DNA of 53,777 bases, from assembly GCA_903907865.1 (NCBI GenBank), contig CAIVPR010000159.1, positions 1 to 53,777 of the forward strand. The letters are read 5' to 3'. This document shows, piece by piece, positions 1 through 53,777 of the stretch. Made by a program: the position numbers and the translations under genes. The notes under the pieces were generated by a model. That model ran no database searches. It worked only from the letters and a program-made list of their open reading frames with translations, and was not told the DNA's origin. Position 1 is the first letter of the stretch. Each line of letters starts with the position of its first letter. Source of the stretch: an uncultured Acidobacteriia bacterium. Lineage in GTDB: Bacteria > Acidobacteriota > Terriglobia > Bryobacterales > Bryobacteraceae.

Positions 1-14
1 GGTAATACAGAGCA

Positions 15-206
15 GCGGAGCCGCAACCAAGGGAAGAACAGGCGTCGACAGGATTGTCGACGCGGCATGCAAGATTGCATGCGCCACGGATCGGTGCGAG
101 GTGAAAAGGGGTGGTGCAGGCGGATACGCGCCTTTAGGGCGCGTGGCGGTGTCGGCGACCCCGCCGCAGGTTGCCAACCTGCCCCACAACGGAAAGTGTT
201 GTGGGG
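15..206. repeat. Chain of six different palindromes
   Basis: Six perfect inverted repeats follow one another: 15-24 (4-bp stem), 42-63 (9-bp stem, loop GGAT), 65-82 (8-bp stem, 2-nt centre), 126-144 (7-bp stem), 166-182 (7-bp stem, loop GCC) and 182-206 (9-bp stem, loop GGAAAGT). The stems are unrelated to one another, so this is not a tandem repeat of one unit. No credible gene lies here; the open frame 67-288 is made of these palindromes. It resembles the hairpin cluster beside the transposase at 15.8 kb. Function unknown. Confidence 0.75.
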
Positions 207-247
207 GGTAGGGAAAATAGGGCGGCAAGCTCTTGTGTGTGAAGGGG

Positions 248-1387
248 TCATAGGGCGGCTATCCATTTCCCTATCTCGGGGAGCTTGACGGTCTTCACCG
301 GCAGGTGGGTGTTCAGCCAGTCGAGGTGCTGGTCCCAGGCTGGAATCAGGTGGCGCGGGTCGTAGAGCAGGACCGTCTCGTTCGGGGCCGGTTCGCCCGC
401 CGGGGATCGGAGGGGATCGTGGAAACTCTCGGAGTCGGGGACGCCGACTGCCGGGATGATTCGGATCACTTCGGCTGTTTTCGGCTTCGTGATGTCCACG
501 TAGCGGGCCGGGTGGATGGCGGCTGTCACGTTGTGGCTGGTGGCGCTGTCGCGGAGCGGTCCCACCAGCTCGTCCTCCCGGCGGCGCAGGGAGCGTGCTC
601 GCAGACTTTCCACTTGCGTGCAGATCTTGGCGACGACGGCGGAAGCGAGTTCATCGGGTCGGGCGGGGTCGAAGTCTGCGGGTTGGAGATAGACAGGCTC
701 GAAGATCTGGGTCGCAGGGTTGCGGGCGACGCCGGGCCAAATCAGTTGGAGCACGGTGATGCCCATGCCGGCAGCGCGGTCGATCTCCTGTTGCACCCAG
801 CCGCTCTGGTGCACGGAGGCGGTGTAGAGGAGGATGACGAGGTCGGAGTCGGTCATCCGGTGCCAGAGCTGCTCTTGGAATTGGGCGGCGGGACGGATGC
901 TGAGGGTGTCGAGGAAGACGTCGAAGGTGCGTTCGTCGAGGGCGTTGTGGAGCTGGTGGGCGACGGCGGCGGCCTCGTTGCGTTTGTAGCTGATGAAGAG
1001 GCGGCGTCGCTTGCGGAGCAGGCCGAAGAGCTCCAGGACGAGGCTGGCTACCTTGTCGAGGGCGGGGTCGGCGGGATCCAGTTCGAGACCGTTGGCGGTC
1101 CGCAGATTTTGGGGGATGTGTTTGGCGAAGTCGGCGAGGGATTGGACGACGGGGATGACGGTTGCCGGGCTGTCGAGGAGGGGCTGCACGTCGGGCGCGA
1201 AGGCCAGGCCAGCGGGTCCGTCGCTGAAGAGGACGCCGACGCGGGGGGAGGCGGGGTCGAGCTTGGCGGGGTTGAAGCAGAGGTCTGTGAGCGGATCGAG
1301 GTTCAGGTCGCGTGCGCGCTGCTCCAAGGTGGCTTGGAGGATGGCGGCCTTGGTGCCGATGGCGTCCATGATGACGATCTGGTACAT
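248..1387 (-). CDS. TIR-domain protein, possible NADase-type defence effector
   Basis: 379 aa. Residues about 127-225 form a TIR domain: the first strand reads RLFISYKRNE, then FDVFLD, then DSDLVILLYTAS, followed by SGWVQQEIDRA, where Glu201 sits at the catalytic glutamate position of NAD-cleaving bacterial TIRs. Residues 1-125 are a separate N-terminal alpha/beta-looking region of no family I recognise, and residues 240-379 form a C-terminal region. Bacterial TIR proteins often act in anti-phage immunity by consuming NAD; that role is inferred here. No sensor partner is visible in the window, and any downstream partner would lie left of position 1. A TACAAT box (1470 region) is upstream on the same strand. 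There is no Shine-Dalgarno in front of the ATG. Confidence 0.8.
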   Translation of the reverse strand: MYQIVIMDAIGTKAAILQATLEQRARDLNLDPLTDLCFNPAKLDPASPRVGVLFSDGPAGLAFAPDVQPLLDSPATVIPVVQSLADFAKHIPQNLRTANGLELDPADPALDKVASLVLELFGLLRKRRRLFISYKRNEAAAVAHQLHNALDERTFDVFLDTLSIRPAAQFQEQLWHRMTDSDLVILLYTASVHQSGWVQQEIDRAAGMGITVLQLIWPGVARNPATQIFEPVYLQPADFDPARPDELASAVVAKICTQVESLRARSLRRREDELVGPLRDSATSHNVTAAIHPARYVDITKPKTAEVIRIIPAVGVPDSESFHDPLRSPAGEPAPNETVLLYDPRHLIPAWDQHLDWLNTHLPVKTVKLPEIGKWIAAL

Positions 1388-1520
1388 GGTGGACTCAGTT
1401 TTTGCGGAAGCGCTGGGCTTGACTGCCTTCGAGGCGAGCCTGAATGGACTCGACTTTATAGTGGCCCATTGTACATTGTTCGAATTGACCGGGGCATAAC
1501 GGCCGGGGCAAAGGCGGCGC

Positions 1521-1581
1521 GGTTGCGGTCGTGGCTAGGCAACTTGCTGATTCGACTGAGCTGCGGCGGTAAGGAGGCGTT
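1521..1581. repeat. Diverged copy of the PSRDREGA-type palindromic repeat
   Basis: This stretch aligns over about 60 bp with the better-preserved element at 23641-23708 (shared TGCGGTCGTGGCT and GCTGATTCG-like core). Its right arm supplies the AAGGAGG at 1571-1577 that looks like the ribosome binding site of the following gene, so that Shine-Dalgarno may be repeat-derived. Confidence 0.6.
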
Positions 1582-1583
1582 GC

Positions 1584-2945
1584 GTGCGGCCACGGTTCCT
1601 GACCCTTGCAGGATTGATGGATCACGGTGCTGGCGCGCGGCATCCCACGTGGGTGCTCCGCCTTTTGCAATGGCTGGTTTTGATGAATACGCGCAAGTTA
1701 CGCCGCCGGACGCGGCTGGACGGGTGGTTGCTCTGGCCTCTGGCACCGCGCCCGGCCGCTCTTGCGCTTTTGATGAATACGCGCAAGTCAACGCCGGCGG
1801 ACGCGGCTGGACGGGTGTTTCTCGGCCACTTTGCGCCGCGCCCGGCGGCTCTTGCGCTGTTGATCGCAAGCCTGGCCGTTCCTGTTCCGGCCCAACAGCC
1901 GGACGTGGCGAAGCTCGCGGGGGTCTTCGCCGCCGCGCACCGCTCCGGGAATTTCGATGGCGTGGCCGTGGTGATGGTCGAGGGAAAGACGGTGCTGGCG
2001 TCCGCGCTGGGTTTCAGCGACCGAGTGGCTAAGACTCCCATGCGGTCGGGGACAATCTTTCGGCTTGGATCTCTGACAAAGCAAGTGACGGCGCTGATGG
2101 TGATGCAAGAGGTTTCCGCTGGTCGCATTGGGCTGGAGCAGACCGTGGGCAGCATACTCGGAACTTTGCCGGAAAGTGCGGGCCGGGTTACGATCCGCCA
2201 GTTGCTGAGCCATGTTTCGGGGCTGCCGAATCCGAGCGATGGACCGGAGGACAAGGTTCCGCCGTTCTATCTTCGAACCGCCCCCTCGGCGAAGGACTTG
2301 GCGAAGTCCGCGATGAGTTTTTGTGCGGGACCGCCGAAGAGGGAGCCGGGCGGGCAGTTTGAATACAATAACTGCGACTATATTGTGTTGGGCGCGCTGC
2401 TGGAATCGCTGTCGGGTAAGAGTTATGGCGACTTGGTGCGGGAGCGGGTGATCCGGCCGCTGGGGTTGCGGAGTTGGATGATCGCCCCGGCGGACCCACG
2501 ACGCGGTCCTGCAGGGGCCGGCAGATACACTGCGGCGGGATACACCTCGGATGGATCACCGGACCCGGTCCAGAACCCCGCCACTTACGGCGCGGCGGGT
2601 GCCCTGCTCGGAAGTGCGTTGGATGTGGCGAAGTGGAACAATGCGCTGATCGGCCATCGCTTGCTCTCGGCAGAGGCCACCGAGACGATGTTCCGTGCGG
2701 ATCCGAAACTCCAGGGCGAGGCCTTGGGCTCGTGGGCTTACGATTCGGACGTGTCCGAGGCTCCGCTGCATGTGATCGAGCGGCAAGGGGACATTGGGAG
2801 TACGAGGCTGTTGTCATTGCTGCTGCCCGGGAAGAAGGCGTCCATCGTGATCATTTCCAACTCGGAGCGCGCGGATCTATTTCAAACTTACTCGAAACAG
2901 GGACTCGGGTACGAGGTTTTGAAAGCTTGGTTTGGTGGGCGCTAG
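1584..2945 (+). CDS. Serine hydrolase of the beta-lactamase / penicillin-binding family
   Basis: 453 aa from a GTG at 1584. The class C beta-lactamase fold motifs are present: SxxK as SLTK (Ser163-Lys166) and YxN as YNN (Tyr261-Asn263). Such proteins are usually exported esterases, D-aminopeptidases or penicillin-recognising hydrolases; the substrate cannot be told. The start is uncertain. GTG 1584 has AAGGAGG at good spacing, but a normal signal peptide (APRPAALALL...PVPAQ) only begins about 80 residues in, which favours ATG 1773. The stretch between is a tandem ~90-bp repeat (1681-1860). The first 100 residues are therefore repeat-derived, and a closely similar peptide occurs in an unrelated methyltransferase at 31.5 kb. 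Confidence 0.85.
   Translation: MRPRFLTLAGLMDHGAGARHPTWVLRLLQWLVLMNTRKLRRRTRLDGWLLWPLAPRPAALALLMNTRKSTPADAAGRVFLGHFAPRPAALALLIASLAVPVPAQQPDVAKLAGVFAAAHRSGNFDGVAVVMVEGKTVLASALGFSDRVAKTPMRSGTIFRLGSLTKQVTALMVMQEVSAGRIGLEQTVGSILGTLPESAGRVTIRQLLSHVSGLPNPSDGPEDKVPPFYLRTAPSAKDLAKSAMSFCAGPPKREPGGQFEYNNCDYIVLGALLESLSGKSYGDLVRERVIRPLGLRSWMIAPADPRRGPAGAGRYTAAGYTSDGSPDPVQNPATYGAAGALLGSALDVAKWNNALIGHRLLSAEATETMFRADPKLQGEALGSWAYDSDVSEAPLHVIERQGDIGSTRLLSLLLPGKKASIVIISNSERADLFQTYSKQGLGYEVLKAWFGGR
1681..1860 (+). repeat. Tandem pair of ~90-bp coding repeats
   Basis: Units 1681-1770 and 1771-1860 both begin TGATGAATACGCGCAAGT and end with the same CGCGCCCGGC-GCTCTTGCGC segment. They differ by one early and one late single-base indel that cancel, so the middle is read in a different frame but both units end as APRPAALALL. 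A third copy is in a methyltransferase (31485-31566, opposite strand), and a partial copy is at 2956-2990. Confidence 0.85.
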
Positions 2946-2955
2946 GTTCTAAAGG

Positions 2956-2990
2956 AACACGCAAATCACGCCGGCGGAAGCGGGTCGGAT
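2956..2990 (+). repeat. Partial copy of the 90-bp coding repeat
   Basis: The AACACGC..ATCACGCCGGCGG segment aligns with the first third of the unit at 1771-1860. It starts 11 nt after the stop codon of the hydrolase gene that carries the two full copies. Confidence 0.5.
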
Positions 2991-3088
2991 CAGCGGGCAC
3001 GTGCTTCGAGAAGATTCTCGACGCGGCGCGGTAACGATAACCGAATGGTCGGTCGAGCCTGATCACCCGGCCCCGGCAGTCCGGTTAT

Positions 3089-3125
3089 GCCAGGCTGAAA
3101 GCCTGGCGCAGCCAAGAATGGCTGC
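3089..3125. repeat. Two adjacent REP-like hairpins, one with TGAAA loop
   Basis: 3089-3107 is a perfect 7-bp stem GCCAGGC/GCCTGGC around a TGAAA loop. 3108-3125 is a perfect 7-bp stem GCAGCCA/TGGCTGC around AGAA. The TGAAA loop is the same as in the hairpins flanking the IS200-type transposase at 15.8-16.4 kb, although the stem sequence differs. Confidence 0.75.
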
Positions 3126-3155
3126 CCTACAACGGCGCTCCCGGTTTCCCGAACA

Positions 3156-3226
3156 AACGCTCCCTCGCGGTCGCGGCTCGGGAATACCCTGAGGCAGCAT
3201 AGCCGGGACCGCGAGCAAGCGCTTGG
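3156..3226. repeat. PSRDREGA-type palindromic repeat, partial
   Basis: 3156-3181 matches the left arm of the element at 23641-23708 almost exactly (AACGCTCCCTCGCGGTCGCG, then GCTCGG). A diverged right arm (GGACCGCGAGCAAGCGCTT) follows after about 25 bp. Confidence 0.65.
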
Positions 3227-3293
3227 TCGCGTCATGCGGGTTTATGTGTCGGTGCGACTGCCTCAGGCCGGGAGATGTGAGCCGCTTGCAACC

Positions 3294-4679
3294 TTATAAG
3301 ACTGCGGGCTTGCCGTTGACTGTCACGTTGGTCAACTTCACACCTTCCACGTTCTCCAAATAGTTGCCCTTTTCGGCATTCGCGAAGTCGCAGTTGGTGA
3401 CGGTGAGGCCGCGGATGGGCGCGTCCTTGAAGCCGTGGAGGTAGAGTGCGTGGCGGCTCTTTTGGCAGGTGACGTCGGAAACCACCACGTTGTTCACGAC
3501 GGGTTTGAATGGGCCGCCCTCGCCTTCCTCGTAATAGAAGTCGATGTCGATGACCCCGGTTGCCACCTGACCCACGGTGACCTTGGTGAAGTAGATGTTT
3601 TCGATGGCGCCGCCGCGGTAGGAGTTGGTTTTGATCCGCAGCGCGCGGTCGAGGTGCGGGCTGCTCATGTTGCAGTTCTCGACGAAGACGTTGCGGACGC
3701 TGCCGGAAATCTCGCTGCCGATGGAGACGCCGCCGTGCCCGTCCTTCATGGTGCAGTTGCGGATGATGAGGTTTTCGCAGGCGCGGTTGACGCGGCGGCC
3801 GTCGACATTGCGACCGGACTTGATGGCGATGCAGTCGTCGCCGGTGTTGAAGACGCAGCCTTCGACCAGGACGTCGGTGCAGGATTCGGGGTCGCAGCCA
3901 TCGTTGTTCGGGCCATGGGTGTCGATGTCGACATTGCGCATGGTGACGTTTTTGCAGAGGACGGGATTGAGTTCCCACATTGGCGACCGGCGGATTTTGA
4001 CGCCTTCGATCAGCACGTTGGTGCAGCGGTAGGGCTGGATGAAGTTGGGGCGGAGATAGCCGCCGCCGCCGAACACGCGCTGTTCCACGGGGACGTTCTT
4101 GTCGCCTGCGGCCATGAGCGCGAGGCGGGCGGTGTTCTGGTTTTCCTTGCCCGCGTTCTTGCCGCCCTTCCAGTGCCACCAGTGGGTGGCGTCGGACTGG
4201 CCGTCGAGGGTGCCGGTGCCGGTCACGCCGATGTTGGTGGCTTCGAAGGCGTAGATCAGCGGGGAGTAGTTCATGCACTCGGTGCCTTCCCATCGGGTGA
4301 AGACGACGGGGAGGTAGTCCGAGGGGTTCTGGCTGAAGAGTAGGGTGGCACCTTCGCTGACGTGCAGGTTGACGTTGCTGAGCAGGTGGATCGGGCCGGT
4401 TAGGAAGACGCCCGCGGGGACGACTACGCGACCGCCGCCAGCCTTGTTGCAGGCCGCGATGGCGCTCTTGATGGCCTCGGTGGCGGACTTGGTGCCGCCG
4501 GATTCGGCACCGAATTTGGCGATGTCGAAGTCGCGGGTGGGGAACTTGGGGGGCTGGATGCGCTTGAGGATGGCGGCCTTGAGGGCGGCCGGGTCTTGGG
4601 GGGAGCTGGTTTGGGGGAAGAGGGCGGGAGTGCCGACAGCGGCGAAGGCGGCGGTTTTGAGTAGGGATCTGCGGTTCAA
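3294..4679 (-). CDS. Exported polygalacturonase, glycoside hydrolase family 28
   Basis: About 461 aa from the TTG at 4679, which is preceded by GGAG; a GTG at 4721 would add 14 residues. The Tat-like N-terminus NRRSLLKTAAFAAVG implies export. All four GH28 catalytic signatures are seen (numbered from the longer form): PNNDG at 271-275, GDD at 294-296, GHGG at 328-331 and RIKT at 362-365. These supply the aspartates, the histidine and the Arg/Lys substrate clamp of the parallel beta-helix. GH28 enzymes cleave galacturonan or rhamnogalacturonan in pectin. This suggests plant-polysaccharide use by a soil organism. No pectin-uptake genes are adjacent. Confidence 0.93.
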   Translation of the reverse strand: MNRRSLLKTAAFAAVGTPALFPQTSSPQDPAALKAAILKRIQPPKFPTRDFDIAKFGAESGGTKSATEAIKSAIAACNKAGGGRVVVPAGVFLTGPIHLLSNVNLHVSEGATLLFSQNPSDYLPVVFTRWEGTECMNYSPLIYAFEATNIGVTGTGTLDGQSDATHWWHWKGGKNAGKENQNTARLALMAAGDKNVPVEQRVFGGGGYLRPNFIQPYRCTNVLIEGVKIRRSPMWELNPVLCKNVTMRNVDIDTHGPNNDGCDPESCTDVLVEGCVFNTGDDCIAIKSGRNVDGRRVNRACENLIIRNCTMKDGHGGVSIGSEISGSVRNVFVENCNMSSPHLDRALRIKTNSYRGGAIENIYFTKVTVGQVATGVIDIDFYYEEGEGGPFKPVVNNVVVSDVTCQKSRHALYLHGFKDAPIRGLTVTNCDFANAEKGNYLENVEGVKLTNVTVNGKPAVL

Positions 4680-4765
4680 GGGGGCTCCGGGGGCGCGTTG
4701 CGCCAAACCGCATGGTATCACCGGGTTGGGGGGAGGCGGGGGCAGTGCGGCGCGCCAAATCAGAT

Positions 4766-5038
4766 TTAATTGCGGCCGGGGATCATGGATTCCTCGCGGC
4801 GACGAAGTTGTTCGAAAAAGGTTGGGCCGTCGATCGATTCAACCGCTCCGGAGGCCATCTCGTCATAGCGGCGGTCGAGCATTTCGCGCATTCCGGTGGT
4901 CGGGTGCGGGAATTGTTGAGCGGTGCCCGAACGTTGCCGACCGAAATCGACCGCTTCGCGAAGGATTGGGAGCGCTTCGGCGCCGTCGATGGATCCGTCT
5001 CCTTGTTCGTCGGCGCTTGGGTTTGGTTGGATTGCCAT
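4766..5038 (-). CDS. Small antitoxin-like protein without visible toxin
   Basis: 90 aa. The C-terminal half (RRYDEMASGAVESIDG, then FFEQLRRREE) resembles the pattern of small addiction-module proteins in which a 'RY.E..SG....DG...F..LR' segment is conserved. The N-terminus is low-complexity and polar. The ATG at 5038 is preceded by GGAG at short spacing and by a TGTAAT box (5045-5050). No toxin-sized gene is next to it: upstream is a repeat-filled gap, downstream the GH28 gene. The family assignment is tentative. Confidence 0.45.
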   Translation of the reverse strand: MAIQPNPSADEQGDGSIDGAEALPILREAVDFGRQRSGTAQQFPHPTTGMREMLDRRYDEMASGAVESIDGPTFFEQLRRREESMIPGRN

Positions 5039-5149
5039 TGCTCCATTACAGCATTTTTGCGATGGACGTTGAGGTTCACGCCAACTGCGGGTTGATGGTA
5101 CTGGAAACGGCAGTTGGCTGTGCGACGGCGCATTTCGGTTCCGCGAGAA

Positions 5150-5198
5150 AACGCTTCCCGGCGGTCGCGGCTCGGCAGAATCAGCATATTGCCGAGCC
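5150..5198. repeat. PSRDREGA-type palindromic repeat, partial
   Basis: 5150-5175 matches the left arm of the element at 23641-23708 (GCGGTCGCGGCTCGG). A 9-bp stem, 5169-5177 with 5190-5198 (GGCTCGGCA/TGCCGAGCC), follows. The surrounding 5039-5279 contains no credible gene. Confidence 0.65.
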
Positions 5199-5279
5199 AT
5201 TCACCCAAGCGCAGAATCAGCAATCCGCGCGTGACCCTTGCAAGCAAGCCCTTGTTCTCTTCCGCCAAGAATTGCCACG

Positions 5280-6143
5280 CTACAAGCCTGGTTGGCGGAA
5301 CCAGGCCAGATACTCCGGAAGCGAGTGGAACTGGTCCACATGGTCGGGCGCCGAATTGCCCGCATAGCCGACGAGCCGGAACCAGCCACGCCGGGCCTCG
5401 CTCAATTGCTGGGTGCCCATGGGGCCGGTCCTCAGCGATGTCCTGCGCGGGATGCCCAATTGCGCCAGCAGCCAGTCCGCCGTTTCCGTGGTGCTGGCGA
5501 AGGTGCCGGGGAAGATCTCAGAGTGGGTCACGATCATCCTCTTGCGCCCGGCCACGGCGTCGCGGGCGAATTTGAGGAAGATTTCCAAGTGGTCGGGCTG
5601 CAGCTTCGATTCGAGCGGACCCGGCTTGCCGCCCTCGTAGCCGGTGTGCATCCCGTCGATCAGGAGCACGTTCGAGACACGCTCGTAGTGCCCGGGGACG
5701 GCCAGGATTTCCCTGATCGCGCCGTGACCGGCGCTCCATGCCGTCAGGGTTACCGTGCCGAACGACACGCCGGTCTTCGATTCGGCCTCCCGCAACACGG
5801 CTCCGAACAGCGCCTTGTCCTCGAAGCGCTTGGCATAGACGCCGGAGCCCGATCCCGCTTGCACGGAAATCACCGCCGACCCGCTTTTCGCCGCCGCAAC
5901 TTCCGGCAGCCAATCGCCGCCGTGGAAGTGGACGAACAGCGGAATCGTTTTCCGGCCTGCCAGTTTTGCCGGGATGAACAACGTTCCCAGCTCCAGTTTT
6001 TCCCGCCGACCGGGCAGTTCCGGCACCGGCTTTTGCAGGCGTGGATGGGGCCGGGTGTGCTCGACCATTGGCGACGGATTCTGAGCCTGCTGGGCCAATC
6101 CGATGGCCGCGGGTCCCGAGGCAAGGAACAAACGCCGGGTCAT
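5280..6143 (-). CDS. Exported alpha/beta-hydrolase-like protein
   Basis: 287 aa. The N-terminus MTRRLFLASGPAAIGLA looks like a Tat/Sec signal. FVHFHGGDW (about 70-78) fits an oxyanion-hole strand and TAWSAGHG (Ser137) a nucleophile elbow with Ala replacing the first Gly. A late HVDQFH could supply the histidine. The substrate is unknown. Its ATG overlaps the TGA of the upstream SET-domain gene by 4 nt (ATGA at 6140-6143), so the two are translationally coupled. Longer upstream starts would overlap the SET gene and are unlikely. Confidence 0.7.
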   Translation of the reverse strand: MTRRLFLASGPAAIGLAQQAQNPSPMVEHTRPHPRLQKPVPELPGRREKLELGTLFIPAKLAGRKTIPLFVHFHGGDWLPEVAAAKSGSAVISVQAGSGSGVYAKRFEDKALFGAVLREAESKTGVSFGTVTLTAWSAGHGAIREILAVPGHYERVSNVLLIDGMHTGYEGGKPGPLESKLQPDHLEIFLKFARDAVAGRKRMIVTHSEIFPGTFASTTETADWLLAQLGIPRRTSLRTGPMGTQQLSEARRGWFRLVGYAGNSAPDHVDQFHSLPEYLAWFRQPGL

Positions 6144-6508
6144 TTCACGTCGAACCATACCGGCTTGTTGTCCCCCGTGCCGTTGTAATTTACGGTGATC
6201 TCCTCGTCCTTGGCGATGGGCTGCAAGGCCACGAACTCGATGAACCCGTCCTCCTCGTCGCGCAGGTACTCGGCGTTGGGCGAGTAGGAATGGTTGTAGA
6301 GCGACCCGAAACCGAGCGCCAAGACGGCATGGTCGTCGTCGTCGCCCCAGCGGAAGCAGTAGTTGTACAGCGACGTGTTGCCGACGTCGTGCCATTCCGT
6401 CGGTGTCAGCACGATTACCGGTGCCCTTTCGATGACCGCTCCAGAAGCGATTCTGCGCGTCGCGAAGACCCCGCGACCCTTGCCCTCAACCTTGCCCAAA
6501 CGGATCAT
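6140..6508 (-). CDS. SET-domain protein
   Basis: 122 aa from ATG 6508; a start at 6604 would overlap the upstream gene. SET signatures: GKGRGVFATRRI near the N-terminus, YNHSYSPNAEY (the NHS knot motif) in the middle and DEEITVNYN near the C-terminus. SET domains transfer methyl from SAM to lysine; small bacterial members usually have unknown protein targets. It lacks the pre- and post-SET cysteine clusters of histone methyltransferases. It is coupled to the exported hydrolase downstream and follows an Rpn-family gene, forming a three-gene minus-strand cluster. Confidence 0.8.
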   Translation of the reverse strand: MIRLGKVEGKGRGVFATRRIASGAVIERAPVIVLTPTEWHDVGNTSLYNYCFRWGDDDDHAVLALGFGSLYNHSYSPNAEYLRDEEDGFIEFVALQPIAKDEEITVNYNGTGDNKPVWFDVK

Positions 6509-6572
6509 GTCGACGAAGTTCCAGTATGGCAGGGGTGGGATCGGGGGGCAGTAACCTATTTGGCGGCTTGTG

Positions 6573-7412
6573 CTAGGCGAACAAGTCTTCGATTCGTTGC
6601 GCATCCAGGAACCGCATGCCCAGTTCCGTGAGTTCCCCGGATTCCATCGACGCCAAGCGCTTCCGGATCTTGGGCGAGACGGTGCCGAACCGCTTTTTCA
6701 ACTGGACCAGAAGCAACTCGACCTGTCCTTTGGCCTTGCCCTGTGCTTCTCCCTCGGCAAACCCTTTTTCGCGCCCTTCGCGGTAGGGAGGGCCGAACAC
6801 CGCGTTCTTCAGGATTTCACGTTCGCTGAGCATTTTCCTCGACTCCTCTATTACTTCGTCCGTCAGTTGCCGCAGACCGGCCAAGATCGCCAACTCGGCC
6901 ACCGCCTCGGAGCGCTCCTCGTCATACTCCCGAGTTGCGATCTTCTCGACGATCCGCCGCACGGTGCCTGCTTGTTCGCCTAGTTTCGTCAGGACCGCAA
7001 CCACATTATCGCCGAGATGGGGGCTGGCTAGCAACGCCTCTCCATCCAGATCCCGGATGTCCACCACATGCCAGCGGAGGACGTTCTCCCCGTCGTCATA
7101 GCGGTCCGGGATCCGTTTCCGTTGACGCCCGATATACAGCACGATGTGCTTGGGCATCCGCCCGTACCGCAGCGCTGTACCGTACTGGTATTCGCCGATG
7201 CGGAACGCGAAGCGCGGGCGAATCCGGCTCTCGATTTCGATTCCGACCAAGCGGGCGTTTTTGGTCTCGCCCAGCAGGTCGCGGCGCGTATTGCGCACTT
7301 TGGGCGTTTCCACGTTCAGCCAACGAATCTCTCGGGTGCCTGCGACCGTCTCCAAGAGCAGGCTGCCCGGCTTTGTCAGGAGGTTTTTCAGTGTGACGTC
7401 GTAGTCTTGCAT
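6573..7412 (-). CDS. Rpn-family PD-(D/E)XK nuclease / transposase-like protein with DUF4351-like tail
   Basis: 279 aa. The pattern VGIEIES...RFAFRIGEYQYGTAL matches the core of the Rpn (recombination-promoting nuclease) family. The tail from about residue 235 (LLLVQLKKRFG.., LTELGMRFLDAQRIEDLF) is DUF4351-like, and a Gly/Glu/Lys-rich linker (GREKGFAEGEAQGKAKG) joins them. The ATG at 7412 lies 5 nt downstream of a TAGACC box. Rpn proteins are often found in many copies and their role is poorly defined. Confidence 0.8.
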   Translation of the reverse strand: MQDYDVTLKNLLTKPGSLLLETVAGTREIRWLNVETPKVRNTRRDLLGETKNARLVGIEIESRIRPRFAFRIGEYQYGTALRYGRMPKHIVLYIGRQRKRIPDRYDDGENVLRWHVVDIRDLDGEALLASPHLGDNVVAVLTKLGEQAGTVRRIVEKIATREYDEERSEAVAELAILAGLRQLTDEVIEESRKMLSEREILKNAVFGPPYREGREKGFAEGEAQGKAKGQVELLLVQLKKRFGTVSPKIRKRLASMESGELTELGMRFLDAQRIEDLFA

Positions 7413-7538
7413 GTCCCGGTCTATCGGGATAGTGGCGGGGCCGGGGATTTTTCTCAGACATTTTTGGAAGGAATTCCACGGAGGCCGTAGACTGGAGGAA
7501 CTGGACATCCTACGACTGAAATAATCCAATCCCGTCTC

Positions 7539-8348
7539 GTGGTTGACTTGGAACTCTCGCGCCGCATCGAAAGAGCAGAGGGCAACGCGAACGCGGCATT
7601 TGCGGAGGCCCAGTCGCGGCGCGATCCATCCAGCGGCGCGACTTGGATCGAAGTCGCCGGAGCGTACGCGATGTTCTGCGGTACGGCATCGCCCGTCACG
7701 CAGTCGTTCGGGCTCGGCGTCTTCGATCCGGTCGGACCGGCGGAGTTCGACCGCATCGAAGGCTTTTTCCGCGACAGGGGGGCGCACGTGCACCTCGAAA
7801 TCAGTCCGCTTGCCGACAAGTCCATCTGGCCGCAAATCGCCGACCGCGGCTACGTGCCGCTCGAATTTACCAGCGTGATGTTCCAGGAACTGAACACGGT
7901 CGAGGTGCCGCAACCGCCGGAGACCATTTCCGTCAGGGTCGCATTAGCCGACGACCGCGAGGCCTATATCCGCACGGCGATCGCGGGCTGGAGCCATTTG
8001 GAAGGCATGGGGGACTTCTTCACCGACATGATGGGCACCGCGTTCGAATCCCGCACTGTTGTGCCCTTCGTCGCCGAACAGGAGGGGCAACTGGTCGCAA
8101 CAGGCGCGCTCAACATCCATGGCGGCGTGGCGGTGCTTGCGGGTGCCAGCACGATTCCGGAGGCCCGAAGGCAGGGAGCGCAGCGGGCGCTGCTCGCGGC
8201 GCGACTGCGATATGCCCGCGAGGCCGGGTGCGACATCGCCGTGATCGGTGCCGAGCCCGGAAGCGGGTCCCAACGCAACGCCGAACGGCAAGGATTCCGC
8301 ATCGCCTATACGCGGACGAAATGGGAACTGCGCAAAACTCCGGTATAA
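7539..8348 (+). CDS. GNAT-family N-acetyltransferase
   Basis: 269 aa from a GTG. The C-terminal half carries a GNAT core: VPFVAEQEGQLVATGAL (beta strand), GASTIPEARRQGAQRALL (acetyl-CoA pyrophosphate loop with R-x-x-G-A) and GSQRNAERQGFRIAYTRTKW (the typical 'N..Y...GF' end). The N-terminal half is a degenerate second unit, as in tandem GNATs. The substrate is unknown. It is divergent from the Rpn gene, with 126 bp between. Confidence 0.8.
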   Translation: MVDLELSRRIERAEGNANAAFAEAQSRRDPSSGATWIEVAGAYAMFCGTASPVTQSFGLGVFDPVGPAEFDRIEGFFRDRGAHVHLEISPLADKSIWPQIADRGYVPLEFTSVMFQELNTVEVPQPPETISVRVALADDREAYIRTAIAGWSHLEGMGDFFTDMMGTAFESRTVVPFVAEQEGQLVATGALNIHGGVAVLAGASTIPEARRQGAQRALLAARLRYAREAGCDIAVIGAEPGSGSQRNAERQGFRIAYTRTKWELRKTPV

Positions 8349-8349
8349 T
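8344..8349 (+). promoter_or_regulatory. TATAAT box close to start codon
   Basis: A perfect -10 hexamer ends 9 nt before the ATG at 8359, straddling the stop codon of the upstream gene. There is no Shine-Dalgarno and no clear -35, consistent with a nearly leaderless transcript. Confidence 0.55.
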
Positions 8350-8358
8350 GGCCGAACC

Positions 8359-8796
8359 ATGGCTGAACAACAAAGCTTCGAAAAACACGCGCAACTCGTC
8401 CCCCTGTTCCACGGGGTTCTTTTCCTGATCGTGCTCGCCACCCTCATCGGCTCGCTCGTGAATCTGTCCCATTCCTTTGACGACCCGTCGCGCCACTACA
8501 ACGCCGCGCTGCTTGTCACGGTTTCGTTCTCCCTGCTGCTGCTCTTCTGGTTCTGCCGCACTTTTCCGCTCAAGGCCCAGGACCGCGCCATCCGCGCCGA
8601 GGAGAATCTCCGTCATTTCGTCCTGACCGGCAAGCTGATCGACCCGCGTGTCACCATCCAACAGGTCATCGCGCTCCGTTTCGCCTCCGACGGCGAATTC
8701 CCGGCCTTGGCCGCGAAGGCCGCCGCCGAGGGCACCGCGCCGAAGGAAATCAAGCGTTCCATCAAGAACTGGCGCGCCGACAACTATCGGGTGTGA
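8359..8796 (+). CDS. DUF6526 family membrane protein
   Basis: 145 aa. It has two transmembrane segments (about 17-34, VLFLIVLATLIGSLVNL, and 48-66, ALLVTVSFSLLLLFWF) followed by a cytoplasmic region with KAQDRAIRAEENLR, QVIALRFASDGEFPAL and a KRSIKNWRADNYRV tail. This matches the DUF6526 pattern, a small family of unknown function. It is followed after 20 bp by the NTF2-like gene, probably in one transcript. Confidence 0.8.
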   Translation: MAEQQSFEKHAQLVPLFHGVLFLIVLATLIGSLVNLSHSFDDPSRHYNAALLVTVSFSLLLLFWFCRTFPLKAQDRAIRAEENLRHFVLTGKLIDPRVTIQQVIALRFASDGEFPALAAKAAAEGTAPKEIKRSIKNWRADNYRV

Positions 8797-8816
8797 TAAA
8801 ACCTACGGTAGCCAAC

Positions 8817-9242
8817 ATGAAACATTTCCTCTGCATTCTCGCGACCGCCGCCTTCCTCAGCGCGTCCGCCACGGCGGCCACCAAGGAAGAGTCCGAAATT
8901 CTTGCCTTGATGGACACCTACAAGGACGCGATGATCCACAACAACGCGCCCGCCATGGAAAAGATCCTCTCGCCCGACCTCGCCTACGTGCATTCCGCCG
9001 GGATGCTCGAAAGCAAGGCCGACGTGCTGAAGGGCCTTTCCACAGGCAAGAACGTTGTCGAACGCATCGACTTCTCTGAGACGACGGTGCGCTTCTACGG
9101 CAACACCGCGCTCGTCCGGGGTCGAGTCGACCTTTGGCACAGCAAGACCAATATCGTCCACATGAACGTGCTGCATGTGTGGGTGAAGGGGTCGGACGGC
9201 TGGAAGATGGTTTCCCGCCAGGCGACCAAACTCGACAAGTAG
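8817..9242 (+). CDS. Exported NTF2-like (DUF4440-type) protein
   Basis: 141 aa with a Sec signal peptide (MKHFLCILATAAFLSASATAA). The mature part has the SnoaL/DUF4440 layout: LMDTYKDAMIHNNAPAMEKI, YVHSAG, a strand pair ending FYGNTALVRGRV and a final WKMVSRQATK. Such cone-shaped domains bind small ligands or act as isomerase-like enzymes; no function can be assigned. Confidence 0.75.
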   Translation: MKHFLCILATAAFLSASATAATKEESEILALMDTYKDAMIHNNAPAMEKILSPDLAYVHSAGMLESKADVLKGLSTGKNVVERIDFSETTVRFYGNTALVRGRVDLWHSKTNIVHMNVLHVWVKGSDGWKMVSRQATKLDK

Positions 9243-9285
9243 CTTTCCGAAAGCAAATCGTCCGAACATTTCACAGCCGCCCGCG

Positions 9286-9291
9286 TACCTT
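9286..9291 (+). promoter_or_regulatory. TACCTT box 5 nt before start codon
   Basis: A -10-like hexamer ends 5 nt before the ATG at 9297, with no Shine-Dalgarno between. A leaderless transcript is likely. Confidence 0.4.
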
Positions 9292-9296
9292 GGGTC

Positions 9297-10187
9297 ATGC
9301 GATTCAATACGCGGGTGGTTTCCGCCCTTGCATTCTCCTGCATTCTTTCCGTGGCTTTCGGACAGAACCCGTCAAAACTCGAATTCGAGGTAGCGTCGGT
9401 AAAATCGGCAGGTCCCGTGGTGCCTGGCCAAGTCCAGATCGGTGTGCACATTGACGGCGCGCAGTTCTCGGCGTCGTACATGTCCCTCAAGGATCTGATC
9501 CGCATGGCCTTCCAGATCAAGGACTACCAGATTTCCGGTCAAGACTGGCTGGCAAGCGACCGCTTTACCCTGACCGCCAAGATTCCCGCCGGGAGTTCCC
9601 AGAAAGACCTACCCGCGATGATGCGCGCCCTGCTGGAGGAGCGCTTCCATCTCAAGGTCCACCAGGAAAAGAAGGAGTTCCCCGTGTATGCCTTGGTGGT
9701 CGCCAAGGGTGGCGCAAAGCTGAAGGAGTCTCCGCTGGAGCCCGAGGACGCGGCGGTTGCCGGGAAGCCGCGCAACGTCGACGTGACCGCCGGCGGCAGC
9801 GCGAGCGGAACCACAGTGAGCATGGGCCGGGGATCGTCGTTCTCGATGTCGGGGGATAAGATCGAAGTCCACAAGCTGACGATGACGCAGGTTGCCGACC
9901 TGCTGGCGCGATTCCTCGACAAGCCGGTGGTGGATCTGACGGAGCTGCCAGCCACGTATGACCTGACCTTGCCGCTGACGCCGGAGGATTTCCGGGCGAT
10001 GCAAATCCGCGCGGCGATCACGGCGGGCGTGCAGTTGCCCCCGCAGGTGATGCAGTTGGCGGACAGCGCGTCGGGCGACTCGCTGCATTCCGGTCTTCTC
10101 GCCGCGGGGTTGAAGCTGGAACCCCGGAAGGCTCCGCTGGACGTCTTTGTCGTGGATAGTGCCGACAAGACGCCCTCCGCGAATTAG
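9297..10187 (+). CDS. TIGR03435-family secreted protein
   Basis: 296 aa. A signal peptide (to about residue 22, SVAFGQ) is followed by FEVASVKSAG, YMSLKDLIRMAF, YQISGQDWLASDRFTLTAKIP, MMRALLEERFHLKVHQEKKEFPVYAL and VVDLTELPATYDLTL. This motif series is characteristic of TIGR03435, a family greatly expanded in Acidobacteria (Solibacter group) and of unknown function. It is the single best taxonomic marker in the window. It ends just before a bidirectional terminator-like hairpin shared with the convergent sulfatase gene. Confidence 0.92.
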   Translation: MRFNTRVVSALAFSCILSVAFGQNPSKLEFEVASVKSAGPVVPGQVQIGVHIDGAQFSASYMSLKDLIRMAFQIKDYQISGQDWLASDRFTLTAKIPAGSSQKDLPAMMRALLEERFHLKVHQEKKEFPVYALVVAKGGAKLKESPLEPEDAAVAGKPRNVDVTAGGSASGTTVSMGRGSSFSMSGDKIEVHKLTMTQVADLLARFLDKPVVDLTELPATYDLTLPLTPEDFRAMQIRAAITAGVQLPPQVMQLADSASGDSLHSGLLAAGLKLEPRKAPLDVFVVDSADKTPSAN

Positions 10188-10204
10188 GCAGTCCGATTGT
10201 GGGC

Positions 10205-10224
10205 GGGAGGCCGAGCGGCCTCCC
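10205..10224. terminator. Hairpin between convergent genes
   Basis: A perfect 8-bp GC-rich stem (GGGAGGCC/GGCCTCCC) with a GAGC loop lies between the stops of two convergent genes (10187 and 10227). There is no strong T-run. It probably serves both strands. Confidence 0.65.
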
Positions 10225-10226
10225 AG

Positions 10227-11711
10227 TTAGCTGGAAAGCGTCGAGTCCCAGTCCCCCCAGGGGCTGGGATGCTTGCCTACCTGAGAATTGACCTCGCGGT
10301 AGTGGCCGACGCCAGCCCGTTTGACGTACTCCGCCGCAGGCAGGAACTCGTCCTTGTGGCGCTTGAGCTCGGTGTCCAACTGGCGGTCCAGCCGGGCCTG
10401 TAAAGCCTTCGCGTCGGGCTTCCCGATCAGATTGTGCATCTGGAACGGGTCGGACTGGTTGTCGTAGAGCAGCCATGGCCCTTTGATGGACCGCACGTAG
10501 GTATGCCGTTGGGTCCGGAGTCCCCGGTATTCGGCGAAACCGTACTTGCGCGCCTCGGTGATCGGCACCGCGAGGGTCAAAAGCGCGCCCGTATCCCCGT
10601 CCGAGGTGCCGCCGGTCATGAGACCCGCGTGGTTGGTGCCCTGGATGTGTCCCGGAACCGGGAGTCCTGCCAGCCCCAGCAGCGTCGGCAGGATGTCAGG
10701 CGAGTTCAGCGGTGAGCGGATGTGCCGCGCCTTCACACCCAGCTTGCGCGGATATCGCACAAGGAATGGCACCCGGATCGATTCGTCCCACGGGTGCAGC
10801 TTGGTCGTCAACCCCTGCGACAGCATCATGTCCCCGTGGTCCGACGTGAAAACAAGGATCGTGTCCTCCGCGATGCCTGCCTTGTCGAGCGTTTTCAGGA
10901 TCTTGTCGAAACACAGGTCGAGCGCCGCCATGTGTGCGTAGTAGCCCCGGTGCATCTCGGCGGACTCGGCGCGCATGTTCTGCGGCACGTTGTCGCGCAG
11001 CGCGATTTCGGCGTCCTTGTACATGGCGCGGAATTCTGGGGGTGCCGTGGGGAGCGGGAAGTGCGGCGGCCCGAGCGACAGCACCATGCAGAACGGGTCC
11101 GCACCTTTCGAACTGCGCTCCATGAAGGAGCAGGCGTCGTCGGTCTGTGCGAAGGCGTCGTAGCCGGGCCAGTATTTCGGCGTGGGGTCGTTGCCTTCGT
11201 AGTACAGGGACTTGTTGTACTCGTGGGTGCATTCGCAGGCCTTCCAGTAGTCGAAGCCGAAGCGGTGGTCGGGCGGGATATACGAAAGCCTGCGCCCGTA
11301 GTTGCCGTCGGGACTGCCGTAGATGTGCCACTTGCCGATGAAGCCGGTCTTGTACCCGGCCTTGGTGAACAGCTCGCCCATGGTGGGGGCGTTCGGCTTC
11401 AGTTCCACGTCGTTGATGAAGACGCCGTTGGTGAGTGGGTATTGGCCGGTCACCAAGCTGGCGCGGAACGGACAGCAGACCGGACAGCCGGAGATCGCGA
11501 GGTCGAAGCTGGCCGACTGCGCCGCCAACCGGTCCAGCACCGGGGTGCGGACGTTCGTGTCGCCGTTGTAGCGGGTTGCCTGGGCCCGCCACTCGTCGGC
11601 GATGATCAGCAACACGTTAGGGCGCTTGACGGCCTGCCCGACGAGGGCGGGGGCGGCGGCGAGGCTGGCGGCTGCTCCCAGGAATTGGCGACGATTCGGG
11701 CGGGGGTCCAC
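10227..11711 (-). CDS. Exported sulfatase (type I, Cys-type)
   Basis: 494 aa from a GTG. It has a Tat signal (NRRQFLGAAASLAAAPALVG), then RPNVLLIIADEWRAQ, which opens the alkaline-phosphatase-fold sulfatases. CCPFR (79-83) followed by ASLVTGQYP is the CxPxR motif whose first Cys (79) would be converted to formylglycine. Later motifs include GKWHIYG, the metal-binding TSDHGDMM and the KLHPWDESIRVPFLVRYP segment. It likely acts on sulfated polysaccharide or another sulfate ester. The RidA gene ends 10 bp upstream, so the two probably form an operon, although a TAAGAT box also sits 6 nt before the GTG. Confidence 0.93.
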   Translation of the reverse strand: MDPRPNRRQFLGAAASLAAAPALVGQAVKRPNVLLIIADEWRAQATRYNGDTNVRTPVLDRLAAQSASFDLAISGCPVCCPFRASLVTGQYPLTNGVFINDVELKPNAPTMGELFTKAGYKTGFIGKWHIYGSPDGNYGRRLSYIPPDHRFGFDYWKACECTHEYNKSLYYEGNDPTPKYWPGYDAFAQTDDACSFMERSSKGADPFCMVLSLGPPHFPLPTAPPEFRAMYKDAEIALRDNVPQNMRAESAEMHRGYYAHMAALDLCFDKILKTLDKAGIAEDTILVFTSDHGDMMLSQGLTTKLHPWDESIRVPFLVRYPRKLGVKARHIRSPLNSPDILPTLLGLAGLPVPGHIQGTNHAGLMTGGTSDGDTGALLTLAVPITEARKYGFAEYRGLRTQRHTYVRSIKGPWLLYDNQSDPFQMHNLIGKPDAKALQARLDRQLDTELKRHKDEFLPAAEYVKRAGVGHYREVNSQVGKHPSPWGDWDSTLSS

Positions 11712-11717
11712 CGTTCG

Positions 11718-11723
11718 ATCTTA
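11718..11723 (-). promoter_or_regulatory. TAAGAT box 6 nt before sulfatase GTG
   Basis: A -10-like hexamer on the minus strand overlaps the 3' end of the RidA gene. There is no Shine-Dalgarno. It may give the sulfatase its own leaderless transcript. Confidence 0.4.
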
Positions 11724-12158
11724 CTTGATCTCGAAGACGGCCTCAACTTCCACCGCGACGCCGGTCGGGAGGGAAGCGAATCCCAGCGCCGAGCGGGCGT
11801 GGAAGCCATCGCCGGGCTTGCCGAAAACCTGGTGGAAGAGGTCGGACGCGCCGTTGATTACCAAGTGGTGCTCGATGAAGTCCGGCGCGGAATTGACGCA
11901 GCCGAGCACCTTGATGACCCGCAGACCGTCGAGCGTGCCATGGGCGTTCCAGACCGAGTTGAGGATCTTGGCGGCGCAGTCGCGGGCGGCGGCGTACCCG
12001 TCCTCGGTGGCGAGATCTGCTCCGAGCTTGCCCTTGAGCGTGCTCACGTGGCCGGAGGTGATCAATTGGTTGCCGGACTGGATGCAGAGGTTGAGGTATC
12101 CGGGGGTCTGCTTTTCGAATGCGATGCCGAGTTCTTCGGCCTTCTGTTGGGGAGTCAT
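11721..12158 (-). CDS. RidA/YjgF family protein, YjgH-like subgroup
   Basis: 145 aa, no signal peptide. It has RidA core elements: LCIQSGNQLITSGHVST, DCAAKILNSVWNAHG and a FHARSALGFASLP..VAVEVEAVF end, in which the Arg of HARS and the Glu of VEVEAV match the catalytic Arg105 and Glu120 of enteric RidA (imine/enamine deaminase). AGGAGG lies upstream of the ATG. It would act in the cytosol on reactive 2-aminoacrylate-type intermediates. The link to the following sulfatase is unexplained. Confidence 0.85.
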   Translation of the reverse strand: MTPQQKAEELGIAFEKQTPGYLNLCIQSGNQLITSGHVSTLKGKLGADLATEDGYAAARDCAAKILNSVWNAHGTLDGLRVIKVLGCVNSAPDFIEHHLVINGASDLFHQVFGKPGDGFHARSALGFASLPTGVAVEVEAVFEIK

Positions 12159-12282
12159 TGGCGCGTTTGTCCTCCTACTAGGAAAGCAGACGGGGTTTCG
12201 CGGCGTTGAGCTTCCGTTCCGATCTATCCGAGACGGATCGGCTGTCGAAACTTGCTACACTCGGTACAAAGCCCGTTCCCGC

Positions 12283-13815
12283 ATGTCGCCGCTCCCCACA
12301 AACAAGCCCCGGCTGCTTGTTTTCATCGTCGCCTACCACGCCGAGAAGACAATCCAGAAGGTGATTTCGCGGATCCCGGCGTCCCTTTTGGATACCTACG
12401 AGACCCACGTCCTCATCATCGACGACGCCTCGGACGACGAAACCTTCGCCCACAGCCACCGGGCCAGCCGCGACGCCGATTCCCCGTTCCCCATCACGGC
12501 GCTCTTCAATCCGGTCAATCAGGGCTATGGCGGCAACCAGAAGCTGGGCTACCGCTACGCCATCGAAAACCACTACAATTTTGTAGCGCTGATCCACGGC
12601 GACGGCCAGTATGCCCCCGAATGCCTGCCCGACTTGCTGGAGCCTTTGCGAACGGGCCAGGCCGACGCCGTTTTCGGCTCCCGCATGCTCAAGCCCAAGG
12701 ACGCCCTGAGCGGCGGCATGCCGTTGTACAAGTTCTTCGGCAACCGCGCGCTGACGTGGATCGAGAACAAGCTGCTGAAATCCGACCTGAGCGAGTTCCA
12801 CTCCGGCTACCGCATCTACGCCACCCGCGCGCTGGAGGCCATCCCGTTCGAGCGCAACTCGAACGACTTCCATTTCGATACGGAGATCATCATCCAGTTC
12901 CTGGTTGCCAAACTCCGGATTCGCGAACTGCCCATCCCCACTTACTACGGCGACGAGATCTGCTATGTGAACGGCGTCAAATACGCCCGGAACGTCGTCA
13001 AGGCTGCGCTGACGGCTCGGATGCAGAGCCTCGGGCTGTTCCACGATCCCAAGTTCGATTGCGCCCCGGAATCGCAGTACACGCCCAAGTTCGACTACCA
13101 GAGCCCCCACACCATGGCCTTCGAGCGGGTCCGTCCCGGCAGCCGAATCCTGGATATAGGTTGTGCCGGCGGCTACCTTGGGGCGCGTCTGGCCCAGCTC
13201 AAGGACTGCCATGTCGACGGCATCGACGCTTTTCCCGTCACCGATCCCGCCATGGAGCGGGCACTCGACTCCTTCCACCTGCATGACCTGAACACCGGTC
13301 TGCCACGCCTTGACTTCGAGGCCTACGACCACCTCCTGATGTTGGACGTGATCGAGCACCTGGCCAACCCCGAGGCCTTCCTGGAGGGCCTCCGGCACGA
13401 CATCGGCTCGAATCCGCGCGCCGACGTGATCATCAGCACGGCCAACATCGGCTTCTTCGTCACCCGCTTCATGCTCTTCGTTGGCCAGTTCAACTACGGC
13501 AAGCGCGGTATTCTGGACCGCACGCACACGCGCTTGTTCACCTTCAAGTCCTTCGAGCGAATCATGGAGCAGTCCGGCTTCGACATTGTGGAGCGTGCCG
13601 GAATCCCCGGGCCCTATCCCTTGGGTCTTGGCGACAACTTCTTGAGCCGATTCCTGTTGCAGGTCAACAGGTTGTTGATCCACGTGTCGCGCGGGCTGTT
13701 CTCCTACCAGATTTTCCTGCGCATCAAGCCCCGCCCCACGCTGGAGTGGTTGTTGCGCACGGCCCAGGAGCAGTCGGCCAAGCGTGCCGAGGCCCTGGAG
13801 ACGGCGGGCGCATGA
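12283..13815 (+). CDS. Glycosyltransferase family 2 fused to SAM methyltransferase
   Basis: 510 aa in two domains. Residues 10-250 are a GT-A family 2 transferase: LVFIVAYHAEKTIQKV, LIIDDASDD (44-52), NQGYGGNQKLGYRYAI and IHGDGQY (104-110) with its metal-binding Asp, then an HSGYR acceptor-loop segment (173-177), as in dolichyl-/undecaprenyl-phosphate sugar synthases. Residues 275-500 are a class I methyltransferase: LDIGCAGG (290-297), then LDVIEHL (354-360). There is no transmembrane anchor at the C-terminus. The product probably modifies a lipid-linked or envelope sugar. The last codons overlap the next gene (ATGA), linking it to a membrane partner. Confidence 0.9.
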   Translation: MSPLPTNKPRLLVFIVAYHAEKTIQKVISRIPASLLDTYETHVLIIDDASDDETFAHSHRASRDADSPFPITALFNPVNQGYGGNQKLGYRYAIENHYNFVALIHGDGQYAPECLPDLLEPLRTGQADAVFGSRMLKPKDALSGGMPLYKFFGNRALTWIENKLLKSDLSEFHSGYRIYATRALEAIPFERNSNDFHFDTEIIIQFLVAKLRIRELPIPTYYGDEICYVNGVKYARNVVKAALTARMQSLGLFHDPKFDCAPESQYTPKFDYQSPHTMAFERVRPGSRILDIGCAGGYLGARLAQLKDCHVDGIDAFPVTDPAMERALDSFHLHDLNTGLPRLDFEAYDHLLMLDVIEHLANPEAFLEGLRHDIGSNPRADVIISTANIGFFVTRFMLFVGQFNYGKRGILDRTHTRLFTFKSFERIMEQSGFDIVERAGIPGPYPLGLGDNFLSRFLLQVNRLLIHVSRGLFSYQIFLRIKPRPTLEWLLRTAQEQSAKRAEALETAGA

Positions 13816-15788
13816 AAAACCTGAAGTGGCGCATCTTGGAGTCGGTGGTTGTTTTCGCGATCGCCGTGGGCCTTGTTTGGCCGATGTTCAAGATCGAGTA
13901 CTCCGACAAGTGGGCCTCCATCGAGAGCACCTTCATTTCCGACGCGCGCATGCTTCGCGACCACCTGCCGCACACAGGTTGGCAACCCAACTGGTACTGC
14001 GGGACCCGCTTCGATTATGTATATCCCCCGGCCCTGCGCTACGGGACTGCGCTGATCTCCAAGCTTGCGAACGTTTCCACCGCCCGAGCCTATCACGCGT
14101 ATTCAGGATTCTTCTACGCGTTCGGACTGTTGGGCGTTTTCTGGCTCGTGCGGGCCGGGACCCGCGACAGCGTGGTGGCCGGCTATGCAACTGCCCTTGT
14201 GGCTTGTCTATCGCCGTCGTTCTTGTTCCTAAAAGCCCTGCGGTACGACGCCAACGGCATTCCTCAGCGCCTGCACGTGCTTTGGGCGTATGGCGAAGGC
14301 CCTCACATCACCGCTGTGTCCGTGCTGGGCGCGGCCTTGGCTGCGTCATTCGTTGCTCTGCGAGGCTGGCGACCGGGGATGCTGGCGCTAGCTGGAATCC
14401 TGTCGGCCTTGGTCGTGTCGAACAATTTCTACGGTGCAACATCGCTCGCGATCCTGTTCCCCATCCTCGTGCTGTCCATCTGGTCGGCGGATCGTGACAA
14501 TAAGGTCTTCGGCCGGGCGGTCGGGATCGCGGCATTGGCCTACGGGTTGTGCGCGTTCTGGCTGACGCCGTCGTACGTCGCAATTACCCTGGTCGACATG
14601 AAGTGGGTGTCCGAACCGGGGAATTGGTGGTCCAAGTATGTGCTTGTCGTCGTGGTGGCGCTGCTCGGGTTCGTGATCGAACGCGCGGGGAGGGGTCGTC
14701 CGAACAGCGCTTGGACACTGTTCGTCTGCGGCTCGGCGTTCTTCCTGGCGGTGGATGTCCTCGGCTACGAGTTTTTCCACTTCATGGTGTCGGGGAACTC
14801 GCAACGACTGGTGCCGGAAATGGACCTGATGCTGTTGCTGGCGTGGGTCGAGGTGCTGCGTGGCATCTGGATCCGGCCCGCAGGGCGGGTGATCGTGGTC
14901 GCGCTTCCCGCCTTCATGGTGTTCGCATCGGCGGCATTCTATATCGGAAACCCGTGGATCCCGTTCGCCGGTTCCGCACCGCTGCCCGACCAGTATCCCT
15001 ACCAGTTCGCGCAGTGGGCACACAAGAATATTCCGGGCCAGCGCACGTTGACGGTTGGCCAAGTCCGATTCTGGTTCGACACGTGGCATGACAATCCCCA
15101 ACTCGACGGCGGTTCCAGCCAAGGCATGGAGAACCAGATCATCCCCGACGCGATCTGGCAGGTGGAGAAGGAGCCCAAGCCTGAACTGGCTTTGTTTTGG
15201 CTGCGAGCCATGGGGACCGACGTGGTCATCGTGCCAGCCTTGAAGTCCCGTGAAAACTACAAGGACTACCTGCATCCCGACAAGTTCAAGGGCGTTCTGC
15301 CGGTGCTGTTCGACGACGGGCAGGGCACGGTCGCCTACCGGATTCCCCGCGTGCGCGCCACAATCGGTCGCATTGTGGACCGGGCGGCCATCAACGGCGC
15401 GCAACCGATCCGGTTCGGGGACGATGCCGAACACCTCGGGAAATATGTGGACGTGGTTGAGAACGCAGCGATGCCCGAGGCGACGGTGGCATGGCATGGT
15501 TACGACGAGGTCGAGGTGGGGGCGAAGACAGGGGCGGGGCAGTCGGTGCTGTTACAGGAGACCTACGATTCCGCTTGGCACGCTTACGAGAGTGGAAAAG
15601 AGTTGCCCCTGCGTCGCGAACCCGTGATGGGATTCATGTTGGTGGATGTGCCCGAAGGCGCACATACGTTGACCCTGCGCTTCGAGACTCCGCTGGAGAA
15701 CAAGATGGGGTGGGGTCTGCTGGTCCTGGCCTTGGGAGCAATAGGGTGGTTGGTGGTTGCCCAAACAAGGACAACCACCAGCTCTTAA
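13812..15788 (+). CDS. Large polytopic membrane protein, GT-C-like / PTPS-related type
   Basis: 658 aa. There are about ten hydrophobic helices between residues 8 and 400 and a soluble C-terminal domain of about 230 residues ending in one more helix (MGWGLLVLALGAIGWLVV). The short acidic segment SDARMLRDHLPHTGWQPNW after the first helix and the overall layout recall the '6-pyruvoyl-tetrahydropterin-synthase-related' membrane proteins and GT-C enzymes that use polyprenyl-phosphate sugars. Its ATG overlaps the stop of the GT2-methyltransferase gene, so the two are translated together. A role in transferring the sugar made by that enzyme is inferred. A transposon-type insertion follows 5 bp after the stop. 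Confidence 0.65.
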   Translation: MKNLKWRILESVVVFAIAVGLVWPMFKIEYSDKWASIESTFISDARMLRDHLPHTGWQPNWYCGTRFDYVYPPALRYGTALISKLANVSTARAYHAYSGFFYAFGLLGVFWLVRAGTRDSVVAGYATALVACLSPSFLFLKALRYDANGIPQRLHVLWAYGEGPHITAVSVLGAALAASFVALRGWRPGMLALAGILSALVVSNNFYGATSLAILFPILVLSIWSADRDNKVFGRAVGIAALAYGLCAFWLTPSYVAITLVDMKWVSEPGNWWSKYVLVVVVALLGFVIERAGRGRPNSAWTLFVCGSAFFLAVDVLGYEFFHFMVSGNSQRLVPEMDLMLLLAWVEVLRGIWIRPAGRVIVVALPAFMVFASAAFYIGNPWIPFAGSAPLPDQYPYQFAQWAHKNIPGQRTLTVGQVRFWFDTWHDNPQLDGGSSQGMENQIIPDAIWQVEKEPKPELALFWLRAMGTDVVIVPALKSRENYKDYLHPDKFKGVLPVLFDDGQGTVAYRIPRVRATIGRIVDRAAINGAQPIRFGDDAEHLGKYVDVVENAAMPEATVAWHGYDEVEVGAKTGAGQSVLLQETYDSAWHAYESGKELPLRREPVMGFMLVDVPEGAHTLTLRFETPLENKMGWGLLVLALGAIGWLVVAQTRTTTSS

Positions 15789-15792
15789 ACAG

Positions 15793-15881
15793 CTACCGGC
15801 TGAAAGCCGGTAGAATTGACAGCGACTGAAAGTCGAGGGTGCGGCTGAAGCCGCCTGAAGGCTGTTCCGGCTAAGAGCCGG
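15793..15881. repeat. Cluster of four REP-like hairpins
   Basis: 15793-15813: stem CTACCGGC/GCCGGTAG, loop TGAAA. 15823-15835: stem CGAC/GTCG, loop TGAAA. 15841-15854: stem GCGGC/GCCGC, loop TGAA. 15867-15881: stem CCGGCT/AGCCGG, loop AAG. The last ends 1 nt before the stop codon of the transposase gene. The loop stays constant while the stems covary, a sign of selection on structure. Confidence 0.85.
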
Positions 15882-15882
15882 C

Positions 15883-16326
15883 TCAAGGCTCGGTGGTCGC
15901 GGTAATCTTGAACCCCTCCTCGTCCTCGTCCCAGGTTTGGTTCTCAATATAGGCCCTGATCGTGGCCTCGTCCACCGCGCCCACCGTCGCGCAAAAATAC
16001 CCCCGCGCCCACATGTGCTGGCCCCAGTACCGTCTCCGCAATTCCGGGAATTCCGCCTGCAGGTGCCGCGACGACCGCCCTTTGATGTATTGTGCCAGTT
16101 TCGCCGGTGCCAGCGAAGGCGGTGCCGCCAGCAACACGTGGATGTGGTCCGGCGACACCGCGCCCCGCACGATCACCACATCCCGCGATTGGCAGATCTG
16201 CCTGATCAGGTCGCGCACACGCTCGGCCACAGGCCCCTTCAGAATCTTGTATCGATATTTTGTGCACCACACCAAGTGGTACTTCAGATCGAACACCGCG
16301 TGCGCGCTATGCCTGTACTCCGCCAT
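15883..16326 (-). CDS. tnpA: IS200/IS605-family transposase TnpA (Y1, HUH)
   Basis: 147 aa, the normal IS200 TnpA length. FDLKYHLVWCTKYRYKIL is the family's typical opening. HIHVLL supplies the two histidines of the HUH metal site. A tyrosine in TIRAYIENQ, near residue 125, is at the catalytic Y1 position. The protein acts as a dimer on single-stranded DNA ends. RAYT proteins that mobilise REP hairpins belong to the same superfamily and cannot be excluded, since the gene is bordered by several hairpins. No TnpB gene is present. It appears full length and undisrupted. Confidence 0.93.
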   Translation of the reverse strand: MAEYRHSAHAVFDLKYHLVWCTKYRYKILKGPVAERVRDLIRQICQSRDVVIVRGAVSPDHIHVLLAAPPSLAPAKLAQYIKGRSSRHLQAEFPELRRRYWGQHMWARGYFCATVGAVDEATIRAYIENQTWDEDEEGFKITATTEP

Positions 16327-16367
16327 CCTTCACATTCTCCAGCATCGGAACGGGCCGCTGGAAGCTG

Positions 16368-16384
16368 ACCGCCTGAAAGGCGGT
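16368..16384. repeat. TGAAA-loop hairpin on the 5' side of the transposase gene
   Basis: A perfect 6-bp stem ACCGCC/GGCGGT encloses TGAAA. It lies 42 nt upstream of the transposase ATG and shares its loop with the hairpins on the other side. Confidence 0.75.
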
Positions 16385-16409
16385 GGGATTAAACCGGGCG
16401 GACGGAGCT

Positions 16410-16452
16410 AAAAGCGAACGCTCGAACCTCCTACTCGGCGGGAGGAGGTTCG
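16410..16452 (-). terminator. infC terminator, double hairpin spanning the stop codon
   Basis: On the minus strand, a perfect 10-bp stem (CGAACCTCCT/AGGAGGTTCG, 16423-16452, 10-nt loop) includes the infC stop codon in its stem. A small AGCG-TT-CGCT hairpin running directly into TTTT follows. The combination fits an intrinsic terminator. Confidence 0.6.
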
Positions 16453-17096
16453 GGTGTTACAGCTGAAGCAGCTTCGGGCTTGGCAGCCTTCGGCGCGACC
16501 GGTTTGGGCTCGGCAGGCTTGCTTTCGGCAGGCTTGGTTTCCACCTTGGGCAGCAACGTCTTGACCGGGCTGATCAGGATGTGGGCGTTGCGGCCTTCCA
16601 TGCGGGGCATGCCGTCGACTACGCCGTAGGTCGTCAAATCCGCCGCGAAGCGGTTCAACAGCTTTCGACCGAGATCCGTGTGCGCGATTTCGCGACCGCG
16701 GAACTGCACCACGGCTTTGACGCGGTTACCCTCGGTCAGGAAGCGGATGGCGTGGTTTCTCTTGAAGTCGTAGTCGTGGTCGTCCGTGTTGGGACGGAAC
16801 TTGAGTTCCTTCACCTGGACGACGTGCTGCTTCTTCTTGGCCTCGTGGGCCTTTTTCTTGAGCTCGTATTGGTAGTGCCCGTAATCGATCGCCTTGGCGA
16901 CCGGCGGGACAGCGGTCGGGGAGACCACGACCAAGTCGAGGCCAAGCTCCTGGGCTTTCCGCAATGCGAGCGACGTGGCCATGACTTCGGCCGTGCCGTC
17001 CGGGAATACCGCCCGGACCTCGCGGAAGCGGATCGATTCGTTAACGTTCTCTCTACGAGTAGACTTGCGCGGCGGGAAGTTTCGGCCTGGAATCAT
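16431..17096 (-). CDS. infC: Translation initiation factor IF-3
   Basis: 221 aa. The N-domain is VNESIRFREVRAVFPDGT; the linker is rich in Lys (YELKKKAHEAKKKQ); the C-domain contains VKELKFRPNTDDHDYDFK, RFLTEGNRVKAVVQFRGRE and the terminal MEGRNAHILISP. IF-3 binds the 30S subunit and checks the start codon. A Pro/Ala/Lys/Glu-rich tail of about 45 residues is added. The ATG at 17096 has no Shine-Dalgarno, and an ATT is the second codon; infC starts are often unusual (AUU) and autoregulated. The usual downstream genes rpmI and rplT are missing: the transposase unit follows instead. Confidence 0.96.
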   Translation of the reverse strand: MIPGRNFPPRKSTRRENVNESIRFREVRAVFPDGTAEVMATSLALRKAQELGLDLVVVSPTAVPPVAKAIDYGHYQYELKKKAHEAKKKQHVVQVKELKFRPNTDDHDYDFKRNHAIRFLTEGNRVKAVVQFRGREIAHTDLGRKLLNRFAADLTTYGVVDGMPRMEGRNAHILISPVKTLLPKVETKPAESKPAEPKPVAPKAAKPEAASAVTPEPPPAE

Positions 17097-17145
17097 GCGG
17101 CTGCTGTCATACGGCGGTTCATTGCGTTATGTGGACTGAGCCCAA

Positions 17146-17151
17146 TATAAC
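17146..17151 (+). promoter_or_regulatory. TATAAC box upstream of DinB gene
   Basis: A -10-like hexamer abuts an ATG at 17152 and lies 15 nt before the in-frame ATG at 17167. This favours 17167 as the translated start. Confidence 0.4.
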
Positions 17152-17166
17152 ATGAATTGTAACGCG

Positions 17167-17688
17167 ATGTGCGCCCGAAAGTCCACTGCCCCCGATCTTG
17201 AACCTTGGCTCCGCGGTCTGACTGCGACGCCCAACCCCGTCGCTGCCCATCTCGTGCGTGCCGCAGACCAAATCTGCGAGGATGCTGCCATCGCTTTGGG
17301 ACGTTTGACGGCTCTTGAGGCGTGGACCATGCCCCATGGCATGACCTCCGCCGGATTCCACGCGAAGCACTTGGCCGGCAGCACCCGGAGATTGTGCGCC
17401 TACTTGGAGGGACGTCAGTTGGACGATGCTGCGCTTGCGGAGGCGCGGGCTGAATCGCACGGCGACGAAGAGCCGGCGGCCTTGCTCGACGGGATCCGCG
17501 GGGCGTTCTCGCACTACGTTTCCCTCGTGCTTGCTTTGCCGCCCGAGGCATTTGGCGATGTCCGGGAGGTCGGGCGTAAACGGATTCCGGTGACCGCCGT
17601 CTCGCTGGCGATCCACATTGCGGAACACGGCCAGCGGCATGTGGGGCAACTTGTGTCCGCCGCGAAACTTGTCGAGGCCGGTCGATGA
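17167..17688 (+). CDS. DinB/YfiT-superfamily protein
   Basis: 173 aa; an in-frame ATG at 17152 would add five residues. It is a predicted four-helix bundle with the DinB metal histidines: FHAKHLAGSTRRL in helix 2 and IHIAEHGQRHVGQL near the end. Family members are divalent-metal proteins, some being thiol-dependent S-transferases; the DNA-damage name is historical. Its TGA overlaps the ATG of the AlkD-like gene, so the two are coupled. Confidence 0.85.
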   Translation: MCARKSTAPDLEPWLRGLTATPNPVAAHLVRAADQICEDAAIALGRLTALEAWTMPHGMTSAGFHAKHLAGSTRRLCAYLEGRQLDDAALAEARAESHGDEEPAALLDGIRGAFSHYVSLVLALPPEAFGDVREVGRKRIPVTAVSLAIHIAEHGQRHVGQLVSAAKLVEAGR

Positions 17689-18404
17689 CGGTCGGGGCAG
17701 CGCTCGACATGCTTCGGGCGGAGGCACCGTTGCATCCGATCCCGGACGAGGATCTCCGGGGACAGATGTCGCGATTCGGCATTGCCACGCAGGGTGCCGT
17801 TCTTGGCCTCCGCGTGCCGCAGATCCGGGCTGTAGCGCGCCGCATCGGGCGGGACCAGGTCCTTGCGGAGGCCTTGTGGGAAACCGGCGTGCACGAAGCG
17901 CGCCACTTGGCCGGGATGGTCGGCGACCCGGGCAAGATTTCCGCCGAAACCATGGACCGCTGGGTGTCCGACTTCGATTCCTGGGATGTTTGCGACGGCT
18001 GCGCCAGCAACCTGTTCGACCGGACGCCGCACGCTTGGGCGAAGATCCGGGAATGGGCCGCCGACGACCGCGAGTTTGTCCGCCGTGCGGCATTCGCCAT
18101 GATCGCGGTTGCGTGTGTGCACGACAAGTCCGCCCCGGACAGCCTGTTCCTCGACGCGCTTCCGCTGCTGGAGCAGTACGCCTATGACAATCGCAACTTT
18201 GTCCGCAAGGCGGTCAACTGGGCGCTCCGCAACATCGGCAAGCGGAATCCGGCGCTGCGGAAGGCCGCGATTGAGTGCGCCGTCCGGATCCGCGAACAAA
18301 ATTTGCCTTCGGCGCGCTGGATTGCCGCCGACGCCCTAAGGGAATTTCGAAAACTGCCGATAGAGAAGAAGAGGTTCGGCAGAGAGCTTTGCACAGGAAT
18401 TTAA
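17685..18404 (+). CDS. DNA alkylation repair protein, AlkD-like HEAT-repeat family
   Basis: 239 aa of helical repeats. Diagnostic segments are LGLRVPQIRAVARRIG, HEARHLAGMVGDPGKIS, DFDSWDVCDGCASNLFDRTPHAW, EFVRRAAFAMIAVACVHDK and YDNRNFVRKAVNWALRNIGKRN. The SWDVCD and KAVNW stretches belong to the AlkD/AlkC-like glycosylases that excise alkylated purines. It overlaps the DinB-family gene by 4 nt. Confidence 0.9.
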   Translation: MTVGAALDMLRAEAPLHPIPDEDLRGQMSRFGIATQGAVLGLRVPQIRAVARRIGRDQVLAEALWETGVHEARHLAGMVGDPGKISAETMDRWVSDFDSWDVCDGCASNLFDRTPHAWAKIREWAADDREFVRRAAFAMIAVACVHDKSAPDSLFLDALPLLEQYAYDNRNFVRKAVNWALRNIGKRNPALRKAAIECAVRIREQNLPSARWIAADALREFRKLPIEKKRFGRELCTGI

Positions 18405-18443
18405 CATCCCGGCGACATGTCCGAGCATGGGTGGGGAGGAAAA

Positions 18444-18449
18444 TAGAAT
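18444..18449 (+). promoter_or_regulatory. TAGAAT box upstream of decaheme cytochrome gene
   Basis: A -10-like hexamer lies 11 nt before the ATG at 18461. GGGAGGA is further upstream, too far away to serve as a ribosome binding site. Confidence 0.4.
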
Positions 18450-18460
18450 CTGGATCGTTT

Positions 18461-19411
18461 ATGAAGACTAGGACTCTCCCTGCTGGTGCGCTCCTGGCGG
18501 TCGTGTTCGGCTTTTCCGGGCTGCTCACCGCACAGCAGCCCGCTGCGCCCGCCAGCGTCGAAAACAAATATGTCGGGGGCCAGGTCTGCCGCACCTGCCA
18601 CCCCGACGTCTGGCTCAACTTCAACAAAAACCCGCACTTCAAGTCCGTGGCGCTGGGGAACCAGCCGCAGGAGAAGACAGGTTGCGAAGGCTGCCACGGT
18701 CCGGGGGGCAAGCACGTTGCCGCTGGCGGCGGAAAGGCCACGATCCGCGCTTTTTCCCAGATGACGCCGCCGCAGGCGCTCGAAACCTGCCTCACTTGCC
18801 ATTCCAAGGACCTTTCGCGAGCCAACATCCACAAGTCGGCCCATACGGAAGCCGATGTGGCCTGCAACTCCTGCCACTCGGTCCACAAGGCGGCCACACC
18901 CAAATTCCTGCTGGCCAAACAGCAGACGCAACTCTGTTACACCTGCCATGCCGATGTTCGAGCCCAATTCGAACTGCCGTCCAAGCACCGTGTGAATGAA
19001 GGCGCGGTCCAATGCTCGGATTGCCACAATCCCCACGGCTCGTTCGCCACCACTTGGGGCACCGGCACGGGCTCGGCGATGCTCGCGAACGCCAGAGAGA
19101 ATGAACAGCCCTGCCTGAAGTGCCACATCGACAAGCGCGGGCCGTTCGTATTTGAACATGAGCCCGTCCGGGTGGAGGGTTGCGCTACCTGCCACCAGCC
19201 GCACGGTTCGACCAACGCGAAGCTGCTCCGACGCCCCGTGGTCTTCACAGTCTGCCTCGAATGCCACAACGGCGGAGGTGCCGGCCGTCAGAACGGCGGA
19301 GTGCTCACGCAGACCAGTTCCCACAACCTGCAGGACCCCAAATACCAGCGCTGCGTGCTGTGCCACGTCCGCATACACGGGTCCAACAGCGATTCGAACT
19401 TCCTGAGATGA
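18461..19411 (+). CDS. Periplasmic decaheme c-type cytochrome, DmsE/MtrA-like
   Basis: 316 aa with a Sec signal (MKTRTLPAGALLAVVFGFSGLLTAQ). There are exactly ten CxxCH haem sites in order: CRTCH, CEGCH, CLTCH, CNSCH, CYTCH, CSDCH, CLKCH, CATCH, CLECH and CVLCH. Length, haem count and the VGGQVCRTCHPDVW opening fit the DmsE/MtrA/PioA family, which threads through an outer-membrane barrel to carry electrons between periplasm and cell exterior. The barrel gene follows after 11 bp. No inner-membrane quinol oxidase and no outer-surface cytochrome is adjacent. Confidence 0.95.
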   Translation: MKTRTLPAGALLAVVFGFSGLLTAQQPAAPASVENKYVGGQVCRTCHPDVWLNFNKNPHFKSVALGNQPQEKTGCEGCHGPGGKHVAAGGGKATIRAFSQMTPPQALETCLTCHSKDLSRANIHKSAHTEADVACNSCHSVHKAATPKFLLAKQQTQLCYTCHADVRAQFELPSKHRVNEGAVQCSDCHNPHGSFATTWGTGTGSAMLANARENEQPCLKCHIDKRGPFVFEHEPVRVEGCATCHQPHGSTNAKLLRRPVVFTVCLECHNGGGAGRQNGGVLTQTSSHNLQDPKYQRCVLCHVRIHGSNSDSNFLR

Positions 19412-19422
19412 GGAGAATGAAC

Positions 19423-21420
19423 ATGACGAACATAAGATTTGCCATCATCCTCCTGCCCGCGCTGCTTGCCGCCCAGGACACCGTCGCCCCAACGTGGGGC
19501 GAGCAGGTCGGCTCCACGCGCGGCACCAACAAGGGCGATTACAACATCGTCCAGAACTGGGAAACCGGCTACCGCTTCATGTCGGTTGGCGGCGACCGCG
19601 GCAAGTATTCGAGCGACGTCAACTACCGCGACGGCATCCGCCTGCTTTCCAGCCAGACGAGCGTCTATTCGAAAGCCGGCAAGGGCCGCTACTTCGACGA
19701 GTTCGTGCTGTCCACGCAAGGCCTCGGCAACGACCCTTACGAGTCGGCCGTGTTGCGGGTGGCCAAGAACGGGCTCTACCGCTACGATTTTTCGTGGCGC
19801 CAGAACGACTATTTCAATCCGGGCCTCATCGTTTCCGCCGGCGAGCATCTGGAAAACACCAAGCACCGCTGGCAGGACCACGAGTTCACGCTGTTTCCCG
19901 AGAAAAATTTCCGGGTGCGCGCAGGGTACGGCAGCGTGACCTTGAACGGCCCGGCGTTCGCGTCGCAGCAGGAGTTTGACACCAAGGGCGACGTGTATCC
20001 CGTCTTCCGCAACATCCAACAGCGCTTCGACGAGTACCGCATCGCGGCCGACGGCCGTGTGAAGAATTTCAAGTTCACAGTCCAGCGCCGCTGGGAGTTC
20101 TACAAGGAGGATACGAAGGACAACCAGTTGATCGCGCTAAAGGGGACAGCCCCAGCAGCCTTGACCTCGTTTGTCCGCCCGCAGCCCTATCGTGGCCGTA
20201 CTCCGGGCTGGATGGGGAACATCTACGGCGAAACACGTTGGATCGCCTTGAACGCCCACGCAAGCTATTCGGGCGGCACCGGCCACTACGCGCAGAACGA
20301 AATCGCCGTGGGCTTGGACCGCTTCGGCTCGGCCAACAACCGGCAGATCTCGGTGACGGCCAGTGGCGACCGTCCTGTCACGGCAGGGGATTTCTTGGCC
20401 ACGATCCTGCCAGGCAAGCGCTTCAGCATCGTCAACAACCTTTCGGCGTCCGACACCCGCATGAACGGCAGCAACGTCTTCCAGCAGTACGATTTGTCGA
20501 CGTTGTCCTTCGCCACCATCAACTTCCAGTTCCTCGGCATCCGGCTGGTGACCAACGCGACCGACGCGCACTTCCGCATCTCGAAGCATTTCGACGTCTT
20601 CGGCGGCATGCGGTTCTCGCAGCGCCAGATCCGCTCGATCGAAGATTCTGGCGACCCCACCACGCCGCTGTCGGGCGTTTCCGCCCAGCAGACCAACACC
20701 ACCAAGGCGGGGATTTTCGGTGCCAACATCTTCCTCGGCAAGGGCTTCCGGGCCCACTTCGAGGACGAGATCGGCCGCAATGACAACCCGCTGACCCCGG
20801 TCAGCCTGCAAGCCTACCACTCGGTCCGTTCGAAGGTCCAATACAGGACCAAGACTTGGACCTTGGGCGGCGGCTACAACGACAACTACAACAGCAATTC
20901 CGTCCAGATCACCGCGTACAGCTCCCACGCCCGCACCTACTCGGCGAACGGATCCTGGACGGCCAAGTCCTGGGTGTCCGTGGACGCCGGCTATTCCAAA
21001 CTCCACCTCGATACCATCGACGGGCTGGTGTTCTTCGCTGGTGCGCCGCGCGCCATCAAGGTTTCCGACCAGCAATCGATCTACATCAGCAACATCCACG
21101 CCGCGAATATCGGACTCCGCTTTGCCCTCCGGAAGTACGCGGACCTCTACGTCGGCTACAACCTGACCAAGGACACGGGCGACGGGCGGACCTCGCTCGC
21201 CACACAGTCGAGCGCCAACGCCCAGATCCTGTACAACGCCCAGACGTTCCCGCTCACCTACCAGACACCGCTGCTGCGACTATCGGTCCGGCTGACGGAG
21301 AAAATCCGTTGGAACGTCGGCTACCAATACTACGGCTACCGGGAAGATTTCGGGTTGTTGTCGCTCAACCAGGGTTACAGGGCCAATACGGGATACACTA
21401 GCCTGTTATGGGCATTCTGA
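19423..21420 (+). CDS. MtrB/PioB-like outer-membrane beta-barrel
   Basis: 665 aa. ATG 19423 is chosen because AGGAG (19411-19415) is then 7 nt upstream; ATG 19417 would be too close. A signal peptide ends near LLAAQ. The mature protein is made of alternating aromatic/polar beta strands with Tyr/Asn/Gly turns and ends in LLWAF, a terminal Phe as expected for BAM-inserted barrels. There are no cysteines, so the CxxC seen near the N-terminus of MtrB in metal reducers is absent. Its position behind the decaheme gene makes it the porin sheath of an electron conduit. The downstream hydrolase gene overlaps it by 13 nt. Confidence 0.85.
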   Translation: MTNIRFAIILLPALLAAQDTVAPTWGEQVGSTRGTNKGDYNIVQNWETGYRFMSVGGDRGKYSSDVNYRDGIRLLSSQTSVYSKAGKGRYFDEFVLSTQGLGNDPYESAVLRVAKNGLYRYDFSWRQNDYFNPGLIVSAGEHLENTKHRWQDHEFTLFPEKNFRVRAGYGSVTLNGPAFASQQEFDTKGDVYPVFRNIQQRFDEYRIAADGRVKNFKFTVQRRWEFYKEDTKDNQLIALKGTAPAALTSFVRPQPYRGRTPGWMGNIYGETRWIALNAHASYSGGTGHYAQNEIAVGLDRFGSANNRQISVTASGDRPVTAGDFLATILPGKRFSIVNNLSASDTRMNGSNVFQQYDLSTLSFATINFQFLGIRLVTNATDAHFRISKHFDVFGGMRFSQRQIRSIEDSGDPTTPLSGVSAQQTNTTKAGIFGANIFLGKGFRAHFEDEIGRNDNPLTPVSLQAYHSVRSKVQYRTKTWTLGGGYNDNYNSNSVQITAYSSHARTYSANGSWTAKSWVSVDAGYSKLHLDTIDGLVFFAGAPRAIKVSDQQSIYISNIHAANIGLRFALRKYADLYVGYNLTKDTGDGRTSLATQSSANAQILYNAQTFPLTYQTPLLRLSVRLTEKIRWNVGYQYYGYREDFGLLSLNQGYRANTGYTSLLWAF

Positions 21421-22412
21421 GAGTCTTGGCTATTTTGGTGTTGTCGACGATGTCGCTGGCCGCGGCAGATCCGCGCGCCGCGTTCCTGAAGATGATTGAC
21501 CGCCCTCGCGTGCCGCTGGCGGGGAGCGAGCAGTCCGTCTCCGCTGAGTCGGGCCGCGTTCGCTGGAGCTTCTCCTACGCGGCGGACTCCCAGCAGAGGG
21601 TGCCGGGGATCGGCGAGCGTCCGGCTGGGACCGGAAAGCTGCCCGTAGTGATAGTTTTGCACGGTACCGGCGGCACCAAAGAGGGACAAGCTTCCGTGCT
21701 GCACCAGCTTGCGAGTGCAGGTTTCGCCGCCGTGGCAATCGATGGCCGTTACCACGGTGTCCGAACCGTCGCGGGCACCGGCTCACTCGAATACCAGCAG
21801 GCGATGCTGGCCACATTCCGCACAGGCAAAGAGCATCCGTTCCTCTACGACACGGTCTGGGACGTGCTGCGCCTCGTCGATTACCTCGGAACCACCACGT
21901 GGGCGGATACCTCCCGGATCGGCCTGATTGGGTTCTCCAAGGGCGGAATGGAGACATACCTCGCCGCCGCGGTCGATCCCCGGATCAAGGTCGCAGTGCC
22001 GTGCATCGGCGTACAGAGCTTCCGCTGGGCGATCGACAACGATTCCTGGCAGTCTCGGGCAGGTACATTCCAATTGGCCCTGGACACGGCGGCCAAGGAC
22101 GAAGGCCTCGCCGGAAAGCCGGGGGCCGAGTTCCTCCGCCACTTTTACGACAAGGTCGCGCCCGGAGTGTACTCCGATTTCGACGGCCCTGCGATGGTTC
22201 CATTGATCGCCCCGCGTGCCCTCCTCACCATCAACGGTGCCATCGACGCGCGCACCCCGATGCCGGGCCTGAAGCTTTGCTTGGATGCCGCGAAGAAGGC
22301 CTACGCCACTACGCCGGACCGCTTTCAGTCGATCATCGAGGAGAACACAGGCCACAAGGTGAACCCGGAAGCCCTTGTGGAAGCAGTCAAGTGGTTCGGG
22401 AAGTGGCTGTAA
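21408..22412 (+). CDS. Exported alpha/beta hydrolase, dienelactone-hydrolase-like
   Basis: 334 aa with a signal peptide (MGILRVLAILVLSTMSLAAA). The motifs VIVLHGTGGTKEG (oxyanion hole), GFAAVAIDGRYHG and IGLIGFSKGGMETYLAA (nucleophile Ser177) are present; late Asp (NGAIDARTP) and His (ENTGHKV) complete the triad. It is probably an esterase or peptidase of unknown substrate. The start overlaps the end of the barrel gene, so it may be co-expressed with the conduit without being part of it. Confidence 0.85.
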   Translation: MGILRVLAILVLSTMSLAAADPRAAFLKMIDRPRVPLAGSEQSVSAESGRVRWSFSYAADSQQRVPGIGERPAGTGKLPVVIVLHGTGGTKEGQASVLHQLASAGFAAVAIDGRYHGVRTVAGTGSLEYQQAMLATFRTGKEHPFLYDTVWDVLRLVDYLGTTTWADTSRIGLIGFSKGGMETYLAAAVDPRIKVAVPCIGVQSFRWAIDNDSWQSRAGTFQLALDTAAKDEGLAGKPGAEFLRHFYDKVAPGVYSDFDGPAMVPLIAPRALLTINGAIDARTPMPGLKLCLDAAKKAYATTPDRFQSIIEENTGHKVNPEALVEAVKWFGKWL

Positions 22413-22427
22413 GCCACACCCGCCCGA

Positions 22428-22433
22428 TAGACT
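22428..22433 (+). promoter_or_regulatory. TAGACT box 5 nt before MFS start
   Basis: A -10-like hexamer is followed by 5 nt and the ATG at 22439. There is no Shine-Dalgarno. An independent leaderless transcript is likely. Confidence 0.45.
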
Positions 22434-22438
22434 GAAGT

Positions 22439-23617
22439 ATGGCCTCCTCGCCGCGGGATTTCAGCCCGCTTTTCTGGTCCTTGGTGGGTGCCACGTTCCT
22501 CGGGTTCCTTGGGATGGGCACCGTTCTCCCGCAAGTGGCCCCGCACATCCGCCACGACCTTGGCGGTTCCGACGAAACCGTGGGCTACGTCATCGGGATC
22601 TTTTCGTTCGTGGCCCTTGCCAGCCGCTTCTTCTCGGGCCCGCTGGCAGACAACCGGGGACGCAAGGCCGCTTTCATGACAGGCTTGGCCGCTTGCGCCA
22701 CCGCCGGTTTCGCCTACACCCTGCCGCTGGGGATTCCCGGCATGTACCTAGGTCGGATTCTGCAAGGCTTCGGCGAGGCGTGCCTCTACACGGGAGCGGC
22801 GGCGTGGGCTGTCGAGCTTGGCGGAGTGGAAAAGAGCGGACAGGCTCTGGGCTACGTGTCGACCGGGATTTGGGGCGGGATTTCCGCCGGACCCGTGGTC
22901 GGCCACTGGCTCGGGACCTTTCATCGAGCGGCGATCATGCAATGCGTTGCCGCAACCGTGGCCTTCGTCATTCTCACCAAGGTTCCGGAGCGCTACAAGG
23001 CCTCCGACCACCCGGCGAGGGGGCACTGGTTCCCGGTTTCCCTCATCAAGCCGGGACTCGCCGTCGGGTTTGTGAATGTCCACTACCCGGTCATCACCGG
23101 CTTCCTGATCCTGCATTTGTCGCAGCACGGAAACTCGGGCGGAGCGGCGTTTTCGGCGTATGCGGGGTTCGTGCTCGTGTCCCGATTCTTCTTCGGGGGC
23201 CTGCCTGACCGCATCCACCCTAGAATTACGTTCTTTGGTGGCATTACGGCGATGGCCGCTGGACTCCTTGTCATCGCGTCCGGTCCGCCTCCGGCTTTCG
23301 CCGTCGCCGGAGCGGGCCTGCTGGGCCTCGGATTCTCGTTTCCGTGGTCCTCAATCGCCGCGACGGTGCTTCGGCGGACCCCAACCCGCGACCATGGCAC
23401 GACAGTCGGTATCCTCAGTGCGTTTTATGACCTGTTCGTCGGGGGCAGCTCTTTCGCGGCAGGTGCCGTCGCACACCGTTTTGGATACCCGGCGGCGTTT
23501 GTGATGGCCGCCGCGTCGCTGGTTTGCGCCGCCATCATGGGCCTGATTGTCTTCAAGCCTACTCCCGAGGTGGCAAGCTCATCGCCTGAGGAATACGCTG
23601 AGGCGCTGGAACCATAG
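22439..23617 (+). CDS. Major facilitator superfamily transporter
   Basis: 392 aa with twelve predicted helices. MFS motif A is clear between helices 2 and 3 (GPLADNRGRKAAF), with a weaker counterpart after helix 8 (GGLPDRIHPRITF). FLGFLGMGTVLPQVAPHIRHDLG is a typical helix 1. The substrate is unknown; the family layout resembles drug/metabolite exporters. It follows the secreted hydrolase but has its own -10-like box. Confidence 0.9.
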   Translation: MASSPRDFSPLFWSLVGATFLGFLGMGTVLPQVAPHIRHDLGGSDETVGYVIGIFSFVALASRFFSGPLADNRGRKAAFMTGLAACATAGFAYTLPLGIPGMYLGRILQGFGEACLYTGAAAWAVELGGVEKSGQALGYVSTGIWGGISAGPVVGHWLGTFHRAAIMQCVAATVAFVILTKVPERYKASDHPARGHWFPVSLIKPGLAVGFVNVHYPVITGFLILHLSQHGNSGGAAFSAYAGFVLVSRFFFGGLPDRIHPRITFFGGITAMAAGLLVIASGPPPAFAVAGAGLLGLGFSFPWSSIAATVLRRTPTRDHGTTVGILSAFYDLFVGGSSFAAGAVAHRFGYPAAFVMAAASLVCAAIMGLIVFKPTPEVASSSPEEYAEALEP

Positions 23618-23640
23618 CAGCGGGTGCGGTTGTCTGAACA

Positions 23641-23708
23641 AACACTCCCTTGCGGTCGTGGCTCGGTCAGCTCGTGATTCGGCCGAGCCGCGACCGCGAG
23701 GGAGCGTT
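23641..23708. repeat. Best-preserved PSRDREGA-type palindromic repeat
   Basis: Arms 23641-23666 and 23683-23708 are 26 bp, inverted, with about three mismatches and a 16-nt centre. Translated, the right arm gives PSRDREGAL. Related copies are at 1521-1581, 3156-3226 and 5150-5198. It lies between the MFS gene and the convergent protease gene and could double as a terminator. Confidence 0.85.
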
Positions 23709-23799
23709 AATCGCGGAACCGCTCGCCCAAGGAAGTCCCCGGCACACCGCAAGACCGCGTTGCCGCTTTCTTGCGCTCGAACGTCCGGGTTCGTACTCC

Positions 23800-24909
23800 C
23801 TAGTTGTCCCTGCGCTTCAACGTCGGGCGGTCTTCCTGGTCCGTCTTCGGTGCCTTCTCGTCGCCGTTCGAGTCGATCTGGCCATTCGGATTGCGACGCA
23901 ACGTGGGCCGGCCCGCATCCTTCGGATCTTCGACCTTCTTCCGGTTGTGCATCGACATCAGCCGCGACTTCACGTCGTTGAATTCGCTGGTGTTGACCAC
24001 GTACTCCGGCTTGGCCTTCAAATACTTCTGGATGTTGGCCTGCGATGCCTTGATCCGGTCGTCGGTCGGGGGGTGCGAGGAGAACAGCTTCGACATCGTA
24101 CCCGGCTTGCGCCGCTCCTGCGACTGGACCTTCTCGAAGAAGTCGACAAACGCGCCCGGATCGTAACCAGCCTTGTAGATGTATTCGAGGCCCAGCATGT
24201 CGGCCTCGGCCTCGAAGCCACGCTCGAACTTCAGAAATCCGAGCGGCACGAGAAGCCCCATGCCCTGGTAGATACCGTATCCGGCCATACCGCCCAGCAG
24301 GATCATCGGCGCGATGCTGGCGTATTGGACCAGTTGCCCGCGGGTAGCCTGCCTCGTACCGTGCCGTGCGGCCACATGGGCGATCTCATGCGCCATCACG
24401 CCGGCCATTTCGGCCTCGTTGTCCGCATTCTGGATCACGCCGGTGTTGACGAAGAAAAATCCGCCCGGTAGCGCGAACGCGTTGATTTCTTCCGAGTCGA
24501 TCACCTTGATGGTGAACGGCACCTTGGCGTCGGAGTTCCGGACAAGATTCTGGCCGACGCGGTTGACATATTCCGCGATCACCGGGTCGTCGACAATCTT
24601 GGCCTGCCGTTCCACCTCGGTTGCCATCTGCTTGCCGAGCCCGATCTCCTTCTCGATCGAGTAGAAGTTCATGCCCTTGCCGACATCGCGGTTGCCGATT
24701 TCATCCGGGTCCTTCTTGTTTCCGGATTTCTTCTTGGGGGCCTTGTCGGGTTTCGAGGCAGGGGAATCCTGCGTCGGCGGGTCCTGCGCGAGCAGCGGTT
24801 GAACCAGCGAGGGCGAAAGCATCGCGAACAGCGTCGCGTACACGGTGGCCTGGCGCGCGGACCCAAGTACATCCAGCCGAGGCAAATCTGGCAGCGAAGG
24901 AAACTTCAT
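23800..24909 (-). CDS. Exported M48-family zinc metalloprotease, BepA/LoiP-like
   Basis: 369 aa. A signal peptide extends to about residue 42, followed by a Lys/Pro/Asp-rich linker. The catalytic domain has VMAHEIAHVAARHG (His174, Glu175, His178) and the third ligand in FEAEADMLGLEYIYKAGYDP, plus SHPPTDDRI, a common M48 ending. There are no multiple membrane helices, so it is a periplasmic quality-control protease rather than HtpX. A charged C-terminal tail (about 330-369) is low complexity. AGGGAG is upstream of the ATG and a TATACT box is further upstream. Confidence 0.92.
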   Translation of the reverse strand: MKFPSLPDLPRLDVLGSARQATVYATLFAMLSPSLVQPLLAQDPPTQDSPASKPDKAPKKKSGNKKDPDEIGNRDVGKGMNFYSIEKEIGLGKQMATEVERQAKIVDDPVIAEYVNRVGQNLVRNSDAKVPFTIKVIDSEEINAFALPGGFFFVNTGVIQNADNEAEMAGVMAHEIAHVAARHGTRQATRGQLVQYASIAPMILLGGMAGYGIYQGMGLLVPLGFLKFERGFEAEADMLGLEYIYKAGYDPGAFVDFFEKVQSQERRKPGTMSKLFSSHPPTDDRIKASQANIQKYLKAKPEYVVNTSEFNDVKSRLMSMHNRKKVEDPKDAGRPTLRRNPNGQIDSNGDEKAPKTDQEDRPTLKRRDN

Positions 24910-25049
24910 GTTGGAGCCGACTCCCTGAAAAAAGTATAGCGCCGTTTCACCGGGCCCGCGTTCGAGCACTGTGAAATCAATCGGGTATGTTTAGACTACG
25001 CGGCGGCTGTCCGCCTGGTTACGCTTCTTGGGAGTCCGCAGCCACACTG

Positions 25050-26060
25050 TTACCCCACGGCAACACAGATCTTGCCGAAGTGCGCGCCGCTCTCCATGTG
25101 GCGGACCGCTGCCGGAAATTCGCCGAAGTCGAAAGTCCGGTCGATCACCGGCCGGAGTCCCGAAACCGAGATAGCGCGGTTCATCTCCTCGAACATTTCC
25201 CGCGAGCCCACGTAGATGCCCTCCATCTTGATGGATTTGAGGAAGACAGGGCGCGGGTCAATCTCGCCCATTCCGGCAACAATGCCGATCAAGGCGATAT
25301 GCCCCCCGCGCCGGACAGCTTTCAAAGACAATGGTAAGGTTCCCGCGCCTCCCACCTCGACCACATGGTCCACGCCTACGCCTCCTGCTGCCTCCTTGAC
25401 GGGCTTGTCCCACTCCGGCGTGCTTCGGTAATTCACCAATGTCTCGGCCCCCATTTGACGAAGCCGGTCCAGCTTGGCGTCGCTGGAACTAGTGGAAATG
25501 ACCCGCGCGCCCGCCATCAGGGCAAACTGCAGCGCGAAGATCGAAACGCCACCGGTTCCGAGCGTCAATACCGATTCGCCGGGACGCAGGTTTCCCGACC
25601 GGAGCAGCCCGTTCCAAGCCGTGAGAGCGGCGCAGGGCAGGGTAGCGGCCTCGTCGTACGAGAGGTGGTCCGGGAACTTGACGACGCCATCCTGGCTGAG
25701 GCAGACGCGCTCCGCCAACATGCCGCCGATGGAACCGCCCATCGCGGTCGCCGCAGTTGCGTCTGTCGGGCCGCCGTCGATCCAGCCTTGGAAGAACGTT
25801 CCGCAAACCCGGTCTCCCGGCTTGACGCGGGTTACTCCCGCACCCACGGCGAGAACCTCCCCGGCTCCGTCGGAAAGGAGTGTGATCGGAGCTTTGACGG
25901 CGCGGCCGTAGAAGCCCTTGATCACCACAGTGTCGCGGAAATTGAGCGAACAGGCTCGGACGGCCACCAGCACTTGGCCGGGACCAGGCTCGGGTTCCGG
26001 CAGGTCCACCAGACGGACGTTGTCGAGTCCGAAACCATCCACAACTCTCCAAGCTTTCAC
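25050..26060 (-). CDS. MDR-family NAD(P)-dependent alcohol dehydrogenase / quinone oxidoreductase
   Basis: 336 aa from a GTG with GAGAGGAG upstream. The layout is medium-chain dehydrogenase: ACSLNFRDTVVIKGFYG, GDRVCGTFFQGWIDG, LPCAALTAWNGLLRSGNLRPGE and a Rossmann motif LGTGGVSIFALQFA. The catalytic-zinc Cys/His pair and the structural zinc lobe are absent (NFRD replaces a Cys-His-D start), so it is likely a zinc-free reductase acting on enones or quinones. It is divergent from ispH. Confidence 0.88.
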   Translation of the reverse strand: MKAWRVVDGFGLDNVRLVDLPEPEPGPGQVLVAVRACSLNFRDTVVIKGFYGRAVKAPITLLSDGAGEVLAVGAGVTRVKPGDRVCGTFFQGWIDGGPTDATAATAMGGSIGGMLAERVCLSQDGVVKFPDHLSYDEAATLPCAALTAWNGLLRSGNLRPGESVLTLGTGGVSIFALQFALMAGARVISTSSSDAKLDRLRQMGAETLVNYRSTPEWDKPVKEAAGGVGVDHVVEVGGAGTLPLSLKAVRRGGHIALIGIVAGMGEIDPRPVFLKSIKMEGIYVGSREMFEEMNRAISVSGLRPVIDRTFDFGEFPAAVRHMESGAHFGKICVAVG

Positions 26061-26170
26061 TTTGCCGCTCCTCTCCCGGCGTCTGCCGGGTCCCAAAACT
26101 GAATGATATACTTGGGGATAACGCGTATCGGGGACCGGGGGCCGCAAGGGTCGCCCGTCGATCGCACGCC

Positions 26171-27175
26171 GTGTCCAACCACATGCCACTGAAGCAGATC
26201 AACGCCAACACCACCGGGGACAAGAAAATCTACCTGTTGAAGCCGAGAGGCTTCTGCGCCGGCGTCGTGCGCGCCATTGATGTCGTCAAGATCGCTTTGG
26301 GGCTCTACGGGGCACCCGTCTACGTCCGCAAGGAAATCGTCCACAACAAGCACGTTGTGGATGAACTGCGGGACATGGGCGCGGTTTTCGTCGAGGAATT
26401 GGCCGAAGTGCCGGATGGCGGGCGTGCCATCTTCAGCGCCCACGGGGTATCGCCCGAGGTGCGTCGCCAAGGCAAGGTGCGAGGCCTGAACATTATCGAC
26501 GCGACCTGCCCCTTGGTGACCAAGGTGCACTTGGAGGCGGTCAAGTTCGCCCGCGAAGGCTACACGATTGTTCTGATCGGCCACAAGAACCACGATGAGG
26601 TGGTCGGTACTTTGGGCGAGGCTCCGGACAAGATGGTCCTGGTCGAGTCCGTTGCGGACGTGGATGCCCTGCAGATTTCGGATCCGACCCACGTGGCGTA
26701 TCTCACCCAGACAACTCTAAGCCTCGACGAGACACGGGACATCATGGCGCGGCTGTTGGAACGCTTCCCCCTGATTCGCGGACCCAAATCCCAGGACATC
26801 TGCTACGCTACCGAGAACCGGCAGATGGCGGTCAAGGGCGTCGCGCAGTTCTGCGATCTGCTCCTGGTCGTCGGGTCGGCCAACAGTTCCAATTCCAAGC
26901 GGCTTGTCGAGGTTGGACAGAATTACAACGTCAAGTCCTATCTGGTGAACGACTGGGGCGAGGTCAACGCCAGTTGGCTGGAAGGTGTCACCAATGTCGG
27001 GGTCACGGCTGGCGCGTCGGCTCCGGAACATTTGGTGGAACAGATCATCGGAGCGCTCCAGGACGCCGGTTACGGCCAGGTGGAAGAGGTGGAGATGATC
27101 GACGAGGACGTCCGATTCTCGCTGCCGCCCGAACTGGCGAGCGCCGCTCCGCAGTACTACAGCATCAGCCGGTAG
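26171..27175 (+). CDS. ispH: 4-hydroxy-3-methylbut-2-enyl diphosphate reductase
   Basis: 334 aa from GTG 26171 (ATG 26183 is also possible). The last enzyme of the MEP isoprenoid pathway, it reduces HMBPP to IPP and DMAPP using a 4Fe-4S cluster. The three cluster cysteines are in PRGFCAGV (29), DATCPLV (113) and ICYATENRQ (211). HNKHVV and FSAHGVSP hold the substrate-binding histidines. It sits 57 bp upstream of the squalene-hopene cyclase gene, placing isoprenoid supply and hopanoid synthesis together. Confidence 0.97.
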   Translation: MSNHMPLKQINANTTGDKKIYLLKPRGFCAGVVRAIDVVKIALGLYGAPVYVRKEIVHNKHVVDELRDMGAVFVEELAEVPDGGRAIFSAHGVSPEVRRQGKVRGLNIIDATCPLVTKVHLEAVKFAREGYTIVLIGHKNHDEVVGTLGEAPDKMVLVESVADVDALQISDPTHVAYLTQTTLSLDETRDIMARLLERFPLIRGPKSQDICYATENRQMAVKGVAQFCDLLLVVGSANSSNSKRLVEVGQNYNVKSYLVNDWGEVNASWLEGVTNVGVTAGASAPEHLVEQIIGALQDAGYGQVEEVEMIDEDVRFSLPPELASAAPQYYSISR

Positions 27176-27232
27176 GTTTTCCGGCGTTTCGGAACGAAGT
27201 CCCCGCGGCATTCGTAGTTCATCAGAGAGCCA

Positions 27233-29152
27233 ATGACATCAACCCTTCCAGGAAGCGCGGAACTGGCGGTTGCCACGCGCAACTCCATTGAACGCGCCGC
27301 GCAGTTCTTCCTTGGCCTGCAAAAGGACGAGGGGTATTGGTGCGCCTACCTGACCGCCGACACCACGCTGGAGTCGGATTTCATCCTGTTGCAGTTGTGG
27401 CTGCATGCTCCCGACGCGGACGGGTCTTGGAACCCTCCGAACCGTGGCCAGATCGACCGGGCCGTGGCCCGCATCCTCTCGCAACAACTGCCCGACGGCG
27501 GTTTCAACATCTACGCCCAAGGTCCGTCCGAAATCAGCGCGTGCGTCAAGGCGTATTTTGCCTTGCGTGTGGCTGGCCTGTCGATCTACAATCCAAAGAT
27601 TGTCAGTCTGCGCGACCGGATCCTGGCGCTTGGCGGCATCCAGTCGGCCAACAGCTACACCAAGGTCAACCTGAGCCTGTTCGGCCTCTACGCGCGCGAA
27701 GGCACCCCCAGTATTCCGCCGGAGATCCTGCTGGTACCCGGCAAGCTGCTCTACCAGATGTCGTCGTGGACGCGCGCCATCGTCGTTTCGCTCGCCATCG
27801 TCCACGCCCACGACCCGCAGCGTCCGGTTCCGGCCGGGCTGACACTGGACGAACTCTTCGTCCCCGGTAAGAGCGTCCAGTTCGAGGAGCCCGATTCGTG
27901 GCTCAGCTGGCGCAACACGTTCATCAAGTCCGACAAGATCCTCAAGCTCTGGGAACGCTACGGGTTCGCGCGCATCCGTCGCGACGCCCTGCGCAAGTGC
28001 GAGCATTGGATGCTGGAACGGATGAAGTACGCCGACGGCCTCGGCGCGATCTATCCGCCGATGCAGTACTCCATCATGGCGATGGATGTCCTGGGCTATC
28101 CGGCGGACCATCCCGCGCGCGTTGAGGCGCTCCGGCAATTCAATAGCCTGATGGTCGACGACGGCGAGACCCTGTTCTTCCAGCCCTGCTTCTCCCCCGT
28201 TTGGGACACCGCGATCGGCTCCTATGCACTTGGCGAAGCGGGTTACGGGGATGCCCCGCAGGTGACCAAGGCTGTTGATTGGCTTTTGGATCTGGAAATC
28301 CGTCGGCCCGGCGACTGGTCGGTGAAGCGTCCGGACACCGAGCCCTCCGGCTGGGCCTTCGAGTTCCGCAACGACTGGTATCCCGACATCGACGACACCG
28401 CCATGGTGATGCTGGCCTTCCCTCAAATGAAGGCCTCGGACCCGGCCCGCCAGGAAGCGGCGCGCAAACGTGCCATCGACTGGCTGCTGGCGATGCAGTC
28501 CTCAGATGGCGGTTGGGCAGCGTTCGATGTCGACAACAACTGGCAGTTCCTGAACCACGTCCCGTTTGCCGACCACAACGCGATGCTGGACCCCACGTGC
28601 GCCGACATCACCGGCCGTACTTTGGAGGCGCTGGCGGCCAACGGCTTCGACCGCAGCCATCCTGCCGCCAAGCGCGCGATCGACTACCTGCTGCGCGAAC
28701 AACTCCATGACGGCAGTTGGTACGGTCGCTGGGGCGTGGCCTACATCTACGGAACCTGTTTCGCCCTTCGTGGCCTCCGTGCGATGAATGAGGACGACCA
28801 CGAGCCGCATATCCAGCGCGCCAACGAGTGGCTGCGTTCCATCCAGAACTCGGACGGCGGCTGGGGCGAAAGCTGTGCCAGCTACGACAACGACATCTAT
28901 ACCCACGCCCAGAGCACGCCCACACAGACCGCGTGGGCGCTCATGGGTCTCATGGCGGGCGGCGACACCTACTCGTCCAGCGTGCGGAACGGGATCCACT
29001 ACTTGGCTTCCACCCAGCGCCAGGACGGCGGCTGGAACGAGGAGCTCCTTACCGGTACCGGTTTCCCGAAGGTGTTCTACCTGCAGTATCACTACTATCG
29101 CCACTATTTCCCGCTGATTGCGCTGGCGACCTACGCAAAGCTGAACCCGTAG
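27233..29152 (+). CDS. shc: Squalene-hopene cyclase
   Basis: 639 aa, the normal length. It cyclises squalene to hopene at the membrane face. The catalytic acid motif DIDDTAM is at 385-391. Several QW repeats are visible (QKDEGYWCAYL, QSSDGGWAAFD, QLHDGSWYGRWG, QNSDGGWGES, QRQDGGWNEE). Hopanoids stabilise membranes and are frequent in soil Acidobacteria. It follows ispH; no squalene synthase (hpnCDE) is in the window. Confidence 0.97.
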   Translation: MTSTLPGSAELAVATRNSIERAAQFFLGLQKDEGYWCAYLTADTTLESDFILLQLWLHAPDADGSWNPPNRGQIDRAVARILSQQLPDGGFNIYAQGPSEISACVKAYFALRVAGLSIYNPKIVSLRDRILALGGIQSANSYTKVNLSLFGLYAREGTPSIPPEILLVPGKLLYQMSSWTRAIVVSLAIVHAHDPQRPVPAGLTLDELFVPGKSVQFEEPDSWLSWRNTFIKSDKILKLWERYGFARIRRDALRKCEHWMLERMKYADGLGAIYPPMQYSIMAMDVLGYPADHPARVEALRQFNSLMVDDGETLFFQPCFSPVWDTAIGSYALGEAGYGDAPQVTKAVDWLLDLEIRRPGDWSVKRPDTEPSGWAFEFRNDWYPDIDDTAMVMLAFPQMKASDPARQEAARKRAIDWLLAMQSSDGGWAAFDVDNNWQFLNHVPFADHNAMLDPTCADITGRTLEALAANGFDRSHPAAKRAIDYLLREQLHDGSWYGRWGVAYIYGTCFALRGLRAMNEDDHEPHIQRANEWLRSIQNSDGGWGESCASYDNDIYTHAQSTPTQTAWALMGLMAGGDTYSSSVRNGIHYLASTQRQDGGWNEELLTGTGFPKVFYLQYHYYRHYFPLIALATYAKLNP

Positions 29153-29161
29153 CGCCCGGGC

Positions 29162-29187
29162 GGGTGTACCTTGAAACAAGGTACCCC
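29162..29187 (+). terminator. Strong hairpin between shc and rmuC
   Basis: GTACCTTG/CAAGGTAC with an AAA loop is extended by GGG/CCC across one bulged T, giving an 11-bp stem. No T-run follows. It ends 4 nt before the rmuC ATG and hides AAGG in its 3' arm, so it could act as terminator, RNA-processing site or translational brake on rmuC. Confidence 0.55.
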
Positions 29188-29191
29188 GAAA

Positions 29192-30421
29192 ATGTTTTCC
29201 GCTCCCGTAGTTCTGTTCGCCGTCTTGGGGACCCTCGCGTTTGTCGCGCTGCTCGCGCTCAACCTCATGGTTTTGGGCCGCATGCGGGGACGGGACGCGG
29301 CGCAGGATGCTGGCGAATCCCGTCTGCGCGAGGACATTACCCGCACCCAGCGCTACCAGTCGGATGAGAGCCGCGCCCTGCGCGAGGAGATCGCCGCCGC
29401 CATCCAGCGCTCTGGCGAGCGCACCGACCAGCGCTTGGCCGAGATGCGGACATCGCAGCGTGCCGAGTTGGAGCAAATCCGTGCCGTGGTCGACCGCCGC
29501 TTGCAGTCAATCCAGACCGACAATGCGGAGAAACTGGAGCAGATGCGCCAGACGGTGGACGAGAAGCTCCAGAGCACGCTGGAAACACGGCTGGGGGAAT
29601 CGTTCCGGCTCGTGAGCGAGCGATTGGAGCAGGTGCACAAGGGGTTGGGCGAGATGCAGCACCTTGCGTCCGGTGTTGGCGATCTGAAGAAGGTGCTCAC
29701 CAACGTGACCACGCGCGGCGCTTGGGGCGAGGTGCAGCTGGAAACGTTGTTGACGCAGTTGCTCGCGCCGGATCAGTTCGTGCGGAATTTCTCGCCTTCT
29801 GGCACTGGCGAGCGCGTGGAGTTCGCCATCCGCATGCCGGGACAAGGTTCCGGGCCGACTTGGCTGCCCGTCGATGCCAAGTTTCCCTCCGAGGCCTACC
29901 AACGGTTGGTCTTGGCGGCTGAGCGGGGTGATCCGGTGGCGGTGGAAGCCTGTTGCAAGGAACTGGAGACGGTTGTGCGCGTCTGCGCCCGCACGTTCTC
30001 GGGTAAGTATCTGGCACCGCCCCACACCACGGATTTCGGGATCCTGTTTCTGGCGACAGAGGGGCTGTACGCCGAGGCTCTGCGCCGCCCAGGGCTCGCC
30101 GAGTCGGTGCAGCGCGACTACCGCGTCGTGCTGGCAGGTCCCACGACTTTCGCGGCCCTGCTGAACAGTCTGCAGATGGGGTTCCGGACCTTGGCGATCC
30201 AGCAGCGGTCCAGCGAGGTGTGGAAGCTCCTCGGTGACGTCAAGACCCAGTTCGGGAAGTACTCGCAGGTGCTCGACGTCATCCGCAAGCGTCTGGACCA
30301 AGCCACGCAGACGGTGGACGACGCCGCGATTCGCACCCGCGCCATCGAACGCCGCCTCAAGGATGTGGAAACCGACGAGACCGAGGGCGGCAAGGTGATC
30401 CAGATCGCCAACGCGAGCTAG
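29192..30421 (+). CDS. rmuC: DNA recombination protein RmuC
   Basis: 409 aa from ATG 29192; a TTG at 29171 lies inside the hairpin and is unlikely. An N-terminal membrane helix (about 5-27) is followed by a long coiled coil (30-150) and the RmuC nuclease-like domain: TRGAWGEVQLETLL, WLPVDAKFPSEAYQRL, YLAPPHTTDFGILFLATEGLYAEAL and GPTTFAALLNSLQMGFRTLAI. RmuC limits rearrangements at inverted repeats, which is apt in a palindrome-rich genome. The gene converges with the next across 8 bp. Confidence 0.95.
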   Translation: MFSAPVVLFAVLGTLAFVALLALNLMVLGRMRGRDAAQDAGESRLREDITRTQRYQSDESRALREEIAAAIQRSGERTDQRLAEMRTSQRAELEQIRAVVDRRLQSIQTDNAEKLEQMRQTVDEKLQSTLETRLGESFRLVSERLEQVHKGLGEMQHLASGVGDLKKVLTNVTTRGAWGEVQLETLLTQLLAPDQFVRNFSPSGTGERVEFAIRMPGQGSGPTWLPVDAKFPSEAYQRLVLAAERGDPVAVEACCKELETVVRVCARTFSGKYLAPPHTTDFGILFLATEGLYAEALRRPGLAESVQRDYRVVLAGPTTFAALLNSLQMGFRTLAIQQRSSEVWKLLGDVKTQFGKYSQVLDVIRKRLDQATQTVDDAAIRTRAIERRLKDVETDETEGGKVIQIANAS

Positions 30422-30429
30422 CTCCGACT

Positions 30430-30792
30430 TCACGACGTTTGCCGGATATCCAAAACCTTGGAAGTCGTGATCAATTTGTGTTCCGGGTGCCAGAATTCCA
30501 GACGCATCCCGCGTCCAATATATCCCGGCTTGATCATCGATCCGCCCCAGTTCGCCCCACCAATCAGCACTTCCACTGGTTCGGCGCAGTACTGCGGATG
30601 TCCGCTGATGCGTGCGTTCAGTCCGCCGGTCTTGACGATATTGTAGACATGGTGGCGGGTAGAAATCTCCAATGTGGCTCCCGGGGGCAGGTCTCCAAGG
30701 TGCACCCCACCCTCGATCTCCGATTGGACGATGTCGTGGTGGATGGCGGCACTCAGGTTTGGGCTTGCGACGAGGCTGGCTACAGGTGACAT
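30430..30792 (-). CDS. Hypothetical protein, small beta-rich
   Basis: 120 aa, no signal peptide or membrane segment. It has alternating short strands with conserved-looking HHVYNIVKTGG, HPQYCAEPVEVLIGGANWGGSM and MRLEFWHPEHKLITTSKV segments. I do not recognise the family. It is the last gene of a minus-strand run: phosphofructokinase, methyltransferase, then this gene, with gaps of 4 and 11 bp, so it is probably co-transcribed with them. Confidence 0.7.
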   Translation of the reverse strand: MSPVASLVASPNLSAAIHHDIVQSEIEGGVHLGDLPPGATLEISTRHHVYNIVKTGGLNARISGHPQYCAEPVEVLIGGANWGGSMIKPGYIGRGMRLEFWHPEHKLITTSKVLDIRQTS

Positions 30793-30803
30793 ATTCCCTA
30801 CAA

Positions 30804-31595
30804 TTACCTAAGCGCAAACCATATCAAAAAGAGGCCATCCGGCGCAACATCTTCCCAATATGAAAGGAATTCGCTGTGCACGGACGAGCAGTCCCGCCGC
30901 AATAACCGCTCCAATTCGCCCCGCTCGAACCAGCGTTCCCATGCCGGGGTGTTGAAGCGCCCCCAGTGTTCCACGTTCTTATCGATGATGACAAGCTTCC
31001 CTCCCGGTTTCAGTACGCGGCACATCTCGGCCACGGCCTTCTCGATATCCACGGCGTGCTCCAGCGACTCGGTCGTATAAACGCAGTCGAACGAGGCGGC
31101 GGCAAAGGGAAGCTCCGTCATTAGACCGGCCACCTTGCCAATACCGGCGGGTACACTCGCCAGCATGTCCTCCGAAATGTCCAGTCCGCAGATCTTTGCT
31201 CCGGGATTTTGCTCCCGCAGAACCCGGGCGAACCGGCCTTTGCCGCAACCAACGTCCAACACACTTCTATCGGCAAGATCGCCGAAATACTTTAGGAGGG
31301 ATTTTACATGAAGTATGCGGGGGTCGATTGTCGACGGGAAATGCTCCTCGTCGCGGGAGGCCTCGTCGAAACTGCGGCGGATCTCGCGGGCGAGCTCTGG
31401 ATTCAATGGGGTCTGCGGGGGGGACGGGGGCGGGGAAGTGTGCGGAGGAGCCTCCGCGGCGCCGGACCGACCGGTCAGACGCCGCAGAAGCGCAAGCGCC
31501 GCTGGGCGCGGCGCCAAATACCTTGGGAACTCCCGTTCAGCCGGGTCCGGCGGCGTCAACTTGCGCCAGTTCCGCAAGAACGATTTGAGGGACAC
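30804..31595 (-). CDS. Class I SAM-dependent methyltransferase with repeat-derived N-terminus
   Basis: 263 aa. The methyltransferase core starts near residue 75: VLDVGCGKGRFARVL (motif I), GLDISEDML, LPFAAASFDCVYTTESLEH and CRVLKPGGKLVII, as in UbiE/BioC-like enzymes. The substrate is unknown. Residues 11-40 (NWRKLTPPD.., LAPRPAALALL) are encoded by a copy of the ~90-bp repeat that also forms the N-terminus of the hydrolase at 1.6 kb. A Pro-rich linker joins this to the core. The start is 4 bp after the phosphofructokinase stop. Confidence 0.88.
   Translation of the reverse strand: MSLKSFLRNWRKLTPPDPAEREFPRYLAPRPAALALLRRLTGRSGAAEAPPHTSPPPSPPQTPLNPELAREIRRSFDEASRDEEHFPSTIDPRILHVKSLLKYFGDLADRSVLDVGCGKGRFARVLREQNPGAKICGLDISEDMLASVPAGIGKVAGLMTELPFAAASFDCVYTTESLEHAVDIEKAVAEMCRVLKPGGKLVIIDKNVEHWGRFNTPAWERWFERGELERLLRRDCSSVHSEFLSYWEDVAPDGLFLIWFALR
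31485..31566 (-). repeat. Third copy of the 90-bp coding repeat, inside a methyltransferase gene
   Basis: On the minus strand it begins GCGCAAGTTGACGCCGCCGG and ends GCGCTTGCGCTTCTG, roughly 75-80% identical to the units at 1681-1860. It is read in the frame giving APRPAALALL. Confidence 0.8.
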
Positions 31596-31599
31596 GGGT

Positions 31600-32787
31600 T
31601 TACGCCCGGGTCAGGAAGATCGGCAAGCCCAGCTTGTTGGCGTAGGTTGGGCGGTACCGGTCTTTGTTGTACATGTTGTCGACATCGACGGCGCGGGGTC
31701 CGAGCTTCGGATCGGGGATTTCCACCGCCGCATAGACGCCGCCGTTGATGGCCGTCATCTTGCCCGACTCGCCGCGCTGGATCATGTCCGCAGCCATCCC
31801 GGCAAAGGTGGACGCCACCATGCGGTCGACGAAATCCGGCGCGCCGCTGCGCAGATCGTAGGTTAGATCGCTGACGACCGTTTCCTGGCCGGTGATCTCT
31901 TGGATCTTCTCGCTCAGGGCCTCGGCGACGTTCATCTTCTTCCGGTGGCCGTAGCCGTCGGGACGCCCGTATTCCTGAACCTCGTAGCCGAGCCACTCGG
32001 CACCTTCGGAAAGCAGCACCAGCGAGTAGCCCGAGGGGTTGTTCTTCTTGTCCTCGACCAGCATCTTGATGAGCCGTTCGGGATCGACTTCCTTGTACTC
32101 GGGGATGATGCAGCGCATCGAGTTCACATAAGCCGTGTAGAGCGCGGTGTAGCCCGCGTCGCGCCCGAAGATGCGGAACACGCCGATGCGTTCATGCGAG
32201 CCGATGGTGGTGCGCTGGCGGTCGATGGCGTCGGTGGCGCGGTTGACGGCGGTCGAGAAGCCGATGCAGTATTCGGTGTTCCGGACGTCATTGTCCATCG
32301 TCTTCGGAACCGCGATGACCTTGTAGCCGAGACGGTCGAGGTGCGCGGCGTAGCTGAGCGTGTCGTCGCCGCCGATGGCCACGAGATATTCGATCTCCAG
32401 CTTGTCCAGATTCTTGACCGTCTGCGCGGTCATGTCGTAGACGGTCGACGTGACGCCGCGCTTGGTGGTCTGGGAGACGGGGAAGGTGGTGCCGTCGAGG
32501 AACGCCGGCGTCTTCTTCATCTTCAGCGGATTGGTGCGCGAACTGTGGAGCCAGGTGCCGCCGGTGCGGTCGATGTTGCGCGTGTTGTTGCGGTCGAGCG
32601 GACGGACATAGCGTTCGACGCTGGCGGGGTCGTCCCAGTTGAGGTGGGTCAGGCCCTCCCAACCGCGGCGGATGCCGACCACTTCGCGGCCCATTTCACT
32701 TGCCCGGTAAACAACGGTTTTGATGACGGCATTCAGGCCGGGGACGTCGCCGCCGCCGGTCAGGATTCCGATCTTGCCTGCTTTCAT
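31600..32787 (-). CDS. 6-phosphofructokinase, probably PPi-dependent
   Basis: 395 aa. GILTGGGDVPGLNAVI opens the PFKA fold. GGDDT (139-143) and PKTMDND (161-167) form the phosphoryl-donor site. In ATP enzymes the equivalent residues are Gly104 and Gly124 of E. coli PfkA; here they are Asp142 and Lys162, the pair typical of pyrophosphate-dependent enzymes. The protein would then work reversibly in glycolysis/gluconeogenesis with PPi. AGGAG is well placed before the ATG. It is first in a three-gene run with a methyltransferase and a small protein. Confidence 0.93.
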   Translation of the reverse strand: MKAGKIGILTGGGDVPGLNAVIKTVVYRASEMGREVVGIRRGWEGLTHLNWDDPASVERYVRPLDRNNTRNIDRTGGTWLHSSRTNPLKMKKTPAFLDGTTFPVSQTTKRGVTSTVYDMTAQTVKNLDKLEIEYLVAIGGDDTLSYAAHLDRLGYKVIAVPKTMDNDVRNTEYCIGFSTAVNRATDAIDRQRTTIGSHERIGVFRIFGRDAGYTALYTAYVNSMRCIIPEYKEVDPERLIKMLVEDKKNNPSGYSLVLLSEGAEWLGYEVQEYGRPDGYGHRKKMNVAEALSEKIQEITGQETVVSDLTYDLRSGAPDFVDRMVASTFAGMAADMIQRGESGKMTAINGGVYAAVEIPDPKLGPRAVDVDNMYNKDRYRPTYANKLGLPIFLTRA

Positions 32788-32849
32788 TTATGCTCCTGAG
32801 GGGGTTGGTTCAAAGACCATTGTAACGGGCCGGTTTCGGCGGAGCGGCG

Positions 32850-33674
32850 CTAGATCATCGGCAGCGAGCGTGGTTTGGGACCGCGCGGGAAGGCCGCGTC
32901 GAGCGCCGCCATTTCCGCCCCGTTCAAGTCCAGATCGCCTGCGGTGGCGTTCTCCGCGACATGGACGACCTTGGCGGACTTCGGAATTGCGAAGACGCCC
33001 GGCATGCGCGTCAGATAGGCCAGAGCCACGGCGCGCGTCGACACCCCGTGTACGGAAGCGATCCGCGCCAGTACCCGGCCCCCGCTTGAAGAGGGCTTGG
33101 GGAACGAGCCGGATCCGAACGGGCTGTACGCGACCACGGCCACTCCGCGTGCTTGGCACCAAGGGATGACGGCGTGTTCGATGGCTCGTTCTTCCGGGTG
33201 GTAGAGGACTTGGTTGCACACCATCCGACCCGGATCCGACACCCGCCCCATATCCTCCAGATCCGCCACATCGAAATTGCTGACGCCCCACGACAGGATC
33301 TTCCCGGCGCGCTGGAGTTGGTCGAACGCCGCGACAGTTTCGGTCAACGGGTGCCGCCCGCGCCAGTGCAGCAGGTAGCAGTCGAGGTGGTCCGTGCCGA
33401 GGTTCTTCAGCGAGCGTTCGCAAGCTTGAATGGTGCCGGACTTGGTCGCGTTGGAGGGCAGCACCTTCGAAACCACGAAAACCTTGTCGCGGACCCCGAC
33501 GATCACTTCCCCCACGACGCGTTCCGCCTCGCCGGACCCGTACATCTCCGCCGTGTCGATGTGGTTGATCCCGAGTTCGATTCCTTCGGCGCGCGGCGCG
33601 GACTCAATGTTCCACGTGCCGAGGCCTATCTTGGAGACGGATTGGCCGGTTGGCCCGAAGGGGCGGGACTGCAT
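32850..33674 (-). CDS. Aldo/keto reductase
   Basis: 274 aa TIM-barrel NADPH reductase. The catalytic tetrad is present as Asp40 (HIDTAEMYG), Tyr45, Lys70 (VVSKVLP) and His103 (LLHWRG). The C-terminal IPKSAKVVHVAENA is the family's cofactor-binding loop. The substrate is unknown. It is last in a four-gene minus-strand operon starting at 34808, with spacings of 12, 2 and 7 bp. Confidence 0.93.
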   Translation of the reverse strand: MQSRPFGPTGQSVSKIGLGTWNIESAPRAEGIELGINHIDTAEMYGSGEAERVVGEVIVGVRDKVFVVSKVLPSNATKSGTIQACERSLKNLGTDHLDCYLLHWRGRHPLTETVAAFDQLQRAGKILSWGVSNFDVADLEDMGRVSDPGRMVCNQVLYHPEERAIEHAVIPWCQARGVAVVAYSPFGSGSFPKPSSSGGRVLARIASVHGVSTRAVALAYLTRMPGVFAIPKSAKVVHVAENATAGDLDLNGAEMAALDAAFPRGPKPRSLPMI

Positions 33675-33681
33675 GGCGTTA

Positions 33682-34158
33682 TTAGTGCAGGCGGGAGGCA
33701 AATACGCGGGCCAGTGGGTCGGCCACGTCTTTGGGAAGACCCACCACACCCGCGAGGTAGTGGAGCTTGGCGAAAGCGTACACCTGTCGGGTGCCGTCGG
33801 TGCCGAAATAGCCGCCCATGTGCGCCAGATATTCGGTGTTCTGCAGACCCGACTTGATGTCGATCAGCAGGAACGCGGCCTTCTGGTTGTCGCCCGCGTC
33901 GATGATGAACATCTGGTACTTCTTGCCCTTGACCTCGTACTCGCCCACCGAGCCGCCGGGCATCTTGGGGAGGTCCAATGGGTGTTCCAAGACGACCTTG
34001 GAGGACACGAGTCCGGTCCGGGGCAGGACCGCGGTTTGGTCGAGGACGTGCGGCGGAGCCGGAGCAGTCGCCGGCGGAGGTGTTTTCGAGGCTGCCTCGG
34101 GTGTCGGTGCCGCACACGAAACCAGGAGAATCGCGCCGAGGACAGCAAGGCAGCGCAT
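33682..34158 (-). CDS. Predicted lipoprotein
   Basis: 158 aa. The lipobox LVSC ends at Cys15 (MRCLAVLGAILLVSCAA), followed by a Pro/Ala/Thr spacer to about residue 36 and a compact domain (VLEHPLDLPKMPGGSVGEYEVKG.., YLAHMGGYFGTDGTRQVYAF). No family recognised. Middle of the 34808-32850 operon. Confidence 0.7.
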   Translation of the reverse strand: MRCLAVLGAILLVSCAAPTPEAASKTPPPATAPAPPHVLDQTAVLPRTGLVSSKVVLEHPLDLPKMPGGSVGEYEVKGKKYQMFIIDAGDNQKAAFLLIDIKSGLQNTEYLAHMGGYFGTDGTRQVYAFAKLHYLAGVVGLPKDVADPLARVFASRLH

Positions 34159-34160
34159 AC

Positions 34161-34460
34161 CTAGGCCTTCTTGCGCCCTTTGGCGGCTTTCTCGACCACG
34201 GGCGTTTCCCCTTCCACCGCCGGGGCTTCCGGAGTGCCGCCGGCCGCTGCCAACGCCGCAGCCTTTTCGGCTTGGGCGGCTAGTTTGCGGGGATCAATCT
34301 TGGGCGGCGGCGCCAGTTCGTGCCGGTAGTCGTGGTCGCTGTGGCAGGTGCGGCAGCGCACCTTCGCTGGTCCGTCGTTGAGCAGCGACACCACGGCGTG
34401 GTTCATCACCCGCTTGCACTTCACGCAAAAATCGTCGATATCGTCGCCGAGCCTGGCCAT
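34161..34460 (-). CDS. Small zinc-ribbon protein
   Basis: 99 aa. FCVKCKRVMNHAVV and VRCRTCHSDHDYRHE give two CxxC knuckles about 26 residues apart, a zinc ribbon. The remaining half is an Ala/Glu/Lys/Pro-rich tail. Probably binds nucleic acid or protein. It is 2 bp upstream of the lipoprotein gene in the same operon. Confidence 0.7.
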   Translation of the reverse strand: MARLGDDIDDFCVKCKRVMNHAVVSLLNDGPAKVRCRTCHSDHDYRHELAPPPKIDPRKLAAQAEKAAALAAAGGTPEAPAVEGETPVVEKAAKGRKKA

Positions 34461-34472
34461 ACGGTTGTTTCC

Positions 34473-34808
34473 TTAGACTTGAGTGCCTGCTGCTACGGCT
34501 GGGGCTGCGGCGGGCGGGAACGCGATGTTGATCTGGACGCCCTCGGGCAGAATCCAGCGCGCCTCCTCGAAGCCCACGTACTTGCAAATCCGCAGCTGTC
34601 CGTTGGCGGATTCGAGCAGGTCCCCGACCTGCAGGGGACGGTCGGAACCCCGCAGCTGCGCCCACGCGGCGTATTCGTTCTCCGCCTCGATCTCGGTGCC
34701 CGGCTCGTAATCCTTGAGTTTGACTCCCGCCACACCTGACACATGCGGAGCCCAGCGGAATTGCTGGCGCGGTGCCTCCTTCATCCGGTGGACGCGAAAA
34801 CTGGCCAT
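34473..34808 (-). CDS. Hypothetical protein
   Basis: 111 aa, soluble, with a compact N-terminal part (FRVHRMKEAPRQQFRWAPH) and a beta-rich middle (YEPGTEIEAENEYAAW, LLESANGQLRICKYVGFEEARWILP). No family recognised. First gene of the 34808-32850 operon. A TACAAT box (34817-34822) ends 8 nt before the ATG. Confidence 0.65.
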   Translation of the reverse strand: MASFRVHRMKEAPRQQFRWAPHVSGVAGVKLKDYEPGTEIEAENEYAAWAQLRGSDRPLQVGDLLESANGQLRICKYVGFEEARWILPEGVQINIAFPPAAAPAVAAGTQV

Positions 34809-34816
34809 TCGGTCCT

Positions 34817-34822
34817 ATTGTA
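34817..34822 (-). promoter_or_regulatory. TACAAT box 8 nt before start codon
   Basis: A -10-like hexamer on the minus strand upstream of the four-gene operon. AGGA lies between it and the ATG. Confidence 0.45.
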
Positions 34823-34851
34823 TACGGTGCCGGGGCGTTTTGTGCTCGCGG

Positions 34852-35208
34852 TCAGTTCCGCTTCAGGGTGTATTCGACGGCTTGCCCGGTTCCGGCGAAA
34901 TCCACCTTCAGCTTGATCGTGTCGCCGTCCAGCTTTCCGGCGTAGTTCAGTTTCATTTCATTGCCCTGGAAGTTGGCAGTGATGGTGAACGAGATGTTGT
35001 CTCCGTCGACCTTGCCGTCGGAAAGCGTCGACTTGCCGATCATCTGGCTTTCGGTCTCGCCGGTGAGCTTCGTTCCCTCGACTTTGAACGTGAATGTGCG
35101 TTCGAGCGGGCCGTTGGGCCCTTCGGCGGTGCCCTTCCACTTGCCGCTGATGTCGGCGGCGAACACGGATGTGGCGAGCAGTAGGAATGCGATCAGCGTG
35201 CGTGTCAT
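34852..35208 (-). CDS. Small exported beta-barrel-like protein
   Basis: 118 aa with a signal peptide (MTRTLIAFLLLATSVFA). The mature part is repeated strands (ISGKWKGTAEGPNG, RTFTFKVEGTKLTGETES, FTITANFQGNEMKLNYAGKL) like a lipocalin/avidin-type domain common among acidobacterial secreted proteins. Function unknown. AAAGGA precedes the ATG. It is divergent from the esterase gene. Confidence 0.75.
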   Translation of the reverse strand: MTRTLIAFLLLATSVFAADISGKWKGTAEGPNGPLERTFTFKVEGTKLTGETESQMIGKSTLSDGKVDGDNISFTITANFQGNEMKLNYAGKLDGDTIKLKVDFAGTGQAVEYTLKRN

Positions 35209-35241
35209 GTCGTCCTTTGAAATGCGCGTTTTCGACACCGA

Positions 35242-35269
35242 TTGACTCCGATGCCCCCCACAGTATATC
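35242..35269 (+). promoter_or_regulatory. Promoter of the esterase gene
   Basis: TTGACT (35242-35247) and TATATC (35264-35269) are separated by 16 bp, a good sigma-70 arrangement. Transcription would start about 5 nt before the ATG at 35281. There is no Shine-Dalgarno. Confidence 0.65.
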
Positions 35270-35280
35270 TTCAACTCTTC

Positions 35281-36540
35281 ATGAAGACAATCATTTTGAT
35301 TCTGGGCTTGGCTTTGACGGCGGGAGCCCAGACCCATCCGCTCAAAGCTCTCATCGACGCTGCGCGGAGCAATTCCCCGGCGCTGAAGGACTTGCTGACG
35401 GCGGGCCTCCCGTTGTTGCACGGACGCGACGGGGCTGCGGTCTGGGGCCAAGAGTTCCTGTTCGCCGTCGAATCCGCCGATCCGGCCACGGTTTCCATCG
35501 ACCACCAGCCCGCCGTCGCGATGACCAACATTCCGGGGACCAAGCTCTGGTACCGGCTGATGACCCTGCGGCTGGGAACCACCCACAATTACAACTACTT
35601 CGCGGCCGGAAAGTCGCTCGGCACGTACGACGTGGCGGGCTACAACCCGGATTCCTACCCGCAGGCGGGAGCCGCCGCGGGCAGGCTGTCGGGCATGAAG
35701 ACCTTGGAGAGCAAGATCTATCCGGGGATGAAGGCAAACTACTGGGTCTACGTGAACGCCGGGGCCGATATGACGAACGGTGCTCCTCTCATGGTGTGGC
35801 AGGACGGGGAGACGATTGTCGGCAACCAGGATTTGCTGCGGCTTCGCTTGCAGCCGGTGTCCGACAACTTGGTTGCGAAAAAGCTGATTCCGCCCATGGT
35901 GCACGTGCTCATCCAGCCGGGGGAGGGCGGGGAAGCCACTGGCACCCGCATGCGCAGCATCCTGTACGACACGGTCTCCGACCGCTACGGGAAGTACGTG
36001 CTGCAAGAGATCCTGCCGGACGTTGAGAAGACGTACAAGATCCGCCACGACTCCTATTCGCGGGCCATCGCGGGCGCCTCGTCGGGAGCGATCTGCGCCT
36101 TCGACGCGGCGTGGTACTTCCCGGACCAATTCGGGCGCGTCCTGTCGCACATCGGTAGTTATGTGCCGCTGCAGTGGCATCCCGAGCAGAACCAGGATGG
36201 CGGATACATCGTGTCCCAGCGGGTCCGCCGCGACCCGCGCAAGAACCTGCGGGTGTGGCTTTCGGACGGCACCGACGACCAGGAGGCTCCTGGCGGAAGC
36301 TGGCCGCTGAACAACATCATGCTGGCGAATTCGTTGAAGCTGAAGGGGTACGATTTCCATTTCCGCTTCGGCGAGGGGATGCACGCCATCGCGCAAGGGG
36401 CGCTGGATTTACCGGAGTCTTTGACGTGGCTGTGGCGCGATTACGATCCGTCGAAGAGCGCGCAGGCGTTCGAGATGGAGGATACGGAGAAGGTGAAGCC
36501 GCCGTTCCGGGTGAAGGTGGTCAATCGGGATTCTTGGTAG
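35281..36540 (+). CDS. Exported esterase, enterochelin-esterase (esterase D) type
   Basis: 419 aa with a signal peptide (MKTIILILGLALTAGA). An N-terminal Ig/CBM48-like domain (about 50-125, ending RLMTLRLGTTHNYNYFAAGK) is followed by an alpha/beta-hydrolase domain with GASSGA (265-270, nucleophile Ser267), LSDGTDDQ for the acid and FGEGMHA for the histidine. The fold suits hydrolysis of siderophore or polysaccharide esters. No siderophore genes are nearby, so a carbohydrate-esterase role is equally possible. Confidence 0.88.
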   Translation: MKTIILILGLALTAGAQTHPLKALIDAARSNSPALKDLLTAGLPLLHGRDGAAVWGQEFLFAVESADPATVSIDHQPAVAMTNIPGTKLWYRLMTLRLGTTHNYNYFAAGKSLGTYDVAGYNPDSYPQAGAAAGRLSGMKTLESKIYPGMKANYWVYVNAGADMTNGAPLMVWQDGETIVGNQDLLRLRLQPVSDNLVAKKLIPPMVHVLIQPGEGGEATGTRMRSILYDTVSDRYGKYVLQEILPDVEKTYKIRHDSYSRAIAGASSGAICAFDAAWYFPDQFGRVLSHIGSYVPLQWHPEQNQDGGYIVSQRVRRDPRKNLRVWLSDGTDDQEAPGGSWPLNNIMLANSLKLKGYDFHFRFGEGMHAIAQGALDLPESLTWLWRDYDPSKSAQAFEMEDTEKVKPPFRVKVVNRDSW

Positions 36541-36543
36541 GCG

Positions 36544-37044
36544 TCAGTCCTCCTGCTGGTACCAGTGGAATCTCTTGCCGTCCCAGTAAACCAAGCCACT
36601 GGCGGACTCGCTCTTTTCGATCAACAGCGCATCGCCCTTCAATCGGGGCGGCGGGCCTTCGCCCACGCCTTGTCGCACGCGGCCTCTGGGGTAGACCTGC
36701 CAAACGTCGAAAAACGACCAATCGTCGGTGTCGGCTTCTCCCGCGCGGGCCGGAGTCCCGGCACCGATCATGACCAGAGAACTGCCGGACCGGCTGCTGA
36801 GCCACACGGCGATCCCTTTCTTCCGGTTGTCCCGTCGCGTGACCAGCACGGCGTAATCGACGCGACCGTCTCCGTCGAAGTCTCCACGCAGGTAGAACGG
36901 ATTTACCCAGCCGCCTAGTTCAAACGTTGCCTCGAAGGCTGGACTGAAGAAAGCCGCGTGCACCGGTTCGGGCAGATTCCAGCGCAGAGTTTGGTCGGCT
37001 TCTGGGGTTTGCAGGGCAAGCATCATGAGGATCGCAAAGTGCAT
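36544..37044 (-). CDS. Exported hypothetical protein with EF-hand-like loop
   Basis: 166 aa with a short signal peptide (MHFAILMMLALQTPEA). DFDGDGRVDYAVL (54-66) matches the calcium-binding loop of FG-GAP/dockerin type. The remainder is beta-rich with a C-terminal YWDGKRFHWYQQ. Function unknown. A TAACAT box is 6 nt upstream of the ATG. It converges with the esterase gene, 3 bp apart. Confidence 0.65.
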   Translation of the reverse strand: MHFAILMMLALQTPEADQTLRWNLPEPVHAAFFSPAFEATFELGGWVNPFYLRGDFDGDGRVDYAVLVTRRDNRKKGIAVWLSSRSGSSLVMIGAGTPARAGEADTDDWSFFDVWQVYPRGRVRQGVGEGPPPRLKGDALLIEKSESASGLVYWDGKRFHWYQQED

Positions 37045-37050
37045 GCTGCC

Positions 37051-37056
37051 ATGTTA
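37051..37056 (-). promoter_or_regulatory. TAACAT box 6 nt before start codon
   Basis: A -10-like hexamer on the minus strand upstream of the EF-hand-like gene. No Shine-Dalgarno. Confidence 0.4.
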
Positions 37057-37124
37057 GCCGAAATTGGAGCGGTGCATCCCCCGCACCGGTGCTAGCATGG
37101 GACAAAAGGACCAAGGAGAATCCG

Positions 37125-37814
37125 ATGCCGGTCGCCGCACTTGCCGATCCCGTTTCGACAGACCTCCTGTTCGAAGGCGACTCGCTGACGACAGGGGAGT
37201 TCCTTCGCCGGTGGGAGGATATCCCCGACCTCAAACGCGCGGAATTGATTGATGGAATTGTATACATGCCCTCTCCGGTAGGCCTTCACCACCAAGAATG
37301 CCAAGCGTTCCTCGCAGGCTGGCTCAATTTTTACTCACTGGCGACACCTGGATGCCGCCCCGGCTGCGAGGGAACGTGGCTGATGGGCGAGGGACAGGTG
37401 CCCCAGCCCGACACGACATTGCGAATTCTGCCCGAATACGGTGGTCAGTCGGGAGTTACCGGGCCGTACGCGTCCGGCGCGCCCGAACTTGTCGTGGAGG
37501 TGGCGGTGTCCAGCCGGTCGCGGGATTTTGGTGCCAAGAAGCGGCTCTACGAGCGCACTGGCGTTCGCGAGTACGTGATCGCGGTGCCCCGAAGCCAGGA
37601 ACTGGCCTCGTTCTTCCTGACACCCAATGGATTCCAGTTGGCTGAAAACGACGCGGACGGGGTGTTCCGGTCCCGTTGCTTCCCCGGCCTGTGGCTGGAC
37701 CCCCAAGCCCTTTGGGCACTGGACCTTCCCCGCATGAACTCGGTACTTCAACAAGGCTTGGCCACACCGGAACATGCCGGGTTTGCGGCCCGACTAGCCG
37801 CCGCGAAGCGCTGA
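37125..37814 (+). CDS. Uma2-family (DUF820) putative endonuclease
   Basis: 229 aa. PD-(D/E)XK features are present: AELIDGIVYMPSPVGLHH, QPDTTLRI, PELVVEVAVSSRSRD and AKKRLYERTGVREYVI, with the Asp, Glu and Lys of the active site. Family members are numerous in cyanobacteria and soil bacteria, and their biological role is unclear. AAGGAG at 37113-37118 is ideally placed, one of the clearest Shine-Dalgarnos here, and a TAGCAT box lies upstream. Confidence 0.9.
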   Translation: MPVAALADPVSTDLLFEGDSLTTGEFLRRWEDIPDLKRAELIDGIVYMPSPVGLHHQECQAFLAGWLNFYSLATPGCRPGCEGTWLMGEGQVPQPDTTLRILPEYGGQSGVTGPYASGAPELVVEVAVSSRSRDFGAKKRLYERTGVREYVIAVPRSQELASFFLTPNGFQLAENDADGVFRSRCFPGLWLDPQALWALDLPRMNSVLQQGLATPEHAGFAARLAAAKR

Positions 37815-37844
37815 TGCCAACCTTGCCCGGGTCGCGGATAGGCC

Positions 37845-39050
37845 CTACCGGAACGTCATCCCCGCGAAACTAACCACGCTCGCTGGGTCGATGTTCCATT
37901 GTTCGTACTTCTCCAGCTTGCCCTTGAGGCCCGGCATCGCCTTCAAGAACGTGTACATCGGCGACGAGCCGCACCAGTTCAAATCGTCGTGGTTTTCCCG
38001 CACCAGATCCCAGAACCCCTGCGCGTCGCCCGCCGCCGCGCGATCAATCCGCTGTTGGTCCCGCGTCGCGACACTCCGCATCAGCCCCTCGTCGGCGATT
38101 GCATCGAATGCCTCGTGGTAGCGCCGCCCCCGGTGGGCCATGTCGATGCCCAGCACCCACATCAGCTTGTCCCCTTCCCGCGCGCCGATTTCCCCCAGCG
38201 TGCCGAGGAACCGCCGCACCCCCTCGTCATCCTCCGGCATGCCGGTATCGTAAATCGATTTGGCATACGATCCGCACAGGATCGGCAGGATCTTCACGTC
38301 CGGCCCGAAGATCGACTGCAGATAGACCACCTGGAACTCAATCGAGTGCTCGACGGCGTGGCAGTAGTCTTCCGTCTCGACGGCCGCTCCAGCTTTGGAA
38401 GTCAGTTCGGCCACCAAACCGGTATCCGTCCGCGCCGCGCCCCACGGTGTCACGTAGGACTTGCGGGTCAGGCCGAACTTCTCCGGCTGGCCGTAGTGCG
38501 ACGTGCCCAGCACCACGAACGTCTTCTCCTTGTACGTGTCGCCCAGCAGGCCGTAGGCGGCGCGGTAGGATTCGTAGCCGCCCATCGGGCTGACGTGCGG
38601 GGCTGCGATGGCACGCAAACCCGGAACCTCCTCACCGAATTCGCCCAGCCAGTGGCCCATCACCTGCGCCAGTTCGTTGACATCTTCCGGGTAGCCGGAG
38701 CCCGCGTGGGCGGCCTCACGGACGTCCGACGCCCCGAATTCGCTCACCTTGGCCTCGCGCATGTTTTCGAAGATCTCGTCCTCCAGGAAACCGGAGCTCC
38801 CGAGCGCAGCAGCCATTTGATCCGCGACTTCCCCGGCCCGGAAGTCCCCGCTGGCGCGCACCAGGGCCTCCTTCAGATCGAGCACGGACTTCTCGCCGTC
38901 GAAGAAGGCCAAGTAGGGCACCAACTGCGGCGGAATGATCAGGACGGCGTCGGAAAACTGGAACGAATCCCGGATCAGCAGTCCCGGCTGCTCCTCCACC
39001 GGGGACGGCATGAAATCCAAATCACGGCGAAGGCAGGCGAGGGTGGCCAT
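37845..39050 (-). CDS. MEMO-family protein (AmmeMemoRadiSam system protein B) with N-terminal extension
   Basis: 401 aa. Residues 145-401 are the MEMO domain. The metal-site residues of human MEMO1 are matched by His152 (APHVSP), His185 (TSHYG), His306 (DMAHRG) and Cys360 (NWCGSS); EHSIEFQ (234-240) is also typical. The first about 110 residues form an added domain (VLIIPPQLVPYLAFFDGEKS, LLIRDSFQFSD) not present in stand-alone MEMO. Its AMMECR1 and radical-SAM partners are not in the window. Its first codons overlap the upstream membrane-protein gene by 29 nt. Confidence 0.9.
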   Translation of the reverse strand: MATLACLRRDLDFMPSPVEEQPGLLIRDSFQFSDAVLIIPPQLVPYLAFFDGEKSVLDLKEALVRASGDFRAGEVADQMAAALGSSGFLEDEIFENMREAKVSEFGASDVREAAHAGSGYPEDVNELAQVMGHWLGEFGEEVPGLRAIAAPHVSPMGGYESYRAAYGLLGDTYKEKTFVVLGTSHYGQPEKFGLTRKSYVTPWGAARTDTGLVAELTSKAGAAVETEDYCHAVEHSIEFQVVYLQSIFGPDVKILPILCGSYAKSIYDTGMPEDDEGVRRFLGTLGEIGAREGDKLMWVLGIDMAHRGRRYHEAFDAIADEGLMRSVATRDQQRIDRAAAGDAQGFWDLVRENHDDLNWCGSSPMYTFLKAMPGLKGKLEKYEQWNIDPASVVSFAGMTFR

Positions 39051-39621
39051 TAGGTTCAGGATACCTTTCGCCGCACTCCAGACTATTCAAATTGTCGATC
39101 TCCGTTTGCAGCGCGTGGCGGTCCCGGAACTGCATCGCCACCAAGCCGACGAACCACACCATGGAAAGCGCGAGGAACGGCAGGATCTTCCGTGCCGCCC
39201 CGGACGACGGGCCCGCGAGCGTGAGCAGCGCCGCAATCAGGGAGATCTGGACCAGCACCGTCGGTGCCGCCGACCAGGCCAGATTCCGACCGATCAGCAT
39301 CTGCCGCCGCTCCAATTCGGCCCGGTACGATTCGATGCCGGTCGCAGCTTCGGCTGCGGCGGGAACCCTTGTCCGCCGCACGAAGATTCCCACCGCCGAC
39401 CAGGCCACGGTGGCGGCAAACAGCAACCTTACCCGCGGATCGGGAAGCATCGCGGCGGGGTACACCGCGGTCAGGAGCACCACAGGGATAATGCGGGCCC
39501 GCAGCAACGCCCGTTTGTTCTGTTGCCGCAAGCCTTCGGTCCTTTGGATGATCTCCCCCATGCTCATCGGCCGGGGCTCCGTGGGCTGCTCTTGCCAGAT
39601 ACTACGAGGGTCGTTCGACAT
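39022..39621 (-). CDS. Membrane protein behind an ECF sigma factor, possible anti-sigma
   Basis: 199 aa. A cytoplasmic N-terminus (about 1-42, rich in Gln/Arg/Glu) precedes four predicted helices (about 44-60, 66-82, 118-136 and 146-163). The gene begins inside the last codons of the sigma-factor gene (20-nt overlap), the usual place for an anti-sigma partner, but no zinc-anti-sigma HxxxCxxC motif is seen. The role is inferred from position only. Confidence 0.7.
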   Translation of the reverse strand: MSNDPRSIWQEQPTEPRPMSMGEIIQRTEGLRQQNKRALLRARIIPVVLLTAVYPAAMLPDPRVRLLFAATVAWSAVGIFVRRTRVPAAAEAATGIESYRAELERRQMLIGRNLAWSAAPTVLVQISLIAALLTLAGPSSGAARKILPFLALSMVWFVGLVAMQFRDRHALQTEIDNLNSLECGERYPEPNGHPRLPSP

Positions 39622-40138
39622 GGCTACCTCCTTCGTGAAACCTCTTTGCGAGGATGTTCTTGATCCGATGGATCTTCATGGCGACATTGGCGGGCGAGAG
39701 TCCGGTGATTTCGCCGGTCGAGGCCGCGTCCAGCCCTTCCAGATAGGAAAGGATCACCTGTCGGTCCAGCGGCTTGAGTTGCTGGATCAAGGCGTGCAGC
39801 CGTTCGAGGTTCCTGCCGCCGTCGACCCGCACCGGGTTCCGGTCGGGCGGCGGATCGAAATCCTCCAAGCTCACCAGGCGCGACCAGGTCCGGCGCTCCT
39901 TCAGAACGTGGGACGCCCCGACCCGGTGACCGACCTGGTAGACCCAGGTCCGCATCGAACAGCGGCCGTCAAAGTGCGCGAAACTTCGCCAGAGCTGGAA
40001 GTGGATGTCCTGCGCGAGGTCGCGCCGCCGCTCCGGATCGGCCTCGTAGGCGGCGGCAAGACGCTCTACCGCTGCCCCAAACTGGTCGGCGGCTTGGCGG
40101 TAGAGGTCGGTTTGGGCGGTGTTTGCTCCCACGTTCAA
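39602..40138 (-). CDS. ECF-type RNA polymerase sigma factor
   Basis: 178 aa. Region 2 includes DLAQDIHFQLWRSFAHFDGRCSMRTWVYQVGHRVGASHV. Region 4 includes LHALIQQLKPLDRQVILSYLEGLDAASTGEITGLSPANVAMKIHRIKNILAKRF, a helix-turn-helix for the -35 element. The start is TTG 40138 or GTG 40132. The chain sigma, membrane protein, MEMO protein has reading-frame overlaps of 20 and 29 nt, implying coupled translation. It is divergent from the DUF1592 gene, with about 57 bp between. Confidence 0.92.
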   Translation of the reverse strand: MNVGANTAQTDLYRQAADQFGAAVERLAAAYEADPERRRDLAQDIHFQLWRSFAHFDGRCSMRTWVYQVGHRVGASHVLKERRTWSRLVSLEDFDPPPDRNPVRVDGGRNLERLHALIQQLKPLDRQVILSYLEGLDAASTGEITGLSPANVAMKIHRIKNILAKRFHEGGSHVERPS

Positions 40139-40181
40139 GGTAGTCGCTCGAAACGCCGTGTTCTAACAGGCCGAATGGGCA

Positions 40182-40187
40182 TAGAAT
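40182..40187 (+). promoter_or_regulatory. TAGAAT box 8 nt before GTG start
   Basis: A -10-like hexamer fixes GTG 40196 as the likely start of the DUF1592 gene. It lies in the short divergent gap with the sigma-factor gene. Confidence 0.45.
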
Positions 40188-40195
40188 GTAGGGGA

Positions 40196-42541
40196 GTGCC
40201 GCGTCCCCATTCTTCCATCCTTGTACTGATGTTGCTTGGCGGCAGCCTGCATGCCCAGACCGGCGGGGATTCCGACCTCCAGCATTCGCTCAAACCGTTC
40301 CTCGCGAAGAACTGCGCCGGCTGCCACAACCGCGCACTGCCTGCCGCCAATCTGGACCTGAGCGTCCCCCCGACCAACGCAGCGGTCCTCGGCAAGCTCC
40401 TCGACAAGATCTCGACCGGTAAGATGCCCCCGCCGGGCGCACCCGCCGTCGCCAAATCCGACCGCGACGCCATCGTTTCCGCGCTCGACAAGGCGCTGGG
40501 CTTTGGCGAGCCCAATCCAGGCCGCGTCACCGCCCACCGCCTCAACCGCGTGGAATACAACAATTCGATCCGCGACCTTGTCGGCTTGGACCTCCACGCC
40601 GCCGACGAGTTCCCCCTCGACGACACCGGCTACGGTTTCGACAACATCGGCGACGTGCTCTCCGTCTCGCCTATGCTGATGGAAAAGTACACGGCCGCAG
40701 CCCGAAAGGTTGCCCGCGTCGCAGTCCAAGGCCAGCCGCTGCCGCCGAAGCCGTCGAAACTGACCCGCTTCCTCGGCAAGAAACTCCAGGACGACCCCAC
40801 CGCCAACGCCCTCCCGTTTTCCTACCGCGGGGCGCTGTGGGCCACCTACACCTTCCCAATCGAGGCGGATTACGAATTCCGCATGCGCGTCGGCAACTAC
40901 CGCCCACGCGACCACTCCACCCCGCGCCAGACCGAATTGGCCAGGAAGCGCTCCCTTACCGAGGCCGAGAAAGCCGAACTCACAGAACTCAACCGCATCG
41001 CCGACCCTCCGGCGAAGATGGTGATGACCGTCGATGGCAAACCGGTCTACAGCGAGATCGTCGAAGGCAATATCGACTACGTCTATGCCCACGGCGAATC
41101 CATCGCGCGCGTCCATCTCACGGCGGGCGAGCACAGTTTCCGCGCTTCGTTCCCCGAATACGCCGATACCGACAAGCCGCTCGACAACGTCAACACCGAC
41201 GGCCGGCGCAAGCTGTTTGTGGACTATTTCGATATCGTCGGACCCTTCGACCCCAAGCCGCCCGCGCGGAATCCGAAAGTCTTCATCTGCGTCGACCGCA
41301 CGCCCGCTTGTTCGCGCCTGATCGTGCAGAATCTGGCCAGGCATGCGTGGCGCCGCCAGCCCACCGCCATCGAAGTCAACGAACTGGCAGATCTGGCTAC
41401 CGCAGTCCGCAAGGATTCAGAATCGTTCGACGACGGCATCCGCGCCGCCCTGCAGGCGATCCTGATGTCGCCGAACTTCCTCTTCCGTGTCGAGCGCGAA
41501 CCGACAGGCCCCCTCAGCGCCGTCAGCCTCGCCAACCGCCTGTCCTTCTTCCTATGGAGCGCGCCGCCGGACGACGAACTGATGCGCGCCGTCGAAAAGG
41601 GCACGCTGCTGAATCCGGGCGGGGTCCACGAACAGGTCCGCCGCATGCTGGCCGACAACCGGGCCGACACGCTGATCGACAACTTCGCCGGGCAGTGGCT
41701 TGGCCTGCGGATCCTCGACAAACGCAAGCCCGACCCCGCCCACTTCACGCTCTTCGACGACGAACTGATGGAGTGGATGCGCCGCGAGTCCGAACTGTTC
41801 GCCCGCACAGTGATGCGTGAGAACCGCAGTATCACCGACTTCCTCGACGGCAAGTTCGCCTACCTGAACGGCCCCTTGGCGCGCTACTACGGCATCGCCG
41901 GGGTCAACGGCGAGGATTTCCACCGCGTCGAACTAGCCGGTGACCAGCGCGGAGGCGTGCTGGGCCAGGGTGCCGTCCTCGCGCTGTCCTCCTACGCCAC
42001 CCGCACATCGCCCGTACTGCGCGGAAAGTGGGTGCTGGAAAATCTGCTCGGCACCCCGCCTCCTCCTCCGCCGCCCGACGTTCCGGCGCTCAAGGAAGAC
42101 CACATCGGCACCGAGGCCTCGCTACGCCAGCGGCTGGAACAGCACCGCGCCAAAGCGGAGTGCGCCGTCTGCCACAACATGATGGACCCTATCGGGTTCG
42201 CGCTGGAAAACTACGACGCCTCCGGGGCGTGGCGCGAGAAGGACGGCAATTTCCCCGTCGACACCTCCGGCCAGTTGCCCGGCGGCAAGCCCTTCAAGGG
42301 TCCGGCGGGGCTGAAGCAGGCGTTGCGCGACCAGTCCGCCCCCTTCGTCCGTAATTTCACCGAGAAGATGCTCACCTACGCGCTGGGCAGAGGCCTTGAA
42401 CCCTACGACCGCCCGACCGTGGACCACATCGTGGAGCGTCTGGCGGCGGACAACTACCGCTTCTCGACCCTGATCACCGAAATCGTCGACAGCCAGCCCT
42501 TCCGTATGCGGAAGGCGGAGGAACAATCGAATGCCAGGTAA
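40196..42541 (+). CDS. Exported DUF1592/DUF1588/DUF1585-family haem protein
   Basis: 781 aa from GTG 40196; an ATG at 40175 would add seven residues ahead of the signal peptide. The signal peptide ends near LHAQ. A cytochrome-c-like domain has CAGCH (40-44). The order then is DUF1587 (LNRVEYNNSIRDLVGLD), DUF1595, DUF1592 (RLSFFLWSAPPDDELM, WLGLRILDKRKPDP), DUF1588 (SYATRTSPVLRGKWVLENLLG with a CAVCH site) and DUF1585 at the end. This architecture is typical of Planctomycetes and Acidobacteria, always beside a DUF1552 gene. The enzymatic role is unknown; oxidation of a polymer-derived substrate is often suggested. Confidence 0.95.
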   Translation: MPRPHSSILVLMLLGGSLHAQTGGDSDLQHSLKPFLAKNCAGCHNRALPAANLDLSVPPTNAAVLGKLLDKISTGKMPPPGAPAVAKSDRDAIVSALDKALGFGEPNPGRVTAHRLNRVEYNNSIRDLVGLDLHAADEFPLDDTGYGFDNIGDVLSVSPMLMEKYTAAARKVARVAVQGQPLPPKPSKLTRFLGKKLQDDPTANALPFSYRGALWATYTFPIEADYEFRMRVGNYRPRDHSTPRQTELARKRSLTEAEKAELTELNRIADPPAKMVMTVDGKPVYSEIVEGNIDYVYAHGESIARVHLTAGEHSFRASFPEYADTDKPLDNVNTDGRRKLFVDYFDIVGPFDPKPPARNPKVFICVDRTPACSRLIVQNLARHAWRRQPTAIEVNELADLATAVRKDSESFDDGIRAALQAILMSPNFLFRVEREPTGPLSAVSLANRLSFFLWSAPPDDELMRAVEKGTLLNPGGVHEQVRRMLADNRADTLIDNFAGQWLGLRILDKRKPDPAHFTLFDDELMEWMRRESELFARTVMRENRSITDFLDGKFAYLNGPLARYYGIAGVNGEDFHRVELAGDQRGGVLGQGAVLALSSYATRTSPVLRGKWVLENLLGTPPPPPPPDVPALKEDHIGTEASLRQRLEQHRAKAECAVCHNMMDPIGFALENYDASGAWREKDGNFPVDTSGQLPGGKPFKGPAGLKQALRDQSAPFVRNFTEKMLTYALGRGLEPYDRPTVDHIVERLAADNYRFSTLITEIVDSQPFRMRKAEEQSNAR

Positions 42542-43904
42542 ATCCCTTTCCCGCCGCGCCATCCTGAGGGGGGCCGGAACCGCCGTCGCGCTGCCCTTGC
42601 TGGACGCCATGATCCCCGCGTTTTCGGCCGGTGCCGCCCAAGCCGCGTCGCCCTGCCGGATGGCGTTCCTTTACGTGCCCAACGGCATCATGATGCCGGA
42701 ATGGTTCCCGAAGGAGACGGCTTCGGTGGCCGCCGACACGTCGATCCCGCTGCCCGCCGTATTGCCGCGCGTGTCGTCGATCTTGGCGCCGCACCGCGAC
42801 AACATTCTGCTGCTTTCCGGCCTCACTCACAACGGCGGCCGCGCGTTGGGCGACGGTCCGGGCGACCATGGCCGCGCCGGTGCCAACTACCTGACCGGCG
42901 TGCATCCGAAAAAGACCAACGGCCGGGACCTGCAGACCGGAATTTCGGTGGACCAGGTTGCCGCGCGCCGTTTGGCGGACAAGACCCGCTTCGCCTCGCT
43001 CGAACTGGGCTGCGAGGAAGGCGTGCAGGGCGGCAGTTGCGACAACGGCTATAGCTGCGCCTACTCGAACAGCATTTCCTGGCGGACACCATCGTCGCCC
43101 GCGCCTGCCGAGATCCGTCCCCGGGCGGTTTTCGAGCGGTTGTTCGGCGCGGGGGAGGGCTTGACAGGAGAAAAAGCCGCTCGGGAAGCCCGCTACCAGC
43201 GCAGCATTTTGGACGTCGTCATGGGCCAGACCCGTCGGCTCGACGCGTCCTTGGGTGGTGCCGACCGCCGCAAGCTGGACGAGTACCTCGATTCCATCCG
43301 CGAACTCGAAAAGCGCATCCAGTCGGCGGAAAAACAAACCCAGACCGCGCCCAAGGGCGTTTCCGTGCCCGATTCCAGTATCCCAACCGAGTTCGGCGAG
43401 CACGCGCGCGTCATGTTCGACCTGTTGACTCTGGCATTCCAGACCGATTCGACCCGCGTCGCGACCTTGCTGCTGGCGCTCGAACAGAGCCCCAGGGCGT
43501 ACCCCGAGATCGGCATCCCCGAGGCCCACCACGGCCTCACCCACCACCAGGGCGACAAGGAAAAGATCGAAAAGGTAACCCAGATCAACTGCTTCCACGC
43601 CAAGCAGTTCGCCTATTTGCTGGACAAGCTGGCCAAGACCCCGGACGGCGACGGGACCCTGCTCGAGCACGTCATGATCACCTACGGCAGCGCCCTCAGC
43701 GACGGCAACGCCCACGATCATGCGAACCTGCCGACCGTGCTGGCGGGCAAGGGCTGCGGCCGGATCCAGCCGGGCCGACTGGTGCGCTACAAGGCGGAGA
43801 CGCCAATGACGAACTTGTTCGTCGCGATGCTGGACCGCATGGGCGTCCCGGTGGAGTCGTTGGGGGACAGCAACGGCGAGCTGGGGTATTTGTCGGGGCT
43901 GTAG
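42531..43904 (+). CDS. Tat-exported DUF1552 protein
   Basis: 457 aa. The Tat signal SRRAILRGAGTAVALPLLDAM is typical of DUF1552. The conserved body includes RMAFLYVPNGIMMPEWFP, LSGLTHNGG, DHGRAGANYLTG, GGSCDNGYSCAYSNSISW and LTHHQGDKEKIEKVTQINCFHA. Catalytic function unknown. It overlaps the DUF1592 gene by 11 nt; the pair is invariably linked in such genomes and probably forms an exported complex. Confidence 0.95.
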   Translation: MPGKSLSRRAILRGAGTAVALPLLDAMIPAFSAGAAQAASPCRMAFLYVPNGIMMPEWFPKETASVAADTSIPLPAVLPRVSSILAPHRDNILLLSGLTHNGGRALGDGPGDHGRAGANYLTGVHPKKTNGRDLQTGISVDQVAARRLADKTRFASLELGCEEGVQGGSCDNGYSCAYSNSISWRTPSSPAPAEIRPRAVFERLFGAGEGLTGEKAAREARYQRSILDVVMGQTRRLDASLGGADRRKLDEYLDSIRELEKRIQSAEKQTQTAPKGVSVPDSSIPTEFGEHARVMFDLLTLAFQTDSTRVATLLLALEQSPRAYPEIGIPEAHHGLTHHQGDKEKIEKVTQINCFHAKQFAYLLDKLAKTPDGDGTLLEHVMITYGSALSDGNAHDHANLPTVLAGKGCGRIQPGRLVRYKAETPMTNLFVAMLDRMGVPVESLGDSNGELGYLSGL

Positions 43905-43929
43905 TCGCCCTGAAACGAAGACGGGGCGA

Positions 43930-43935
43930 TAAACT
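43930..43935 (+). promoter_or_regulatory. TAAACT box 6 nt before GTG start
   Basis: A -10-like hexamer precedes the amidohydrolase GTG (43942). A TCGCCC/GGGCGA inverted repeat (43905-43929) just upstream could end the DUF1552 transcript. Confidence 0.4.
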
Positions 43936-43941
43936 AGCACC

Positions 43942-45240
43942 GTGCGTCTAGTTTCAGTCCTGTTGGCACTTTCCACTGTGTCGGTCGCGTTCGCCCAGCC
44001 GAAATACGACCTCCTGCTCAAGAACGGCCACGTCATCGACGCCAAGAACGGTCTCGACGGCATCCGCGACGTTGCCATCAAGGACCGCAAGATCGCCGCC
44101 GTCGCAGCCCTTATCCCTGCTGCTGACGCGGCAAAGACCATCGATGTCCGGGGCCTCTACGTTACACCCGGCTTGGTCGATATCCACGTCCACGTCTACG
44201 CCGGAACCGGCCAGAAGGGGGCCTACTCCGGCGATCTCAGCGTCTACCCCGACCCCTTCACCTTCCGCAACGGCGTCACCACCGTCGTCGACGCCGGTAG
44301 CTCCGGCTGGCGTAATTTCCCCGACTTCAAGGACCGCGTCATCGACCGCTCCAAGACCCGCGTACTTGCACTCCTGAACATCGTGGGCAAGGGCATGGGC
44401 GGCGGCACCACCGAGCAGGACACCACCGACATGGACGCCGAGGCCACTGCAGCCCGAGCCAAGGAGTTCGCGGGCACCGTGGTCGGCATCAAAACAGCCC
44501 ACTATGCGGGACCGGAGTGGATTCCCGTCGACCGCGCCATCGCGGCCGGTACAGCAGCAAAGCTGCCGGTGATGGTCGATTTCGGCGAGTTCCGCCCCGA
44601 GCGCCCCTACCAGGATCTGGTCCTGAAGAAGCTCCGGCCGGGCGACATTTCCACCCACATGTACCTCGATATGGTGCCGATGCTGGACACGCAGGGCACG
44701 CTGCTGCCTTACCTGAAGGAGGCCCGCAAGCGCGGGGTCATCTTCGACGTCGGCCACGGCGCGGGCAGCCTGCTTTTCCGGCTCGCCGGACCCGCTGTTC
44801 AGCAGGGGTTCATCCCCGATTCGATCTCGACCGACCTCCACGCGGGCTCCATGAACGCCGGTCTGAAGGACATGTTGACCACCATGAACAAGTTCCTCGC
44901 CATGGGTCAGAGCCTCGCAGCCGTGATCGGGGAATCGACTTGGAACCCGGCCCGCGAAATGCGCCGGACCGAGCTTGGAAACCTCTCGGTCGGCAGCCCT
45001 GCCGATGTCGCCGTCTTGCGCCTCTCCAGGGGCAATTTCGGCTTCGTGGACTCCTACGGGGCCCGTCTGGCTGGCACGTCCAAGCTGGAATGCGAGTTGA
45101 CGGTCCGGGATGGACTCGCGGTCTTTGATTTGAACGGCATTTCGAGAGAAGATTGGAAGAAGCTCCCTGCCAACTACAAGGCACAAGGAGCCCCGGGCTG
45201 GGACGCCACTCTGAGCCAGGCGGTCCGAAACCGCAAGTAG
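43942..45240 (+). CDS. Exported amidohydrolase / dihydroorotase-like deacetylase
   Basis: 432 aa from a GTG. The signal peptide is MRLVSVLLALSTVSVAFA. The metal-dependent hydrolase fold is seen in DLLLKNGHVIDAKNGLDG, VTPGLVDIHVHVYAG (the HxH metal pair), VVDAGSSGWRNFPDF, HYAGPEWIP, ISTHMYLD, FDVGHGAGS and a final ISTDLHAG Asp. The closest group is the EF_0837/AHD1-like amidohydrolases that act on acylated amino acids or sugars. Export is unusual for this group. Confidence 0.88.
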   Translation: MRLVSVLLALSTVSVAFAQPKYDLLLKNGHVIDAKNGLDGIRDVAIKDRKIAAVAALIPAADAAKTIDVRGLYVTPGLVDIHVHVYAGTGQKGAYSGDLSVYPDPFTFRNGVTTVVDAGSSGWRNFPDFKDRVIDRSKTRVLALLNIVGKGMGGGTTEQDTTDMDAEATAARAKEFAGTVVGIKTAHYAGPEWIPVDRAIAAGTAAKLPVMVDFGEFRPERPYQDLVLKKLRPGDISTHMYLDMVPMLDTQGTLLPYLKEARKRGVIFDVGHGAGSLLFRLAGPAVQQGFIPDSISTDLHAGSMNAGLKDMLTTMNKFLAMGQSLAAVIGESTWNPAREMRRTELGNLSVGSPADVAVLRLSRGNFGFVDSYGARLAGTSKLECELTVRDGLAVFDLNGISREDWKKLPANYKAQGAPGWDATLSQAVRNRK

Positions 45241-45268
45241 AAGAGACAAGGAGAGCCAAGGAGCGAAC

Positions 45269-45733
45269 ATGTCAAAGAACACACGCAGGAACTTGATTCA
45301 GGGCGCGGTCACGGCTGCCACTGCTGTCGCCGCCGGTGCTGCGAGCGCAGGCCCGGCCGAGGCCCAGACTGCACCGGTCAAGAAGGTAATCCGCAAAGGC
45401 GCGAAGCCAGCCACGCCGCCACTTTTCAACAGCACCATCCAGTACGGCAACCTGGTCTTCGTCGCCGGCGTGGGCTACCACGAGGGCCACGACATCAAGG
45501 TTCATACCGACGGCGTCCTGAAGCAGATCCAGAAGCAGCTGGAAGACGCCGGGTCTTCAATGGACAAGGTCTTGAAGGCCACCGTGTTCCTCGCCGACCT
45601 GAAGGACTACGCGGCCATGAACGAGGTCTTCCGGGGCCGCTTTGGCGACGAACCGCCTGTCCGCACAACCGTTTCCGTCGCCGGGCTGCCGGGCGATTCG
45701 CTCGTGGAAATAGACGTCATCGCCTACGTCTAA
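45269..45733 (+). CDS. Tat-exported RidA-family protein
   Basis: 154 aa. A Tat signal (NTRRNLIQGAVTAATAVAAG..AEA) precedes a complete RidA domain from about residue 50. PVRTTVSVAGLP carries Arg132 at the position of catalytic Arg105 in enteric RidA, and SLVEIDVIA carries Glu147 at Glu120. RidA enzymes hydrolyse enamine/imine intermediates in the cytosol; an exported copy is uncommon and suggests such intermediates arise outside the cytoplasm, perhaps from the neighbouring amidohydrolase. AAGGAG precedes the ATG. Confidence 0.92.
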   Translation: MSKNTRRNLIQGAVTAATAVAAGAASAGPAEAQTAPVKKVIRKGAKPATPPLFNSTIQYGNLVFVAGVGYHEGHDIKVHTDGVLKQIQKQLEDAGSSMDKVLKATVFLADLKDYAAMNEVFRGRFGDEPPVRTTVSVAGLPGDSLVEIDVIAYV

Positions 45734-45763
45734 CCCTGCATCAGACTCCAAAGGAGAGACCCT

Positions 45764-46906
45764 ATGGACCGCCGAACGTTCCTCGCCACAACCGCCGCCG
45801 TCTGCCCGATGCTGGTGCCGCCCATCGAGGGGGCACCGTACTCGGACCTGCCGAAGTACCGCAAGGTAACCAGCCACAGCAAGCCCGCGAACTGGAAAGA
45901 CGGCATGCCGGGTCGCTATCCGGCGTCGGTGGTCCGCGTGGCCGCGGAGAACTCCATCGACACCACCACGGAGAAGATCAACGTTCCGGTGGTCCACGAC
46001 ATGATCGCTAAGGGCATGTCGGAACTGACGGGACTCCGCGACCCACGCGACGCTTGGCGGTCCTTCTTCGAACCCTCTGACGTCGTCGGGATCAAGGTCA
46101 ACTGCTCCGGCGCACCCCTTGTGATGTCCAGCCCGGAAGTCGTGGCGGACATCGTCCAGAACTTGGTGGCGGTCGGCGTAAAGGCGTCGAACATCTGGGT
46201 TTACGAGCGCTTCCCGGACCAGATGGCCACCGTCGACTACGCCAAGTACCTCCCGGCAGGGGTCAACGTGGACGGCATCGAAAAGACACGCCAGTCGATC
46301 CTCGGCTACGACCCCAAGACCTACGTCGAGGTCGATTTCTTCGGCGAGGACGACACCCGCTCGATGCTGGTCCGCCACGTTTCCGAACGCTTCACCAAGA
46401 TCATCAACGTCCCGAACATGAAGGACCACGGCGCGTCCGGTGTCACCGGGTGCCTGAAGAACATCGCCTACGGGAACCATTCGAACGTCGCCCGTTCGCA
46501 CCAGTTCTCCAAGACCAACACGCTTTCGTTCATCGGGACGCTCGCTTCCATGGAGCCTCTGCGCTCCAAAGTTGTGCTCAACGTGATGGACGGCATGCGC
46601 GGCGTCTGGCATGGCGGGCCGTTCCTGCACGAAAAGAAGTTCCGCTTCTACCCCAAGGAGATGATGTTCGGCACCGACCCGGTCGCCATGGACCGCCTGC
46701 TGCTCGACGTGGTCGAGGCGAAACGCAAGGCCGAGAGCGCGATCTCGGTCTGGGAGCGCTCCGACAAGTACGTCCGCAAGGGCTTCGAGAACGACCCAAA
46801 TGCGAACAATTTCGTGCGCGAACCCGGCCACATCGAATTCGCAGGCAACCTGGGGCTCGGCACCTACGACTTCGCAAAGATCAAGACCAAGGCATTCCGT
46901 CTATGA
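45764..46906 (+). CDS. Exported DUF362-domain protein
   Basis: 380 aa. The N-terminus is Tat/Sec-like (MDRRTFLATTAAVCPML). DUF362 segments include VVGIKVNCSGAPLVMSSPEVVADIV, NVPNMKDHGASGVTGCLKNIAYG and FGTDPVAMDRLLLDVV. DUF362 proteins are often fused to 4Fe-4S ferredoxin domains, but no Cys cluster is present here. Function unknown. AAAGGAGAG is ahead of the ATG. The stop overlaps the next gene (ATGA). Confidence 0.92.
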   Translation: MDRRTFLATTAAVCPMLVPPIEGAPYSDLPKYRKVTSHSKPANWKDGMPGRYPASVVRVAAENSIDTTTEKINVPVVHDMIAKGMSELTGLRDPRDAWRSFFEPSDVVGIKVNCSGAPLVMSSPEVVADIVQNLVAVGVKASNIWVYERFPDQMATVDYAKYLPAGVNVDGIEKTRQSILGYDPKTYVEVDFFGEDDTRSMLVRHVSERFTKIINVPNMKDHGASGVTGCLKNIAYGNHSNVARSHQFSKTNTLSFIGTLASMEPLRSKVVLNVMDGMRGVWHGGPFLHEKKFRFYPKEMMFGTDPVAMDRLLLDVVEAKRKAESAISVWERSDKYVRKGFENDPNANNFVREPGHIEFAGNLGLGTYDFAKIKTKAFRL

Positions 46907-47814
46907 TCCTGCTGGCTGCAATCGCCCTCCCGGCGCTCCTCTGGGAACGCCCACTGGACACCGTCAAAACGTTGAAGGACGCGGGCATCTCGGAAATCGC
47001 GGTCGCCGCGGACAAGGTCGCGGCTTGGAAGTCTGCCGGTTTCGCCGCCGTGCCGATACCGTCGGCGGGGTGCGTCGCCGCCCCCGCTCCCAAGGTGAAC
47101 ATGCGCGCGAACGTGGCTCGGGCGACATCCAGCCCTTGGGTGGATTCCAATTCCTGGCGCTTCCTTCGGAACCCTGGCGGCAAGTTCTGTATCGAGGCCC
47201 TGGGCCGGTCCGCTGGTCTGGCCGCAGCCGAGGCCTTCGCGTATGGCGTCGAGGCTTACATTAAGACCGACGACGCTGGTCTGGCGTCGCTTGCGGCCAT
47301 GATCAAGGTCCTGCGCGGCGTTCCGGTTCTCGCAGGGTCCGCTGCGCCAGTTGCCGACATCGGCGTGGTGGACGATGGTTCCGCGCAGGCGGGCGAAATG
47401 CTGAACCTGCTTTCCCGCCGGAACCTGCTTTACCGCATCGTGAAATCGCCCGACTCCGGCCTCAAGGTCAACGTGGCGAAGGTCGATGGCGGCGATCCCA
47501 GCAAACAGGCCTACGAAATCCGTCAGAAACTTGGGGACGAACGACGCTCGCTGCGGTTGTACGGCAGCGAGGTGGTGATCGCCCGACTGACGACCCAAGG
47601 TGGCGGTGCGCGGGTCCACTTGGTCAACTACTCCCAGCGAGCGGTCAATGGCTTGCGCGTTCGCGTCGTTGGTACGTTCACGAAAGCGGAACTACGGGGA
47701 GCCGGTCTGTCGCAAGCCGACCTCACCGACCTCGTCCAAGCCGACGGTGGAACCGAGTTCACCGTCGCCACGATGAACGACTACGCAGTTATCGATCTGG
47801 CCGCCAAGCCGTAA
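46903..47814 (+). CDS. Hypothetical exported protein coupled to DUF362 gene
   Basis: 303 aa. A short signal-like N-terminus (MILLAAIALPALLWERP) is followed by alternating alpha/beta elements: VKTLKDAGISEIAVAADKVAAWKSAGF looks like a TIM-barrel opening. The C-terminal 60 residues are beta-rich (ARVHLVNYSQRAVNGLRVRVVG), as in glycosidase accessory domains. Family not recognised. The ATG overlaps the DUF362 stop, so it is translated with it and closes the 40.2-47.8 kb run. Confidence 0.7.
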   Translation: MILLAAIALPALLWERPLDTVKTLKDAGISEIAVAADKVAAWKSAGFAAVPIPSAGCVAAPAPKVNMRANVARATSSPWVDSNSWRFLRNPGGKFCIEALGRSAGLAAAEAFAYGVEAYIKTDDAGLASLAAMIKVLRGVPVLAGSAAPVADIGVVDDGSAQAGEMLNLLSRRNLLYRIVKSPDSGLKVNVAKVDGGDPSKQAYEIRQKLGDERRSLRLYGSEVVIARLTTQGGGARVHLVNYSQRAVNGLRVRVVGTFTKAELRGAGLSQADLTDLVQADGGTEFTVATMNDYAVIDLAAKP

Positions 47815-47829
47815 CATCGCTCACTGGCG

Positions 47830-47842
47830 GCCGAGGCTCGGC
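47830..47842. terminator. Small palindrome between convergent genes
   Basis: GCCGAG-G-CTCGGC lies in the 28-bp gap between convergent stops (47814 and 47843). Short and without a T-run; weak candidate. Confidence 0.3.
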
Positions 47843-48700
47843 TTAGAGGTGTACGGAATCCTCGTCCACTTCTGCGGACGGGACGTCTTCCGGCACGACC
47901 ACCGGTTTGGGTTTGGGATAAACCAACTCCGGTGCCCCGGAGTACTTCGGAAACCTCGAAGAACCCGTCGTTTCCGCAGTGTCGCCGGTCCTTGCCACGG
48001 CATTGGTCGGCTGTCCTAGGGCTGCTGCCGACTGCTTCGCCAGAGAATTTGTGTAGGCCAAGGCTGCGGCGCGGTCGTCCAAACTGGCGCGCCGTGATAC
48101 CGGTGCCTCCAACTGTCCCTCCAGCCGCGAGATCTTCTTCTTTTCCTTTTGCTTCTTCGCTTCGCGGCGCTCGCGCTCTTCCGCCTCCTCGGCCGCTTTG
48201 GCTTCCGCCTGCTCGGCCGCCAACGCCAGTGCGGCTTCGCGATTCGCCTTCATCGCTTCCTGTTCGGCGACTTCCGCCTTCTCCATCGCCTTCAGCTCAT
48301 CGACCGCGAACTTCGCCCGGCCTTCGGCGACCACTTTCCCCGCGCCCTTTTTTTCCCAGCGCTTGAAGCTGAAGACTTCCTTTCGCGGTCGAAAGTCCAC
48401 AAAGTTCGTGCGGCAGTACTCGCAGCGCCAGCGCTTGGCCCCCATGCTGATCTTCAGGCGCATCCAGAATGGCGGCTCGTAGCTCTTCCCGGACCAGGAA
48501 TTCAAATCCATCCTCAGGCACGTTGGGCAGCGGGCGTAGAAGATGTCCTGAATAATCAACGTCTTGGCGACGAATCTGGTTTTGCAGTCCAAACAGCGCA
48601 GCGGCGATTTGAACTTGAACTTCCCGGCCTTTTCCGCGATGGTTCTCGGCTGGGATTCCCGGAGGTAACGGCTTCCACACTTTGGACACTCGACAGGCAT
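47843..48700 (-). CDS. Zinc-ribbon protein with coiled coil
   Basis: 285 aa. Four CxxC knuckles are in the first 100 residues: CPKC (5-8), CLDC, CPTC and CEYC, forming two zinc ribbons. Residues about 130-200 are a charged, Ala/Glu/Lys-rich coiled coil (EKAEVAEQEAMKANREAALALAAEQAEAKA pattern). The tail is disordered and Pro-rich. No transmembrane helix. Probably a scaffold or nucleic-acid-binding protein of unknown role. Separated by 15 bp from the aminotransferase gene upstream. Confidence 0.8.
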   Translation of the reverse strand: MPVECPKCGSRYLRESQPRTIAEKAGKFKFKSPLRCLDCKTRFVAKTLIIQDIFYARCPTCLRMDLNSWSGKSYEPPFWMRLKISMGAKRWRCEYCRTNFVDFRPRKEVFSFKRWEKKGAGKVVAEGRAKFAVDELKAMEKAEVAEQEAMKANREAALALAAEQAEAKAAEEAEERERREAKKQKEKKKISRLEGQLEAPVSRRASLDDRAAALAYTNSLAKQSAAALGQPTNAVARTGDTAETTGSSRFPKYSGAPELVYPKPKPVVVPEDVPSAEVDEDSVHL

Positions 48701-48715
48701 TTAGAAAATGGTTCC

Positions 48716-49594
48716 TTAGACCGCCAGCCCGACCGATTTGCGGGCCGCTATATCTACTTCAAGAAACTTCTGGAACGCGGGGGCTAGTTTGTCGCGGACC
48801 CCGCCTTGCTGGTTTAGGATGCTACCGGCAATTTCACTCACACCCAAGAGGTTGCGCGTGCTCGATGTGATGAACACCTCGTCGGCGGAGCATAGATCCT
48901 GCACCGTGAGGCTGCACTCCACGAACATTACGCCGGGCACCCGCAGTTCCCCCAGCACCACTTCCCTGGTGATTCCGGGCAAGCAGCCGTCGGACAACGG
49001 CGGTGTCCGCACCTCCGACCCGAAAACGGCGAAGACATTTGCGGACGTGCACTCCGCCACCACCCCACGCTCGTTCAACAACAGGGTTTCGTCGAAACCC
49101 CGCTTGTGGGCTCGCTCGGCCCAAGTCAGGTTCTGCGCCCACGAGTTCAACTTGGCCCCGGCAAACTCGCCTGCCGCGAAACGACCGTTCGGCGTGATGT
49201 CCAACCGCACCGACGAACCCCAAGGCTTCAAGTCGGCAGTCATGGCGACCACGTCCGTCGCCCGGTCCGACGCGCCCGGGAACTCCCACATGCCGCCCGA
49301 ATTCCGCATCAGGACCAAGCGGAGGGTGCAATCAACGCGGTCGTTCGCCGCTACCAGTTCCAAGAGGTCTTCTTCCAGCGCGTCGCGGTCGGGCGGCATC
49401 TCCAGCCCGATCCCCCCGGCGTCCCGGGACATCCTTGTCCAGTGGCGGTCCCAGGCGAACAACGAGCCGTTCTTCACGCGCAAAGTCGTGAAGACGCCCC
49501 AGCCCGCCAGCAGGCCCAACTGGCCTGGCGACAAGATTGTTTCCGCAGCGCCGAGGATCCTGCCATTGTGGAGGACGCGGCTGTGAATCGCCAT
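48716..49594 (-). CDS. Class IV PLP aminotransferase / aminodeoxychorismate-lyase-like
   Basis: 292 aa. Fold type IV: LLAGWGVFTTLRVKNGSLF, DRHWTRMSRDA, RLVLMRNSGG, AGAKLNSWAQNLTWAERAHKRG with the PLP lysine at 148, ETLLLNERGVVAECTSANVF (phosphate-binding) and GCLPGITREVVL. Branched-chain aminotransferase, D-amino-acid aminotransferase and PabC cannot be separated by eye; the short first strand and small size favour a PabC- or DAAT-like enzyme. A TAGAAT box is 6 nt upstream of the ATG. Confidence 0.9.
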   Translation of the reverse strand: MAIHSRVLHNGRILGAAETILSPGQLGLLAGWGVFTTLRVKNGSLFAWDRHWTRMSRDAGGIGLEMPPDRDALEEDLLELVAANDRVDCTLRLVLMRNSGGMWEFPGASDRATDVVAMTADLKPWGSSVRLDITPNGRFAAGEFAGAKLNSWAQNLTWAERAHKRGFDETLLLNERGVVAECTSANVFAVFGSEVRTPPLSDGCLPGITREVVLGELRVPGVMFVECSLTVQDLCSADEVFITSSTRNLLGVSEIAGSILNQQGGVRDKLAPAFQKFLEVDIAARKSVGLAV

Positions 49595-49600
49595 ATTCCG

Positions 49601-49606
49601 ATTCTA
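49601..49606 (-). promoter_or_regulatory. TAGAAT box 6 nt before start codon
   Basis: A -10-like hexamer on the minus strand ahead of the class IV aminotransferase gene. No Shine-Dalgarno. Confidence 0.45.
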
Positions 49607-49635
49607 CTGCAACCTTGCCGTAGCTGGCTTGCGGG

Positions 49636-51279
49636 CTACTTCAGCATCGCCTCGCGTTTGGCCTTGAACTCGGTGCCGGGTTTCCATTCCGGGAATTTGT
49701 CGCCTTGTGCGACCCGGTAGCCGGTTTCGAGGAACACGAGCAGGTCGTCGACCGCGCCCGCCAAGTCCCAGTCGGCCTTCACCTCGTCGGACGGTTTGTG
49801 GTAATCCTTCTCGTCGAATTCCTCGCGCTTCTGCTGGCCCCAGCCTGCGGGTTTGCCGGGGAATTCCACGCCGCCTTCGGGATCGAGCGCCGGAACGCCC
49901 TGCTTGGCGAATTCGAAGTGGTCCGAGCGGTAGTAGAAGCCCTTTTCAGGCTGCGCGTCGCCCTTGACGGTGCGGCCGCGGGCCTTCAGGACGTCGGTCA
50001 CGATGTCGTCGAGGGTCGAATTCCCCAAGCCCACGATCACCATGTCGGTCGATTTCCCGTAGGTGTTCAACTCGTCCATGTTGATGTTGGCCAGGGTCTT
50101 CTTGAGCGGATAGAGCGGGTTCTCGGCGTAGTATTTGGCTCCGAGCAGCCCCTGCTCTTCGGCCGTCACGCTCAGGAATAGGATCGAGCGCTTCGGCGGG
50201 GTGGCCATCTTGGTGTAGGCCCGGGCGATTTCGATCAAGCCGCCGGTGCCGGAGGCGTTGTCGCGCGCGCCGTTGTAGATCTGGTCGCCCTTGGCCTGGG
50301 GATCGCGGCCGAGGTGGTCCCAGTGGGCGGTGTAGATGACGTATTCGTCCTTCAGGGCGGGGTCGGTGCCTTCGAGCTTGGCCACGACGTTGCGGGAATC
50401 GGCCTTGCGCAACTCGTTCTTGATCTTGAAGTTGGCGGTGGTGGCCGGCAGCGCGACGGGCTTGAACTCCTTTTTCAAAGCCTCCTTCTTCAGGGCCGCG
50501 AGGTCGAGCCCGGCGGCTTGGAACATCTCGGCGGTCTTGTCGTAGGTCATCCAGCTTTCCACGGGCACGCGGCCCATGTTGCTGTCGGGGCGCTGGATGT
50601 TGAACATCTCGCCGACCTTGCCGGATACGACGACCTCGAACGGATACCCGGCGAGGGCCGTCTCATGGACGATGATCGCGGCGGCCGCGCCCTTCTCCGA
50701 GGCGATTTCGTACTTGTAGGTCCAGCGGCCGTAGTAGGTCATGGCCTTGCCGTGGAACATGTGGTCGTCGAGCTTGGAGGGGTCTGCGGGGTCGGGAATC
50801 TGGGGGTCGTTGACGAGCATGACGATGGTCTTGCCCTTGACGTCGACATCCTTGTAGTCGTCCCAGCCGTATTCGGGGGCGACGACGCCGTAGCCGACGA
50901 AGACGACGGGGGAATCCTTCACTTCCACGTTTTCGGTGAAGCGGGTGGAGACGGCGACGAAGTCCTTGTCTGCGGTGGCGGGGAGCTTCTTGCCCTTGAC
51001 GGTGAAGGTGGCCTCGGGGGTGGACTTGGTTCCGGCGAGGGGCACCTTCTGGATGTAGGTGCCGTCGGGGTTGCCGGGCTTCAGGCCCATGTCGCGGAAC
51101 TGCTTCTCGATGAAGGCGACGGTTTTGTCTTCGCCCGGCGTGCCCGGCTTGCGGCCCTCGAACTCGTCGGACGCGAGGGTCTTGATGTCGGAGAGGAGGG
51201 TCTCGGCGGAGATCTGGGGCTCGGAGGGTTTGGAGCACGAGCAGAGCAGGAGTACCGGAAGCAGGGCGGCAATTCGCAT
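49636..51279 (-). CDS. M28-family zinc aminopeptidase, lipoprotein
   Basis: 547 aa from ATG 51279; an ATG at 51288 would add three residues but overlaps the TAGAAT box. The lipobox is LLLCSC. A PA (protease-associated) domain lies in the middle (about 130-270). M28 zinc ligands are in [38 protein letters not shown] and the final DYHKPSDE. It removes N-terminal residues from peptides, anchored at the envelope. It is divergent from the beta-sandwich protein gene. Confidence 0.93.
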
Positions 51280-51286
51280 ACCATTC

Positions 51287-51292
51287 ATTCTA
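51287..51292 (-). promoter_or_regulatory. TAGAAT box 7 nt before M28 start
   Basis: A -10-like hexamer on the minus strand. It overlaps the upstream ATG (51288), which supports the internal ATG 51279 as start. Confidence 0.4.
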
Positions 51293-51380
51293 TTCTTCCC
51301 GCGTCCGGTGCTTGGAGATCCGGGTCTGGCTGTGGCGAGAATTCCATCGAAAGGTTGGTCCGCCGGAGCCTGGGAAGTGA

Positions 51381-51386
51381 TAGACT
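51381..51386 (+). promoter_or_regulatory. TAGACT box 7 nt before GTG start
   Basis: A -10-like hexamer precedes GTG 51394; identical in sequence to the box before the MFS gene (22428-22433). Confidence 0.45.
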
Positions 51387-51393
51387 CGCGCAA

Positions 51394-52155
51394 GTGAAAC
51401 ACCTCAGAACTTCCCTCACCTTTCTTTGTCTGGCGGCCGTGCCCGCTCTCCTCGCCCAGAAGCCGGTTTTTACCGAGAACTTCGAATCCGGCAAGATCGA
51501 CCCCGCTGTTTGGGACACCCGCGTTGCCGGGACCGCCACCGTCGCGGTGGAACCCGTCGAGGACGGCCATGGCAAGTACGCCCTGCACGTCCACTACCCG
51601 GACATGGCGGCGGCGAGCTACGCCTTCGTTGTCGCGACGCACCTGCCGGATTCGGTGAAGCAGCATTTCTTCGGACGGGCCTACATGAAGGTGGTGCAGT
51701 CGCTGGGCACGACGCACAATCCGTTGATCTTCGCGGGCGAGCCGGGCTGGCAGCTTTCGAAGTTCCATGAAATCGGAACGTCGCGCGGGTTCTTCATGCC
51801 TTCGTACCAAGAGAACAAGTCGGAGCGCGGGAAGGGTCGCGGGGAGATCACGTTCCGGTCCGAGACGGAGCCCAAGTATGACAAGTGGTTCCTGATCGAG
51901 TGGGAGTTCAATGACAACCCGTCGCAGATCACGATGTGGATCGACGGCGAGAAGGTCCAGATTCCGGTTGCGGGCGAGAAGGTGGACACGGTGAAGTTCC
52001 AGTGGCCCAAGGGGAGCGAGACGGTGAACAACCTGGTGGGCGGCTATTCGGAATTTGGTTTCGGTGCCCGCGTTTGGGGCGCGCCGCCGAAGGGTTTCGA
52101 CGTTTGGTATGACGACATTGCGATCGGCACGACGCGGTTGGGCCCGGTGAAGTAG
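51394..52155 (+). CDS. Exported beta-sandwich (concanavalin-like) protein
   Basis: 253 aa from a GTG. The signal peptide is [22 protein letters not shown]. The mature part has jelly-roll character: [71 protein letters not shown] and a closing [16 protein letters not shown]. The pattern resembles polysaccharide-binding or lyase sandwiches. Exact family not recognised. A CACAC/GTGTG hairpin at 52167-52181 follows the stop. Confidence 0.75.
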
Positions 52156-52228
52156 GGAATTTTGGGCACACTGGTGGTGTGAGATTGGGTTGTGCGGGCG
52201 GAAGCGTCGAGTTTGGCCGGGCATGGGG

Positions 52229-53005
52229 CTATTTTTTGCGCCTCGCGAGGCGGGCTTGGCGCTTGTGCCAGCGGGCTGAGCGGCCTTTGGGGGCGTCGGA
52301 AGGGGCGTGGGCGGGGGGCTCGGGTTCGTTTGGCTGGTTTTGTGGTTGGGTTGTGGCGGGGTCGAGCGGTGAGGCGGCGTCGGTTGGGAGTTGGGGACCG
52401 CTTGACGCGCGCGGCTCGGATGGGGTGCGGTCGGATGGGGTGCGGTCGGATGGGGTGAGCGTTGATGGGGTGTGGGTCGCGGCGGGTTCGGGTTTTAGGG
52501 CGTCGCTCGGGTTTGTTTGGTCGGATTCATGCGGGTCGCGGCCTGTTCCTTTGCGGTAGTCGCGGAGGGCTTTGGCTGCTCGTTCGTAGGCCCGGGCGTG
52601 GCGGGCCTCGTAGCGGAGGACGAGTTCGAAGGCCGGGCTATTGGAGAGCAGGGCGGTGAAGGCTTGGTACGTCGTGGTTCCGGGGTCGAGCTTGGGGGCT
52701 TGGTTGGTGGCGTCCACGGTGAAGTCGCGGTTGGATTTGATTTGGAGGGTGACGGCGGCGGTTTCCATTCCCACGGCGCGCATGCGTCGCCAGGCTGAAA
52801 GGGCCATTGTGTCGAGGAGGTTGCACTCGTATTCGTCGAAGTCGGATGCGGGTGGGGCGAAGGCCCTCCCGAGGGATTCGTAGAGCTGGTGGAAGGCGGT
52901 TTCGGATTCGCCCTCGATGATGACCATTTTGGCGAGGAGGCTGGCGCGGAGGGAGCTGCTTCGGGTTGACGGGTTGGTGGCGGCGTTTGGAGTCGTGTTT
53001 GTCAT
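52229..53005 (-). CDS. Conserved acidobacterial hypothetical protein with repetitive tail
   Basis: 258 aa from ATG 53005. An alpha-helical core (about 20-150) has [34 protein letters not shown] and [25 protein letters not shown]. The last two resemble the 'DA.WRL.R...LE...' and 'RYE.RL.R...RAL..L' segments of a multi-copy acidobacterial family whose full-length members start with an STGP.T-type motif, missing here. Residues about 170-235 are a Thr/Pro/Ser/Asp-rich disordered tail partly made by a 15-bp tandem repeat, ending in a basic [11 protein letters not shown]. Function unknown. Confidence 0.75.
52417..52461 (-). repeat. 15-bp tandem repeat, three units
   Basis: CGGATGGGGTGCGGT is repeated at 52417-52431, 52432-52446 and, diverged, 52447-52461. 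In the coding strand it gives repeated TPSDR. Five codons per unit means copy-number change would keep the frame. Confidence 0.85.
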
Positions 53006-53014
53006 CGCGGGATG

Positions 53015-53020
53015 ATTGTA
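53015..53020 (-). promoter_or_regulatory. TACAAT box 9 nt before start codon
   Basis: A -10-like hexamer on the minus strand upstream of ATG 53005. No Shine-Dalgarno. Confidence 0.4.
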
Positions 53021-53126
53021 GTCCGCGAGGGGGGCCAAAACGAACTTCCGGGGGCGCGGAAGGGGGCTGCTGGAGGGGTAGTTTGGGCTGTGGTTTGTTG
53101 GGGTTGCGGGGAATGCGAGATTCTTG

Positions 53127-53152
53127 AAAAAAGTTGTGACCCGGTTTCCCGG
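53127..53152 (-). terminator. Weak terminator after antitoxin remnant
   Basis: On the minus strand, a CCGG-GAAA-CCGG hairpin (53141-53152) is followed after 8 nt by TTTTTT (53127-53132), just past the antitoxin stop codon. The short stem and the gap make it weak. Confidence 0.3.
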
Positions 53153-53156
53153 TTGC

Positions 53157-53436
53157 CTACTTCGCGGCCCGCAGTTCCGCTATCATCTGGTTGCGTAGGA
53201 TCTCGTTGATCCGGGGCAGGTGGCCCTCGCCTTTCGACTTGAGCCAATCCAGCACGTCGTTGTCGATGCGGAACGAGATCTGGGTCTTCACGGGGCGGTG
53301 GTATTTGCCGATGATGGCATTTTCCCCGAATTCCGGCGGCATCGTCGGCGCATCGGGATCGTTGTCGAGTCTCTTGTCACGCTCTTCGTATGCCTGACGG
53401 ATCTCGTTGATGATCTCAAGCCTGAAGGGACTCGGC
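53157..53436 (-). pseudogene. BrnA-like antitoxin gene, 5'-truncated at the CRISPR array
   Basis: The C-terminal part KTQISFRIDNDVLDWLKSKG..LPRINEILRNQM is the ribbon-helix-helix of BrnA/DUF4415 antitoxins. Coding-looking sequence continues upstream (EIINEIRQAYEERDKRLDND), but no in-frame ATG, GTG or TTG occurs before the first CRISPR repeat at 53473-53437. The first usable ATG is 53342, giving only 61 aa. A BrnT toxin would normally lie immediately upstream, exactly where the array now is. Either the gene lost its 5' end and toxin, or a short 61-aa form is expressed. It lies on the strand from which the array is probably transcribed. Confidence 0.65.
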
Positions 53437-53777
53437 GTCTCAATCCCCTTCTGATCGGGGTAGGGAGCGCTCCGGAGGGCGGTAAAAGAAGACCTAAGGC
53501 GGGAGGGAATGTGTCTCAATCCCCTTCTGATCGGGGTAGGGAGCGCTCCCAGTATCCTATCGTGCCCTCGCAGTTGATATGCATGGGGTCTCAATCCCCT
53601 TCTGATCGGGGTAGGGAGCGCTCCGATGGGTATCGATGGTGTCGTCGGGAAACAAGAACTTGGTCTCAATCCCCTTCTGATCGGGGTAGGGAGCGCTCCC
53701 AGGTCACGAAGAGCATGCAACAGGACGTAGCGGAAAAAGTCTCAATCCCCTTCTGATCGGGGTAGGGAGCGCTCCAC
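53437..53777 (-). CRISPR. CRISPR array, five 37-bp repeats, continues beyond the window
   Basis: Identical 37-bp repeats lie at 53437-53473, 53513-53549, 53588-53624, 53663-53699 and 53739-53775. The four spacers are 39, 38, 38 and 39 bp, all different. On the plus strand the repeat starts GTCTCAATCC and ends GAGCGCTCC. Read on the minus strand it ends in ATTGAGAC, close to the ATTGAAAC handle of many type I and III repeats, so transcription is probably right to left and the leader and cas genes lie beyond 53777. The repeat contains two palindromes (CCCC..GGGG and GGAGCGCTCC). No cas gene is in the window. Confidence 0.97.

Follow-up and report, generated by a model that had tools for sequence, protein, structure and literature searches.

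A decahaem-barrel gene pair of the Bryobacterales that resembles the MtrAB/PioAB core and occurs independently of MtrC

The MtrB component of the MtrCAB conduit in Shewanella is a barrel of 26 strands (PMC7198977). For the Shewanella conduit, MtrC or a paralogue has been stated to be required for the reduction of Fe(III) or electrodes (PMC6831781), and MtrAB without MtrC has been reported to meet soluble or diffusible partners (PMC7198977, PMC4245776). The PioAB and MtoAB systems, which are also without MtrC, have been linked to electron uptake, and PioA carries an N-terminal extension of about 200 residues (PMC6831781). Among the Acidobacteria, decahaems of the MtrA/PioA type (PMC3669403, PMC10654088) as well as porin-cytochrome clusters with an MtrB homologue in Holophaga (PMC7399161) have already been published, and the literature on acidobacterial decahaems, MtrCAB and porin-cytochrome clusters also includes PMC9671151. 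The MtrCAB clusters of the Bryobacterales correspond to Group 5 in the survey of Baker et al. (2022), which required mtrC, mtrA and mtrB to be present together (PMC8805035).

Here, we analyze a pair of genes in a contig of 53,777 nucleotides from an uncultured bacterium of the Bryobacterales (CAIVPR010000159.1, assembly GCA_903907865.1), which is referred to in its whole length as the window. The features of the pair are as follows.

18461..19411, + strand: decahaem c-type cytochrome of the MtrA/DmsE family, 316 aa, with ten CxxCH motifs and a match to TIGR03508
19410..19415, + strand: Shine-Dalgarno-like GAGGAG between both genes, overlapping the decahaem stop and fitting the ATG at 19423
19423..21420, + strand: outer-membrane barrel of 26 strands with the MtrB fold as predicted in an AlphaFold2 model, without cysteine and with a C-terminal Phe; alternative start at 19417

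The reading frame of the decahaem extends from the ATG at 18461 to the stop at 19411 and encodes 316 aa with exactly ten CxxCH motifs, located at residues 43, 75, 110, 135, 159, 185, 218, 241, 265 and 298. This number is far above the expectation by chance: 20,000 residue-shuffled versions of the protein contained 0.08 motifs on average and three at most, and among the 266 stop-to-stop frames of at least 100 aa in the window, one had ten motifs, one had two, one had a single motif and 263 had none. The N-terminus is hydrophobic, ends in LTAQQ and resembles a signal peptide as judged by eye. Both features are in line with an interpretation made previously from the letters of the window (hereafter the sequence-only reading), which had described a signal-peptide protein with ten CxxCH. 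The protein passed the TIGR03508 model for decahaems of the DmsE/MtrA family with 278.4 bits, as compared to a curated cut-off of 192.2, and its top solved relative in a sequence search with phmmer was 6r2q_A (E 1.8e-37, best stretch residues 39-313); the entry represents an Mtr complex, of which we take chain A to be MtrA and chain B to be MtrB. Ten histidines outside the CxxCH motifs and the ten histidines within them are all invariant in 24 of 24 window-type rows. The former are enough to provide one distal ligand per haem and are candidate axial ligands.

The frame of the barrel has two ATGs, at 19417 and 19423, and a stop at 21420. The start at 19423 is the likelier one, because it is separated by 7 bases from the GAGGAG, as compared to 1 base for the ATG at 19417, and it leaves an intergenic gap of 11 bp. 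The protein has zero cysteines and the C-terminus WAF, which agrees with the cysteine-free barrel ending in Phe that had been described at a distance of 11 bp. Searches against Pfam and NCBIfam gave no match at E up to 1, and the gathering score of PF11854 (MtrB_PioB) was thus not reached. No solved relative was identified by sequence, the best match being a superoxide dismutase at E 0.077, which was taken as chance. In the AlphaFold2 model (mean pLDDT 75.3, pTM 0.68), 28 strand pieces are listed, which become 26 by our own count after two short pieces have been joined to their neighbours. A fold comparison of the model gave MtrB as the best match, well above TonB receptors and porins, with 11-12% identity in the structural alignments. 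The N-terminal CxxC that we take to be carried by MtrB of metal reducers had been noted as lacking in this barrel, and it is absent from all 34 distinct window-type barrels examined. A single CAGC was seen in L152, upstream of the likely start of that barrel.

The five neighbours of the pair that were tested with Pfam are a DinB gene and a DNA-alkylation-repair gene upstream, and genes for an alpha/beta-hydrolase, an MFS transporter and an M48 peptidase downstream. No other ORF of at least 60 aa in the window contains three or more CxxCH. There is no OmcA/MtrC decahaem in the same cluster, as would define MtrCAB, and no DmsAB-type DMSO-reductase genes were found among the five neighbours, as would define DmsEFAB. 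The Pfam results and the CxxCH count thus bear out that neither a multihaem gene nor a terminal-reductase gene is adjacent to the pair. The ATG of the alpha/beta-hydrolase gene falls within the 3' end of the barrel gene. The hydrolase and the MFS transporter were rejected as partners, since each is shared with only the closest relative, G101, among 20 extended loci from the order.

Of 200 sampled Bryobacterales genomes, 181 match the barrel at E up to 1e-3; 154 of these matches are strong (E 1e-72 or better) and the other 27 are weak (1e-13 or worse), a split that was chosen by us. Strong matches are missing in 46 of the 200 genomes, such that the pair is common in the Bryobacterales, not universal. 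The count of 154 genomes is based on barrel matches, and the presence of the decahaem was checked at the fetched loci. It is located upstream of the barrel in 29 of the 30 best loci (the remaining one is truncated at a contig end) and in 73 of the 74 named loci with at least 1 kb upstream, where the haem motifs of the exception are split over two frames; six of the 80 named loci are truncated upstream and were left out of the latter count. Among 28 measured loci, ten show a 4-base overlap of the two genes, which are otherwise 2 to 50 bases apart. By our reading, 78 of the 80 listed named loci bear acidobacterial titles, consistent with the acidobacterial origin that had been suggested for the window.

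In 21 loci, comprising the window and 20 others from the order in which genes were chosen by conservation, the pair is common to all and the next families occur in four. Likewise, when 50 named loci with both flanks were compared, no other neighbour family occurred in more than 14. Six frequent neighbour proteins were tested against Pfam; three pass the cut-off (rhodanese, EPSP-synthase family and T2SSF), two are just under a cut-off (propeller and outer-membrane barrel type) and one is without match. An ORF of 104 aa with no Pfam match is located directly 3' of the barrel in 14 of the 50 named loci.

Phylogenetic trees were inferred from 56 A-B pairs and midpoint-rooted. Seven of 63 loci were dropped from both trees, namely L180, L186, L188, L190, L191 and L192 on account of the barrel, and L051 on account of the decahaem under our distance rule, although its decahaem was found by another search. 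The window-type rows form one clade with support values of 100/99 in the decahaem tree and 100/100 in the barrel tree, apart from the MtrCAB-type rows. Within this clade, families f1 and f3 are separated (in the decahaem tree at 89/71 and 100/96, in the barrel tree at 100/100 and 100/99), which is what vertical descent would give. The 17 outgroup rows form a single clade in the decahaem tree (98/92), whereas three rows from f63/f86 are apart from the other fourteen in the barrel tree, and the two trees thus partly disagree. The distances of A and B are correlated, with coefficients of 0.956 for all pairs and 0.92 within the window type, which shared species history alone can raise. As far as the sequences go, the trees show a vertical-looking inheritance of the pair across the Bryobacterales.

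In 22 of 23 Bryobacterales loci (fetched 14-20 kb), the pair stands alone, with no other ORF containing three or more CxxCH; the exception is L057, in which a five-haem ORF is located at the far edge of the fetched stretch. By contrast, the pair is near further multihaem ORFs in all 17 loci (L157-L173, fetched 12-19 kb) from 16 genomes of other acidobacterial families, which were picked by us from the best matches, 89 of 396 genomes in the phylum having matched. In L163, the proteins tested include one with nine haems and a cytochrome b561 domain and a NapC/NirT protein that has seven haems and three hydrophobic segments, and in L170 an eleven-haem cytochrome b561-type protein and a five-haem NapC/NirT-type protein. 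From their make-up rather than from a family model of these names, we take the cytochrome b561 multihaem proteins to be CbcL-like and the NapC/NirT proteins with three segments to be ImcH-like. Quinol-dehydrogenase-like neighbours were identified with family models at two outgroup loci and with blastp at five. Neighbours indicative of a purely periplasmic role, which the sequence-only reading had named as evidence that would speak against a conduit, were not seen elsewhere: the 17 loci from other families are near multihaem genes, which are CbcL- or ImcH-like where tested. The passages cited of an earlier survey report no mtrAB adjoining imcH (PMC6295460), and their proximity in the outgroups would be either new or a sign that the name ImcH is too narrow.

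The window genome also holds a separate and complete MtrCAB on contig C42 (L061), with the genes in one direction. It encodes an OmcA/MtrC decahaem (TIGR03507, 466.8 bits; cut-off 209.3), a second TIGR03508 decahaem (252.4 bits) and a barrel that passes PF11854 over part of the protein (26.8 vs 23 bits), along with a four-CxxCH cytochrome and a five-haem NapC/NirT protein. The A proteins of the window pair and C42 are 42% identical, and the B proteins are linked by a profile match at E 7.9e-17. The sequence-only reading is right that no surface cytochrome is encoded next to the pair, but the genome does contain the OmcA/MtrC protein on C42, which was beyond its view. In a genome-wide search, which covered surface partners of the OmcA/MtrC type, this protein is the single over-cut-off MtrC; contigs other than C42 carry eight or more additional ORFs with 5 to 8 CxxCH.

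Across the order, an over-cut-off OmcA/MtrC match was found in 134 of the 200 genomes; for the co-occurrence counts, the members of this set were deduced from E-values, which gave the same total. A strong barrel and MtrC were found together in 105 genomes, the barrel only in 49, MtrC only in 29 and neither in 17 (Fisher p 0.59), and in 34 of the 154 barrel-strong genomes no MtrC was matched at E up to 1e-3. The presence of the pair is independent of MtrC across the Bryobacterales, and a universal surface partner of the OmcA/MtrC type is rejected by these numbers. In genome G126, an OmcA/MtrC-type decahaem (TIGR03507, 498 bits) is located downstream of the pair on the same strand, and this locus (L112, same contig) is the only one among the 80 named loci, some of which have short flanks, where a second ten-haem ORF adjoins the pair. 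In a tree of 31 OmcA/MtrC proteins, the G126 protein groups with the MtrCs of L180, L186 and L192 (100/100), for which no barrel gene is present in the fetched 18 kb. A C42-type barrel was found in 14 of 20 fetched MtrC loci and no barrel in six, two of which are short (the contig of L188 terminates right behind MtrC, and L191 comprises a whole contig of 6.1 kb). Matches to the G126 MtrC of at least 51% identity, a line drawn by us for the orphan group with tree membership checked for four proteins, were obtained in 21 of the 200 genomes, of which 20 have a strong barrel. The window genome has no MtrC of this type, its only match being the C42 MtrC at 46%. A split MtrC is a possible partner of the pair in some species; it does not account for the breadth of the pair.

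By contrast with the pair, the C42-type NapC-like protein accompanies MtrC: it was found in 129 of the 134 genomes with MtrC and in only 6 of the 34 MtrC-less barrel-strong genomes. NapC/NirT (PF03264) is over the cut-off in 11 of these 34 genomes, with several short, NrfH-sized frames, and in 13 at E up to 1e-3, and a match over most of a CbcL-like protein was found in three. Most MtrC-less Bryobacterales genomes are thus without the feeders seen in the outgroups. For the window genome, a feeder of the CbcL type was also considered and rejected, as the best match spans only the b-type part (49 bits).

We consider it reasonably likely that the best explanation for the data as a whole is a stand-alone conduit across the outer membrane of the MtrAB/PioAB type. 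That the pair is an electron conduit is highly probable, and the porin-cytochrome interpretation given in the sequence-only reading is supported by the decahaem sequence, the predicted fold of the barrel and the conserved pairing (29/30; 73/74). The decahaem (A) would be lodged inside the 26-strand barrel (B), with a haem chain that links the periplasm to the cell surface and a last haem that is exposed. Its use as a stand-alone unit, in which the core operates in the absence of an adjacent gene for a dedicated surface cytochrome, is probable. Since there is no MtrC cap, the last haem would meet soluble or diffusible partners, and it may trade electrons with chelated Fe(III)/Fe(II), humic substances or shuttles or, in species that encode one at another locus, with a surface cytochrome. 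The net flow would be outward, serving as an overflow for respiratory electrons under oxygen shortage. This direction is slightly favoured because of the quinol-dehydrogenase-like neighbours in other families and the Fe(III) reduction in Paludibaculum, a Bryobacterales isolate (PMC8407742).

Inward flow is favoured by the PioAB/MtoAB precedent, the requirement for MtrC in Shewanella and the missing feeders, and we regard electron uptake, in which Fe(II) or reduced organic matter is oxidised outside the cell and the electrons are passed to an aerobic chain, as an unlikely but serious alternative. PioAB and MtoAB have the same two-gene make-up of A and B with no surface cytochrome (PMC6831781, PMC8805035, PMC6344600), recognisable quinol dehydrogenases of the NapC/CbcL type are missing in most MtrC-less AB genomes, and a survey of Fe(II) oxidation lists PioA/MtoA homologues in the Acidobacteriia and PioC homologues in the Acidobacteria (PMC10654088). 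However, the decahaem has no PioA-like N-terminal extension, its first CxxCH being located at residue 43, and no HiPIP-like gene was found among the five neighbours tested. The outgroup copies near quinol-dehydrogenase-like genes also speak against uptake, yet they are not decisive on direction because metal reducers and metal oxidisers alike carry proteins of the CbcL/MtoC/MtrH types (PMC6295460).

Somewhat less likely still is that the pair represents the trans-membrane half of a split MtrCAB, with the C42 MtrC or, in other species, an orphan MtrC as the partner. The C42 MtrC might serve both AB pairs of the window genome, but it already has its own A and B. The same-strand OmcA/MtrC decahaem that follows the pair in G126 and groups with three barrel-less MtrCs would fit such a split, as would the strong barrel in 20 of the 21 genomes with a G126-type MtrC; yet the orphan type is present in only about 21 of the 200 genomes and absent from the window genome, a ten-haem ORF is located beside the pair in just one of the 80 named loci, some of which have short flanks, and the 34 of 154 AB genomes without any MtrC match, along with the Fisher test (p 0.59), argue for independence. 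It is very improbable that there is no conduit, with an ordinary transporter or receptor as the barrel and a periplasmic shuttle encoded alongside as the cytochrome. In favour of this reading, the barrel is without a direct sequence-model link to MtrB, but its fold matches MtrB well above TonB receptors and porins, a profile links it to the PF11854-positive MtrB on C42, and its pairing with the decahaem is conserved.

Returning to the stand-alone conduit, we suggest tentatively, and with more doubt than confidence, that the Bryobacterales vertically inherit a two-protein wire, which in many species without an OmcA/MtrC cytochrome or a NapC/CbcL-type feeder would be plugged into the ordinary respiratory chain, with iron complexes or dissolved organic matter as its partners in electron exchange. 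If so, electron exchange across the outer membrane would be a widespread, near-default trait of these common soil bacteria. Surveys for mtrC, mtrA and mtrB and annotation with PF11854 would both miss the pair, although 154 of the 200 genomes in the order have a strong barrel, and Baker et al. could not list the window pair because mtrC was demanded in the cluster (PMC8805035). If the pair conducts, extracellular electron exchange would be far commoner in these acidobacteria than is suggested by MtrC-keyed surveys, and the MtrC-less species would serve as natural tests of the direction and partner of the AB core alone. For the minority that has one, the G126 pair beside an MtrC from a mostly orphan group provides a concrete partner hypothesis.

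Compared to the known systems, the pair is similar to the MtrAB core of Shewanella (6R2Q) in that the decahaem belongs to the same family and the barrel model is closest to MtrB, with 26 strands. Unlike Shewanella MtrCAB, it has no MtrC beside it and is independent of MtrC across the order, and its barrel is 11-12% identical and missed by PF11854. The MtrCAB of the Bryobacterales, represented by the C42 copy, is of the same order and has homologous A and B, but the pair is placed in a separate clade in both trees, and C42 has its own MtrC and NapC/NirT protein. An order-wide pair independent of MtrC was not found described in the openly accessible literature searched. The pairs from other acidobacterial families (L157-L173) also consist of a decahaem gene and, immediately behind it, a gene for a barrel of the same family (E 6e-74 or better) and are the nearest relatives from outside the order in the trees, but differ in having multihaem genes nearby. 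The two-gene pcc clusters of Anaeromyxobacter and Kuenenia likewise combine a porin with a periplasmic multihaem cytochrome and no surface cytochrome, but theirs has 12-14 haems and is of the Pcc type, as compared to ten haems and the MtrA family here (PMC4245776). With PioAB of Rhodopseudomonas and MtoAB of Sideroxydans, the pair shares the two components without a surface cytochrome (PMC6831781, PMC6344600). Unlike PioAB, its first CxxCH is located at residue 43 of 316, with no long extension, and there is no PioC-like gene among the five neighbours. By its core fold and arrangement, the pair is of the MtrAB/PioAB kind, and it is PF11854-negative and distinct from both MtrCAB and PioAB.

Four OmcA/MtrC-type decahaem cytochromes formed one supported clade:

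L152, 2858-4882, minus strand: OmcA/MtrC decahaem
L180, 8217-10283: OmcA/MtrC decahaem
L186, 7970-10009: OmcA/MtrC decahaem
L192, 7880-10144: OmcA/MtrC decahaem

A barrel gene was absent nearby for three of these four (L180, L186 and L192), and a window-type pair adjoins the remaining one (L152). A small gene lies directly 3' of the barrel gene at a further locus:

L113, 7969-8283, plus strand: ORF of 104 aa

Such an ORF immediately follows the barrel gene at 14 of the 50 named loci compared; it had no match in the Pfam search and is possibly a third component in a sub-clade. The barrel of L149 (CALQCC020000007.1), a MAG contig with the title Bordetella parapertussis, is a 40% relative that falls among the acidobacterial barrels, and the title looks misassigned.

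Two further genes or gene groups were identified in the window:

15883-16326, minus strand: IS200-like transposase (Y1_Tnp), ~2.1 kb upstream of the pair
39092-43904, plus strand: protein of 1149 aa in which DUF1587/1592/1588/1585/1595 domains are accompanied by two CxxCH motifs, and after it a DUF1552 protein

Two other loci were noted, one in genome G008 and one on another contig of the window's own organism:

L183 (G008), 6317-8950, minus strand: ORF of 877 aa with 17 CxxCH
L061 (contig C42), 2402-10025: complete MtrCAB cluster

The former ORF is flanked by an MtrA-like and an MtrC-like gene, apparently in an enlarged conduit cluster, and the MtrCAB cluster also includes a four-CxxCH cytochrome and a five-haem NapC/NirT protein.
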